Origin: an uncultured Verrucomicrobia subdivision 3 bacterium
GTDB taxonomy: Bacteria; Verrucomicrobiota; Verrucomicrobiia; Limisphaerales; UBA8199
Assembly (NCBI GenBank): GCA_903913865.1
Contig: CAIWMU010000162.1
Span: 1 to 43,693 of the forward strand
DNA: 43,693 nt
Reading direction: 5' to 3'
Positions within the stretch are counted from its first letter, which is position 1; each line of letters opens with the position of its first letter. Shown one piece after another: positions 1-43,693 of the stretch. The notes beneath the pieces were generated by a model. That model had not been told where the DNA came from, made no database searches, and worked only from the letters and a program-made list of their open reading frames with translations. The translations under genes were made by a program, and so were the position numbers.

Positions 1-110
1 ACAACCGATACTTTCCAACCCTCGAGGCTGTGATTGAGGCGGTGGAAGGAACATTCGCCAGGTGGACCACACCCAACACAACACTCAAACGCCTATGTGC
101 CGTCAGCTAA
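1..110 (+). CDS. IS630-like transposase, C-terminal end (partial)
   Basis: Reading from base 3, an open frame enters from the left edge and ends in TAA at 108-110, giving about 35 residues that start NRYFPTLEAVIEAVEGTFA and end LKRLCAVS. The pattern NRYFPTLEAxIEAVE...RW...LKRLC matches my recollection of the C-terminus of IS630/Tc1-mariner-type DDE transposases (the tail after the last catalytic acid). The catalytic core lies outside the window, so whether the element is intact cannot be judged. About 60 nt of non-coding DNA follow, which could hold the right terminal inverted repeat. Identification rests on this short tail only. Confidence 0.6.
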   Translation, partial: NRYFPTLEAVIEAVEGTFARWTTPNTTLKRLCAVS

Positions 111-407
111 CATGCGCAAAGACTTATGGCGTTATGTTTAGCATCGATTCAACAGGAGACAAGCGGAAGATGTGACCCGTGCCAGGGGTTCACAGGGGCG
201 GGCGATGTTGATCCCGACCAATCAGGACGGGGCTATTGTGCGTTTTTCCAATCGGAAAACCGGCCAGCCTGAAGCGCAAATGTTGCATGGCTGTCACCCG
301 TTTGTAACGGAAGCCGGTGCTGAGAGGGGCGGGGGTTGGGGCCTGTTTGAAGGGTTGCATAAGAGGGGATGCAGGGTTAATTTTTGGCGTTCCCTGTGGG
401 GAGCCAA
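111..407. other. Intergenic stretch between transposase end and TPP riboswitch
   Basis: No convincing gene. Open frames here are short and have no recognisable domain or good ribosome-binding site. The first 50 nt may contain the IS right end. The rest should hold the thiC promoter, but I could not place a -35/-10 pair with confidence. Confidence 0.5.
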
Positions 408-511
408 CCGGCGCGGGTGGATGATGATGCCTGCGCGAAGGCTGAGAGTGCCGCGCGGGAGCGGGGCAGACCCTTTGAACCTGATCCAGGTAATGCTGGC
501 GAAGGGATGAT
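408..511 (+). promoter_or_regulatory. TPP riboswitch (THI element) upstream of thiC
   Basis: The conserved THI-box landmarks are all present in order: GCTGAGAG at 441-448 (P2/J2-3 region), ACCCTTTGAACCTGATC at 469-485, and TAATGCTGGCGAAGGGATGA at 491-510. The aptamer ends 50 nt before the thiC ATG at 561. This is the expected arrangement: the aptamer binds thiamine pyrophosphate and shuts down expression of thiC. The region between aptamer and ATG has no clear terminator with a T tract, so control of translation initiation is more likely than termination, but that is inference. The 5' boundary is approximate. Confidence 0.93.
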
Positions 512-539
512 CCTCCCCCGCGTGCCCCGGATTTTTTGA

Positions 540-2408
<1,869 letters not shown>

Positions 2409-2425
2409 TTTCTGAGGATCTGAAA

Positions 2426-4234
2426 ATGGGCACCAAATCGGGAATCCGGGGATTGGGTTTTGGCGTGGTTGGCCGGTTCTGTGCGCTTCTCTGGCTGGGT
2501 TTCTGTCTGCCGCTGCCTGCCGCCCCGGAGCTGCCTTCCGGTGGCAAGGTTCTATTCCCGGCCAGGCCCGGGGATGTTCCCACACTGTCCGGGCTGGCGC
2601 CGGATCGGATGAAGGTGGTGCGGGTTGAGAAACAGGCATGGACCAACGCCTGGGAGATCACTGTGCCGGGCGCGGCAGCGAATTCCTGGGACTACCAACT
2701 CCATGGTCAGGTGTCGCAGGGAGTTGAAAAGGGGGATGTGGTGCATCTCCGCTTTTTTGCACGGAATCTGGGTTCGATGACCGGTTCGGCGCGGCTGGGG
2801 GTGGTTGTGGAGCTGGCCGGCCATCCCATGGAGAAGATTGCCGACACACCGGCCACGGTGGGGACCGAGTGGGAGTGTATCGATCTGCCCATGGTGATTC
2901 CTGCGAATCTGGCACCGGATGGATGGATGTTCAACATCCGCCTGGGTTATGCGGAGCAGAAGGTGCAGGTGGCCGGGCTGCAGTTGGTGAACTATGGCAG
3001 GGACATCCCTGTAGCAACACTGCCCCGTGTTCGCGCTTCCTATGCCGGGAGGGAACCGGGAGCACCCTGGAGGGTGGCCGCGCTGGAGCGAATCGAGCGG
3101 CTCCGCAAAGGTGATTTGACCGTCAGTGTTCGGGATGCGGCGGACAAACCGGTTGCCGGGGTGGATGTGCATGCGGTTCTGCAGAGGCATGAGTTCGGGT
3201 TTGGCACCTGTGTTTCCCCGTTCCTGCTCGCCTCCGGACCGAACGCCGATCGCTACCGGAAAACGATCAAGGAGTTGTTCAACTGTGCAGTCATCGAGAA
3301 TGACTTGAAGTGGCAGCAGATTTCCAGAAACGGCTACGGGACGGGAGACGCACTTGTAGGATGGTTGCGGGAGAATGGATTGGATGTCAGGGGACACTGT
3401 CTGATCTGGCCCGGAGTTCAGAGGCTGCCGCGGTCGGCTGTGGATCTCCTCGACAAGCCTGAGCCACTGAGGGCACTGGTTGAGAAGCACATGCGGGATA
3501 CTGTGGGGCACTACAGGGGGCAGTTGAACGATTGGGATGTTGTCAACGAGGCCTATGTGAATCATGCCGTGATGGACACCCTGGGGGAGGGAGTGATGGT
3601 GGACTGGTTCCGCTTCGCCCATGAAGCGGATCCCGCCTGCAGGCTCTACATCAACGATTATGCAATCCTCGCCTCCGGGGACATGCTCGAAACAGACCAT
3701 CAAAACCACTATTTCAGGACCATCAAGCGACTCAAGGAACAGGGTGCGGTGATCCATGGGGTGGGGATGCAGGGCCATTTCGGGTCGAACATCACTTCAC
3801 CTCCGAATCTGCTCAAGATTTTGGATCGCTTTGCGGGACTGGGACTGCGCATCAAGGTGACAGAGCTGGACATGCAGATGTCGGATGAGGCACTCAGGGC
3901 CGACTATTTCAGGGATTTCTTCATCGCCCTGTTCAGCCACGAATCGGTCGATGCCATCCTGCAGTGGGGTTTCTGGGAAGGATCCCATTGGATTCCCTCC
4001 AGCGCCCTCTATGCGCGGGACTGGACCGTTCGGCCTCACGGGAAGGTTTTTGAGGACCTGATGAAGCGGGAGTGGAAAACCGACGTGACCGGAAAAACGG
4101 ATGCCGCCGGCCGGCTTGTGATCCGCGGGTTCAAGGGAACATACAACGTCACAGCGGACCTTTCTGGAAAAAGCCACAGTGCCACTGTTGCAATCGGGAA
4201 TGGGGGTGGTCAGGTGACGCTGCATCCGCGGTGA
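2426..4234 (+). CDS. Secreted endo-1,4-beta-xylanase, GH10 family
   Basis: Predicted secreted hydrolase cleaving beta-1,4-xylan. ATG at 2426 follows a GAGG ribosome-binding site (about 2414-2417) and gives 602 residues with a hydrophobic signal peptide over roughly residues 15-35; the longer frame back to 2252 runs inside thiC and is rejected. Residues about 40-195 look like a carbohydrate-binding (CBM4/9-like) beta-sandwich. The GH10 barrel follows, with NDLKW, RGHCLIW, WDVVNEA (acid/base Glu about 375), KVTELDMQM (nucleophile Glu about 480) and QWGFWEGSHWIP. The last 45 residues form a small beta-rich extension common in bacterial GH10 proteins. It lies 17 nt after thiC, so readthrough is possible, although a functional link to thiamine is not apparent. 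The exact polysaccharide target is inferred from the family. Confidence 0.95.
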   Translation: MGTKSGIRGLGFGVVGRFCALLWLGFCLPLPAAPELPSGGKVLFPARPGDVPTLSGLAPDRMKVVRVEKQAWTNAWEITVPGAAANSWDYQLHGQVSQGVEKGDVVHLRFFARNLGSMTGSARLGVVVELAGHPMEKIADTPATVGTEWECIDLPMVIPANLAPDGWMFNIRLGYAEQKVQVAGLQLVNYGRDIPVATLPRVRASYAGREPGAPWRVAALERIERLRKGDLTVSVRDAADKPVAGVDVHAVLQRHEFGFGTCVSPFLLASGPNADRYRKTIKELFNCAVIENDLKWQQISRNGYGTGDALVGWLRENGLDVRGHCLIWPGVQRLPRSAVDLLDKPEPLRALVEKHMRDTVGHYRGQLNDWDVVNEAYVNHAVMDTLGEGVMVDWFRFAHEADPACRLYINDYAILASGDMLETDHQNHYFRTIKRLKEQGAVIHGVGMQGHFGSNITSPPNLLKILDRFAGLGLRIKVTELDMQMSDEALRADYFRDFFIALFSHESVDAILQWGFWEGSHWIPSSALYARDWTVRPHGKVFEDLMKREWKTDVTGKTDAAGRLVIRGFKGTYNVTADLSGKSHSATVAIGNGGGQVTLHPR

Positions 4235-4361
4235 CGGTCCCGGCCCGGGCCTGCTGTGCCACGGGTTGCTGCGGGGTGGATCAGTTCCGGGCCGTCACAC
4301 TACCTCAAATTTCGTTCAAAAAGTGCTTGCCCGGTTTGCAGCCCGGTTTATTGTGCGGGAC

Positions 4362-4994
4362 ATGAAATTGAACTGGATTAGAAACCTCACAGCATTAACC
4401 CTTGTTGCATCGGGTCTGGCGCTCCATGCCCAGACAGAAGACGGCTTTGTCTCCCTCATGGACGGCAAGTCATTCGACGGTTGGAAAACTGCGGAAGAGA
4501 ACACCGACACGTGGAAGCTCGAAGACGGCGTCTTTGTGGCTCATGGGGAGAAGTGCCACCTTTTTTACATCGGCGATGGCAAGACTTTCAAAAATTTCCA
4601 TCTGAAGGTGGAAGTCATGACCGAGCCGAATTCCAACGGCGGCATCTACTTTCACACCAAGTACCAGGCCAAGGACTGGCCCCGTGGCGGCTTTGAATGC
4701 CAGGTCAACAACACCCACTCCGACTGGAAGAAGACCGGGAGCCTGTATGACGTGGTGAACATCGCCAACAGCGCGGCGCAGGACCGGAAATGGTGGACCC
4801 AGGAAATCATCGTCAAGGGGAACAACGTGACCGTGATCATTGATGGGAAGAAGCAATTTGACTACACCGAACCTGCTGGTGCCCAGGCCGGGACCTTCGA
4901 GCGCAAGCTGGGCGAGGGGACCTTCGCCCTTCAGGGACATGATCCCAAGAGCACGATCCGCTACCGCAACATCCGCGTGAAGCGCCTCGACTGA
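4362..4994 (+). CDS. Secreted DUF1080 (3-keto-disaccharide hydrolase) family protein
   Basis: The 210-residue product has a signal peptide (MKLNWIRNLTALTLVASGLA) ending near HAQ, followed by a single DUF1080 domain, a concanavalin/LamG-like fold. Recognisable blocks are FVSLMDGKSFDGWK, TWKLEDGVFVAHG, NGGIYFHTKY, FECQVNN, GSLYDV and the closing IRYRNIRVKRL. The Pfam family is named 3-keto-disaccharide hydrolase and is greatly expanded in Planctomycetota and Verrucomicrobiota; members bind or cleave oxidised or plant-derived sugars. The start was moved from the longer frame (4266) to 4362 because only that Met leads directly into the signal peptide. It sits 127 nt after the xylanase and ends just before a strong terminator, consistent with a carbohydrate-use context. 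Confidence 0.88.
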   Translation: MKLNWIRNLTALTLVASGLALHAQTEDGFVSLMDGKSFDGWKTAEENTDTWKLEDGVFVAHGEKCHLFYIGDGKTFKNFHLKVEVMTEPNSNGGIYFHTKYQAKDWPRGGFECQVNNTHSDWKKTGSLYDVVNIANSAAQDRKWWTQEIIVKGNNVTVIIDGKKQFDYTEPAGAQAGTFERKLGEGTFALQGHDPKSTIRYRNIRVKRLD

Positions 4995-5019
4995 TCGGTT
5001 GATTTAAACCGTTTTGACC

Positions 5020-5056
5020 GGCCGTGCGGGCTGAAACATTCCCGCGCGGCCTTTTT
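5020..5056 (+). terminator. Rho-independent terminator after the DUF1080 gene
   Basis: Arms 5020-5030 (GGCCGTGCGGG) and 5041-5051 (CCCGCGCGGCC) pair over 11 positions with one central mismatch, enclose a 10-nt loop, and are followed directly by TTTTT at 5052-5056. It ends only 1 nt before the first ATG of the antiporter frame (5058), which casts doubt on that start. Confidence 0.88.
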
Positions 5057-5057
5057 A

Positions 5058-6617
5058 ATGTCAGCACAAATGCCGATGAGATTTTCAACGGAGGGCAGGG
5101 GATGCCACAGCCTGTTTCGCAGGATCGATGGGCTGCGGGCATGCTGGCGCGGGGTCGGGTTGTTATCTCTGGCGGCGATGCCAGCCTTCGGGGCTGGTGC
5201 GGGTGCGGGTGTGGTGGCGGAGTTTCCCCGCCCCCTTGCAAGTTATGGGGATGGGGCAGGGGATTCTCTCTGGGCATTGATCTGCTCAAGGGCGCAGGCG
5301 GAGCCTGTGAACATTCTGGCGACGGTCCTGTTTTTCATGGCGATCGTGCACACCTTTCTGGCCCCCGTTTTCACGAAGGCTTCGCACAGGATCGCACACG
5401 AACATGAGCAGAGTGGCCGGGCACAGTCCGGCAGGGAGGGGCAGCCGGCGGTCAGTTTTCGGGCGCAGATGCTGCACTTTCTGGGGGAGGTGGAGGCGAT
5501 TTTTGGCATCTGGGTGGTGCCGTTGCTGGTGGTGATTTCTGTCGTGAAAGGCTGGCCGGTGGCGAGAGATTACCTGGGTCACGGGTTGAATTTCACCGAG
5601 CCGCTGTTTGTGGTGGTGATCATGACAATTGCGGCGAGCCGTCCGGTGTTGAAGCTGGCGGAGCGATTGATGGCGGGATCGGCCTCCCTGGGCGGAGGCA
5701 GTCCGGCGGCCTGGTGGTTTTCGATTCTCACCCTCGGGCCGTTGCTGGGTTCATTGATCACCGAGCCGGCCGCCATGACGATCTGTGCCCTGCTTCTGGC
5801 GAGACGGTTTTATCAGCAGGGACCCAGCCCCCGGTTTGCCTATGCGACACTGGGTCTCCTGTTTGTGAACATCTCCGTGGGGGGCACGTTGACCCATTTT
5901 GCCGCGCCGCCTGTGCTGATGGTGGCCGGGAAGTGGGGCTGGGGCGGGATGCACATGTTGACGCATTTTGGATGGAAAGCGGTGGCCGGAATTTTGGCCG
6001 CCAACATCGTGTATGCGCTGTATTTCCGGCATGAACTGGCGGCGCTCAAGGGCAGGGACGCTGGGGAAAAAGCCTCCGAGCCGAAGGTGCCCGGGTGGGT
6101 GACATTCTCCCACATGCTGTTTTTGGTTTGGACCGTCATGAACAGTCATTACCCGGCGCTTTTCATCGGTGGATTCCTTTTCTATCTGGGCTTTCTTCAG
6201 GCAACTGAGCATCACCAGTCTGACCTCCAACTGCGCCCCGCGTTGCTGGTCGGCTTTTTTCTGGCGGGACTTGTGGTGCATGGAGGGTTGCAGGGCTGGT
6301 GGATAGCTCCCGTGCTCAGCCGGCTTTCCGAGGTGCCGCTGTTCGTGGGGGCCGCAGTGCTGACGGCGTTCAACGATAATGCGGCGATCACCTATCTGGC
6401 CACGCTCGTGCCCGGGTTCAGCGAGGGGATGAAGCATGCCGTGGTGGCCGGGGCGGTGGCCGGGGGCGGTTTGACCGTGATAGCGAATGCGCCCAATCCG
6501 GCGGGTCAATCGATCCTCGCCCGATTCTTCCCGGACGGCATTTCTCCTGTAAAGCTGATGCTCGGGGCACTGATCCCGACCTTGATTGTTTCCGCCTGGT
6601 TTCTCGCCTTCCGTTGA
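5058..6617 (+). CDS. Putative Na+/H+ antiporter, integral membrane protein
   Basis: Up to 519 residues with about 10-12 hydrophobic segments. The sequence resembles the 'putative Na+/H+ antiporter' family (Pfam Na_H_antiport_3, PF07399), including LGPLLGSLITEPAAMTICALL, NISVGGTLTHFAAPPVLM and FNDNAAITYLATLVPG; the acidic and Asn residues inside predicted helices suit ion transport. The region around residues 27-47 (GLRACWRGVGLLSLAAMPAF) looks like a signal sequence or first helix preceded by an unusually long polar N-terminus. The start is uncertain: ATG 5058 abuts a terminator hairpin and lacks a Shine-Dalgarno, so ATG 5076 or a later non-ATG codon may be used. The stop lies 6 nt from the convergent stop of the next gene. 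Function is by family only. Confidence 0.8.
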   Translation: MSAQMPMRFSTEGRGCHSLFRRIDGLRACWRGVGLLSLAAMPAFGAGAGAGVVAEFPRPLASYGDGAGDSLWALICSRAQAEPVNILATVLFFMAIVHTFLAPVFTKASHRIAHEHEQSGRAQSGREGQPAVSFRAQMLHFLGEVEAIFGIWVVPLLVVISVVKGWPVARDYLGHGLNFTEPLFVVVIMTIAASRPVLKLAERLMAGSASLGGGSPAAWWFSILTLGPLLGSLITEPAAMTICALLLARRFYQQGPSPRFAYATLGLLFVNISVGGTLTHFAAPPVLMVAGKWGWGGMHMLTHFGWKAVAGILAANIVYALYFRHELAALKGRDAGEKASEPKVPGWVTFSHMLFLVWTVMNSHYPALFIGGFLFYLGFLQATEHHQSDLQLRPALLVGFFLAGLVVHGGLQGWWIAPVLSRLSEVPLFVGAAVLTAFNDNAAITYLATLVPGFSEGMKHAVVAGAVAGGGLTVIANAPNPAGQSILARFFPDGISPVKLMLGALIPTLIVSAWFLAFR

Positions 6618-6623
6618 GAAGGC

Positions 6624-8705
6624 TCAGTAGGTGACCACCCGGTAGAAGCCGGTTCGATTCGTGCCAATCGGGACCTGATTTGTAAGGCGATAGCCCGAAC
6701 CGGAAAAGATCGAGAACTGGGTCCAGTTGGTATCCGTCAGCAGTCGTTTGTATTCGACGCGGTAGTTGAGCCCGAGCGCACTGGGGAAGGCGAAGCTGAT
6801 GGAGGACTGGTTCGTGCCTGCCGGAGCGGAGCTGATCGATGTCGCGATGAGTTGGCGGGGGCGGATTGTGGCCACCCGGCTGGTGACGGATCCGAACGTG
6901 TTTGAGACCACAACAAAGTAGGGGCCGAATTGGCTCGCCGTCAGGGTCGAGATGACGAGGGATGCGTTGGTGGCGGAGGTCGGGGGCAGGTTTGTGGTGT
7001 TAAAAGCCCAGCGATAGAGCAGGGGACTTTGCCCTGAGGCAACGACTGACAGCGTGACGGAGGAATTTGTGGCCTTGTATTGGTCGAGAGGCTCGGATGT
7101 GATGACCGGTGCCGAACCCTCAAACGCCCCGATGTCAGGGGAGGTTTTTCCGGTGCCAGGCCGGGGCTGGCCCCGCTGATCCCGGGAGAGGGTGCCAGCC
7201 AGTTCGCCGTGATTGGCGGCCGCGCTGCCCGGCAGCGGAAGCATGGTCACAGTCAACCCACTGCCGCCATTGTCGGCAGGGTCAGCGAGTTTTGGATCAG
7301 TGCTTTTGTAACTGGTTGCACTGGTGAGGGAGATGCTGGCATCGGCACAGATATTGTGCCCGGCATCCGTGATGGTTCCATAACCTGCCGGTCCGATCAT
7401 GGTGGGGCCAAGGATCGAATTCTTGAGCAGGATCGATCCGGAGGCATTCGCGAGATTGGCACCGAGGGAGGATCCAAATGACCCGGATGCTCCGCTGAAG
7501 GCCCCTGAGCCCCCCGCTCCGTTGGTTCCTCCCAGAGACCCGTTGCCTGAGCTGGTGCAACTCATAACGGTCAGGGTTCCGAAGTTGCAGATGGCACCCC
7601 CGCTGCCAGTGCCGCCGTTGCCGCCCTTTCCACCTGTGTAGCTGCCCGTTCCGCCCGTGCCTCCATTGCCGCCGTGAGAATAGTTTCCGAAAAAGGTGCT
7701 GTTTGTGACGCCCGCTGAGCGGTATGTGGCTAGCCCTGCCCCGAAAGCATCCCCGCCTTTGGCGCCTTCCGCGCCTGTGCCCCCACCCGTGGTGCCCGCC
7801 GTCTTGCTGTCGCCGCCAAAGCTGAGGTTGTAGGTGAATGCGCAATTCACTATGGAGATCTGGTTCGAGGACCAGATCGCCGCGCCCGCTGCCGCTGCCC
7901 CATCTCCACCCCTGCCGGTCCATGCGCCGAATGTGCCGCCACCGGCAGCCCCGCCCAAACCGCCACTTCCTGCGGAGACAGCGTTGCTGGAAAAGGTGCA
8001 GGAGTCCACCCAGAGCTGGCCCAGATTATAAATCGCGCCGCCCTGCGCGACGGCGCCGGAGCTTGCGTTTCCGCCGTTGCCACCCTGATAGATTCCGTTC
8101 TCGCCATTGCCGCCCGCGGCGCCCAGACCGCCGTAGGCACGGTTGTTAAGGAAGATGCAGTTGGAGCAGGACAGCGTGCCCATGTTGAGGATGGCACCGC
8201 CCAGGGCCGGGTGGCCCGGTGTGGCGTTTCCGCCGCTCGACCCGGAATTGGGGAGGGTGTTGGTGGGGGCACTGATCCCGGCAACGCCATCCGCCCCGAC
8301 CGCCAAATTGCCGACGAAGGAACAGCCGGTGAGGGTGGCGGTGGCACCGGGCTGAATGTAGAGGGCACCTCCGTTGGTGGCGCGGGAGGATGCAATGGTT
8401 ATGTTGTCCAGAGTGACGGTCACTCCACTGGCCACCTCGAAAATGCGGGAGTTGGTGGAAACGAGGGTGACCTTGAACCCTATGCCGGTTAGGGAGACAT
8501 CCCTGTTGATCACGATCGGTGCCGTGATGGGGAGTGCACAGTCCGTGGTGAAGTTTACGACGCCACCCTCAGCGAGTGCGGCAGTCAACGCATCCTCGGT
8601 GCAGTCCGAAACCGGAACCGCCTGTGCCAGGTTACCCAGCAGGAGACCGAGGCAGGCAATTGCGGCCGACTTCCATCCGGTGCCGCGCCTTCCGGGGGTT
8701 CTCAC
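6624..8705 (-). CDS. Secreted glycine-rich choice-of-anchor-Q / Ig-like domain protein
   Basis: The 693-residue surface or secreted protein begins with GTG at 8705, overlapping the gspD stop as GTGA. It has a signal peptide (hydrophobic residues about 13-29). Residues about 50-480 form a parallel-beta-helix-like array of TFxxN and GGAIxNxG-type repeats with long Gly/Ala-rich loops, as in polymorphic outer-membrane-like proteins. Around residue 530 the segment DQRGQPRPGTGKTSPDIGAF marks the choice-of-anchor Q domain. An Ig-like domain follows (about 555-640), then a C-terminal module ending NRTGFYRVVTY, similar to the end of the S8 protease in this window. Overlap with gspD suggests co-expression with, and perhaps export by, the type II secretion system. 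Its ligand or role is unknown. Confidence 0.85.
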   Translation of the reverse strand: MRTPGRRGTGWKSAAIACLGLLLGNLAQAVPVSDCTEDALTAALAEGGVVNFTTDCALPITAPIVINRDVSLTGIGFKVTLVSTNSRIFEVASGVTVTLDNITIASSRATNGGALYIQPGATATLTGCSFVGNLAVGADGVAGISAPTNTLPNSGSSGGNATPGHPALGGAILNMGTLSCSNCIFLNNRAYGGLGAAGGNGENGIYQGGNGGNASSGAVAQGGAIYNLGQLWVDSCTFSSNAVSAGSGGLGGAAGGGTFGAWTGRGGDGAAAAGAAIWSSNQISIVNCAFTYNLSFGGDSKTAGTTGGGTGAEGAKGGDAFGAGLATYRSAGVTNSTFFGNYSHGGNGGTGGTGSYTGGKGGNGGTGSGGAICNFGTLTVMSCTSSGNGSLGGTNGAGGSGAFSGASGSFGSSLGANLANASGSILLKNSILGPTMIGPAGYGTITDAGHNICADASISLTSATSYKSTDPKLADPADNGGSGLTVTMLPLPGSAAANHGELAGTLSRDQRGQPRPGTGKTSPDIGAFEGSAPVITSEPLDQYKATNSSVTLSVVASGQSPLLYRWAFNTTNLPPTSATNASLVISTLTASQFGPYFVVVSNTFGSVTSRVATIRPRQLIATSISSAPAGTNQSSISFAFPSALGLNYRVEYKRLLTDTNWTQFSIFSGSGYRLTNQVPIGTNRTGFYRVVTY

Positions 8706-11122
8706 AGGCCCTCCACCGGAGCGAAGCGGGAATCGTTTGCGGTGCCGGGCGACGGTGCTCGCCCCTTCTCCTCCTTCTGCATCTGGCGGATGCGGGCGGC
8801 CTCATCCTGCTCAAGCTCATGTTCAGCACGGCGGATGCCGGGCATCTTGGCCTTTTCGGAACGGGCCGTGAGGGCTGCGATTTCCGGCGTCGGGAGAACG
8901 GTGGGGCGGATGAGGACGATCAACTCATTGCGGAGTTCACGGGAGGAACTGCTGCGGAAGAGGTAGCCCAGCACCGGGATGTCCTTGAGGTAGGGAACGC
9001 CGGATGCGGTCTTTGATTTCGAGGTCTCAATCAAGCCACCCAGCATGATGGTGTCCCGGTCGCGGACGGCGACCTTTGCGAGGGCATCCTTCTGGCTGGT
9101 GACGGGGACGTCGCCGACGTTCGCGATGTTGACCGAGCCGTTGACGCTTTCGATCTTCTGATGGATGTCCATGACGACCAGCCCATCGGGATTGATCAGC
9201 GGCGTCACATCCAGGGTGACACCGATCTGGATCTGCTGAATCGAGGAATAACTGCCGTAGGCGCCGCCATAGCTGCTGCCCATGGGGTAGGGGCGGGATT
9301 CACCGACGAACAGAGTGGCCGGCACCGCGTGTGAAGTCTGGATGCGGGGGCGTTGGAGAACCTTCGCGCGGCTGTCGCTGGCGACGGCGGTGAGGGAGAC
9401 ATCGAGGTCCTGGCCGAAGCTGCCGAGGTAGCTCAACCCGGCAGGCATCGAACCGCTGCCGGTGTTGGTTCCGCTGGTGCCCAGAACGTAATCGGTGGGC
9501 TTGAGGAAGTTCTTGTTGTTGACGGCGCCCACACCGCTGAAATTCCCGGAGGATTGGGGCTTCGAGAGGTAGCTGAGGCCGAGGGCGCGGTCATCCCCGA
9601 GGTTCACCTCAATGATCACAGCCTCGATCAGCACCTGTGCCAGCACGACATCGAGTTTGGAGATGATGTCCTTGATGATCTTCAAGTCCTCGCGGGAGGC
9701 GAAAATCAGGAGGGAATTGGTGCGCTCATCAGCGATGATCTTGGTGGAGCCGATGACCTGGATATCGCCTGAAACGGAGGCCCGTTTCATGATCTGGGAG
9801 AGACGGTCGGTGAAGGTGCCGGGGGTTGAGCCGGCCGTCCCGGTGGAGCCCATCGGGCTGTTGAAACCACCCATGCCATTCACGCCCATGCCGCCCATTC
9901 CCATGCCAGACCCGGAGCGTCCGTAGCCGGAGCTGCCACCGCGGCTGTTGCCGAAGGATGAACCGCGTGAGGTGGTGCTGGCCCCACCGCCAGATGTGCC
10001 GCCGGTTCCGCCGACGGTGGCCCCGCCACCGCCCGAGCCGAGGGAATTGAGGGCACTGGAAATTTCAGATGCCAGGGCATACTTGATGGGGATGACCTCG
10101 GATGTGAACTCTGAGGGCACGGAGACATCGATTTCCTTGATCAGTTCCAGCATGCGCTTCACGTTTTCCGTGAAGTCACGAAGCACGATGATTTGGGAGC
10201 TGTCAATCGGGAGAATCGGATTCGGCGCCTTCGCAAACGGTTGCAGCGCGGGGAGCAGTTCCGAGGGCTTTGCGTAGCGCAACTGGACCACGTGGGTGGT
10301 GTATTGGCCCATGTCCGCAAGGGAGCTGGGATCCGATTTGCTGAACGCCTGGCCTTCCTGATTGGCTGTGGGCAGGAGCACCGCCTTCACAAACTTTTCG
10401 CCTACATTGATCATGGCCACGCCGTTCAGGGCCAGAACCGCGTCCAGCGCCTGGATGACCTCCTTGCGGGACAGTTCGGTCTGCGTCTTGAGGACGATCT
10501 GCTGTTGCGCTGCGAGATTTGCAGGACGCAGGATCGTGCGGTTCACAAACTCCGCATACATCTTCAGAACTTCATCCAGAGATGCCCCGCGAAAGTCGAT
10601 CATTCCAGCCGGAAGCATCTCATCTCCGGCAGCTTTTGCGGCAGCCGGCGAGGGGGTGATGGCCACCATGGGACCTTCTGCCGGAGCAGCGCTTCCAGGG
10701 GCACCGGTGGCCCCAAGGGCCGCAGGAGGGTTCGGGTTCGTTACCGCCCTCACCCGGTTTGTGCCGGAGGGAATCGGACCTGAGCCCGCAGTGGGACCTT
10801 TGGGAAGAGCCAGCGGGAAAGGGGTGGCTGCCGGAACCGGGAGGGCATCGGGTGCCAGTGAGTGAATGATGGAGTTGGTGGAGCCTTCAGGCAGCTGGGT
10901 CAGGATGCTGTTGGTGCTCCGGGGCGGCAGTGTCCGGGGGATGGCGCGGGTGCTGATATTGGGGATCATTGGCGCGCCGCCGGCCGGGTTGCCACCAGGT
11001 GCCGGGGCCACTGCCGGGGCTGAACTCGGGTAGGGGGACGGAACGGGTGCCCCTGTTTGCACAGGCAACTGGGCCTGCACCGTCAGGCTGGCAAGGCACA
11101 AAAATGTAAGGATTCTTTTCAC
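8702..11122 (-). CDS. gspD: Type II secretion / type IV pilus secretin (GspD-like)
   Basis: Outer-membrane secretin of about 806 residues. The GTG start at 11122 leads straight into a signal peptide (VKRILTFLCLASLTVQAQ) and lies 4 nt after the stop of the PilO-like gene; the longer frame to 11221 overlaps that gene and is rejected. A Pro/Ala-rich linker of about 150 residues follows, then secretin N-domains (DMIDFRG-like N0, repeated N1/N2 KPSELLPALQPF and PIKYALASEI). A Gly/Ser-rich insert sits inside the last N domain (about residues 370-440), where many GspD proteins have a disordered loop. The C-terminal beta-barrel domain has VLIEAVIIEVN, VLQRPRIQT, GVTLDVTPLINPDG, VAVRDRDTIMLGGLI, VPYLKDIPVLGYLFR and ELIVLIRPTV. 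Assigned as GspD because of GspE and the putative substrate next to it; PilQ cannot be excluded. Confidence 0.92.
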   Translation of the reverse strand: MKRILTFLCLASLTVQAQLPVQTGAPVPSPYPSSAPAVAPAPGGNPAGGAPMIPNISTRAIPRTLPPRSTNSILTQLPEGSTNSIIHSLAPDALPVPAATPFPLALPKGPTAGSGPIPSGTNRVRAVTNPNPPAALGATGAPGSAAPAEGPMVAITPSPAAAKAAGDEMLPAGMIDFRGASLDEVLKMYAEFVNRTILRPANLAAQQQIVLKTQTELSRKEVIQALDAVLALNGVAMINVGEKFVKAVLLPTANQEGQAFSKSDPSSLADMGQYTTHVVQLRYAKPSELLPALQPFAKAPNPILPIDSSQIIVLRDFTENVKRMLELIKEIDVSVPSEFTSEVIPIKYALASEISSALNSLGSGGGGATVGGTGGTSGGGASTTSRGSSFGNSRGGSSGYGRSGSGMGMGGMGVNGMGGFNSPMGSTGTAGSTPGTFTDRLSQIMKRASVSGDIQVIGSTKIIADERTNSLLIFASREDLKIIKDIISKLDVVLAQVLIEAVIIEVNLGDDRALGLSYLSKPQSSGNFSGVGAVNNKNFLKPTDYVLGTSGTNTGSGSMPAGLSYLGSFGQDLDVSLTAVASDSRAKVLQRPRIQTSHAVPATLFVGESRPYPMGSSYGGAYGSYSSIQQIQIGVTLDVTPLINPDGLVVMDIHQKIESVNGSVNIANVGDVPVTSQKDALAKVAVRDRDTIMLGGLIETSKSKTASGVPYLKDIPVLGYLFRSSSSRELRNELIVLIRPTVLPTPEIAALTARSEKAKMPGIRRAEHELEQDEAARIRQMQKEEKGRAPSPGTANDSRFAPVEGL

Positions 11123-11126
11123 GGGA

Positions 11127-11996
11127 TTAACGATTGGGAGTTGAAGGGTTTCCGGGTGCCGGTGCGGAAGGGGGGGCAGACCTCTGCTTTTCAATGGGAA
11201 AGCGGGAGGGACTTGCTCCACCAGGGGTTCCGGGCGGCTTGGCGATCAGGGCCGGGTTTATGCCGACAGGGGCGGTTGATGAGGATTTCGTCGGCGCGAT
11301 GGCCGGTGCGGGATTGGGTTTGGGCTGCGGCGCAGTGGTGGTCGTCGTCGGGGCAGCCTTGGGTTGCGGCGGCGCGGGTGTGGGACGGGGGCGTTCAGGC
11401 GCGGGCTTTGCGGCGGCCCGGCTGGCTGCGGAGGCATCCACAGTGGAGCGGACGGGGGTGCTCTTCTGGTAGCTGGCCACGAGCTTAACGGAGGCCATGA
11501 GCTGTTGCCGGGGCTGATCGGGACGCAGGGTCAGCTCGCGGACACGAATGAGGGAATTGCCCGCGCCCAGATTGTAGAGGAAGTCCACCAGCTGGGATTC
11601 GGCCGACTGAACACCCACCATCTGGGTAAGTTCCAGGAAGAACAGATTCGTCTGGCTGGTGAGCTTTGATGTGGTCTGCAGGTTGACGCCACTTTCGGCG
11701 GACTGCATTTCAATGGCCCGCTGGAACTGTGCCGATTGCTCCTCGCGCGGCATGGATGAAGCCTCGCTCTCAAGGTTCCGCACCTGGGTTTGGTAGTTCT
11801 TGATCTGGTCGGCCTCCGTCTGGAACATTTTCAACTTTTGCCGGGCGAGAACCATGCGGCGTTCAACGCGGCTCCAATCGGAAAACCTCGGGATGACGAA
11901 CCAGACGTTGAGCACGACAAACACCACGACGCCAATGATGACGACGAGGCGCTTTTCCGAGGGTCGCAAATTTAATTTGTCGAGGTAGCTGGTCAT
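11127..11996 (-). CDS. PilO/GspM-like inner-membrane assembly protein
   Basis: A 289-residue protein with a short cytoplasmic N-terminus, one transmembrane helix (about residues 17-37, VVIIGVVVFVVLNVWFVIP), a coiled-coil stretch (about 45-95, RRMVLARQKLKMFQTEADQI) and a ferredoxin-like domain to about residue 185 (YNLGAGNSLIRVRELTLRPD, LMASVKLVASYQK), which is the architecture of PilO/GspM. The last 100 residues are Pro/Ala/Thr-rich and probably disordered. The ATG overlaps the stop of the upstream gene (ATGA, 11993-11996), so translation is likely coupled. It should pair with the PilN-like part of the upstream protein to link the cytoplasmic ATPase to the secretin. Confidence 0.75.
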   Translation of the reverse strand: MTSYLDKLNLRPSEKRLVVIIGVVVFVVLNVWFVIPRFSDWSRVERRMVLARQKLKMFQTEADQIKNYQTQVRNLESEASSMPREEQSAQFQRAIEMQSAESGVNLQTTSKLTSQTNLFFLELTQMVGVQSAESQLVDFLYNLGAGNSLIRVRELTLRPDQPRQQLMASVKLVASYQKSTPVRSTVDASAASRAAAKPAPERPRPTPAPPQPKAAPTTTTTAPQPKPNPAPAIAPTKSSSTAPVGINPALIAKPPGTPGGASPSRFPIEKQRSAPPSAPAPGNPSTPNR

Positions 11997-13672
11997 TGCG
12001 ATTCGGCCCTCTTCAGTTCAAGGGTGAGACTCCAGGTCACGCTGCTGTTGCCCGGGTTGGCGCGGTAGTTGATGTTGTCCCCCTTGTTGGCATCGAACAG
12101 GGGCTGACCGCTGTTGTCGAGGGACTTCCGCATTCCCGATTCGAACTCAATGAGTTTGGCTTTCGAGTCGGAGGGGGCTGTCCCGCTCAGGCGCAGCTGG
12201 CGGCCATCACTAAAGGAAAGGTTTTCGAGCGTGACATCCTCCGGCAGGAGTCGAGCGGTGGTGTTCCAGCAGTCAAGAGCTGCAAACTTCAATTCCTGAC
12301 GGTCCTTGAGGACCTGGTAGCGTGCCTTGAACTGCAGGGCATTTGTATAGGCAGGGGCGACATCCGCCGCTTCCATCTCCACAGCCTTGGTTCGATAGCT
12401 TGCCACACTGAGGGCGATGAAGTAGATCACCACGCCGATCATGTAGAGGCCCACGATTGCGCCGAGACCACGCATCCACAGGCGGTCAACAAACTGCTGC
12501 TTGTAACGGGTCTGAAATTCGAACGGAACCAGGTTGGACTGCGAAGCTGTCTTCGCGACACGCTTGGCGGTTGTCGCGGCCATTTCCGGCGCTGCGGGAC
12601 GGGGATCCAGATGGATCTCCTGTTCCAGACTCTGTGCCAGAGCCGGTTCCCAAAGCGTGCGGGAGGCATCATCCGCCACCAGGTGCCAGATGGGCGGTTT
12701 GTTGAGCCAGCCCTCCATTTCCCCGGCCCATGCCATCTGCAGCAATTGTTCGTGCAGGGTTGCCCCCTTGGCCACCGTGGAAAGCGTCAGCAAATCGAGG
12801 TTGTGCAGCACTCCGCCGTAGCGCCAGGCCACGAGGGCGGAATTTTTGCCGGGGATGGGGTGAATCCAGGCTCCATCCCGGGTGTCTGTGACCTGCTCCA
12901 GTTCGTCCAACAGGGGAAGTTCGAGCCGGTCGGTGAGGAAACCCTGTCCTTCCAATTCACCCAGCAGGTCTTCCACCACGTTGCGTGCGACGATCATGAC
13001 GATGACCGTCTGGAGGCTTCCCTCCTTATGGGGCAGCGGGTGGATGCTCCAGACGATCTGGGCCACCGGCATGGGGGAGAGCTTTTCCAGCTGAAGTTCC
13101 ACCATGGAGACCGTTTCGGACGGTTCACTGGCCGGAATCTGGATGACCCTGAGAAACACCTGTTCCGGGGGCATCAACGCAATGTTCAACTTGGGTTGGA
13201 AAATGTGATGCCAATCCTTGGCAACCAGACCGTAGGGGAGGGGACTGCCGCTCTTGATCGACTGCTCCTGACGGAGGGCAAACGTGCCGGCTTTGGCTTC
13301 GAAATGATACAGCAGGCGGGGATCCCCCCCGATCTTAAGCACATTGCAGGAGTGGATTTGTGTGCTGCCCTTGCTGTTTTGGGTTTGGGCCTTGGTGGGG
13401 GCCGATCCGGTGTTGACCCCGGCGGCGTGCGACGAGCGTTTCAAGCCCCAGAGAAAGAGCATTCCACCGAGGGCGATGGGCAACCCGATGAGGCCGAGAC
13501 CAAGGTATCCGGCGATCTCCTTCCGGTTGAGTTTCTCGGCGAGCTGGGGGCTGGCCTTGGCGGCCAGTTTGATGATTTGAGGACCGGCATCGTAGCCGTT
13601 GCTGAGCCGCAACGTTAGAACGAGCAGGCCGAGGCCCAGAAGCAGCAGACCGGTTGTGCGTTGCCAGTTCAT
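11993..13672 (-). CDS. PilM/PilN-like (GspL-like) fused inner-membrane protein
   Basis: The 559-residue protein does not fit one standard family cleanly. It starts with a transmembrane helix (about 6-24), has a second (about 53-75), then a cytoplasm-like region of about 320 residues resembling the PilM/GspL actin-like domain (VFLRVIQIP, VSMVELQLEKLSPMP, VVEDLLGELEGQGF), a third helix (about 408-432) and a PilN-like C-terminus (LLPEDVTLENLSFSDGRQLRLSG...SVTWSLTLELKR). PilM and PilN functions therefore appear joined, as in GspL. The extra two N-terminal helices are unusual. It overlaps the PilO-like gene by 4 nt and lies 64 nt after gspE. The role as an assembly platform is inferred from position and architecture. 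Confidence 0.68.
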   Translation of the reverse strand: MNWQRTTGLLLLGLGLLVLTLRLSNGYDAGPQIIKLAAKASPQLAEKLNRKEIAGYLGLGLIGLPIALGGMLFLWGLKRSSHAAGVNTGSAPTKAQTQNSKGSTQIHSCNVLKIGGDPRLLYHFEAKAGTFALRQEQSIKSGSPLPYGLVAKDWHHIFQPKLNIALMPPEQVFLRVIQIPASEPSETVSMVELQLEKLSPMPVAQIVWSIHPLPHKEGSLQTVIVMIVARNVVEDLLGELEGQGFLTDRLELPLLDELEQVTDTRDGAWIHPIPGKNSALVAWRYGGVLHNLDLLTLSTVAKGATLHEQLLQMAWAGEMEGWLNKPPIWHLVADDASRTLWEPALAQSLEQEIHLDPRPAAPEMAATTAKRVAKTASQSNLVPFEFQTRYKQQFVDRLWMRGLGAIVGLYMIGVVIYFIALSVASYRTKAVEMEAADVAPAYTNALQFKARYQVLKDRQELKFAALDCWNTTARLLPEDVTLENLSFSDGRQLRLSGTAPSDSKAKLIEFESGMRKSLDNSGQPLFDANKGDNINYRANPGNSSVTWSLTLELKRAESQ

Positions 13673-13736
13673 TTTCGTGAGTCAGGGAAGGGAACGAATC
13701 CCGGATCGGTGGCGCGCATGCAATAAAGGAACAGGT

Positions 13737-15473
13737 TCAAGGCTTCTTTCCCTCCTGGCTCAACGCGTCCAGATGCTCCTCAATCTGGGTGACACGGAGG
13801 ACCTCCTCAATCGTGGTGGAGGCGTTCCGGACCTTGTTCCAGCCGTCGGTGCGGAGGGTTCGCATGCCCTGATCCATCGCCCGCTGGGCGATCGTTGAGG
13901 AGGAGGAACGGTTCAGGATCAAAGGCCTCAGTGATTCGTTGAGGATGAGCAGTTCGTAGATTCCCATCCGGCCCTGATAGCCGAGCTGGCGGCATTGCTC
14001 GCATCCGGCACCCTTCCAGAATTTGGCTGTCGGGATTTCGTCCTCCGGGAAGCCGATGCGCCGCAGGTAGGCCGCTTCCACCTTCTGTTCCACCTTGCAG
14101 TGGGGGCAGATCGTCCGGACGAGGCGCTGGGCCATGACGGCTTCCACTGAGGAGGCCACCAAAAAGGGCTCGATTCCCATGTCGATCAACCGGGTGAATG
14201 CGCTGGGGGCGTCGTTCGTGTGCAGTGTGCTGAAAACCAAGTGACCCGTGAGGGCGGCCCGGATCGCGATTTCAGCCGTCTCAAGGTCGCGGATTTCGCC
14301 GACCATGATCACGTTGGGGTCCTGCCGGAGGATGTGCCGCAGCCCCATGGCGAAGGTCAGGCCGATGTCCGGCCGCACGGCGATCTGGTTGATGCCCTTC
14401 AGTTCGTATTCGACAGGCTCCTCGATCGTGATGATCCGCTTCTGGATTGAATTGATGGTGCTGAGGAAGGCGTAAAGGGAGGTGGATTTGCCGGAACCGG
14501 TGGGGCCGGTGACCAGGAAAATGCCGTGGGGCTTGATGATGATCTCGCGAATCGCGTTTTCCTCGAGCGGGGCGAATCCCAGCTTGTCGAGGCTCAGGAA
14601 GATCTTTCCACGGGTCAACAACCGGAGGGAGACGCTCTCACCATAGACCGTTGGGACAGTCGAGACGCGGATGTCGATCTCCTCCCCCTTGATCCGGACG
14701 TTGATGCGTCCGTCCTGGGGAAGCCGCTTTTCGCTGATGTTCATCCCGGACATGACCTTGATACGGGAGATCAGCGAGGCCTGGAAGCGTTTCAACTGCG
14801 GGGGCATCGGCGTCTGGTGCAGGATGCCGTCGATGCGGTAGCGGATGCGAAGCTCGTCCTCCGCAGGTTCAAAGTGAATATCCGTGGCGCGGTCCTTGAA
14901 GGCTTCCCAGATGATCTGGTTGACGAACTTGATGACGCTCGCCTCCTGGTCCCCCTCGGTGATTTCCTTGTCCTCGCCGACCAGCAACTCCAGCGGATCA
15001 TCCCCGGACATCTCATCCAGCGTTTCAGCACCCACGCCGTAATACTTCTTCAGGGCCTTTTCGATCTCAACCCGGGTGGCGAGGGCGAACTGGACAGGGC
15101 CCCGCGCGTCGAAGCGCACGGCATTGAGCATGGCGGTGTCAAACGGATTGCTCACCACCACCTGCAGCACCCCCTCCACGGCCTGGGTGGGAAGCACGGA
15201 ATGCTGGAAGGCAACCTTCGTGGAGATGCGGTTCCGGACTTCGGCGGGAACGGAAACTTTGGGAAGGTCCAGATAGGGCCAGTTCAGGGCGGTTGCAAGT
15301 TGTTGAAGGAAAACATCTTCTGCAAGTCCGCGTTCCCGGCAAATAAACCCAAGCAGCGTCTCCTGCGAGCCGCTCTCCGCCGCGACCCGCCACGCTTTGC
15401 TCCACTCGTCAAACTGCGCCGGTGTCGCCAGGCCCAAACGGCCCAAAAATTCTCTTAATGATACAAAAGCCAT
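13737..15473 (-). CDS. gspE: GspE/PilB-type secretion ATPase
   Basis: A 577-residue cytoplasmic hexameric ATPase powering type II secretion or pilus assembly. ATG at 15473 (MAFVSLREFLGRLGLA) is preferred over the longer frame to 15542, whose first 23 residues are not conserved-looking. An N1E/MshEN-type domain comes first (to about 150). The ATPase core contains ASVIKFVNQII, ATDIHFEP, GPTGSGKSTS (Walker A), VGEIRDLETAEIA (Walker B), GHLVFSTLHTND (His box), and a C-terminal zinc module with CPHCKVEQ and CEQCRQLGYQGRMGIYELL (CX2C...CX2C). It is the first gene of the minus-strand secretion operon. The left direct repeat of the defence island begins 58 nt upstream of its start, so the insertion lies in or near its promoter. 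Confidence 0.95.
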   Translation of the reverse strand: MAFVSLREFLGRLGLATPAQFDEWSKAWRVAAESGSQETLLGFICRERGLAEDVFLQQLATALNWPYLDLPKVSVPAEVRNRISTKVAFQHSVLPTQAVEGVLQVVVSNPFDTAMLNAVRFDARGPVQFALATRVEIEKALKKYYGVGAETLDEMSGDDPLELLVGEDKEITEGDQEASVIKFVNQIIWEAFKDRATDIHFEPAEDELRIRYRIDGILHQTPMPPQLKRFQASLISRIKVMSGMNISEKRLPQDGRINVRIKGEEIDIRVSTVPTVYGESVSLRLLTRGKIFLSLDKLGFAPLEENAIREIIIKPHGIFLVTGPTGSGKSTSLYAFLSTINSIQKRIITIEEPVEYELKGINQIAVRPDIGLTFAMGLRHILRQDPNVIMVGEIRDLETAEIAIRAALTGHLVFSTLHTNDAPSAFTRLIDMGIEPFLVASSVEAVMAQRLVRTICPHCKVEQKVEAAYLRRIGFPEDEIPTAKFWKGAGCEQCRQLGYQGRMGIYELLILNESLRPLILNRSSSSTIAQRAMDQGMRTLRTDGWNKVRNASTTIEEVLRVTQIEEHLDALSQEGKKP

Positions 15474-15530
15474 CTTGTTCTCAGCTCCAATGTCCCGAGA
15501 GCTGATACACTCCAAAGTATGAAAAGTTGC

Positions 15531-15584
15531 GCGTGGGGTCAAAGTAAATGGGCAGTGACGAAATCGGGGGGCGGTTTTCCCATA
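15531..15584. repeat. Left copy of direct repeat flanking the defence island
   Basis: A 54-bp sequence beginning GCGTGGGGTCAAAGTAAATG and ending GGCGGTTTTCCCATA is repeated at 26772-26824 in the same orientation, with one substitution (GGGCAGTGACG versus GGGCGGTGACG) and one missing C near the end. Weaker similarity continues a little further (a CCGGGGGG run in both). The two copies bracket the five-gene defence operon. Confidence 0.93.
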
Positions 15585-15844
15585 GGTGAGCTGCTGTCCG
15601 GGGGGACCAAGCCGGATGGCGTGTGTGCCGGTTACGCACGGGAGTCAAAGTCCTGACATCGCTCCGGTCTGGGCCAGCGGCCTAGGAATCTGGTGGTGGA
15701 TTGGGGCGAGCTTGCAGCCCTCGGACCGTAATTCTGGTGTGGCAACCACACTAAAGCTAGAATGAGAAAGGAAAGGATTTCAAGTGAGACTTTGGTGTCG
15801 CCTTCATCGTCCCAGGCTGTTAGCTTTTTCCACCAACGGCGTCG
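15585..15844. promoter_or_regulatory. Leader region of the defence operon
   Basis: 260 nt between the left direct repeat and the SNF2 helicase start, with no plausible gene. It should hold the operon promoter. A small perfect inverted repeat, GTGTGG-CAA-CCACAC at 15737-15751, could be an operator half-site pair or a hairpin. I could not define -35 and -10 boxes with confidence. Confidence 0.4.
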
Positions 15845-18721
15845 ATGAGCACTGCATACCATGCGCGATATTTTGCCCACGACCTGACCAGACGTGCTGC
15901 GACCACAGGGGTCGAGCGCCTGGCGAGGTCGCTGTTCGATGCGTGTGTTGACCTGAACCCCCACCAGATCGAGGCTGCTCTCTTTACGTTCCGATCACCG
16001 CTATCCAAGGGAGTCCTCCTGGCGGATGAAGTCGGCTTGGGCAAGACCATCGAGGCGGGTCTTGTGCTTTGCCAGTATTGGGCTGAGAAGAAGCGCAAGC
16101 TTCTCGTTATCTGTCCGGCCTCCCTGCGCAAACAGTGGAGTCTCGAGCTGAAGGATAAGTTCAACATCCCGACCGTTATCCTTGACGCCAAGTCTTATAA
16201 CGACGCCAGGCGGCGTGGACTGCTCACCCCGTTCGACCAGGAATCAGTCGTCATCACTTCCATGAACTTCGCTGGGAAGATGAAGGATGAAGTGCGGCTC
16301 GTGACCTGGGATTTGGCTGTCGTTGATGAGGCGCACAAGCTGCGGAACTGCTACCGAGCGAGCAACCGCATCGGGCAGGCCATACGGTGGGCGCTGGAAG
16401 ATCGCCGAAAGTTGCTTCTCACGGCCACGCCGCTCCAGAACTCGTTGCTGGAGCTTTACGGACTTTCCACCCTGATTGACGACCACATCTTCGGCGATCT
16501 GGCAGCATTCCGGGACAATTACGTCAACGACGGCGGCAACGTGCACGCTCTGAAGTCACGCATCAATGCGTTCTGCCAGCGCACACTTCGCCGCCAGGTT
16601 CTGGAATACATCAAGTTCACCGAGCGTAGGGCCATCACTAGGCCGTTTAACCCGACCGACGAGGAACAGGGACTTTATGAGGCATTGTCCGGTTTCCTGC
16701 AACGGGCCGACACGTTCTCGATCCCAAAGGAACAGCAACAACTCGTGACTCTGGTGATCCGCAAAGTGCTCGCCTCATCGTCCCGTGCGGTGGTCGGAAC
16801 GCTGGAGACGATCCGAGATCGCCTCATCAGGGTTAAAGAGGGCCTGCCCCTGGAAGTGAGACTGGTGGACGAGTTGTCGGAAACCGACGAGATCACCACC
16901 GAAGACTACGTTGAAGGGGAGGACGAACCCGATGCCGAGAACGGCACCCAGGCGCTGATCGAATCTGGGCCGCCGCAGATCGACCGGCAGAAGTTGGACG
17001 ACGAGATCGCTGAACTGAATCGTTACGTTGACTGGGCACGCTCCATCCATACCGACACCAAAGTTCGTGCGCTGCTTTCTGGTCTGGAGATCGGCTTCAA
17101 GGAATTGAAGCGGATGGGGGCGGCACGAAAGGCCATCATCTTCACCGAGTCGCTGCGCACGCAGCGGTATCTCCTCGATTTTCTGGAGGCCAACGGCTAT
17201 GCCGGGCGCATTGTCCTGTTCAGCGGATCAAACACGGGGGAGCAACCCCGTGCCGTCTTCGAACGCTGGCTGGCGATAAACAAGCCGCTGGGGCGCACCA
17301 GCGAGTCCCGCATCGCCGACCAGCGCCAGTCCTTGATCGAGCATTTTCGTGACAATGCCGACATAATGATCGCCACGGAGTCGGCGGCGGAAGGCATCAA
17401 TCTCCAATTCTGCTCCCTGGTCATCAATTATGACCTACCGTGGAACCCGCAGCGCATCGAGCAACGTATTGGACGCTGCCATCGTTACGGCCAGCGCCAC
17501 GATGTCGTCGTTATCAACTTTCTGAACGAACGCAACGCAGCCGATCAACGGGTGTTCCAGCTTCTCAACGAGAAGTTCAGCCTGTTCAGCGGCGTGTTCG
17601 GCGCATCGGATGAAGTCCTGGGCAGCATTGAGTCGGGTGTGGATTTCGAGAAACGTGTCCTGGGCATTTACCAGTCCTGCCGGACGGTCGAGCAGATCGA
17701 GTTTGCGTTCAACCAGCTTCAGAACGATATGGTCGAGCGCATCAAGGCAGCCATGCTCAAGACCCGGCAGCAACTCCTGGAGCATTTTGACGAGGACGTT
17801 CACCAGCGCCTGCGCTTCCAACTCGACGAGACCCGCACGACTCTCGACCGGGTGAGCAAGGAGTTCTGGACGCTGACTCGCTTCATTCTCGCCAATCACG
17901 CCGCCTTCAACGACCAGGCGCTCCGGTTCACGCTCAAGGTTGCTCCGAGGCTGGACATCCGCTGTGGCGAGTATCACCTGATCTCCAAGGCTGGGGACAA
18001 CGTGGACGGCGACTATCTGTATCGCCTATCACATCCGCTGGGCGAACACGTAATCGCCCAGGGTCAGAGCCTGCCGACCCCCGCTGCCAGGTTGACTTTC
18101 AACATCAGCGATCATCCGGTTCGGATTACCCTGGTTGAGAATCTCAAGGGCAAGCAGGGCACATTGATCCTGACCGTGCTGACAATTGATTCCTATAGCC
18201 GTGAGGAATACCTGCTGTTCAGCGGGCTCCTGGACGGCGAGGGCACACTCGACCAAGAGACGGCAGAGAAGCTGTTCAACTGCGGTGCCACGGTGAACCC
18301 GGTCACGCTGTCCACGCCAGATCAAGACCGCCTCAAACGTGAGTCAGAACGTCACGTCGCCGCCACGATCAGCCGGTCGCTCGATGCCAACAACCGGCAT
18401 TTCCAGGAGGAACGGGACAAACTGGAAAAGTGGGCAGACGACCTGGTTCAAGCTGCGGAGCAGGAACTCCAGGACACGAAGAACCGGATCAAGCTGCTGA
18501 CTCGCCAATCCCGGCAGGCAACGACCACCGAGGAAATGCACCGGCTCGAATCCGAAATCGGCGAACTGGAAAAAGCGAAGCGCCGTCAGCGCCAGCAGAT
18601 TTTCGACAAGGAAGACGAGATCATGGCCAGGCGTGACACGCTGATCGGCAACCTGGAGAAACGCATGGCACAAACCACGAAATCGGAAACCCTATTCGCC
18701 ATCCGCTGGGAAGTCGTGTAA
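15845..18721 (+). CDS. SNF2/RapA-type helicase of defence operon
   Basis: A 958-residue superfamily 2 ATPase. Motif I is DEVGLGKT (residues 61-68), motif Ia ICPASLRKQW, motif II DEAH (161-164), motif III LTATPLQNSLLELYGL, motif V ATESAAEGINLQFC and motif VI QRIGRCHRYGQ (about 540-550), the set found in RapA/HepA-like SNF2 proteins. About 260 residues of insertion (280-420) separate the two RecA lobes. Residues about 830-945 form a long coiled coil. Similar proteins occur as DrmD in class 1 DISARM and in helicase-methylase defence loci; no DrmA, DrmB or DrmC is present here. It is the first gene of the operon, followed after 21 nt by the methyltransferase. It probably translocates on DNA to help recognise or process invading DNA; that role is inference. 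Confidence 0.9.
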   Translation: MSTAYHARYFAHDLTRRAATTGVERLARSLFDACVDLNPHQIEAALFTFRSPLSKGVLLADEVGLGKTIEAGLVLCQYWAEKKRKLLVICPASLRKQWSLELKDKFNIPTVILDAKSYNDARRRGLLTPFDQESVVITSMNFAGKMKDEVRLVTWDLAVVDEAHKLRNCYRASNRIGQAIRWALEDRRKLLLTATPLQNSLLELYGLSTLIDDHIFGDLAAFRDNYVNDGGNVHALKSRINAFCQRTLRRQVLEYIKFTERRAITRPFNPTDEEQGLYEALSGFLQRADTFSIPKEQQQLVTLVIRKVLASSSRAVVGTLETIRDRLIRVKEGLPLEVRLVDELSETDEITTEDYVEGEDEPDAENGTQALIESGPPQIDRQKLDDEIAELNRYVDWARSIHTDTKVRALLSGLEIGFKELKRMGAARKAIIFTESLRTQRYLLDFLEANGYAGRIVLFSGSNTGEQPRAVFERWLAINKPLGRTSESRIADQRQSLIEHFRDNADIMIATESAAEGINLQFCSLVINYDLPWNPQRIEQRIGRCHRYGQRHDVVVINFLNERNAADQRVFQLLNEKFSLFSGVFGASDEVLGSIESGVDFEKRVLGIYQSCRTVEQIEFAFNQLQNDMVERIKAAMLKTRQQLLEHFDEDVHQRLRFQLDETRTTLDRVSKEFWTLTRFILANHAAFNDQALRFTLKVAPRLDIRCGEYHLISKAGDNVDGDYLYRLSHPLGEHVIAQGQSLPTPAARLTFNISDHPVRITLVENLKGKQGTLILTVLTIDSYSREEYLLFSGLLDGEGTLDQETAEKLFNCGATVNPVTLSTPDQDRLKRESERHVAATISRSLDANNRHFQEERDKLEKWADDLVQAAEQELQDTKNRIKLLTRQSRQATTTEEMHRLESEIGELEKAKRRQRQQIFDKEDEIMARRDTLIGNLEKRMAQTTKSETLFAIRWEVV

Positions 18722-18742
18722 TAATTTCCGCCGCTATCCGAA

Positions 18743-21700
18743 ATGCAAACCAACTACGAAAAACTGAAGGCGCTCCTGCGGGACTTGTTCCAGATGGATC
18801 AGGCCGATCTCGATTTCGGTCTCTACCGCATTATGAACGCCAAGCGGGACGAGATCGAAAAGTTCCTGGAACACGATCTCCTGCCGCAGGTGAAGGCCGA
18901 GCTTGCCCGGCACACCAACCTGGGTTCCGGTGCCAAGCAGGCCGAACTGGACGAGGCCATCGAGAACGCCAAGAACCTGGGCGTGAATCCTGACGCCGTG
19001 CCGAAGGTTCAGCAGTTGCGGGAGGAACTGAAGCATGGTGGCGGCGACCTCGACGCCCTGGAGAACGAGGTCTTCTCCCATCTCTACAATTTCTTCCGGC
19101 GCTATTACCACCAGGGCGATTTCCTCAGCCTGCGCCGATACAAGGAAGGCGTTTATGCGATCCCCTACGAGGGTGAGGAGGTCAAACTCTACTGGGCCAA
19201 CCACGACCAGTATTACATCAAGAGCACCGAATACCTCCGCAACTACACGTTCAAGCTCCGGGACAACCGCCGTGTTCATTTCAAGGTCGTCGACGCCGAC
19301 ACGGAGGCGGACAACAACAAGCCGCAGAACGGCAAAGAGCGCCGGTTCATCCTGGTCGAAGCCGATTCCGTGGCGGTGGAGAACGGCGAACTGTTCATCC
19401 GGTTCAACTACCAGACCGACACCCGCAAGCAGACCGAACTGAACGCCGCTGCCGTGACTGCGGTGCTCGGCAACACCACGCTCACCGACTGGCTCTCCGC
19501 CCTGGGCGAGTCACGGCCCACGGAGAAGAACCCGCAGCGCACGCTGCTGGCCAAACACCTGGACGACTTCACCGCCCGCTACGCCTTCGATTATTTCATC
19601 CACAAAGACCTGGGCGGTTTCTTCCGGCGTGAACTGGATTTCTTCATCAAGAACGAGATCATGCACCTGGACGATGTGGAGGACGAGGCAGCGCCCAAGG
19701 TGGAGGTTTACCTCTCCAAGATCAAAGCCCTGCGCAAGATAGCCCACAAGATCATCGCCTTCCTGGAGCAATTGGAGACATTCCAGAAGAAGCTCTGGCT
19801 GAAGAAAAAGTTCGTGGTGGAAACCAACTACTGCGTGACGCTCGACCGTGTGCCGGAGGAACTTTACTCGCAGATCATCGAGAACAAGGCGCAGATCAAG
19901 GAGTGGGAGGAATTGTTGCTCATCCGTGGTGTGTCAATAGCGCCCGCACCGAGAGACACCGAGGTAACAGCGGCCAAGCAAGGAGAAGAACTGGCACTCG
20001 ACCCAAAAAGTGACCAGCGGAATACGCTCACCAAGTCTGAAGAACCGACCGTGGATTTTCTCAAGCGGAATCAATTCTTAGTTGTGGACACTCGGTTCTT
20101 TGATTCTGGATTTACACAGACAATGTTGCGCTCCTTTGAAGACTGTGAACGTTCCATAAGCGGACTGCTGCTTTGCACAGACAATTTTCACGGCCTCGCC
20201 TTAGTGGGAACGGCGTTTGGCGGGCGGGTTCAATGTGCATACATCGACCCGCCATACAACACGGGCGGAGACGACTTCATCTACAAGGATAACTATCAAC
20301 ATTCGAGTTGGCTTTCCGCCATTGAGTCACGACTTGCCCTTGCCATCCGCTTTTTGAAACCAACCGGCATAATCTCAATCTCTTTGGACATTGTTGAATC
20401 TTCAAAGCTGGATTTGCTGACCAAAACGAGGTTTCTCGAATTGACCAAACTTGGCGAGTTCATTTGGAAGACACGGAACACTGACAACCGTGTGAAGACC
20501 AACCTCTCGGTCGATCACGACTACATCCACACCTTTGCGAGAAACGGCTCACCGCTGCTTGGCAGGGTAATTGACCGCTCAAACTTCAAGAATCCAGATA
20601 ACGATCCTCGTGGGCCTTACACTACCGATCCGCTGACCGGCAAAGCCAATGCTGAAGCCCGCCCGAACCTGCACTACACAATCGTCAACCCAAACACCGG
20701 TGACGAATATCCTCCAGACCCGGATTTTGGCTGGATCACTGACAAGCAAGGGTTTGAGCAGTTGTTGACCGACAATCTAATTTACTGGCCCAAGAACCCT
20801 CGGACTGGGAAACCGAGGAAGAAGCGGTTCCTCAACCAGGCGAGTGAACGAGCGCCGATTTCCAGTCTGGGCATCAGCATTACCCAGGGCGAGGGGAACA
20901 TCGGTTTGGCTGACGTGATGGGCAGCAAAGTAATCAACTTCCCGAAACCTGTATCTGTAATAAAGACGGTGATCGACGCCTCTGCTGCTGCCGACGACCT
21001 CGTATTGGACTTCTACGGCGGTTCAGGGACAACTGCTCATGCTACAATTGAGTTGAATCGGGATGATGACGGAACACGTCGCTACGTTGTCATGGAGTGT
21101 GGCTCACACTTCGATTCAGTTTTGCTGCCCCGATTGAAGCGGATCATATACTCAAAGGACTGGAAAGATGGTCAACCAGTTTCTAGAATCGGAGGCTCTC
21201 ATCTGTTCAAATACATTCGCCTCGAATCTTACGAAGACTGCCTCAACAACCTCGAACTGGAACGTACGAAGTCGCAGGACGATCTGCTTACGCAGGCGAA
21301 AGATTTCCGTGAGGACTACACGCTGCGTTACATGCTGGACGTGGAGACACGAGGCAGCGCCTCGCTGCTGAACGTCCAGAAGTTCACCGATCCTTTCAGC
21401 TACAAGCTCAAGGTCAGCACCGGCACGGTCGGCGAGACGAAGGAGGTTAATGTTGACCTGGTGGAGACGTTTAACTGGCTGGTCGGTCTGACGGTCAAAC
21501 ACATTGACCACATCCGCAACGTCCGGGTGATTGAGGGCACGAATCCCCAGGGCGACCGGGTGTTGATCCTCTGGCGCAACGTGGCCGAAGTGCCGAACGA
21601 CAAGTTGGACGAGTGGTTCAACACACAGGGCTACAACCCCCGTGACCAGGAATACGATCTGATCTACGTGAACGGCGACAACAACATCGAAAACCTCCGC

Positions 21701-21778
21701 CGTGGTGACCAGACCTGGAAAGTCAGGCTCATCGAGGAGGACTTCCACCGGCTCATGTGGGAGTGCCAGGATGTTTAG
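18743..21778 (+). CDS. Large beta-class adenine-specific DNA methyltransferase (type III Mod-like)
   Basis: The 1011-residue product contains DPPY (residues 502-505, within CAYIDPPYNTGGDDF) followed by FYGGSGTT (757-764). This motif IV before motif I order defines the beta class of amino-methyltransferases, which includes type III Mod subunits; DPPY suggests N6-adenine. The protein is much longer than ordinary Mod (about 650): residues 1-490 form an alpha-helical, charged extension, and 820-1011 form a C-terminal domain likely contributing to target recognition or partner contacts. Base composition seems to dip in the central catalytic part (about 19930-21230), with more A/T-rich codons than the flanks, suggesting a domain swap. 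It probably marks host DNA so that the operon's helicases and nuclease spare it; target sequence unknown. Confidence 0.92.
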   Translation: MQTNYEKLKALLRDLFQMDQADLDFGLYRIMNAKRDEIEKFLEHDLLPQVKAELARHTNLGSGAKQAELDEAIENAKNLGVNPDAVPKVQQLREELKHGGGDLDALENEVFSHLYNFFRRYYHQGDFLSLRRYKEGVYAIPYEGEEVKLYWANHDQYYIKSTEYLRNYTFKLRDNRRVHFKVVDADTEADNNKPQNGKERRFILVEADSVAVENGELFIRFNYQTDTRKQTELNAAAVTAVLGNTTLTDWLSALGESRPTEKNPQRTLLAKHLDDFTARYAFDYFIHKDLGGFFRRELDFFIKNEIMHLDDVEDEAAPKVEVYLSKIKALRKIAHKIIAFLEQLETFQKKLWLKKKFVVETNYCVTLDRVPEELYSQIIENKAQIKEWEELLLIRGVSIAPAPRDTEVTAAKQGEELALDPKSDQRNTLTKSEEPTVDFLKRNQFLVVDTRFFDSGFTQTMLRSFEDCERSISGLLLCTDNFHGLALVGTAFGGRVQCAYIDPPYNTGGDDFIYKDNYQHSSWLSAIESRLALAIRFLKPTGIISISLDIVESSKLDLLTKTRFLELTKLGEFIWKTRNTDNRVKTNLSVDHDYIHTFARNGSPLLGRVIDRSNFKNPDNDPRGPYTTDPLTGKANAEARPNLHYTIVNPNTGDEYPPDPDFGWITDKQGFEQLLTDNLIYWPKNPRTGKPRKKRFLNQASERAPISSLGISITQGEGNIGLADVMGSKVINFPKPVSVIKTVIDASAAADDLVLDFYGGSGTTAHATIELNRDDDGTRRYVVMECGSHFDSVLLPRLKRIIYSKDWKDGQPVSRIGGSHLFKYIRLESYEDCLNNLELERTKSQDDLLTQAKDFREDYTLRYMLDVETRGSASLLNVQKFTDPFSYKLKVSTGTVGETKEVNVDLVETFNWLVGLTVKHIDHIRNVRVIEGTNPQGDRVLILWRNVAEVPNDKLDEWFNTQGYNPRDQEYDLIYVNGDNNIENLRRGDQTWKVRLIEEDFHRLMWECQDV

Positions 21779-21792
21779 AAAGGAAATGCAAT

Positions 21793-22899
21793 ATGACTTT
21801 TTCTGACAAGCGCCCACTCGAATACATCGAGTTGGAGGGCTACAAGTCGATCAAGAAGCTGCCGAGATTTGGACTAAGCCTTGGTCTGAACGTTCTGATT
21901 GGGGCAAACGGGTCGGGCAAAACAAATTTTGTCCGCTTCTTTGAGTTGCTCGGCCACATGATGGACAAGAGCAAGGGTTTGCAAAATTATCTCAGCACCA
22001 AGGGCAGAGCCGACGCCTTTTTATTCAGGAGTCTGAAGGTGACTGAGCAGTTTCGGGCGCACCTTTGGTTTGGCTTGAATGAGTTCAAATTTACGCTTAA
22101 AGCGGCGGCGGATCGTTCCATGTTCTTTTCTGAGGAGGCAGCGCCTTTTCATGGGCCGTATTTCGGCCCAATTGAGAATAATCAGGGCAGTGGGCACACC
22201 GAAAGCAGTCTGAGCCGCAAAACGCATCCGAGCGCCAGCGAGAAATGGGTGGTAGATGCCATCAGCGACTGGATCGTTTATCACTTTCACGACACCACCC
22301 AGAACGCTCGTGTGATGGGCGTGTGCAACACGGTCGATAGCGAAAAGCTCCTCGGCGACGCTGCCAACATCTCTGCGTTCTTGATGCGCCTGCAAAACGA
22401 AAAGCGGGAGTATTACGATAGGATCGTAAAGACGATACGCCTGGTCGCACCCTTCTTCGGAGATTTTGTTCTGAAAGAAGTCGCCCAAGGTCAAACACAA
22501 CTGCTCTGGAAAGAACGATATGGCGACCAGGTGTTCTACCCGCATCAACTATCAGACGGAACGCTGCGGTTCATCTGCCTAACCACACTACTCCTCCAAC
22601 CGTCACCGCCCTCTACCGTCATCATTGACGAGCCTGAATTGGGCCTTCACCCGTATGCAATTGAAGTCCTGGCAGGATTGCTCCGAGAGGCTTCTACTCG
22701 ATGCCAGGTCATCATTTCAACACAGTCCCGCCCGCTGGTGGACGAGTTCAAGGCGGAAGACCTCATCGTCGTGGATCGAAAGGAAGGTGAGACCACGTTC
22801 AGTCGGTTGACTTCCACAGAACTCGAATCGTGGTTGAATGATTACTCGCTCGGCGAGCTTTGGGGAAAGAATGTCTTTGGAGGGAGGCCGCAGCCATGA
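21793..22899 (+). CDS. AAA (ABC/SMC-type) ATPase of defence operon
   Basis: A 368-residue ATPase of the AAA_21/OLD-like type. Walker A is GANGSGKT (residues 37-44) right after the N-terminal strand, there is an ABC-type signature-like LSDGTLRF (about 250), and Walker B with catalytic Glu is VIIDEPELGLHP (about 275-288), followed by a D-loop/H-switch-like region (QVIISTQSRPLVDEF). The start ATG 21793 is chosen for the AAAGGAAA ribosome-binding sequence just upstream and because the earlier frame start (21757) overlaps the methyltransferase. It overlaps the DUF4276 gene by 4 nt (ATGA), so the two are translationally coupled, as in split OLD-like or RloA/PARIS-type ATPase-effector pairs. It may sense invader proteins or DNA and license the partner. 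Confidence 0.9.
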   Translation: MTFSDKRPLEYIELEGYKSIKKLPRFGLSLGLNVLIGANGSGKTNFVRFFELLGHMMDKSKGLQNYLSTKGRADAFLFRSLKVTEQFRAHLWFGLNEFKFTLKAAADRSMFFSEEAAPFHGPYFGPIENNQGSGHTESSLSRKTHPSASEKWVVDAISDWIVYHFHDTTQNARVMGVCNTVDSEKLLGDAANISAFLMRLQNEKREYYDRIVKTIRLVAPFFGDFVLKEVAQGQTQLLWKERYGDQVFYPHQLSDGTLRFICLTTLLLQPSPPSTVIIDEPELGLHPYAIEVLAGLLREASTRCQVIISTQSRPLVDEFKAEDLIVVDRKEGETTFSRLTSTELESWLNDYSLGELWGKNVFGGRPQP

Positions 22900-23558
22900 A
22901 GCGACTGAACATTGTCGTTGAAGGCCAAGCCGAGGAGACCTTCATCAACGAAGTCTTGGCCCAGCACCTTGCTCAATTCAATGTGGGCGCAGTCGCCAGA
23001 CGGGTCGAGTTTAGCCACAAGAAGAAGGCAATCTTTCGGGGTGGACTGGTCGACTATGCCAAGCTGAGGAGAGATGTCGTAAACTGGCTAAACCAGGATC
23101 GAGCCGCCTTTGTGACGACTATGGTTGATCTCTATGCGCTGCCTGACGACTTCCCCAAGCGTGGCGAGGCACGGAAAATATCAAGTGCGCAGAAGAAGGC
23201 TGATTTTCTTGAGCAGGCTTTTGCCGGGGACATTGGGGCAAAAATGTTCATCCCCAACATCCAGCTTCACGAGTTTGAAACCTTGCTATTCGTAGATATA
23301 CAAGGTCTTCGCTCCTACTATCCAACCCATACTAAAGAGATCGCCAACCTCCAGGCCGAAACCGCACGGTTCAAGAACCCAGAGGAGATAAATGAAGGAA
23401 AGACCACAGCACCATCCAAGCGGATTCTTAACCATGTTCCGAGCTATGAGAAGGTCATCGCTGGGTCTCTGATGGCGATTGATCTCGGCCTGACGAAAAT
23501 CCGTCCTTCGTGTCAGCACTTTGATGGGTGGCTCACGAAGCTCGAACGACTCCCTTAG
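22896..23558 (+). CDS. DUF4276 protein, Toprim-like putative effector
   Basis: A 220-residue protein with the hallmarks of DUF4276: VEGQAEETF at residues 8-16, TMVDLYALPDDFP around 75-87, IQLHEFETLLFVD at 122-134, and the closing PEEIN...TAPSKRI block (162-177). The VEGxxE start and the later acidic residues (Glu9, Glu13, Asp78) resemble the Toprim nuclease arrangement seen in OLD-family and RloB-like proteins, so a metal-dependent nuclease is plausible but unproven. ATG at 22896 overlaps the ATPase stop (22897-22899) and is preceded by a strong GGAGGGAGG. Its stop lies 14 nt before the preferred start of the Res-like gene. Confidence 0.85.
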   Translation: MKRLNIVVEGQAEETFINEVLAQHLAQFNVGAVARRVEFSHKKKAIFRGGLVDYAKLRRDVVNWLNQDRAAFVTTMVDLYALPDDFPKRGEARKISSAQKKADFLEQAFAGDIGAKMFIPNIQLHEFETLLFVDIQGLRSYYPTHTKEIANLQAETARFKNPEEINEGKTTAPSKRILNHVPSYEKVIAGSLMAIDLGLTKIRPSCQHFDGWLTKLERLP

Positions 23559-23572
23559 CAATTCTCCTGAAG

Positions 23573-26500
23573 ATGCCTCCTGCCGTCACAACCCCCCGCC
23601 GTCGCACACGACGCACGCCGAACCTGAAGTTCAGCCAGAGGCTCGTCCTAAACCAGTGGGTGCTCGGCCTGTTCGAGGTCGAAACCCTGGAACAACTGGT
23701 CGGCGAACTGAAGGATGAACACCTTGAAGCCTACGACGAGAACAACGTCTCGTTGTTTTACCATTCGATCACGAACCAACTGTTCGAACGAAGCGAATTG
23801 AGCAATGAGGTTCTACTTGGCTACGACGAAAACATTCTCTGCCACACCCGGCGATTGAACGCCCGTCGGCCACAACCGATCCGGTGGAAGTATTTCCAAT
23901 ACGTCAGCCTGCTGTTCACGGAGATTTACCTCGATCGCTACTTCCGTGACCCGGAGGCGCTTCTGGCAAGCCTGAACGCCCAGGTGACGAAGTTCAACGA
24001 GGACAAGGAGGCCCGCGATCAGGTTGCCCACCACGAGAAGAAGGATTTAACCAAGCTGGCCTTCTGGATGGCGACCGGCAGCGGCAAGACGCTGCTGATG
24101 CACATCAACATTCTCCAGTATCGCCATTACCTGGGGAAGCATGGCCGGGCGAGGGAGTTGAACCGGACGATCTTGTTGACGCCAAACGAGGGCCTGTCGA
24201 AACAACATTTGCAGGAGTTTGAGTTGTCCGGCATCCAGGCGGAACTGTTCCACAAGGACGGCTTGGGCCTGTTCACCGGCCAGAGCGTTGAGATCATCGA
24301 CATGCACAAGCTCGGCGATGAGAGCGGCGACAAGGTCGTGGCCGTGGAGAGCTTCGAGGGCAACAACCTGGTGCTGGTGGACGAGGGGCACCGTGGCGCT
24401 GGCGCTGAAACCTGGAAGGGGCGGCGTGACCAGCTTTCCGAGAATGGCTTCACGTTCGAGTATTCGGCTACGTTTGGCCAGGCCGTCGCCGCCGCCAACA
24501 ACGCTGACCTGACGAACGAATACGCCAAGTGCGTGCTGTTCGATTTCTCCTACAAATACTTTTACCGTGACGGCTACGGGAAGGATTACCGGATTCTCAA
24601 CCTGGCGGAAGATCATGGCGACGAGGCCCGTCTGAAATATCTGACGGCCTGCCTGCTGGCGTTCGTGCAGCAGTTGCGAATTTACGACGACAGGAAGTCC
24701 AAGCTTGCGCCATTCCTGTTAGAACGTCCGCTGTGGGTGTTCGTCGGCGGCAGCGTGACGAAGGAGGTTTCCTCCAAGGACATCTCGGACGTGATGGACA
24801 TCCTGTTGTTCCTGGCTTCGTTCACCAACGATGACAGGAAGGCCGAGTTCACCAACCGGATCGGTCTGCTCATCAGCGGGACGCACGGGCTGATGAACGT
24901 GAAGGCCCAGGTGTTGTTCGACAAAACCTTCACCTACTTCATCGAGCAGCGCCTGACGCCAGAGCAGATTTACCAGGACATTCTCCAGCGGCTGTTCAAC
25001 AGCACCACGACCGGCCTGCTCCACGTCGAGCATCTCAAGGGTAGCGCCGGTGAAGTGGCGTTGCGGGTGGGTGAGAGCGATCCGTTCGGCGTCATCAACG
25101 TCGGCGATCCCTCGAAGCTCTGCAAACAGTGTGAGCGATACACCGGCCAGCTGGTGGTCACGGCGAAGGAGTTCAACGAATCGCTGTTCCACTCGTTGAA
25201 CAATCCTGACTCAAAGCTCCAGGTGTTGATCGGCTCCAAGAAGTTCAGCGAAGGCTGGAGCAGTTGGCGGGTCAGCACGATGGGCTTGATGAACGTCGGC
25301 AAGACGGAGGGTGCCCAGATCATCCAGCTTTTTGGCCGTGGCGTCCGGCTCAAGGGCTACAACTTCGGATTGAAACGCAGCACGCACGTCGAGGGCGTGA
25401 AGAAGCCGGAACATTTACGGGAGGTCGAGACGCTGAACGTGTTCGGCATCCAGGCGGCATACATGGAGGAGTTCAAGAAGTTCCTGGAGGAGGAAGGTCT
25501 GCCGACCGACGCGGAGCGCATCGAATTCATTCTGCCGACATTCTCCAATCTGGGGACGGTGACGCTGAAGGTCGTTCAATTACCGGAGGGGCTGGACTTC
25601 AAAAAGGATGCGCCCAAGCCGACGCTGGAGCCACCAACCCCGAAGATTCCTGGACGGCGGGTGTTGCTGGACTGGTATCCGAAGATTCAGTCACGCATCT
25701 CGCAGGGCGTGACGGGCGCGGGCGAAGCTGTGGCCCGCAACGAGGCCAGCCTGAAGAAGGAGCACCTGGCGTTCTTCGACTGGGATTCGATCTACTGGGA
25801 GTTGCAGGATTTCAAGAACGACCGGGCCTGGTTCAATCTAAACCTGGAACGGGACAATCTGGAGAAGCTGCTCTCCGACGACTCCTGGTACACGTTAATG
25901 ATCCCGGCGGACGAACTTGTCCCGACCCGCTTTGACCGTGTGCGCTTCTGGCAGGAGATTGCCGTGGCGTTGCTGAAGAAATATGCCAATGCCTTCTACC
26001 TGGCGAAGAAGTCGGAGTGGGAAGCCCCGAAGCTCGAATACCGAGACCTCGATCCCAACGACCCGAACATGGTGAAGGAATATCGCTTCCTGATCGAGAA
26101 GTCGGAGACTGAAATTCAGCTTCGGATGAACGAGATCAAGGAGGCCGTCGAGAAGAAGGTGCTCAAGGATTTCGATTTTGGAAAACTCCAGACGTTCTGC
26201 TTCGGCCAGCACCTGTATCAGCCGTTGGTTTACCTGAGCAGCGATGTGATCCAGGTCACGCCGGTCGAGTTGAACGAGGGGGAGCGGAACTTCGTGCTCG
26301 ACCTCCGCAAGTTCCACGACCGGGAGAAGACTGGTTTCTTCGCCGACAAGGAGCTTTATCTGCTGCGCAACCGGAGCAAGGGCCGTGGCATCGGATTCTT
26401 CGAGGCGGGCAACTTCTATCCCGACTTCATCCTGTGGCTCGTCATGGGCGGCAAGCAGTTCGTCTCGTTCGTTGACCCGAAGGGTCTGCGGAACCTGGAA

Positions 26501-26770
26501 GGCGGCATCGCCAACCCGAAGATCGAGTTTTACAACACGATCAAGAAGATCGAGAAACCGCACCTTGATCCGAACATCATCCTCAATTCGTTCATCGTCA
26601 CGCCGACCCGCTACAGCGATCCAGGGTGGTGGACGGGCCGATTGACCAAGGCCCAGTTCGAGGCCCGCCACGTCTTCTTCCAGAAGGAGGACACCGACAC
26701 GTACATCGGGAAGATTCTGGCGAAGGTTGTGGCGTCCACGGTGCCAGCGGGCGCTGGCGCTGTCGCTTGA
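23573..26770 (+). CDS. Type III Res-like DEAD/DEAH helicase-endonuclease
   Basis: A 1065-residue protein from ATG 23573; the alternative GTG at 23528 overlaps the preceding gene and adds a poorly conserved-looking leader. Superfamily 2 motifs are ATGSGKT (GSGKT at 169-173), DEGH (270-273, in LVDEGHRGAG), YSATFGQ (motif III), KFSEGWSSWR and QLFGRGVRL (motifs V and VI). Near the C-terminus FYPDFILWL (Asp951) and VDPKG (Asp968, Lys970) form a PD-(D/E)XK nuclease signature, with Asp in place of the more usual Glu. Architecture matches type III restriction Res subunits. It is last in the operon and ends 1 nt before the right direct repeat. It probably cleaves unmodified DNA with the methyltransferase in this operon as its partner. 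Confidence 0.92.
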   Translation: MPPAVTTPRRRTRRTPNLKFSQRLVLNQWVLGLFEVETLEQLVGELKDEHLEAYDENNVSLFYHSITNQLFERSELSNEVLLGYDENILCHTRRLNARRPQPIRWKYFQYVSLLFTEIYLDRYFRDPEALLASLNAQVTKFNEDKEARDQVAHHEKKDLTKLAFWMATGSGKTLLMHINILQYRHYLGKHGRARELNRTILLTPNEGLSKQHLQEFELSGIQAELFHKDGLGLFTGQSVEIIDMHKLGDESGDKVVAVESFEGNNLVLVDEGHRGAGAETWKGRRDQLSENGFTFEYSATFGQAVAAANNADLTNEYAKCVLFDFSYKYFYRDGYGKDYRILNLAEDHGDEARLKYLTACLLAFVQQLRIYDDRKSKLAPFLLERPLWVFVGGSVTKEVSSKDISDVMDILLFLASFTNDDRKAEFTNRIGLLISGTHGLMNVKAQVLFDKTFTYFIEQRLTPEQIYQDILQRLFNSTTTGLLHVEHLKGSAGEVALRVGESDPFGVINVGDPSKLCKQCERYTGQLVVTAKEFNESLFHSLNNPDSKLQVLIGSKKFSEGWSSWRVSTMGLMNVGKTEGAQIIQLFGRGVRLKGYNFGLKRSTHVEGVKKPEHLREVETLNVFGIQAAYMEEFKKFLEEEGLPTDAERIEFILPTFSNLGTVTLKVVQLPEGLDFKKDAPKPTLEPPTPKIPGRRVLLDWYPKIQSRISQGVTGAGEAVARNEASLKKEHLAFFDWDSIYWELQDFKNDRAWFNLNLERDNLEKLLSDDSWYTLMIPADELVPTRFDRVRFWQEIAVALLKKYANAFYLAKKSEWEAPKLEYRDLDPNDPNMVKEYRFLIEKSETEIQLRMNEIKEAVEKKVLKDFDFGKLQTFCFGQHLYQPLVYLSSDVIQVTPVELNEGERNFVLDLRKFHDREKTGFFADKELYLLRNRSKGRGIGFFEAGNFYPDFILWLVMGGKQFVSFVDPKGLRNLEGGIANPKIEFYNTIKKIEKPHLDPNIILNSFIVTPTRYSDPGWWTGRLTKAQFEARHVFFQKEDTDTYIGKILAKVVASTVPAGAGAVA

Positions 26771-26771
26771 G

Positions 26772-26824
26772 GCGTGGGGTCAAAGTAAATGGGCGGTGAC
26801 GAAATCGGGGGGCGGTTTTCCATA
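26772..26824. repeat. Right copy of direct repeat flanking the defence island
   Basis: 53-bp copy of the repeat at 15531-15584, same orientation, with one base change and one 1-nt deletion. It begins 1 nt after the stop codon of the Res-like gene, so the boundary follows the last gene of the operon almost exactly. Confidence 0.93.
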
Positions 26825-26865
26825 ATGCGGGAGGAGCCCGGGGGGCGTTGGGGTCGGAACCTCGC

Positions 26866-26889
26866 GCGGAGTCGCGGAGCCGCGGAGAG
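26866..26889. repeat. Short tandem repeat, three 8-nt units
   Basis: GCGGAGTC, GCGGAGCC and GCGGAGAG follow one another without gaps. Similar GCGGAG-type runs are common intergenic fillers in GC-rich Planctomycetota/Verrucomicrobiota genomes, as far as I recall. Confidence 0.6.
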
Positions 26890-27024
26890 GGGAAATGGTT
26901 TTTCTGGGTTCCGGGTGGATGGGGGGATGTCCGCGAGAATGGGAATGGAAAATCGGGCATCGCCACGCATGGGGTCGGGTGGTGGCTGGGTGAACTCAGC
27001 GGCATGGGAGCCACGCACCACTCT

Positions 27025-27409
27025 GGGATGCTGGGGTAATGAGGGTTTCTACCGGTGGTGTCGTCGCGTTGCTCCTCAACCCCCGGCTACAATCTGGGAA
27101 CCCTCCGGGTTCTGGGGCGGGGGGGCGGGTTTTCACCCCGGGGGAATGTGAGTGGTGCCTCCCCTGTAGCCAGCCGTTCATGACAAACCAATGCTTCTTC
27201 ATGGGGGGTGCCAGGTCTGAAACTCCGGTTCTTGAGGGTTCCTCATGGATTTGCCCGTGTTGACGGGGGGGGAAGGTTGGGGTTTACTTTGTCTGATGCG
27301 ATTCACAAGGATTCTTTTTGCTGTGGCCCTGATATTGTCAGCCGGTCCCGCCAGTGGATGGGCGGCGGGGGTTGGCGGGATGGCGGCACGCGTGGAGGGG
27401 GAGGTGTTT
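27025..27409 (+). repeat. Duplicated upstream region and start of S8 protease, copy A
   Basis: About 384 bp closely match 30064-30448: a dispersed intergenic element, a spacer with GTAGCCAGCCGTTC and GAGGGTTCCTCATGG, and the first 38 codons of the S8 protease. Differences are scattered substitutions and small indels in G runs. The homology stops inside the coding part, so copy A is a truncated duplicate. Confidence 0.9.
27051..27150. repeat. Dispersed intergenic element, copy 1 of 3
   Basis: Core GGTGTCGTCGCGTTGCTCCT followed by CCGGCT, the small hairpin AACCC-TCC-GGGTT, a G-rich run, and TTTTCACCCCGGGGGAATGTG. Also found at 29000-29185 and 30091-30190. No coding potential; a family of non-coding repeats. 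Confidence 0.85.
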
Positions 27410-27415
27410 CGTTGA
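27296..27415 (+). pseudogene. Truncated duplicate of S8 protease N-terminus (39 codons)
   Basis: ATG at 27296 opens a 39-codon frame (MRFTRILFAVALILSAGPAS...VEGEVFR) ending in TGA at 27413-27415. The first 38 residues match the signal peptide and start of the S8 protease at 30335 with four or so changes (for example PAS for PAC, GMAAR for GIAAH). In the full gene the frame continues EVFVRFKPG; here homology ends and a stop follows. It is best read as a remnant left by a duplication or by loss of a second protease copy. If expressed it would give only a secreted leader peptide. Confidence 0.85.
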
Positions 27416-27588
27416 TGTTCAACCAAATTCCCCGCGAGCGGATTGGCACAGAGCGCAACATGGTGCCTCTGGCGCGTGGGCATACCACAGGATCCACACA
27501 CATCAGCGGCTCCCGGCGATGACCTGCGCCGGGGCGCCAACGGCCCCTAACGCTGCCTTGCTCCGCACCAACCCGCCCGGAGGAAAAC

Positions 27589-28218
27589 TCAAACACCCCT
27601 CTTCCCACGGATCCGGCGGGAAAGCAGGAACATCCCCGCCCCAAGCAGGAGCACCGTGCCACTTGCTGGCTCAGGAACCACGATCATCCCCTCCCGAAAC
27701 CAAATGGACCGGACCGCGGTTTCCGAACCGTATGAATAGTGGCCCCCCGCATATGGAATGTCGTGAACATTTTGCGTAAAGGCCTCGACTCCACGAATTG
27801 GGGCTGCCGTGTCAAAGTAGTAGGTGTTGCCGGGTGTAATGGCGACGCGATATGCAAAAACAAAATCAAATGTTCCATCGTATTTGTTAGTGGTTGCAAT
27901 GGAGGAAGTGGCTAGAACCGGACCCCCAGGGCTCGCCCTAAGATTCAGCCAAATGCTGGCTGGATGAGCACTCATTTCGACCAACCGGAGGCGAACAAAG
28001 TCAATGGAGGGGAGCAACGGCGTAAATGACTGTACCAGCCCGCCTTCACGGTAAACTACGCCACCCGGATAAGGGATGGCTACTGACCAATATTCCGAGT
28101 TCCCCGTGTCACGGGGGGCAGACTGTTGGTCATAAACGTAAGTATATGTCCCCTGGCCTGATGTGCTGCAGACAGCAGCAAACACGATGAGAACAGCCGT
28201 ATGAAAGAGTGGTTTCAT
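27589..28218 (-). CDS. PEP-CTERM sorting domain protein, unknown function
   Basis: A 209-residue secreted protein. ATG at 28218 gives an immediate signal peptide (MKPLFHTAVLIVFAAVCSTS); the 27 residues further upstream in the frame are not signal-like. The central part is beta-rich with no family I recognise (FDFVFAYRVAITPGNTYYF resembles choice-of-anchor or DUF-type beta-sandwiches). The C-terminus is VVPEPASGTVLLLGAGMFLL then RRIRGKRGV, the Val-Pro-Glu-Pro motif, hydrophobic helix and Arg cluster that define PEP-CTERM tails processed by exosortase. The protein is probably delivered to the outer surface or extracellular matrix. No exosortase gene is in the window. It lies within the repeat-rich zone, in the opposite direction to the S8 protease. 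Confidence 0.85.
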   Translation of the reverse strand: MKPLFHTAVLIVFAAVCSTSGQGTYTYVYDQQSAPRDTGNSEYWSVAIPYPGGVVYREGGLVQSFTPLLPSIDFVRLRLVEMSAHPASIWLNLRASPGGPVLATSSIATTNKYDGTFDFVFAYRVAITPGNTYYFDTAAPIRGVEAFTQNVHDIPYAGGHYSYGSETAVRSIWFREGMIVVPEPASGTVLLLGAGMFLLSRRIRGKRGV

Positions 28219-28595
28219 GGATAAAGATCCCTTTCGGTATTCAGGGTTGAAGTGTTGGCAACGAGACCGGGGCAAAGGCGGAGTGTTCGAAGTCTGCACT
28301 GAGGGGGCAGGACGCGTCCCCTCGCATCCAAGAGGGTCTGGTTAAAGCCGGGAGAGACTCCCTGTAAAGACCGGAGATGTGGACCCGGGTTTTGGGGGGT
28401 CTTAGCCGGTTCAGTGCTGCAGTTCGATTGTGTCATGGGGATATGGGAAACCTGTGCCAGAATTGCGGTGTGCCCGCTGTTCATTTTGGCGCTCGTTTCT
28501 GCTTTGTTACAGGTTACAAGATGCACGATATTTCAATTTAAGCATGTTCCATGCCAACTAAGCCGTGTCCAAAAACCCCAATAAAAACGCAGTTT
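28219..28595. other. Intergenic region upstream of PEP-CTERM gene
   Basis: Contains the leader and promoter of the minus-strand PEP-CTERM gene, but no gene I can support. The minus-strand frame 28215-28526 lacks any recognisable domain. The segment 28501-28590 is more A/T-rich than its surroundings and could hold a promoter. Confidence 0.4.
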
Positions 28596-28596
28596 T

Positions 28597-28653
28597 CATT
28601 TTACGAAAATGGCTGATGCGTGAATTTCACGAATTTTTGCGTGAAATTCACGC
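28597..28653. repeat. Pair of inverted repeats in A/T-rich intergenic DNA
   Basis: CATTTT-ACG-AAAATG (28597-28611) is followed by a perfect 14-bp inverted repeat, GCGTGAATTTCACG (28618-28631) and CGTGAAATTCACGC (28640-28653), with spacer AATTTTTG. Each 14-mer is itself nearly palindromic, so the site could bind a dimeric regulator at two half-sites or fold as a hairpin. Confidence 0.7.
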
Positions 28654-29299
28654 AAACGGGGGAGTGGCGGCGGAGGTGGAAAATGCAGCCAAAAGCGGCT
28701 TGGAAACAGGGGTCTGTTGGTTCGCTCCACAATGAGATGCGAAACAGGCCACTGGCAGGTCGTGTGTGTCCAAACTTGTGGAGCGGTGGGTGGGTTATCC
28801 CCGGATGCCGCAGATTGACGCAGATGGGGATGGAAAGTTGGTGTTTGCCGGTGATTGGCCGAAGGCGGGAAAGCGTGTCCGAATACGGCCGATCCTGGAG
28901 GAATCGGAGCGTGTTGCGAAAGGTCGGTTTGCAAATGAGGGTGGTGAATACGCGCCGGGCTGCCATCCCTCCGGGATGGGGGTTGTGATTACGAAGTGGA
29001 CCGGTGGTGTCGTCGCGTTGCTCCTCAACCACCGGCTTTTGGCTATGAACCCTCCGGGTTCGGGGTTTGCGTGCGCCGGGGGGGGCACCCACCCCGGTTC
29101 GTTTGCCAGCGGGTCATCCTTTTTTCGTGTGTGGTGCCGTTTCTCTGATGGCCGGTACCACATTTTCACCCCGGGGGAATGTGAGCCAGGGTTGAGCGGG
29201 AGCGACACACCGGGTTGAATGCAGGAAGGGACAAGAACCCCGGCAGCGGGTCCCGGATAGTGGAGCCGCCCTGTTCCATGATGGCAAACAATGACCGTT
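28654..29299. other. Repeat-rich intergenic stretch without a gene
   Basis: About 640 nt with no credible gene on either strand. It holds a CCGCAGATTGACGCAGATGG stretch near 28806-28828 that resembles one near 38624-38648, and the second copy of the dispersed element (28964-29185). Confidence 0.5.
28964..29185. repeat. Dispersed intergenic element, copy 2 of 3
   Basis: Starts with hairpin CATCCC-TCC-GGGATG (28964-28978), then the shared core from 29000 (GGTGTCGTCGCGTTGCTCCT), AACCC-TCC-GGGTT, and ends TTTTCACCCCGGGGGAATGTG. Relative to copies 1 and 3 it carries about 80 nt of extra sequence before the closing block. Confidence 0.82.
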
Positions 29300-29301
29300 C
29301 G

Positions 29302-29315
29302 CCTCCCGAAGGAGG
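29302..29315 (-). terminator. Possible hairpin after toxin-antitoxin operon
   Basis: On the minus strand CCTCC-TTCG-GGAGG forms a stable UUCG tetraloop hairpin 8 nt after the toxin stop. It lacks a T tract, so it may only stabilise the mRNA end. Confidence 0.35.
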
Positions 29316-29322
29316 GGCAGGG

Positions 29323-29649
29323 TCAGGCTAATGCGGGAATCGCCAGTTCCAGAAATGCTCCGGGCTGCAGTTGGTCGAGCGCGGTCTGCACCAACTCAGA
29401 TCGCTGTTTCAGCAGTGGCCAGAGGTTTGTGGATAAAACCAGAATCGCCATCCGTCGGCCCTTCAGATTTTGCTGATACATCAGATTTTGATCGGATGTG
29501 AGAAATGCATCAAATTCCCGCTCTGCCAAGGCGAGCAGGCTGCCGTTTTTTATGCCGGTCCAGCCCATGTCCTGGGTGGTGTGCAGGGTGTGCCCGTGCA
29601 GCCGTTTCAGCAGTGGCCGCGGCACGCACTCGTCCACCAAAACCTTCAC
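29323..29649 (-). CDS. DUF5615 PIN-like toxin
   Basis: A 108-residue protein starting at GTG 29649 and matching the DUF5615 PIN-like family: VLVDECVPRPLLKRLHGH at the N-terminus (first catalytic Asp-Glu), TTQDMGW, a central LLALAEREFDAFLTSDQNL with the second acidic cluster (SxD), and RMAILVLSTN. PIN-like proteins of this family are predicted ribonucleases and usually sit after a DUF433 antitoxin. Here the start overlaps the antitoxin stop (GTGA), as expected for a coupled toxin-antitoxin operon. Nuclease activity itself is inferred from the family. Confidence 0.85.
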   Translation of the reverse strand: MKVLVDECVPRPLLKRLHGHTLHTTQDMGWTGIKNGSLLALAEREFDAFLTSDQNLMYQQNLKGRRMAILVLSTNLWPLLKQRSELVQTALDQLQPGAFLELAIPALA

Positions 29650-29888
29650 TTCCGCGCCTGTTGGATTGTGAGTTGCTCCGCTGCAAGCAGCACCTCAACT
29701 GCGGACTGTCGGCTCACCGTTGGGAACCACTCCAGAAACTCGTCCAATGTGCAGTTGGCTTCCAGGTGCTGAAACAGGGTTTTTACTGGCACGCGGGTTC
29801 CAGCGAAAACCGGCTCACCGCCCATCACCCCGGGTTCCGCTGTGATTGGTGCCCCCCCGGCATTTCCTCGCCCAAAGGTATTCTTCAT
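29646..29888 (-). CDS. DUF433 antitoxin
   Basis: An 80-residue protein. The DUF433 domain is evident from GEPVFAGTRVPVKTLFQHLE, then TLDEFLEWFPTVSRQSAVEVLLAA, a winged or ribbon helix-turn-helix fold found in antitoxins. The longer frame reaching 30242 runs through a dispersed repeat and is rejected; ATG 29888 (MKNTFGRG) is a reasonable start, though a shorter start at MGGEPVF would still give the whole domain. It probably neutralises the DUF5615 toxin and represses its own promoter. Confidence 0.85.
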   Translation of the reverse strand: MKNTFGRGNAGGAPITAEPGVMGGEPVFAGTRVPVKTLFQHLEANCTLDEFLEWFPTVSRQSAVEVLLAAEQLTIQQARK

Positions 29889-30054
29889 AAGGTTATCCAC
29901 GTTCCTGCCAAGGCACCATGGCCCCAACACCACCATCTTGCAAGCGTCATTTTTGATACCTGGTTGTGCCAGGGTGTGTTGAATGGATGTCTTGCAGGGG
30001 TTGGGGGGGCGGTGGCGGGTTGTGATGGATGGGTCGTGAAAGTGTGCCGGTCTG

Positions 30055-30190
30055 GCATCCCTCGGGGATGCTGGTGTGGTGCGGGTTTTTACCGGTGGTG
30101 TCGTCGCGTTGCTCCTCAACCACCGGCTACATTCTGGGAACCCTCCGGGTTCGGGGGCGGGGGGGAGGGTTTTCACCCCGGGGGAATGTG
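30055..30190. repeat. Dispersed intergenic element, copy 3 of 3
   Basis: Hairpin GCATCCC-TCG-GGGATGC at 30055-30071, core from 30091, and closing CACCCCGGGGGAATGTG at about 30174-30190. It lies immediately upstream of the S8 protease leader and is part of the duplicated block. Confidence 0.85.
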
Positions 30191-30448
30191 AGTGGTGCCT
30201 TTTCTGTAGCCAGCCGTTCGTGACAAACCAATGCTTCTTCACGGGGGGAGGCGGGTCTGAAACTCCGGTTCTTGAGGGTTCCTCATGGATTTGCCCGTGT
30301 TGACGGGGGGGAAGGTTGAGGTTTACTTTGTGTGATGCGATTCACAAGGATTCTTTTTGCTGTAGCCCTGATATTGTCAGCCGGTCCCGCCTGTGGATGG
30401 GCGGCGGGGGTTGGCGGGATCGCGGCGCACGTGGAGGGGGAGGTCTTT
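30064..30448 (+). repeat. Duplicated upstream region and start of S8 protease, copy B (intact gene)
   Basis: Counterpart of 27025-27409. It covers the dispersed element, about 140 nt of leader and the first 38 codons of the intact protease. This is probably the parent copy, because its reading frame continues. Confidence 0.9.
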
Positions 30449-32416
30449 GTCCGGTTCAAGCCCGGGGTGGATCTTTTGGGAGCGGGAGCTGTGATGGCGG
30501 GGCATTCCCTGGAGCTGGTAACGGAGTATCCTTTGCTTTCCAGCAGGGCGGGGAAGGTGATGGGGCTGGCCCGGGGGAGCGGGCGGACGACGGTTGAGAT
30601 TTTGGAAGATCTAGCCAAGGAGCCGCTGGTGGAGGAGGCGGAACCGAACTACCTGAGGCAACTTTTCGGTCTCAACCCGCCCAATGATTCACTTTTTGGG
30701 CAACTATGGGGTTTGCGGAATGCGGGTCAGCCGGTGAGGGGGCTGGGCGGGCTTGCCGGGGCGGACATCCGGTTTGTTGAGGCCTGGTCCATGGCGCGGC
30801 CATCCACCAATGAGATTGTGGTGGCGGTGGTGGACTCCGGGGTGGACTACACCCATCCCGATCTGGCGGGGAACATGTGGGTCAATTCCCGGGAAATCGC
30901 GGGCGATGGCATCGACAATGATGGGAACGGCTACGTGGATGACGTCCACGGTTACAATTTTGACGGGGCGAACGGGGATCCAATGGATGCGTTGGAGCAC
31001 GGTTCGCACGTTTCGGGGACGATTGCCGCGCTGGGGAACAACGGTCTGGGGGTCGTGGGGGTGAACTACCGGGCCAAAATCATGGCGTTGAGGGTCTCCG
31101 GGGGGGGAGTGTCCTTCTCCAGTTCCGCCGTGGTGGAGGCCGTGCAATATGCGGCGATGATGGCTGCCAAAGGTGTGAATATTGTGGCCTTGAACGCATC
31201 CTTTGGAGGTGGCGGGTTCAGCAGCACGGAGGAGGCGGCGATCCGTGCGGCAGGGGATGCAGGGATTGTCTATTGTGCGGCTGCGGGGAATGACACCTCC
31301 AACAACGATTCTACGCCGACCTACCCGGCCAGCTACCGGCTGACCAACATGATTGTTGTGGCGGCCACCGACTCGCAGGACCTGCTGGCCACCTTTTCAA
31401 ATTTTGGGGTGAAATCGGTGGATATCGCGGCACCCGGGGTGAGTGTGCTGTCCACAACGCCTCCGGGAATGACATCCTTCGTGCAGGTGGCCTCCACCGC
31501 CTACACGGGGAATGCCTTTGAATTTGCGGGAACCACCACCGGGTTGACCGGTTCGATTCATGACTGCGGGCTGGGCTATACGACAAATTTCCCGGCGGCG
31601 GTTCGCGGAAACATCGCCCTGATTGGCCGGGGGACGATCTTTTTCTCCCAGAAGGTTTCCAATGCCATGGCGGCGGGGGCGGCGGGGGTGGTCATTTATA
31701 ACAACACAACCACCCCTTTCACGGGAACCCTCGGCTCGGTCGGGGATTGGATTCCGGCGGTGGCGATATCTCAGGCCGATGGGCTGCTGCTGAAGGGAAG
31801 GCTGCCTCTGGTCGGGTTCCTGTTCAGCGCGAAGCACCCGAGCGCGATCTACCAATATTTGGATGGGACATCCATGGCGGCTCCGCATGTGTCCGGTGCT
31901 GTGGCATTTGCGGCGATGAATTTTCCAGGGGAGACGCCGCCCCAGCGGGTTCGCCGGATCCTCGCAAATGTGGACCCGCTGCCGGGACTTTCCGGCAAGG
32001 TCGTGACAGGCGGACGGCTGAACCTGCTGCGCACCGTGGATTCAGATGGCAATGGATTGCCGGATTGGTGGGAAGCCACCTATTTCGGGGCGTCCGTGCA
32101 CGTGGTTCCCGGGGCCGATCCCGATGGGGATGGGCTGAGCAATATGGCCGAATATCTGGCTGACACGAGCCCTGTGGATGGGACTTCCAGAGTGCGCCTT
32201 GCCGGGGTGCAGCCGGCGGCAGGCGGGTCTCTCATCAACTGGGCCGCCGGCAGGGAGGCAAGGCAGGTATTGCAGCGGGCGGCTTCGTTGGGACCCAATG
32301 CCATCTGGGAGGATGTATGGACCAACCAGCCGCCGACTCCCCTGAACGGGACGTTTCTTGAGGTGGGAAGCTCCAATCGGGCCGGCTTTTACCGGTTGCG
32401 GGTGGAAAGGCCCTGA
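30335..32416 (+). CDS. Secreted subtilisin-like (S8) serine protease with PA insert
   Basis: A 693-residue secreted endopeptidase. A signal peptide (residues 1-25) precedes an inhibitor-type prodomain (about 30-105, VEGEVFVRFKPG...VEEAEPNYL). The catalytic triad is visible: Asp in VVAVVDSGVDYTHPDL, His in HGSHVSGTIAA and Ser in DGTSMAAPHVSGA. Between His and Ser lies a PA (protease-associated) insert (IALIGRGTIFF, AGAAGVVIYNN). The C-terminus has two thrombospondin type 3-like calcium repeats (DSDGNGLPDWWE, DPDGDGLSNMAEY), then a beta module ending SNRAGFYRLRVERP. ATG 30335 is chosen over GTG 30332 because the truncated duplicate has ATG only. It probably degrades extracellular protein. Confidence 0.93.
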   Translation: MRFTRILFAVALILSAGPACGWAAGVGGIAAHVEGEVFVRFKPGVDLLGAGAVMAGHSLELVTEYPLLSSRAGKVMGLARGSGRTTVEILEDLAKEPLVEEAEPNYLRQLFGLNPPNDSLFGQLWGLRNAGQPVRGLGGLAGADIRFVEAWSMARPSTNEIVVAVVDSGVDYTHPDLAGNMWVNSREIAGDGIDNDGNGYVDDVHGYNFDGANGDPMDALEHGSHVSGTIAALGNNGLGVVGVNYRAKIMALRVSGGGVSFSSSAVVEAVQYAAMMAAKGVNIVALNASFGGGGFSSTEEAAIRAAGDAGIVYCAAAGNDTSNNDSTPTYPASYRLTNMIVVAATDSQDLLATFSNFGVKSVDIAAPGVSVLSTTPPGMTSFVQVASTAYTGNAFEFAGTTTGLTGSIHDCGLGYTTNFPAAVRGNIALIGRGTIFFSQKVSNAMAAGAAGVVIYNNTTTPFTGTLGSVGDWIPAVAISQADGLLLKGRLPLVGFLFSAKHPSAIYQYLDGTSMAAPHVSGAVAFAAMNFPGETPPQRVRRILANVDPLPGLSGKVVTGGRLNLLRTVDSDGNGLPDWWEATYFGASVHVVPGADPDGDGLSNMAEYLADTSPVDGTSRVRLAGVQPAAGGSLINWAAGREARQVLQRAASLGPNAIWEDVWTNQPPTPLNGTFLEVGSSNRAGFYRLRVERP

Positions 32417-32686
32417 GGTTCGGGGAGGGCGGGGCGGGGTGTTGCCGGACTCAGGAGCGATTGTGAATAATATTTTCAAGAAAGTTTTTGCATTTGCACT
32501 CGACCTTGCTTAAAAGAGAGGTGTTATTTGCTGTTGCCGGTTGAATTTTGAACCAGTTCCGCTTGGGCGCTTCAATTCCTCACGACCAAGTTAATGGATG
32601 CAGCCGGGCACAGGGTTTGACCACGGGTTTTCTGATGAAGACCGTGGGGAGCCTGAATTGTGTCCTGGAATCGTGATCGTGTCGGA
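32417..32686. other. Intergenic region with tol operon promoter
   Basis: 270 nt without a gene. It drops in GC around 32461-32530, where a good promoter match lies; the rest is leader to tolQ. No riboswitch-like motif was recognised. Confidence 0.5.
32488..32516 (+). promoter_or_regulatory. Candidate sigma70-type promoter for the tol operon
   Basis: TTGCAT (32488-32493), 17-nt spacer, TAAAAG (32511-32516), in an A/T-rich pocket of otherwise GC-rich DNA. It would start transcription about 165 nt before tolQ. Confidence 0.45.
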
Positions 32687-33415
32687 ATGAATATACCCTT
32701 TTTCTTGGCGGCCGTGGGCAATGCCCAGGGCAAGTCGCAATTGGTTTTTGTGTGGGGCAAGGCCACGCTTGAAGCCAAGGCGATCATCATTTTTCTCGTC
32801 ATCTTCTCCATCATGGCGTGGTCTGTCATGATCGCCAAAGCGATCCAGATGCGCCGCGCAAAGAAGCTGAACGCCTACTTTTCCAACGAATTCCGCACGC
32901 AGAAACATGTGCTGGATATTTTTGACCGTCGGGTGCAGGCGGAGGGGTGCCCGATGTTCGTGGTTTACCAGGCGGGAAGCATCGAACTGAACTCCCGTTT
33001 GAAGGGGGCCGAAGGGGAGCGTCGAAAATTTGTTTCCCTGAAGGGCATCGAACATGTGAAGCGATCCCTCGAGAACATGGTGGCCCAGGAATCGTTGAAA
33101 CTGGAATCGGGCCTCATCCTGCTGGCGATCGCGGTCAGCGGCGCACCGTTTTTGGGTCTGCTTGGGACGGTCTGGGGGGTGATGGACACCTTCGGCCGGA
33201 TTGCGCAGGAGGGCAGCGCCACGATGGCGGCGATGGCCCCGGGCGTGGCGGCGGCGTTGATCACGACGGTCGCCGGTCTGCTGGTCGCAATCCCCTCGAT
33301 GTTTGGCTACAACTGGCTCGTTCACAACCTGCGGGTCCTGACGGTCGAACTGGATAATTTCGCGCAGGAACTGATCTCCAAGATGGAGACAGAATACATG
33401 GAGGAAGGGGAATAA
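32687..33415 (+). CDS. tolQ: TolQ/ExbB proton-channel protein
   Basis: A 242-residue inner-membrane protein of the MotA/TolQ/ExbB family. Three transmembrane helices are visible: about residues 28-48 (AIIIFLVIFSIMAWSVMIAK), 140-165 (LILLAIAVSGAPFLGLLGTVWG) and 185-210 (MAPGVAAALITTVAGLLVAIPSM). The family signature GLLGTVWGVMDTF is present. ATG 32687 is preferred over GTG 32660 for start-codon strength. Position before tolR, tolA, tolB and pal indicates TolQ rather than ExbB or MotA. It forms the proton channel driving Tol-Pal. Confidence 0.93.
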   Translation: MNIPFFLAAVGNAQGKSQLVFVWGKATLEAKAIIIFLVIFSIMAWSVMIAKAIQMRRAKKLNAYFSNEFRTQKHVLDIFDRRVQAEGCPMFVVYQAGSIELNSRLKGAEGERRKFVSLKGIEHVKRSLENMVAQESLKLESGLILLAIAVSGAPFLGLLGTVWGVMDTFGRIAQEGSATMAAMAPGVAAALITTVAGLLVAIPSMFGYNWLVHNLRVLTVELDNFAQELISKMETEYMEEGE

Positions 33416-33491
33416 ATCCTCTCCCGGGATTGAATAATCCCGGCCACTGAAGGTCGAACCGATGGGGCCAGTTTCACAACGTCATTCCTGA

Positions 33492-33914
33492 ATGCGCCGA
33501 TTCTCACAACGCAGCAGTCTGGTAACGCTCAGCGAGATCAACATCACGCCGTTGCTGGACCTTGCCTTTGTGTTGCTGATCATTTTCGTCATCACCACCC
33601 CGCTGCTGGAGCAGGGGTTGAATCTGAAGCTGAGCCAGGGCGGGGCCCAGGACAAGCCGATCGCCAAGGAGGACATCCGCACCGTGGAGATCAGCCCGCA
33701 GGGGGGCTACATGCTGGATCGGCGGCAGGTCACATTGGTGCAGCTCGAGGGGATGCTGGTGGCGGAGTTCAAGCGCAACCCCAATCTGGTCGTTTACATC
33801 CGGGCCGATGAACAGGGCCGGAACAAGGATCTTTACGCGGTGATCGACCGCTGCCAGAGGAACGGCATCACCCGTTATTCACTGCGAACCTCGGAACCGG
33901 GGAGGCGCCCATGA
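33492..33914 (+). CDS. tolR: TolR/ExbD protein
   Basis: A 140-residue inner-membrane protein with a short cytoplasmic tail, the INITPLLDLAFVLLIIF helix carrying the conserved channel Asp (Asp23), and a periplasmic domain (IRADEQGRNKDLYAVIDRCQ). It partners TolQ to convert proton flow into force. Lies 76 nt after tolQ and overlaps the next gene by 4 nt (ATGA at 33911-33914). Confidence 0.93.
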   Translation: MRRFSQRSSLVTLSEINITPLLDLAFVLLIIFVITTPLLEQGLNLKLSQGGAQDKPIAKEDIRTVEISPQGGYMLDRRQVTLVQLEGMLVAEFKRNPNLVVYIRADEQGRNKDLYAVIDRCQRNGITRYSLRTSEPGRRP

Positions 33915-34870
33915 ACCGGGTTCAAAAAAAATGCTTCATGGCCTCGGCTGGCATCCACCTGATGCTGATGTTCCTCCTGTTGAGCGGGGCCGCCTTCATC
34001 ACGGAAGCGCCCAAGTCGCCGATGGACAAGGACACCCCGGTGATCAATTTCGTGGCGTTCAAGACCGTGGACGACATCATGACGGGCGGCGGCAGCCCGA
34101 ACGCCAGGCTGCAGCCTCCCTCTCCCGCACAGGATTTGCTGACGAAGCCGGAACTGGCACCCGATCCCGCCCCGGCTCCGACGCCTGAACCTGCCCCCGA
34201 ACCGGCCAAGCCTGAGGTGACTCCCGACCCCACACCGGAGCCTGTGAAACCCGAGCCCGTCAAACCGGCTCCGAGGCAGGAAAAGGTGAAGCCGGAGATC
34301 AAGCTCAAGCCCGTTCAATCCGACTCGCTGGAGTCCTCGAACAAAAAATCAAAGAAAAAGGAAATCGAGCTGAAGCCGATGGTGCGGCAGAGCGATGGGA
34401 AGGCGGAGGCCAAGGCCCGGGCTGACGCGCAGAGGCGTGACGACGAGCGTGCGGCGAAACAGGAGGCGGATGGGAGGCGGCGTCTGGCGGATCGGTTCAG
34501 CAGGGCGGCTAACTCCCTGACCGGCCTCTCCGGCGGGACGGAAGTGGCACTGCTCGGGCCGGGCGGCGGCGGGGTGCCCTACGCGAATTTTTTGCAGGCG
34601 GTCAAGAGCCGCTATGCCAATGCCTGGACCGTGCCGGATGGCGTAACGGATGAGGAGGCCACGGCGGTTGTGAGTGTGACGATTGCGCGGGACGGGACCG
34701 TGATTCATGCGCGGATCACGGAAAGTTCCCGCAATGCCGCGGTGGACCGCTCGGTCCGCGCGGTGCTGGACCGTGTGAAATGGGCCGCGCCCCTGCCTGA
34801 GAACGCGCGGGAGGACCAGCGGACTGTCAGCATAGAATTTAACGTCAGAGCAAAACGAGGAATGGGATGA
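33911..34870 (+). CDS. tolA: TolA-like protein with TonB-type C-terminal domain
   Basis: A 319-residue periplasm-spanning protein. One transmembrane helix sits near the N-terminus (about 10-30, MASAGIHLMLMFLLLSGAAF), followed by a Pro/Glu/Lys-rich rod (about 70-150), a charged Ala/Arg/Lys/Glu-rich helical region (about 150-205) and a C-terminal TonB/TolA-type domain (VKSRYANAWTVPDG, ATAVVSVTIARDGTVIHARI, VDRSVRAVLDRV). It couples TolQR energy to TolB-Pal at the outer membrane. Named TolA from its neighbours; sequence alone would also allow TonB. Overlaps tolB by 4 nt. Confidence 0.85.
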   Translation: MNRVQKKCFMASAGIHLMLMFLLLSGAAFITEAPKSPMDKDTPVINFVAFKTVDDIMTGGGSPNARLQPPSPAQDLLTKPELAPDPAPAPTPEPAPEPAKPEVTPDPTPEPVKPEPVKPAPRQEKVKPEIKLKPVQSDSLESSNKKSKKKEIELKPMVRQSDGKAEAKARADAQRRDDERAAKQEADGRRRLADRFSRAANSLTGLSGGTEVALLGPGGGGVPYANFLQAVKSRYANAWTVPDGVTDEEATAVVSVTIARDGTVIHARITESSRNAAVDRSVRAVLDRVKWAAPLPENAREDQRTVSIEFNVRAKRGMG

Positions 34871-36036
34871 AGCATATGGCGAATTGGAAATTTTTGTGGA
34901 TTGCCCTGCTGGCGGGGCTGGCTCCTGTGGCCGGTCATGGCCAGATCAGGATTGAGTATGATGTGGTCCCCGGTGGAACGAAGCCGGTGCTGGTTTCGAT
35001 GAGCGGCTTCACCGGGGAGGCGGCGCAGGTGATCCAGTTTGACCTGTATGTGCAGGGGTTTGCGGTGACCAACGCCGAGGCGGCGCAGTATGAGCTGAGC
35101 GGGAGCAACGGGGAGAACCTGCAGGGCAAGGCCATGGATCGTGTGGCCCGGCAGGCCCTTCTGGCCAAGTCCTATTCTGGCGCGGGGCTGCGGCGGCAGG
35201 CCCACACATTTGTGGATGATTTTCTGCAATCGATCAAGCGGGTGGGCATCGGCAAGAGCAAAATCGCCTACCGGAGCATGAAGGGTGAGAACGGGGAAAT
35301 TTACGTGGCCGACTTTGACGGGTTCAATCCCACGCCGGTCACAAAGGACAACGCCCTGGTCTATTCCCCCGCATGGGAACCGGGGAAGATGGCCCTTTAC
35401 TACACCACCTACAAGATGGGGAATCCGAGCATCTTCCACCACAACCTTTCCAGCGGGGAACGTTCCGCCTTCGCGCGCCATGGCGGATCGAGCCTGAGCC
35501 CGGCTGTCTCGCCTGATGGTGGCCGGGTGGCGATGATTTTGAGCAAGGACGGGTGGACCGATTTGTATGTGGGCAGCGCCTCCGGCGGGGAGCCCAAGCG
35601 CCTGACCCGTTCCCGGGAGGATGAGAGCGGCCCGTGCTGGTCGAGTGATGGCAAGTGGATCTGCTTTGCAGCCAAGGTGAACGAACGGCGGTCGTTGTGC
35701 AAAATTCCAGCCGGCGGGGGTGAGATCGTGCGGATCCCGACCTCGGGCGTGCTGAATCCCACAGAGCCGGAGTGGTCTCCCGATGGGAAGTGGATTGTGT
35801 TCACCTCGATGATGGGTGGATTTGAGATTTGTGTGGTTCCGTCCGGTGGTGGGGTGGTGACGCAGCTTGTGCCCGGTGAGGACCCGAGCTGGGCGCCGAA
35901 CTCGCGGACAGTGATTTTCACACGGCGGCACGGAAGCGGAAGATCATTGTCTCTGCTTGACGTTCCGACAAAACAAGTAAAGGATATGTCCCGGATTCCG
36001 GGAAATAGCAACTCGCAACCCAGTTGGGCTAAATAG
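34867..36036 (+). CDS. tolB: TolB periplasmic beta-propeller protein
   Basis: A 389-residue protein with a signal peptide (about 1-26). An N-terminal alpha/beta domain (VSMSGFTGE to FLQSIKRVGIGKSKIAY) precedes a beta-propeller with PD40-type repeats (LSPAVSPDGGRVAMI, SGPCWSSDGKWICFA, TEPEWSPDGKWIVFT, DPSWAPNSRTVIFT). It is slightly shorter than typical TolB (about 430). It interacts with Pal and TolA. ATG overlaps the tolA-like stop. Confidence 0.92.
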   Translation: MKHMANWKFLWIALLAGLAPVAGHGQIRIEYDVVPGGTKPVLVSMSGFTGEAAQVIQFDLYVQGFAVTNAEAAQYELSGSNGENLQGKAMDRVARQALLAKSYSGAGLRRQAHTFVDDFLQSIKRVGIGKSKIAYRSMKGENGEIYVADFDGFNPTPVTKDNALVYSPAWEPGKMALYYTTYKMGNPSIFHHNLSSGERSAFARHGGSSLSPAVSPDGGRVAMILSKDGWTDLYVGSASGGEPKRLTRSREDESGPCWSSDGKWICFAAKVNERRSLCKIPAGGGEIVRIPTSGVLNPTEPEWSPDGKWIVFTSMMGGFEICVVPSGGGVVTQLVPGEDPSWAPNSRTVIFTRRHGSGRSLSLLDVPTKQVKDMSRIPGNSNSQPSWAK

Positions 36037-36061
36037 CCCGTTTCCACGAAAGATAAGAAAA

Positions 36062-36688
36062 ATGAAGCTAAACCGTTTCACAAACCTTTTGGTCATTGGT
36101 TTGATTGTCACTGTTGCCGCCACAGGCTGCAAAAAGAAAACAGGATTTGTGACCCCGCTGCCCGCCAACATGGGTGGGGGTGGAGTCGTCAAGGACCCGC
36201 GCCCCGAGCCCGCTCCTCCGCTGGGAACCGATCCCATCACGAAAGGTACCGGGAACGAGATCAAGTCCGGCGATATCAAGGACATGGACGGTGTGAAGCA
36301 GAATGCCTTCGGGAAGCATGAAGGATGGCCCGAGGATCGTGCGATTCTCGAGTCGAGCAAGGTTTACTTTGCGTTCGACAGCGCATCGGTGCGCCCTGGC
36401 GAAGCCTCCAAGCTGACTGCCGTGGTTGATTATCTGAAGGCCAATGCGGACAAGGCCGTGAAGGTCGAGGGCCACTGCGATGAACGCGGTACCGAAGCCT
36501 ACAACCTCTCCCTTGGGGATCGCCGTTCGGTTTCCCTGCGCGAGGAGTTGATCAAGCTCGGGATCGACCCGACCCGGGTGGACACCATCACCTTTGGTGA
36601 GGCCCGTCCGGCCTCCACGGGGCACGACGAGGCAGCCTGGAAGCTGAACCGCCGTGGCGAGTTCATTGTCCTGAGCCCGCCCAAGTAA
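36062..36688 (+). CDS. pal: Peptidoglycan-associated lipoprotein Pal
   Basis: A 208-residue outer-membrane lipoprotein. The lipobox VAATGC (Cys about 22) ends the signal peptide, a Gly/Pro-rich linker follows, and an OmpA-like domain binds peptidoglycan (VYFAFDSASVRPGEA, KVEGHCDERGTEAYNLSLG, RRSVSLREELIKLGI). It closes the Tol-Pal operon 25 nt after tolB. No CpoB/YbgF gene follows, unlike in many Proteobacteria. Confidence 0.95.
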   Translation: MKLNRFTNLLVIGLIVTVAATGCKKKTGFVTPLPANMGGGGVVKDPRPEPAPPLGTDPITKGTGNEIKSGDIKDMDGVKQNAFGKHEGWPEDRAILESSKVYFAFDSASVRPGEASKLTAVVDYLKANADKAVKVEGHCDERGTEAYNLSLGDRRSVSLREELIKLGIDPTRVDTITFGEARPASTGHDEAAWKLNRRGEFIVLSPPK

Positions 36689-36719
36689 TTACGGGCCAGG
36701 TATTTGACTGATTTCCAAA

Positions 36720-36762
36720 GCCGGGGCGTGCTTTTGGGGCTTTACTCCAGGCACTCCCCGGC
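36720..36762 (+). terminator. Hairpin after pal, likely operon terminator
   Basis: Arms GCCGGGGCGTGC (36720-36731) and GCACTCCCCGGC (36751-36762) pair with a single mismatch around a 19-nt loop. Only TTAACTT follows, so termination may be weak, or the hairpin may protect mRNA ends. Confidence 0.45.
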
Positions 36763-36838
36763 TTAACTTATCCCACGGTTTGAGCCTGTCCTTCGGGCGA
36801 GTGGCTCTCCTGTTTCTGAACCCTTTAATTTGAATTCT

Positions 36839-37135
36839 ATGAACGTGATGTTTGCGGGAATGCTCGGTGGCTGGGAGATCATACTGATTCTGGCTGTTGT
36901 GTTGATCCTTTTTGGAGCCAAAAAGCTGCCTGAGCTGGCCAAGGGCCTCGGAACCGGGATCAAGGAGTTTAAGAAAGCCACCCGGGAAGTGACCGAGGAA
37001 ATGACCAACGCGATGGACGACAACAACCCGCCCCCCTCGCAGAAACGGATTTCCCAAACCACCCCGGTGCAGACACCCCAGGTGGAATCGACCCCAACGG
37101 TGCCCCAGGCGCCCACGCCCGGCCCCAAGGCTTGA
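36839..37135 (+). CDS. tatA: Sec-independent translocase subunit TatA
   Basis: A 98-residue protein with one N-terminal helix ([23 protein letters not shown]), the FGxxKLPEL hinge, an amphipathic helix ([18 protein letters not shown]) and a Pro-rich acidic tail. Belongs to the TatA/B/E family; with only one such gene next to tatC it may serve both TatA and TatB roles. ATG 36839 is preferred over TTG 36830. Confidence 0.92.
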
Positions 37136-37156
37136 TCTTGCCCAGTGGTTTGACGC

Positions 37157-38182
37157 ATGGCTGAAGAACCCGAACTGGAGCCCCTGTCCGTCGAAGAGGA
37201 TGATGAGGGCGGTCCGGTAAAGTCTTTTCTTGAGCACCTGGAGGATCTCCGATGGGTGCTCATCAAGAGTATTGCTGCGCTCGGTGTGGCGGTGCTGATC
37301 TGCCTGATCGGCGGCAATTACGTTGTTGATATTCTCAAGGCTCCCCTCAAGAACGCCAAACTTTCCTACGAGGGGACCAATCAGGTTGTTACTGTCCTCC
37401 TCAATACGAATCATGTCGGTGTCTTCACCCTGACGCCTGAGGCGCAGCAAATCTACAATCTGAGCACGAATCGTTTCGTGGCAGTGCGGATCGAACCGAC
37501 AATGATCGGGACGAACCGGGTGCTCAGCTGGAGGGTGGATGAGGATCCGGCCCTCTCAGCGCGGGCGCGGCACCTGAACATAGATCTGGTGAACCTGAGT
37601 CCCGCAAGCGGCTTCTTCGTTGCCTTTCAGGTCGCTCTTTATGGCGGATTGGTGATTGCCTCGCCGTTCATCTTCTATTATCTGGCCGCATTTATTTTCC
37701 CCGCCCTCCGCCTCAAGGAGCGCCATTACGTTTATCGCGGGCTTGGATTCGGTGTCGGGCTGTTCCTGACCGGGGTGACGTTCTGTTATTTTCTTCTGAT
37801 GCCTCTCGCATTGGCGGCTTCCCAGCGCTATTCGGAATGGCTGGGCTTTTCGGCCATGCAATGGAAGGCGGATGAATACATCAGCTTCGTCTGCAAATTC
37901 ATGCTGGGGATGGGGCTTGGATTTGAGATGCCGGTGATCATTCTCACACTGGTCAAGATCGGCGTCCTGAATTACACGATTCTTGCGAAGGGCAGACGTT
38001 ACATGATCGTGGTCAACCTGTTCCTGGGAGCTGTCCTTACGACCCCGGAAGTGATCACCCAGCTCATCATGTTCCTCCCGCTTCAGGGTCTCTACGAAAT
38101 CAGCATTTGGATCGCCTGGTATTGGGAACGGCAGGATCGAAAGAAGGCAGCCCAACAAGCTGAAAACAACTCCATGGAATAA
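37157..38182 (+). CDS. tatC: Sec-independent translocase subunit TatC
   Basis: A 341-residue membrane protein, longer than the usual 250. The conserved SFLEHLEDLRWVL precedes the first helix (about residues 38-58). Then comes an unusually long periplasmic segment of about 100 residues (60-160) before the remaining helices (FQVALYGGLVIASPFIFYYL, GLGFGVGLFLTGVTFCYFLL, MLGMGLGFEMPVIILTLVKI, FLGAVLTTPEVITQL). It is the receptor of the twin-arginine pathway for folded proteins, 21 nt after tatA. The long first periplasmic loop is the notable departure from the E. coli pattern. Confidence 0.94.
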   Translation: MAEEPELEPLSVEEDDEGGPVKSFLEHLEDLRWVLIKSIAALGVAVLICLIGGNYVVDILKAPLKNAKLSYEGTNQVVTVLLNTNHVGVFTLTPEAQQIYNLSTNRFVAVRIEPTMIGTNRVLSWRVDEDPALSARARHLNIDLVNLSPASGFFVAFQVALYGGLVIASPFIFYYLAAFIFPALRLKERHYVYRGLGFGVGLFLTGVTFCYFLLMPLALAASQRYSEWLGFSAMQWKADEYISFVCKFMLGMGLGFEMPVIILTLVKIGVLNYTILAKGRRYMIVVNLFLGAVLTTPEVITQLIMFLPLQGLYEISIWIAWYWERQDRKKAAQQAENNSME

Positions 38183-38753
38183 GCCCATGACGGGTGGGGG
38201 GTGAAGGCGGGCATTCCGTAGGACCAAGGGCGTGGTCCGGTAACAGTCCTGACAGCGGTCAGGGTTTGGATCAGCAAAAGGACCAGTCTGAGGGCTCCGG
38301 GTCGTCCCCATCTCATTATCCCCGATTTCAACGCATGATGCCGGGCTTCGAGGCCTCAATCCCTTCCAACACCCAATTCCCATGGCCATGCGATGGGTTG
38401 GTATGATAGCGGGGCCTTGGCCCGATCCGAACCGAGCGCCAATGGCGCGGCATGATACCAGCCCAGGCCACCGGCCTGGGTAAAATAGACAAAAAGCAAA
38501 CAAGCCCTGTAGGGGCGACCCAAATCTTTCGGCTGGAACATATTGCAACTTCATCAATCTGCGTTTATCTGCGGCATCTGCGGATGATTATCCGGTTCCC
38601 GGACCGGGCGGTTTTTTGCCCGCAGATTTCACAGATTGACGCGGATGGGAGGAGGGCTTTCTCCTGATTCTGTGCTTTGCGGCGGATGAACTTCGGGTCG
38701 CGGGTCACCCCGCCCGGACCCTCTGCGGCCAACCTCCCCATGTCCCACAACTG
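38183..38753. other. Hairpin- and repeat-filled intergenic region
   Basis: 571 nt without a gene. Contains hairpins GGACCA-AGGGCG-TGGTCC (38221-38238) and CCTGAC-AGCG-GTCAGG (38248-38263), a multi-stem element at 38399-38480, and an ATCTGCG/CGCAGAT-rich inverted arrangement (about 38560-38650) with ACAGATTGACGCGGATGG. Confidence 0.7.
38399..38480. repeat. Structured intergenic element with three stems
   Basis: TGGTAT (38399-38404) pairs with ATACCA (38455-38460) around GCGCC-AAT-GGCGC (38436-38448); next to it lies CCCAGGCC-ACC-GGCCTGGG (38462-38480). It is followed by CCTGTAGGGGCG. It looks like a miniature non-coding repeat rather than a gene. Confidence 0.6.
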
Positions 38754-39683
38754 TCAATAGTGAGGACTGACCCCTTTTAGGTATTTCCTGATACCCGATT
38801 CAAACGGTTCCTCGGTCCAGCCAAATCTCGTGCGGGCGGCTGCCGCATCTCCCACGTTGTCCTCCTCCAGCATGATCAGCTGGTCCCTGTTCAAGGGTGG
38901 CGGGAAGCCGAGAATCCGGCCACAGAGCAGTTCCAGCATTGAAGCCTGCAAGCGGGCGAGGGGCAGGGGGATCCGGAGTTTCAACCGTCGGCGCCCGGTC
39001 ACCCGCAGGATCGCATCGAGGATCTGCGGGAAAGTGAGGTGCTCTGCGGCACACAGATCCAGGGTCATGTTGCTGGGGATCGGACTGTCCAGTGCTCCTA
39101 CGAAGGCTCTGGCGACCCGCTCAACGCCGATTGGGGCCAGCCGGGCGGTGCCTGTGCCCATGACAGGGAGGACTGGTGAGAACTTGATCATCCGGGCGAA
39201 CAGGTTCACGAACTGGTCCTCCGGTCCATAGACGAGCGAGGGGCGGAAGATGGTGTAGTTAAGTCTGCTGCGGCGCAGGCATTCCTCTGCGGCCCACTTG
39301 GTCTGGTGGTAGCGGGAGCGGGCATCCGGACGTGTGCCGAGGGCACTCATGTGGATGCAGTGGCGGACGTGTGCTTTCCGGCAGGCGGACACGACATTGC
39401 CGGTGGCCTCGACATGCAACCGCTCGAAGGTGGTGCCACGGGCCTCGCTGATGATTCCCACCAGGTGGATGACCGATTCCACGCCCTCCATGGCGGTGCG
39501 GAGGCTGGCAGGGCTTAGAACATCTCCAGGGACCGCTTCCGCACGGGTGTTCCGCGCCAGCGCCTGCACCGGGGTGGACCCGGGGTTTCGGGCGAGGAAC
39601 CGGACCTGGTGACCGGCGCAGGAGAGTTGGCGCAGGATCTCCCGGCCAATAAACCCCGTCCCGCCGGTGACCAGCACTTTCAT
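38754..39683 (-). CDS. NAD(P)-dependent epimerase/dehydratase, NDUFA9-like
   Basis: A 309-residue extended short-chain dehydrogenase/reductase. TGGTGFIGREIL gives the Rossmann nucleotide-binding loop, VIHLVGII follows, and YHQTKWAAEE provides the Tyr-x3-Lys catalytic pair; FRPSLVYGPEDQFVNLFA is typical of the complex I NDUFA9-like subgroup. The substrate is unknown. It overlaps the M3 peptidase stop (ATGA, 39680-39683) and is second in a two-gene operon. Its last codons coincide with a GGGGTCAGTCCTCACT sequence whose GGGGTCA core also occurs in the island-flanking repeat. Confidence 0.88.
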   Translation of the reverse strand: MKVLVTGGTGFIGREILRQLSCAGHQVRFLARNPGSTPVQALARNTRAEAVPGDVLSPASLRTAMEGVESVIHLVGIISEARGTTFERLHVEATGNVVSACRKAHVRHCIHMSALGTRPDARSRYHQTKWAAEECLRRSRLNYTIFRPSLVYGPEDQFVNLFARMIKFSPVLPVMGTGTARLAPIGVERVARAFVGALDSPIPSNMTLDLCAAEHLTFPQILDAILRVTGRRRLKLRIPLPLARLQASMLELLCGRILGFPPPLNRDQLIMLEEDNVGDAAAARTRFGWTEEPFESGIRKYLKGVSPHY

Positions 39684-41434
39684 GGATGATTCGGGTTGGG
39701 ATCGGGGGATGCTGACATATCTTCGCGCACCAGATGCACCAAGGGGGCGATTGCCTCCCGGCTGAAGTCGAACTTGCAGCCCATCCCCGCAAAAAGTTCG
39801 GGCAGCGGGCGGCTGCCTCCCAGAGCAAGGCCGCGCTTGTAGTTGGCCAGCGCGGAGGCCCGGTCCCGCTTTGAAGCGGCCCAGACCTGAAGCGCACCGA
39901 GTTGGGCGATTCCGTATTCGATGTAGTAAAACGGGTAGAGGAAAATGTGGAGCTGGCGGTGCCAGAGGAAGTTGAGGGCCTGCTCCTGCCCGGACCAGTC
40001 GGTGTCGCCCTCAAAGCGTCGCACCAGGGCTGTCCATGCCGCCGCCCGCTCCTGGCGGGTGTGCCCCGGATGGGTGTAAATCCAATGCTGGAAGGCATCA
40101 ACCGTGGCAATCCAGGAAAGCCCCGTGAGGACCTTTTCAAGGTGGTCGCGCCGGGCGCGGGCCGCGGCCTCCGGGGTGTGAAATGCACCCATCTGCTGGT
40201 TGCCCAGCAACTCCATGCTCATCGAGGCCACCTCGCAGATTTCCATGGGCGGATTGCGGTAGGGCAGGAGGTCCATTTCCATGACGGCGAAGGTGTGGAA
40301 GGCGTGTCCCGCCTCATGTAGTAGAACGTCCACATCCCTCTGCACCCCGACCGCGTTCATGAAAATGAAGGGAAGCCGCGACTCCGAAAGGGTGGATTGG
40401 TAGCCCCCCGGCGCCTTGCCCTTGCGGTTCTCAAGGTCCAGCAGGTGCAGTTCATCGAGCTTTCTGAAGGAAGCGGCCAATCCGGGGTCGATGGCATCAA
40501 AGACCGACTGCGTTCGGGAGACCAGCTCCCCGACTGTTGCGAACGGGCGCAGGGGCGGGCGGCCGAGGGGATCCACCGCCGCATCCCATGGGCGAAGGGT
40601 TTCCACCTGGAGCTGCCGCCGGCGCTCCGCCTGCAGCTCGCGGATCACCGGGACAACCTCCAAAGCCACGGCATCGTGGAAGCGGGCGCAATCCTCCGGG
40701 CCGTAGTCGAACCGGCCCAGCTTGCGAAACATATAGTCACGATAATTGGAAAAGCCTGCATTCAGGGCGATTTCCGCCCGCAGGGAGAGCAGCTGGTCGA
40801 GGATATCCTCGAACTTTTCCTGTTCCTCCAGCCTGCGCTTCACGACGAGTTCCCAGGCCTCGCGGCGCAATTCACGGTCGGGTTCCTCCTGGTAGCGGCC
40901 CATCTGGATGAGGGTCTTTTCCGTGCCCTGGAAGGTCACCGTCAACCCGCCCATCAACTTCTGGTATTGCTGCCCGAGCATCGTGTCACGGGTCTCCAGG
41001 GCGACGTTTTCAGGGCGGAACAGCCGGACCTGGTTTTCAAGATCCCGCAGGAGCACCGCGTGGTGAGGTTTGGAAAGCTGGCCACAGGCGGGATGGGTGG
41101 TTAAAGCCTGTGCGATTGCAAACTGGCGCGGCTTGACCCGGGGTTCGATCTCCTCGACAAACTGCAGGTATGCCTTTTCCGCTGCGGGATCCTCGGTGTG
41201 GCAGGTCATGGCGATGAAGCGGCAGGCCGATTCCTCCTCCAGCGCGGCCCCAAGCTCGCTCCAGGCCAGCAGCCAGGCCTCAAGCTCCGAGCCGGTGCTG
41301 CAGGCTGCGAGCATGGCGTCCAGACGATCGAACAGGGGCCCTGTGCAGGACCAGTCACCCAGATCTGTCGCGGGCGGCAGAAACGTTCTGGGCCGGAAAG
41401 CGGGCAGGGAGCCAAAAGGTGTCAAACGTGTCAT
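39680..41434 (-). CDS. M3 family oligoendopeptidase
   Basis: A 584-residue zinc metallopeptidase, probably cytoplasmic since no signal peptide is visible. Zinc motif HEAGH (residues 373-377) is followed by MEICEVASMSMELL with the third ligand Glu (about 401), as in oligoendopeptidase F/M3 proteins. The long helical N-terminal domain covers about 1-340. It degrades short peptides; precise specificity unknown. Translationally coupled to the downstream epimerase, an unexplained pairing. Confidence 0.93.
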   Translation of the reverse strand: MTRLTPFGSLPAFRPRTFLPPATDLGDWSCTGPLFDRLDAMLAACSTGSELEAWLLAWSELGAALEEESACRFIAMTCHTEDPAAEKAYLQFVEEIEPRVKPRQFAIAQALTTHPACGQLSKPHHAVLLRDLENQVRLFRPENVALETRDTMLGQQYQKLMGGLTVTFQGTEKTLIQMGRYQEEPDRELRREAWELVVKRRLEEQEKFEDILDQLLSLRAEIALNAGFSNYRDYMFRKLGRFDYGPEDCARFHDAVALEVVPVIRELQAERRRQLQVETLRPWDAAVDPLGRPPLRPFATVGELVSRTQSVFDAIDPGLAASFRKLDELHLLDLENRKGKAPGGYQSTLSESRLPFIFMNAVGVQRDVDVLLHEAGHAFHTFAVMEMDLLPYRNPPMEICEVASMSMELLGNQQMGAFHTPEAAARARRDHLEKVLTGLSWIATVDAFQHWIYTHPGHTRQERAAAWTALVRRFEGDTDWSGQEQALNFLWHRQLHIFLYPFYYIEYGIAQLGALQVWAASKRDRASALANYKRGLALGGSRPLPELFAGMGCKFDFSREAIAPLVHLVREDMSASPDPNPNHP

Positions 41435-41622
41435 GTGACTACATTACCTCAGGCGGCCCGGTTGAAAACTGATTTTTGTTTTGAAAATCACCCCGCCACC
41501 GGTAAGTGCGCAGGGCTTGTATCCGTTTACGTTGCGGGGGGAGGCGATCCCGGTAGGGTATAATGCAGTATATTTTGGGCGCTGAATGTCGGTTTTTCTC
41601 GGGTTCTTCGTAGTGAAACCTG
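41435..41622. other. Intergenic region upstream of M3 peptidase
   Basis: 188 nt with no gene. Contains TATAAT at 41559-41564 without a well-spaced -35, and TATACT on the minus strand (about 41568-41573) that could serve the peptidase operon. Confidence 0.35.
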
Positions 41623-41652
41623 TTGACAAAATCATGATGTTGATCTTAGGAT
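41623..41652 (+). promoter_or_regulatory. Candidate strong promoter before sRNA/tRNA-Asp
   Basis: A perfect -35 TTGACA (41623-41628), 18-nt spacer and TAGGAT (41647-41652). Expected start is near 41658-41660, exactly at the 5' arm of the predicted stem of the candidate RNA. Confidence 0.65.
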
Positions 41653-41657
41653 CAGGC

Positions 41658-41740
41658 CGTTCGGGTAGCGGTACGTTTCTTCAGCGGGGTTCCCCACCCC
41701 CACCTCCTTGGCGTCTGCTGCCCGAACGTAAATTATTTTC
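41658..41740 (+). ncRNA. Candidate small structured RNA with anti-Shine-Dalgarno-like loop
   Basis: CGTTCGGGTAGC (41658-41669) pairs with GCTGCCCGAACG (41717-41728): 12 bp with one G-U. The enclosed 47 nt include GGGGTTCCCC and CCCACCTCCTTGG; CACCTCCTT (41701-41709) equals the 16S rRNA anti-Shine-Dalgarno sequence. AAATTATTTT follows the stem and could end transcription. It fits no RNA family I can name. An alternative reading is a processed leader of the tRNA-Asp transcript. Confidence 0.45.
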
Positions 41741-41795
41741 GGGATACGCTTGACGGTTGAATGTTCATTTCATAGTTTTGCGGTCCCAACAGTGC

Positions 41796-41872
41796 GGGGG
41801 CGTAGCTCAATTGGTTAGAGCGCTGCCCTGTCACGGCAGAGGTTACGGGTTCGAGCCCCGCCGCTCCCGCCA
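41796..41872 (+). tRNA. tRNA-Asp (GTC)
   Basis: Acceptor arms GGGGGCG (41796-41802) and CGCTCCC (41862-41868) pair over 7 bp; TAGCTC starts the D arm; anticodon stem CTGCC/GGCAG holds loop CTGTCAC with anticodon GTC; T loop is TTCGAGC. Discriminator G and an encoded CCA end the gene. The first T-stem pair is an A-C mismatch. Confidence 0.95.
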
Positions 41873-41878
41873 TTCTTT

Positions 41879-41905
41879 CCCCAGGTTTTACTAGAAAACC
41901 TGGGG
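41879..41905 (+). terminator. Perfect hairpin after tRNA-Asp
   Basis: CCCCAGGTTTT (41879-41889) and AAAACCTGGGG (41895-41905) form an 11-bp perfect stem with a 5-nt loop, 6 nt after the tRNA. A T tract is lacking on the plus strand, so it could be a terminator or part of the attachment region of the adjacent integrase. Confidence 0.55.
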
Positions 41906-42000
41906 TCTGTACACGCCAATCGCGTTGTAAACACCCCGTTGAAGCAAAATGAAGCAGCTTTGACCCGCGCAGACGCAAGAAAATCTGTTCTTGGCTGCGT

Positions 42001-43326
42001 ATGGCAACAAAATCAAAGTACGTATACAACGCTAACGGCGTTGATTTCACTATCTACAAGGTCGAAAAGCCCACGAAGTCGGGGCCAAAGACCTATTGGC
42101 TCTTGGAGGATTTCTCCACGGGAACGCGCCGCACCCTCAACAACGTCTCCCGAGAGGCTGCCGAACGCAGGGCGGACGGAATCCGGGCTGCCATGGTCAA
42201 GGGGCAGGCCCACCGTCTGTTGCTCAGCAACGGTCAGTGGCAAGATGTTTGCATCGCGGTTGAAATCCTTCGCAGTGCCAACATGGCGGAGTCACTTGGG
42301 TCGGCAACCCGGTCATGGGTGGAATGCGTCACCATTCTGGACGGGAGGGCGACGTTGAGGGATGCCGTGAAATTCTTCGTCGGCCACAACTACGGAAAAG
42401 GGCATCAACTTAAGACGATTCGCTTTGATGAAGCTGCCGGGCTCTACCACGCTTTCAAAGTAGCCGATGGAAAGTCCGAGTCCCATTGCGGAAACATCTT
42501 TTCCCGGCTGAAGCGGCTAGGGTCGAAACTGCCGACCGGAGTTCTGCTCGACAACTTGACCGCAGGACAACTAGAAAACGCGGTGGTCAGTCTTGGACTA
42601 TCGCCGAAAACGCGGAACGAGTACAAAATCGTGCTGGGCAACCTGTACGCGTGGGCTGGCAAACAGAATCCGCCGTTCGTTCCCAAGGGATTCAACCCCG
42701 GAAAGGAGATGGAACGTTGCAAAGTCAAGCACGGGGAGGTGGAATTCCTCGACGTCAAGGCGTTGAAACTGATTCTGTCCGCCTTACCAGCAAAACGCTC
42801 GGACCTGTTGCCATTGGTCGTAATGGTTTGCTTTGCGGGGCTTCGTCCGTCCGAGGCTGTCCGGGTCGAATGGAAGGAAGTCGGCGAGGATTATATCCGC
42901 CTGCCGGGGATGAAATCAAAGACCGGACGCAGCCGACAAATTCCCCTCCAGCCGAACATGAAATTGTGGTTGTCCCAGTGGCGGAAAGAGGAGGGTTTCG
43001 TTTGTCCTCATGTGAGTCTTGAGCACGTCAATGTTGCCATTAAGCGTGTCTCCGGGGTGCGTTTGAGCCACGACACGTTGCGCCACGCCTATGGCACGCA
43101 TCGTCAACTCATCGTCAAGAACATCGGAGCGGTTGCTGAGGAAATGGGAAACAGCATCGCAATCTGTCGGCGTCACTACGTGAATGCCTTTTGCACCGAG
43201 GCCGAAGCGACCGAGTGGTTCAGTCTTGGACCACAACAAGGCGACAACATCATCACGTTGGCTAACCACGACTTGCGGAATCCGCCCCAGACAGGTGACC
43301 GAACCGAGAAGGTTGCGACGTCTTAG
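42001..43326 (+). CDS. Tyrosine recombinase / phage-type integrase
   Basis: A 441-residue site-specific recombinase. The N-terminal 90 residues are an arm-binding-like region, followed by a SAM-like core-binding domain (about 100-215) and a catalytic domain. Catalytic residues: Arg282 in AGLRPSEA, His357 and Arg361 in SHDTLRHAYGTH, and Tyr393 in CRRHYVN. The usual second His/Trp is Asn384 (MGNS), an atypical but tolerated position. It lies 128 nt after tRNA-Asp and reads away from it, the standard layout for an element integrated at a tRNA 3' end. No second tRNA fragment is in the window, so the element probably extends to the right. Confidence 0.9.
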   Translation: MATKSKYVYNANGVDFTIYKVEKPTKSGPKTYWLLEDFSTGTRRTLNNVSREAAERRADGIRAAMVKGQAHRLLLSNGQWQDVCIAVEILRSANMAESLGSATRSWVECVTILDGRATLRDAVKFFVGHNYGKGHQLKTIRFDEAAGLYHAFKVADGKSESHCGNIFSRLKRLGSKLPTGVLLDNLTAGQLENAVVSLGLSPKTRNEYKIVLGNLYAWAGKQNPPFVPKGFNPGKEMERCKVKHGEVEFLDVKALKLILSALPAKRSDLLPLVVMVCFAGLRPSEAVRVEWKEVGEDYIRLPGMKSKTGRSRQIPLQPNMKLWLSQWRKEEGFVCPHVSLEHVNVAIKRVSGVRLSHDTLRHAYGTHRQLIVKNIGAVAEEMGNSIAICRRHYVNAFCTEAEATEWFSLGPQQGDNIITLANHDLRNPPQTGDRTEKVATS

Positions 43327-43693
43327 ACCCTCACCTCGCCACTCTGGACATCAAGTCATTACAGAGCTTCCGCACAGATCCAGCCGTCCTTCACAGGTGG
43401 CTGGATTTTTCATTTCAGGCGATATCTCGCCTGCAGATCCTCCCACGATGGATTCGCAAGATGCTCATGCAGGTGGTTACGTCGTCAGGAACAGCAAAAA
43501 ACGGTGATTGAGAGGATCGATCGCCGGGGTATGACGCATCCCGGATCTTCATGGGAACATCTTCCTGCCCTTAATTTCCGCACCGCATCGTTTACAGCGT
43601 CCGCATTGGTTTTGGATTTTCGTTGTAAACACTTACACTCGTAACGCTGTGCAGATGTAAAACCTTCAACCATAATGAGTTTTGGTGTAAACA
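43327..43693. other. Region after integrase, no gene supported
   Basis: 367 nt with only short frames of no recognisable family. CGTTGTAAACAC at 43621-43632 repeats exactly the sequence at 41923-41934 between tRNA-Asp and the integrase; GGTGTAAACA recurs at the window end. These may be integrase arm-binding sites. Confidence 0.45.

What the first reader, a model, noticed from the sequence alone, without database searches (positions are those of the whole stretch)
15531..26824. Five-gene defence island: SNF2 helicase, Mod, AAA ATPase, DUF4276, Res
Seen: one operon with spacings of 21, 14, -4 and 14 nt encoding two different SF2 helicases, a 1011-residue beta-class methyltransferase, an ABC-type ATPase and a DUF4276 protein. 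Known: type III RM needs only Mod and Res; class 1 DISARM uses a SNF2 helicase (DrmD) and a methylase but also DrmA, B and C, absent here; helicase-methylase-ATPase (Hma-like) loci have been described as defence candidates. Inference: this is a composite system in which an ATPase/Toprim pair is wired into a helicase-extended type III-like RM, possibly as a second line (abortive or DNA-degrading) when restriction is countered.
Basis: partly seen in the sequence, partly recalled or inferred. Interest (0 to 1): 0.8.

Follow-up and report, generated by a model that had tools for sequence, protein, structure and literature searches.

The report
Type III restriction operon carrying defence cargo
A bacterial restriction operon (a helicase, a DNA-marking enzyme and a DNA-cutting enzyme) carries, between its marking and cutting genes, a two-gene module that looks like a self-contained backup alarm-and-nuclease unit; the same module turns up alone and inside other restriction systems, so it is better read as swappable cargo than as a fixed part of one five-gene machine.

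Summary
Five intact co-directional genes (SNF2 helicase, long type III Mod, ABC ATPase, DUF4276, Res) have the stated spacings, and the stated borders coincide with a 50-nt direct repeat found only twice in this 6.27-Mb genome. The order is not unique: of 80 related loci with a visible Mod-Res junction, 12 (11 distinct) carry the ATPase-DUF4276 pair there, six distinct ones (window included) in exactly this order, the other five from four phyla. It is not one named system: PADLOC sees DrmD-like + MTase_III + REase_III around HEC-01, a module already named as a Hma-embedded candidate. The pair is modular: 42 junctions are empty, 24 hold other ORFs, the embedded pairs are not one clade (AU p 6e-8), and the pair also sits in BREX, in a conventional type III operon, and on small plasmids without annotated RM genes. 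DUF4276 folds most like OLD Toprim nucleases, with moderate support. Best reading: an ATP-dependent restriction triad with an exchangeable cargo slot holding a PARIS-like backup. Trigger and functional coupling are untested.

The parts
15531..15580 (.). left copy of the 50-nt direct repeat bounding the unit; its left part overlaps a conserved element upstream of the T2SSE/PilB-like gene
15581..15844 (+). 264-nt leader; no + strand ORF of 80 aa or more and no sigma-70-like promoter match in it
15845..18721 (+). SNF2/RapA-like SF2 helicase-translocase, 958 aa (best PADLOC model DrmD, 1.8e-192)
18743..21778 (+). beta-class DNA adenine methyltransferase (type III Mod) with ~450-aa conserved N-terminal extension, 1011 aa
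21793..22899 (+). OLD-like ABC ATPase, 368 aa (HEC-01A, 7.6e-136)
22896..23558 (+). DUF4276 protein, 220 aa (HEC-01B, 3.5e-78); predicted Toprim-like nuclease
23573..26770 (+). type III Res: SF2 helicase with C-terminal PD-(D/E)xK-like motif, 1065 aa
26772..26821 (.). right copy of the 50-nt direct repeat, starting 2 nt after the Res stop codon

Best explanation
The unit is an ATP-dependent restriction-modification operon, a type III-like triad (SNF2 translocase, long Mod, Res), with an independent two-gene module of the HEC-01 kind carried as cargo in the gap between Mod and Res. Mod marks self DNA at a specific site. Res, with Mod, cuts unmarked DNA. The SNF2 protein most likely translocates on DNA to help discrimination or clear bound protein. 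In the cargo, the ABC ATPase most likely holds the Toprim-like DUF4276 nuclease inactive until a phage signal, possibly an anti-restriction protein as in PARIS, releases it to cut nucleic acid and stop the infected cell. The whole unit arrived as one ~11.2-kb cassette that left a 50-nt direct repeat. Shown: gene content, conserved motifs, recurrence, modularity of the pair, Toprim-like fold as best match, unique flanking repeat. Inferred: restriction activity, sequestration and release, trigger, target, mobility.
For: Gene content, motifs and co-directional packing. Motor and methylase motif residues are conserved in at least 95% of rows (SNF2 61 rows, Mod 85, Res 74; for Mod D502-P503-P504, Y505 falls below); in the Res nuclease motif PD is in 71 of 74, the acidic residue is D in 65 and E in 6, the K is K in 63 and H in 8. 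Same order in six distinct loci including the window, and the pair at the same junction in 11 distinct loci. Cargo-slot behaviour: 42 empty, 24 other ORFs, 12 HEC-01, 2 long gaps without ORF, of 80. Of 20 other cargo ORFs scanned, 15 hit a PADLOC family at 1e-5. At least 7 label changes on the Mod tree; close Mods with and without the pair (L033 HEC, L035 empty, support 99). Pair partnered in 30 of 32 sampled places, the other two cut by contig ends. Best fold matches of DUF4276 are four OLD Toprim entries, Z 7.9-8.4, then 6.9. GC3 of the pair 0.63/0.60 against 0.72-0.81 for the core.
Against: No functional data. The DUF4276 fold match is moderate: Foldseek best E 2.2e-3, Z near the level the tool warns about, and no sequence match in PDB. 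Some vertical association of pair and host exists: 7 changes against a shuffled mean of 11.3, 0 of 500 as low. Of 32 strong DUF4276 places fetched in the phylum only 7 lie near the restriction, BREX or SNF2 genes I searched for; type I RM was not searched for. PADLOC's PDC and HEC families were themselves named by embedding (passage), so their hits in this slot are partly circular. No integrase among the five genes. Only this locus of 43 shows long flanking repeats, apart from L048, whose repeat lies at contig ends.
Confidence: 0.62

Rival explanations
1. A single integrated five-component system: the ATPase-DUF4276 pair is triggered by, or physically bound to, the SNF2-Mod-Res complex, so all five genes are needed for full defence.
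For: Tight packing (14, -4, 14 nt) and the same five-gene order in six distinct loci including the window; the pair is clustered on the Mod tree more than shuffles give; in L033 Mod, ATPase, DUF4276 and Res overlap by 1-4 nt at each junction.
Against: 42 of 80 junctions are empty and 24 hold other ORFs; the pair stands on Acinetobacter pTR11_2 and a Piscirickettsia plasmid with no RM genes annotated in the stretch shown; in BREX between PglX and PglZ, and ahead of Res in a conventional type III operon; embedded pairs not one clade, AU p 6e-8.
Confidence: 0.15
2. Merely a chance-assembled defence island: neighbours with no functional relation and no special slot.
For: Cargo of the two gaps is very diverse, 53 clusters; 25 of 32 DUF4276 places sampled in the phylum lie away from the restriction genes searched for.
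Against: Insertions fall inside a conserved co-directional operon with short or overlapping junctions, the same pair in 11 distinct loci, and often with known defence families; a random island would not be expected to keep Mod, cargo and Res in this order across phyla.
Confidence: 0.13
3. The pair is a toxin-antitoxin-like plasmid or island stabiliser that addicts the host to the cassette, not a phage-triggered effector.
For: The pair lies on small plasmids without annotated RM genes nearby; the unit is bounded by direct repeats, so loss by recombination is a risk.
Against: The ATPase is closest to HEC-01A models, with AriA next after them, and the partner fold is closest to OLD nucleases; related ATPase-Toprim systems are reported as antiphage; the pair recurs inside restriction and BREX operons.
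Confidence: 0.1

Closest known systems
HEC-01 (Hma-embedded candidate 1, PADLOC)
   Same: Both proteins hit HEC-01A/HEC-01B models far above all other families, adjacent and overlapping.
   Different: Named for embedding in Hma; here the host is a SNF2-type III triad.
Type III restriction-modification (EcoP15I-like)
   Same: Beta-class Mod related to the EcoP15I and 6k0w Mods; Res with SF2 motor and C-terminal nuclease motif.
   Different: Mod has a conserved ~450-aa N-terminal extension; a SNF2 helicase precedes it; Res has no single-sequence match in PDB.
PARIS (AriA/AriB)
   Same: ABC ATPase plus Toprim partner; an AriA model hits the ATPase at 3.7e-31.
   Different: Partner is DUF4276, with no AriB hit; HEC-01 models score far higher.
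OLD-ABC/Toprim backup modules of BREX and BR (Hma) systems (PMC12839542)
   Same: Published theme of a PARIS-like module with a methylation-based system (section 28 and section 35 part 1 read).
   Different: Those hosts are BREX and DUF499-centred; the parts read do not describe the SNF2-Mod-Res host or DUF4276.
DISARM class 1
   Same: SNF2 protein is nearest to DrmD.
   Different: DrmB and DrmC not found beside it and no separate DrmA gene; Mod is type III.
RRDM island, DarTG2 inside a type I RMS (PMC12255303)
   Same: A toxic defence module embedded between the specificity and endonuclease genes of an RM operon (passages read).
   Different: Type I RM, DarTG cargo.

Membership tests
Type III restriction-modification | beta-class N6-adenine Mod with DPPY motif before FxGxG | tested here: met
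   DPPY at 502, DFYGGSG at 756; profile hits Mod structures 6k0w and 4zcf
Type III restriction-modification | Res with SF2 helicase motor and PD-(D/E)xK nuclease | tested here: met
   GSGKT, DEGH, PD-x16-DPKG, conserved in relatives; motif level only, no fold test
Type III restriction-modification | cleavage needs two inversely oriented sites and ATP-driven diffusion | not testable with these tools
   biochemical property (recalled)
HEC-01 | adjacent HEC-01A ATPase and HEC-01B DUF4276 genes | tested here: met
   7.6e-136 and 3.5e-78, 4-nt overlap
HEC-01 | embedded in a Hma operon (origin of the name) | tested here: not met
   host is SNF2-Mod-Res; no DUF499 domain among the five proteins
PARIS | AriB-type Toprim partner | tested here: not met
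   g4 matches only HEC-01B models, 7 families at 0.01
PARIS | triggered by an anti-restriction protein such as Ocr | not testable with these tools
   needs experiment
Hma / BR | DUF499 (HmaC) ATPase plus its methylase and helicase | tested here: not met
   g3 is AAA_21/HEC-01A; g1 fits DrmD (1.8e-192) better than HmaA (9.2e-53)
DISARM class 1 | DrmA, DrmB and DrmC with DrmD and DrmMI | tested here: not met
   DrmD-like g1 present; one model labelled DrmA also hits g1 (3.6e-42, far below DrmD); no DrmB, DrmC or DrmMI in the hits shown for the five genes (best 25 per protein) or for the 10 flanking ORFs scanned with PADLOC; not every window ORF was scanned
Gabija | GajA fusion plus UvrD-like GajB | tested here: not met
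   ATPase and Toprim-like protein are separate genes; no GajB in the hits shown for the five
OLD/Toprim nuclease fold (DUF4276) | Toprim fold with conserved E and D metal ligands | tested here: inconclusive
   best fold matches OLD C-terminal Toprim, Z 8.4 over 171 residues; E9, E13, D78, E126, E128, K186 in 40-41 of 41 rows; second D of D-x-D is Y

The most novel reading that the evidence does not exclude
SNF2-Mod-Res is an unnamed, widespread class of ATP-dependent restriction in which the conserved 450-aa Mod extension docks a second, RapA-like motor, and the Mod-Res gap is a maintained co-translated slot for interchangeable backup effectors that fire when the triad is inhibited; HEC-01 is the commonest insert found in the loci examined here.
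Probability: 0.2. Interest if true: 0.7.

Novelty: new variant of a known kind. Interest (0 to 1): 0.42.

Why it matters
It turns a guess about one five-gene machine into a testable rule: one restriction operon family with a defined cargo slot (of 80 junctions 42 empty, 24 other, 12 HEC-01, 2 unclear) gives natural with-and-without pairs for asking whether embedded ABC-ATPase/nuclease modules guard restriction systems, and points to further candidate effectors found in the same slot.

Tried and rejected
Rejected: 'order unique to this genome'; 'one named five-component system'; DISARM, Hma, PARIS and Gabija membership (see tests); 'general flanking-repeat mobility' (longest exact match between 2 kb up and 2 kb down of the triad is 26 nt in the window, 28 nt in L048 at its contig ends, 15 nt or less in the other 41 of 43).

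Led nowhere: sequence match of DUF4276 to PDB (none) and of Res to PDB (none); fold of the Mod N-terminal 470 residues (model pLDDT 79, pTM 0.55; best Foldseek E 1.6), inconclusive and no evidence of a new fold; promoter and terminator scan at shuffle level; Rfam found only the tRNA; phage records with DUF4276: none of 50,697. Viral contigs: 21 Mod-related loci, some truncated, none with the pair beside Mod, while two contigs carry the pair without Mod in the stretch held. The 2024 preprint that defined HEC systems is not held and was not read; Krishnan et al. 2020 was not held. None of the 16 papers listed holds 'DUF4276'. Searches for a SNF2-type III triad as a system: 13 papers; 3; 10 of 20 listed; I saw titles and abstract starts and none described one; the library is open-licence only.

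My first script left 12 of 88 loci without a junction; a recheck showed that four of them (L034, L068, L079, L094) do have Res, called with an over-long start, and an empty junction, so the count rose from 76 to 80; eight show no Res in the DNA held. The tree was labelled before that correction: 72 labelled rows (L043 included), leaving out L055 and L114 (Mod hit under 900 bits), L051 and L091 (long gap without ORF) and the 12. L042/L043 are identical over 23 kb, L169 is the same locus as L116, viral L205/L212 agree over 17.5 kb. L105's Res ORF is short (663 aa) close to a contig end. Only 20 cargo ORFs were scanned against PADLOC and Pfam, five without a PADLOC family, out of 53 clusters. The 32 DUF4276 places of at least 114 bits outside the window were fetched, weaker ones not. 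Five of the 12 plasmid records with DUF4276 were opened for it; L033's record, opened for its Mod, is a sixth.
Full report
What is there. The five genes are intact, co-directional and spaced as reported. Pfam and PADLOC give SNF2/DrmD-like helicase, type III Mod, HEC-01A ATPase, HEC-01B DUF4276 and type III Res. By sequence the helicase is closest to RapA among solved structures, the Mod to the 6k0w Mod and EcoP15I, and the ATPase to an OLD nuclease, then SMC proteins, with PtuA and AriA lower. Ten other ORFs of the window gave no PADLOC family except a subtilase model, so this is the only defence locus I recognised in the window; not every ORF was scanned.

Borders. A 50-nt direct repeat (49/50) bounds the unit at 15531-15580 and 26772-26821, the right copy starting 2 nt after the Res stop. 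A search of the 6.27-Mb genome with up to 3 mismatches finds only these two copies. In 8 of 19 relatives searched besides the own genome, a conserved element overlaps the left copy's left end; in 7 of the 8 the match runs on over about 225-254 bases towards the T2SSE/PilB-like gene. I therefore read the left copy as native and the right copy as made on insertion (inference). No integrase is among the five genes. Of 43 related loci with flanks, only the window shows such a repeat, apart from one at contig ends. Island GC is 0.561 against 0.612 and 0.595 in 10-kb flanks; GC3 of the cargo pair is 0.63 and 0.60 against 0.72-0.81 in the core genes.

Recurrence. With seven plasmid loci and the window, n is 88. 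The SNF2 family gene lies upstream of Mod in 61 of 88; nine of the other 27 hold under 3 kb upstream. Of 80 loci with the Mod-Res junction visible, 42 are empty, 24 hold other ORFs, 2 have a long gap without ORF, and 12 hold the ATPase-DUF4276 pair: the window, Aeromonas plasmid pE31A, Thiohalocapsa, Aromatoleum, three Planctomycetota (one of them twice, identical), Rudanella, a Sphingobacteriales MAG, a Lentisphaeria MAG and an unclassified MAG. The exact five-gene order without extra genes is seen in six distinct loci: window, L033, L042 (=L043), L057, L105 (Res ORF short, near a contig end), L116. L040, L041 and L063 add genes; L046 and L050 lack this SNF2 upstream.

Modularity. On the Mod tree the HEC-01 label needs at least 7 changes, with starred branches forcing 7; the shuffled mean is 11.3 and 0 of 500 are as low, so there is some retained association too (72 labelled rows, before the correction, which adds only empty rows and so cannot lower the count). 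L033 (with the pair) and L035, a Klebsiella plasmid locus with an empty junction, are sisters (99). The window's own sister Mod in that tree, L059, is empty (87). In a joint ATPase+DUF4276 tree of 41 rows, the 12 Mod-Res rows are not one clade (AU p 6.4e-8; quick tree, long rows present). In 387 genomes of the phylum, own included, 57 have DUF4276. Of 32 strong places fetched, the ATPase precedes it in 30 and the other two end at contig edges. Contexts include BREX between PglX and PglZ (L148), a conventional type III operon ahead of Res (L154), SNF2-[pair]-Mod-Res (L155) and HKD/SNF2 neighbours (L158, L165, L175). By the seeds I used, 7 of 32 places sit near such genes and 25 do not. On plasmids, 12 of 72,556 records match; of five opened for this, the pair stands without annotated RM genes in the stretch on Acinetobacter pTR11_2 and a Piscirickettsia plasmid, beside HNH genes on a Nostoc plasmid, between a methyltransferase and an Mrr gene in Ideonella, and between SNF2 and a short methyltransferase CDS on Aeromonas pMC64A, where transposases follow (PLSDB gene tables are incomplete).

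Other cargo. The same junction, or the gene after Mod at two contig ends (L044, L049), was sampled with 20 ORFs; 15 hit a PADLOC family at 1e-5 and 5 do not. Families include PDC-S02 nuclease, SoFic, NsnA and NsnC, PDC-M38AB, an ABC protein with a weak PHP hit beside a protein that clusters with a Schlafen-type one, two GmrSD-type proteins, PDC-S32, RhuM (PDC-S05), BRO-N (PDC-S13), and by Pfam a zeta-like kinase and a polyvalent-protein kinase. This is the published 'guilt-by-embedding' pattern; I saw the defining preprint only through citing passages, and because the PDC and HEC families were named that way these hits are partly circular.

DUF4276. AlphaFold2 model: mean pLDDT 88.9, pTM 0.85, from 10 sequences. 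Foldseek's best hit is the OLD C-terminal Toprim region (E 2.2e-3; none under 0.001). VIA-align's first four entries are OLD (Z 8.4, 8.2, 8.1, 7.9), then 6.9 for a hypothetical protein, with GajA at 6.5. Conserved E9, E13, D78, E126, E128 and K186 resemble the OLD ligands E400, E404, D455 and E508 and the lysine K562 described in PMC7049728 (passages); I did not align residue by residue. The support is moderate.

Mechanism. Shown: anatomy, conservation, modularity. From known families: Mod/Res restrict unmodified DNA and RapA-like SNF2 proteins translocate (recalled); in PARIS, AriA sequesters Toprim AriB and releases it on sensing Ocr or other phage proteins, after which it cuts tRNA (PMC12409363, passages). 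Inference: HEC-01 acts likewise as a backup. Its trigger, target and dependence on the host triad are unknown.

Host. One phylum-mate (G208) is identical to a Lentisphaeria MAG locus (L169 and L116, 100% over 16.5 kb), so the genome probably belongs to the GTDB phylum that includes Lentisphaeria (from recall: Verrucomicrobiota).

Recounting changed the junction totals (76 to 80, empty 38 to 42), the Res motif spacing (x16), and the phylum denominator (32). None of these changes my odds.

Noticed in passing
window 15531-15580 and 26772-26821: 50-nt direct repeat (49/50) bounding the unit exactly, only two copies in the genome; the left end overlaps a conserved element upstream of a T2SSE/PilB-like gene.
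   Followed up: yes
L148 (G083:C1:5015000-5034000): The same ATPase-DUF4276 pair lies inside a BREX operon between PglX and PglZ.
   Followed up: partly
window 18743-20152 (Mod residues 1-470): Long Mod N-terminal extension with many invariant residues; the highly conserved stretch 138-162 is modelled with very low confidence and the model has no fold match, possibly a partner-binding surface.
   Followed up: partly
L038 7013-9958; L066 6891-9869; L087 6777-10004: In loci without the SNF2 gene, another large protein sits upstream of Mod; the one in L038 is GajB/UvrD-like, the others hit no helicase model.
   Followed up: partly
L048 (Thermomonas contig, 11,904 bp): Contig ends share 28 nt around a SNF2-Mod-Res unit, perhaps a small circle, a repeat-bounded cassette or an assembly overlap.
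   Followed up: no
L092 13014-16339: Two adjacent GmrSD_N proteins between Mod and Res, one with an extra DUF7834 domain.
   Followed up: no
G000 contigs C221, C142, C83, C30, C139: Other SNF2-type helicases of the window's genome, hit weakly by the island helicase.
   Followed up: no

Follow-up and report, generated by a model that had tools for sequence, protein, structure and literature searches.

The window, by which we mean the whole stretch of 43,693 nucleotides analyzed, contains upstream of tRNA-Asp a 69-nt element that belongs to a family of structured RNAs with a near-invariant anti-Shine-Dalgarno sequence. Comparison with related genomes gives good support for the existence and strand of this RNA, and also for its structure and signals. 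Of the explanations considered, the one we favor, giving it roughly an even chance, is a standalone trans-acting small RNA (sRNA) of ~70-80 nt that would pair with the translation starts of a limited set of mRNAs.

The element in the window

The copy in the window and its surroundings comprise the following features:

41623-41628, + strand: -35 box TTGACA of the predicted promoter of the RNA (read from the sequence and by promoter scan)
41647-41652, + strand: -10 box TAGGAT of this promoter, 18-nt spacer after TTGACA (sequence and promoter scan)
41659-41727, + strand: conserved RNA element, 69 nt (covariance model match, conservation in the order)
41659-41671, + strand: 5' arm of the outer stem, partner 41715-41727 (two-sided changes at 13 of 13 pairs)
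41715-41727, + strand: 3' arm of the outer stem, pairing with 41659-41671
41673-41675, + strand: upper stem ACG, partner CGT at 41712-41714 (99.6% of cells paired, two-sided changes in 3 of 3 pairs)
41686-41700, + strand: inner hairpin GGGG-TTCCCCA-CCCC (97.6% of cells paired, two-sided changes in 2 of 4 pairs)
41701-41711, + strand: near-invariant CACCTCCTTGG, predicted to be unpaired, containing the anti-Shine-Dalgarno ACCTCCTT (41702-41709)
41728-41739, + strand: U-rich tail 3' of the stem, predicted intrinsic terminator (U-tracts in the family)
41750-41778, + strand: separate promoter-like site of tRNA-Asp, TTGACG, 17 nt, TAGTTT (sequence, conserved in the alignment)
41796-41872, + strand: tRNA-Asp (GTC), the neighbor downstream of the RNA element

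All signals named in the preliminary description are found in the window. The predicted TTGACA-18-TAGGAT promoter spans 41623-41652, and CGTTCGGGTAGC (41658-41669) forms with GCTGCCCGAACG (41717-41728) a 12-bp stem that includes one G-U pair and has precisely 47 nt between its arms. The anti-Shine-Dalgarno 9-mer CACCTCCTT is located at 41701-41709, AAATTATTTT follows 3' of the stem at 41730-41739, and tRNA-Asp lies ahead as described. The transcript of this copy probably extends from 41658/41659 to about 41739; its U-tract is interrupted.

Taken singly, the signals of the window copy are weak. The 9-mer has a chance expectation of 0.45 occurrences in the window, the promoter scan gave two matches where 1.3 are expected, and the fold has a z of -2.9 relative to shuffles. 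It is the conservation in relatives that sets the element beyond chance. The window copy matches the covariance model with an E of 4.8e-20, being itself part of that model, and the element shows no coding potential beyond a 7-codon frame that starts inside it.

Structure, strand and signals of the family

A model of 20 pairs was evaluated on 84 distinct sequences, in which 95.1% of the cells are paired. Compensatory changes in the stem, whose lack among relatives the preliminary description would have counted against its proposal, were looked for and found, with two-sided changes in 18 of the 20 pairs. Covariation amounts to 0.590, compared with 0.187 ± 0.009 for shuffled alignments and at most 0.12 with the partners slid; an earlier outer-stem model guided the alignment, which biases the pair counts towards that model, but the controls lie very far below the observed value. 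In the inner hairpin, pairing survives the replacement of G-C by U-A and of G-C by A-U.

The general layout of the family is a long variable outer stem, usually an inner hairpin, a near-invariant unpaired ACCUCCUUGG and often a U-tract. The anti-Shine-Dalgarno stretch has a predicted mean unpaired probability of 0.91, with values above 0.5 in 84 of 84 members. In distant members the inner hairpin is swapped for unrelated paired sequences, two of them having no clear inner hairpin, and the constant part is CUCCUUG adjoining the 3' stem arm; a few have an altered core or core start (UCUCC, GCUCC or CUCCCUUG). For members found by pattern scan the core was imposed by the search; the divergent members found by covariance model are free of this, and the core is still common to them.

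The family alignment contains 137 G-U cells versus 4 A-C cells, a ratio that fixes the strand of the RNA. G-U counts, U-tracts and promoter positions all point to the same strand, and the opposite one is ruled out by the G-U excess together with the one-sided U-tracts.

A TTGACA box (at least 5 of 6 bases) is present 32-36 nt 5' of the stem in 78 of 149 distinct elements, where about 3 would be expected, and 57% of the 149 have a U-tract (at least 6 T in 8) 3' of the stem, compared with 2.6% at random. The element thus carries the sequence signals of a standalone sRNA gene, its own promoter and an intrinsic terminator; with the predicted exposure of the anti-Shine-Dalgarno, this bears out the earlier proposal of a new small RNA. 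In six distant members (L377, L378, L379, L381, L382 and L384), an upstream TTGAAC, further from the stem, replaces TTGACA.

Distribution and copy number

In a DNA search with the region around the element, all 40 relatives gave a match, which in some of them is confined to the tRNA; additional copies at other sites were frequent. An alignment of 24 order-level copies is free of gaps and has a mean column identity of 95%, with changes mostly in the stem. The covariance model picked up a second copy in the window's own genome and divergent members from further classes of Verrucomicrobiota.

A covariance search for the element alone, with a model from a wider set, recovered it in 125 of 146 genomes from the order; among good genomes the figure is 81 of 88. 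Copy numbers range from 1 to 10. tRNA-Asp lies downstream of 70 of the 98 order-type elements. The same model found matches in 30 of 387 genomes of the phylum. A third covariance model detected the element in 97 of 384 genomes of the class (E up to 0.01); at this sensitivity, no member turned up in many families of the class that are well sequenced. Beyond the order, the element is patchier, occurring in some further families of the class and in members of other classes.

Scanning named genomes with a pattern yielded at least 118 stretches, mainly labeled Verrucomicrobia, Pedosphaera, Limisphaerales, Kiritimatiellae and Lentisphaerae, the last two assigned from record titles. Odd labels also occur (Omnitrophota, Patescibacteria, Taylorbacteria, Desulfomonile and Sumerlaeia), and some of these matches may be misbinned contigs. 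One element core is found in a contig of a viral collection (L365, 6432-6455). Paralogues have unrelated stems and an identical core. Conservation across the whole order, with members recognizable in other classes, makes an important role likely.

Possible roles of the exposed sequence

In the standalone sRNA that we favor, a sigma-70-type promoter would direct initiation to the first base of the long stem, and the long outer stem would double as the intrinsic terminator. Stem and inner hairpin would present the unpaired ACCUCCUUGG, which could pair with the translation starts of a restricted group of mRNAs, where these are AAGGAGG-like or otherwise rich in purines, and thereby keep ribosomes off. 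The multiple copies per genome, with differing stems and the same exposed sequence, would then be interchangeable siblings. Transcription, pairing with mRNAs and the outcome of the pairing are steps that we infer.

Evaluated by duplex energy, start regions complementary to the anti-Shine-Dalgarno show no excess in one genome of the same order (64 versus 72 in the control; 1.2 Mb, 758 genes), and they number 8 versus 10 in one genome of another class (0.4 Mb, 307 genes); both are partial genomes with simple gene calls, in which a small regulon would be missed. A search of the window's own genome for perfect complements of the anti-Shine-Dalgarno likewise exceeded no control, and these searches together yielded no target. 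Shine-Dalgarno use is very low, with GGAGG ahead of 26 among the 758 genes of one relative versus 12 at control positions, which counts against a broad covering of ribosome-binding sites. Some Verrucomicrobia are among the organisms listed as Shine-Dalgarno-scarce (PMC10783764).

The leaders of rpsU and infC were considered as targets, an idea that came from Flavobacterium and from one genome (G160) in which a gene identified by eye as infC has a strong Shine-Dalgarno, and were rejected: in the order (rpsU leaders surveyed at 19 of 30 loci, a few of them misread), these genes start with UUG, their purine-rich leaders are of other kinds, and pairing is weak. In that survey of rpsU (L225-L243), many bS21 genes apparently use UUG as the start codon, downstream of a conserved GAGAGGAAGTGA leader. 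Many infC genes (L335-L364) likewise appear to be UUG-started, behind a conserved CAACCGNNGAGGGTGTC leader.

The anti-Shine-Dalgarno is near-invariant although the mRNAs of this lineage hardly use it, an observation that lends some weight to a possible, if tentative, second reading, taken as a whole: the hairpin followed by ACCUCCUU may mimic the 3' end of 16S rRNA and titrate or regulate a protein or particle that holds the tail. Such a partner could be bS21-bS18-bS6, Era, which is an assembly factor, or some other factor of the ribosome. The proteins bS21, bS18 and bS6 hold the 16S tail in Bacteroidia (PMC9976891), 39 of 40 relatives have bS21, and many paralogues sharing one core would fit a titrating RNA. 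Against such a mimic, the sequence of the inner hairpin is unlike helix 45 and variable in distant members, and the tail-binding pocket is reported for Bacteroidia only (PMC9976891). That the family is a widespread 16S-tail mimic of largely Shine-Dalgarno-free bacteria, acting on ribosome assembly or the tail pocket and not on mRNAs, is likewise possible but not probable.

An RNA acting in trans on targets that are mainly not Shine-Dalgarno sequences is rather unlikely. Here, the inner loop UUCCYCA and ACCUCCUU, both exposed and conserved, would pair with G-rich coding stretches or other RNAs, and complementary 9-mers in the window's genome do fall mainly within genes, as do most occurrences of AAGGAGGTG. 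However, AAGGAGGTG is not enriched in this genome but rarer than its reversed control (69 versus 110), and the inner loop is altered in distant members.

Whichever role applies, an anti-Shine-Dalgarno RNA in bacteria that seldom rely on Shine-Dalgarno pairing raises a testable question, namely what purpose an anti-Shine-Dalgarno has when mRNAs do not use it. The family supplies a covariance model, a clear mutation target in ACCUCCUU and many natural paralogues.

Relation to tRNA-Asp and genomic context

The preliminary description had also considered a co-transcript with tRNA-Asp. In the 70 syntenic elements of the order, the tRNA gene is located 65-192 nt downstream on the same strand, an arrangement that would suit a leader or attenuator of tRNA-Asp. 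Nevertheless, a further promoter-like site lies between the element and the tRNA in all 70 cases, as identified by a loose pattern, and most members end in a U-tract. No tRNA is found near paralogues or near the copies from outside the order. One group of the latter shares another conserved intergenic spot, and the remaining ones are found between unrelated genes in both orientations. Since the neighbors differ outside the order, the element is not a tRNA leader as such, and we regard that role as very improbable; co-transcription with tRNA-Asp is unlikely given the intervening promoter-like site and the outside-order copies without a tRNA. Together with the promoter and U-tract signals, these observations suggest that the RNA is most likely its own gene, with transcription predicted from sequence.

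A mobile or repeat element without a cellular function of its own, which up to 10 copies per genome might bring to mind, is scarcely credible in view of the position before tRNA-Asp conserved across many families, the predicted own promoters, the strong selection on structure and the absence of plasmid or phage matches, with a single viral contig.

In two genomes (L098, 1576-1990, and L132, 5451-5865), an element copy is preceded at a distance of about 155 nt by a small gene that is lipoprotein-like and has a strong Shine-Dalgarno, AGGAGGTAGTT; a gene that is fabD-like by eye follows. In the window, a tyrosine-recombinase-like gene (42001-43326; Phage_integrase, 23.3 bits, just below the Pfam cut-off) is situated 3' of tRNA-Asp. 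A 31-nt sequence at 41849-41879, consisting of the tRNA-Asp 3' end and 7 bases beyond, has an exact copy on another contig (G000:C153, near 50055-50088); this repeat is likely the attachment site of an integrated island.

Comparison with known RNAs

No family of Rfam 15 matched at its gathering score, nor at loose E-values, and a search of the window's copy up to E 10 returned no match to the CcsR1 model (RF02791). The sole Rfam match, at one distant locus, is to RF02791 with 19.8 bits versus a cut-off of 65.3 bits (E 0.17). No description of a Verrucomicrobia small RNA with an anti-Shine-Dalgarno surfaced in the open literature.

With the 3' end of 16S rRNA (helix 45 and anti-Shine-Dalgarno), whose sequence we take from general knowledge, the element shares a hairpin followed by ACCUCCUU, but it has another hairpin sequence, an enclosing outer stem and a separate gene. 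The local 16S 3' end was not found in the window's assembly or in the loci examined. CcsR1-4 of Rhodobacter (RF02791) have in common with the element an anti-Shine-Dalgarno-like CCUCC motif and homologous copies. However, they arise by processing of a single operon that they share with ccaF1 (PMC10253847), whereas the element copies are dispersed and have their own predicted promoters.

The design looks most like that of the alpha-r14 or cuckoo RNAs of alpha-proteobacteria, which are short trans-acting sRNAs, as proposed for our RNA, with an ultraconserved and identical anti-Shine-Dalgarno that is unpaired, and with free stems (PMC10746234). In rhizobia this design silences mRNAs, alpha-r14 / NfeR1 masking ribosome-binding sites through an anti-Shine-Dalgarno of another sequence (PMC10746234), a parallel that favors the sRNA reading. 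The combination of free stems and a fixed motif is also found in our family. Cuckoo RNAs, in contrast, carry the motif CCUCCUCCC in three hairpins per RNA (PMC10746234), whereas the core of our aligned members, which come from a different phylum, is a single ACCUCCUUGG flanked by the inner hairpin and by the 3' arm of the only outer stem. With another motif, another number of hairpins and no Rfam model scoring above its cut-off, the element falls outside the alpha-r14/cuckoo RNAs and is unrelated to them, and it is best filed as a new RNA family of a known type in an unusual setting.
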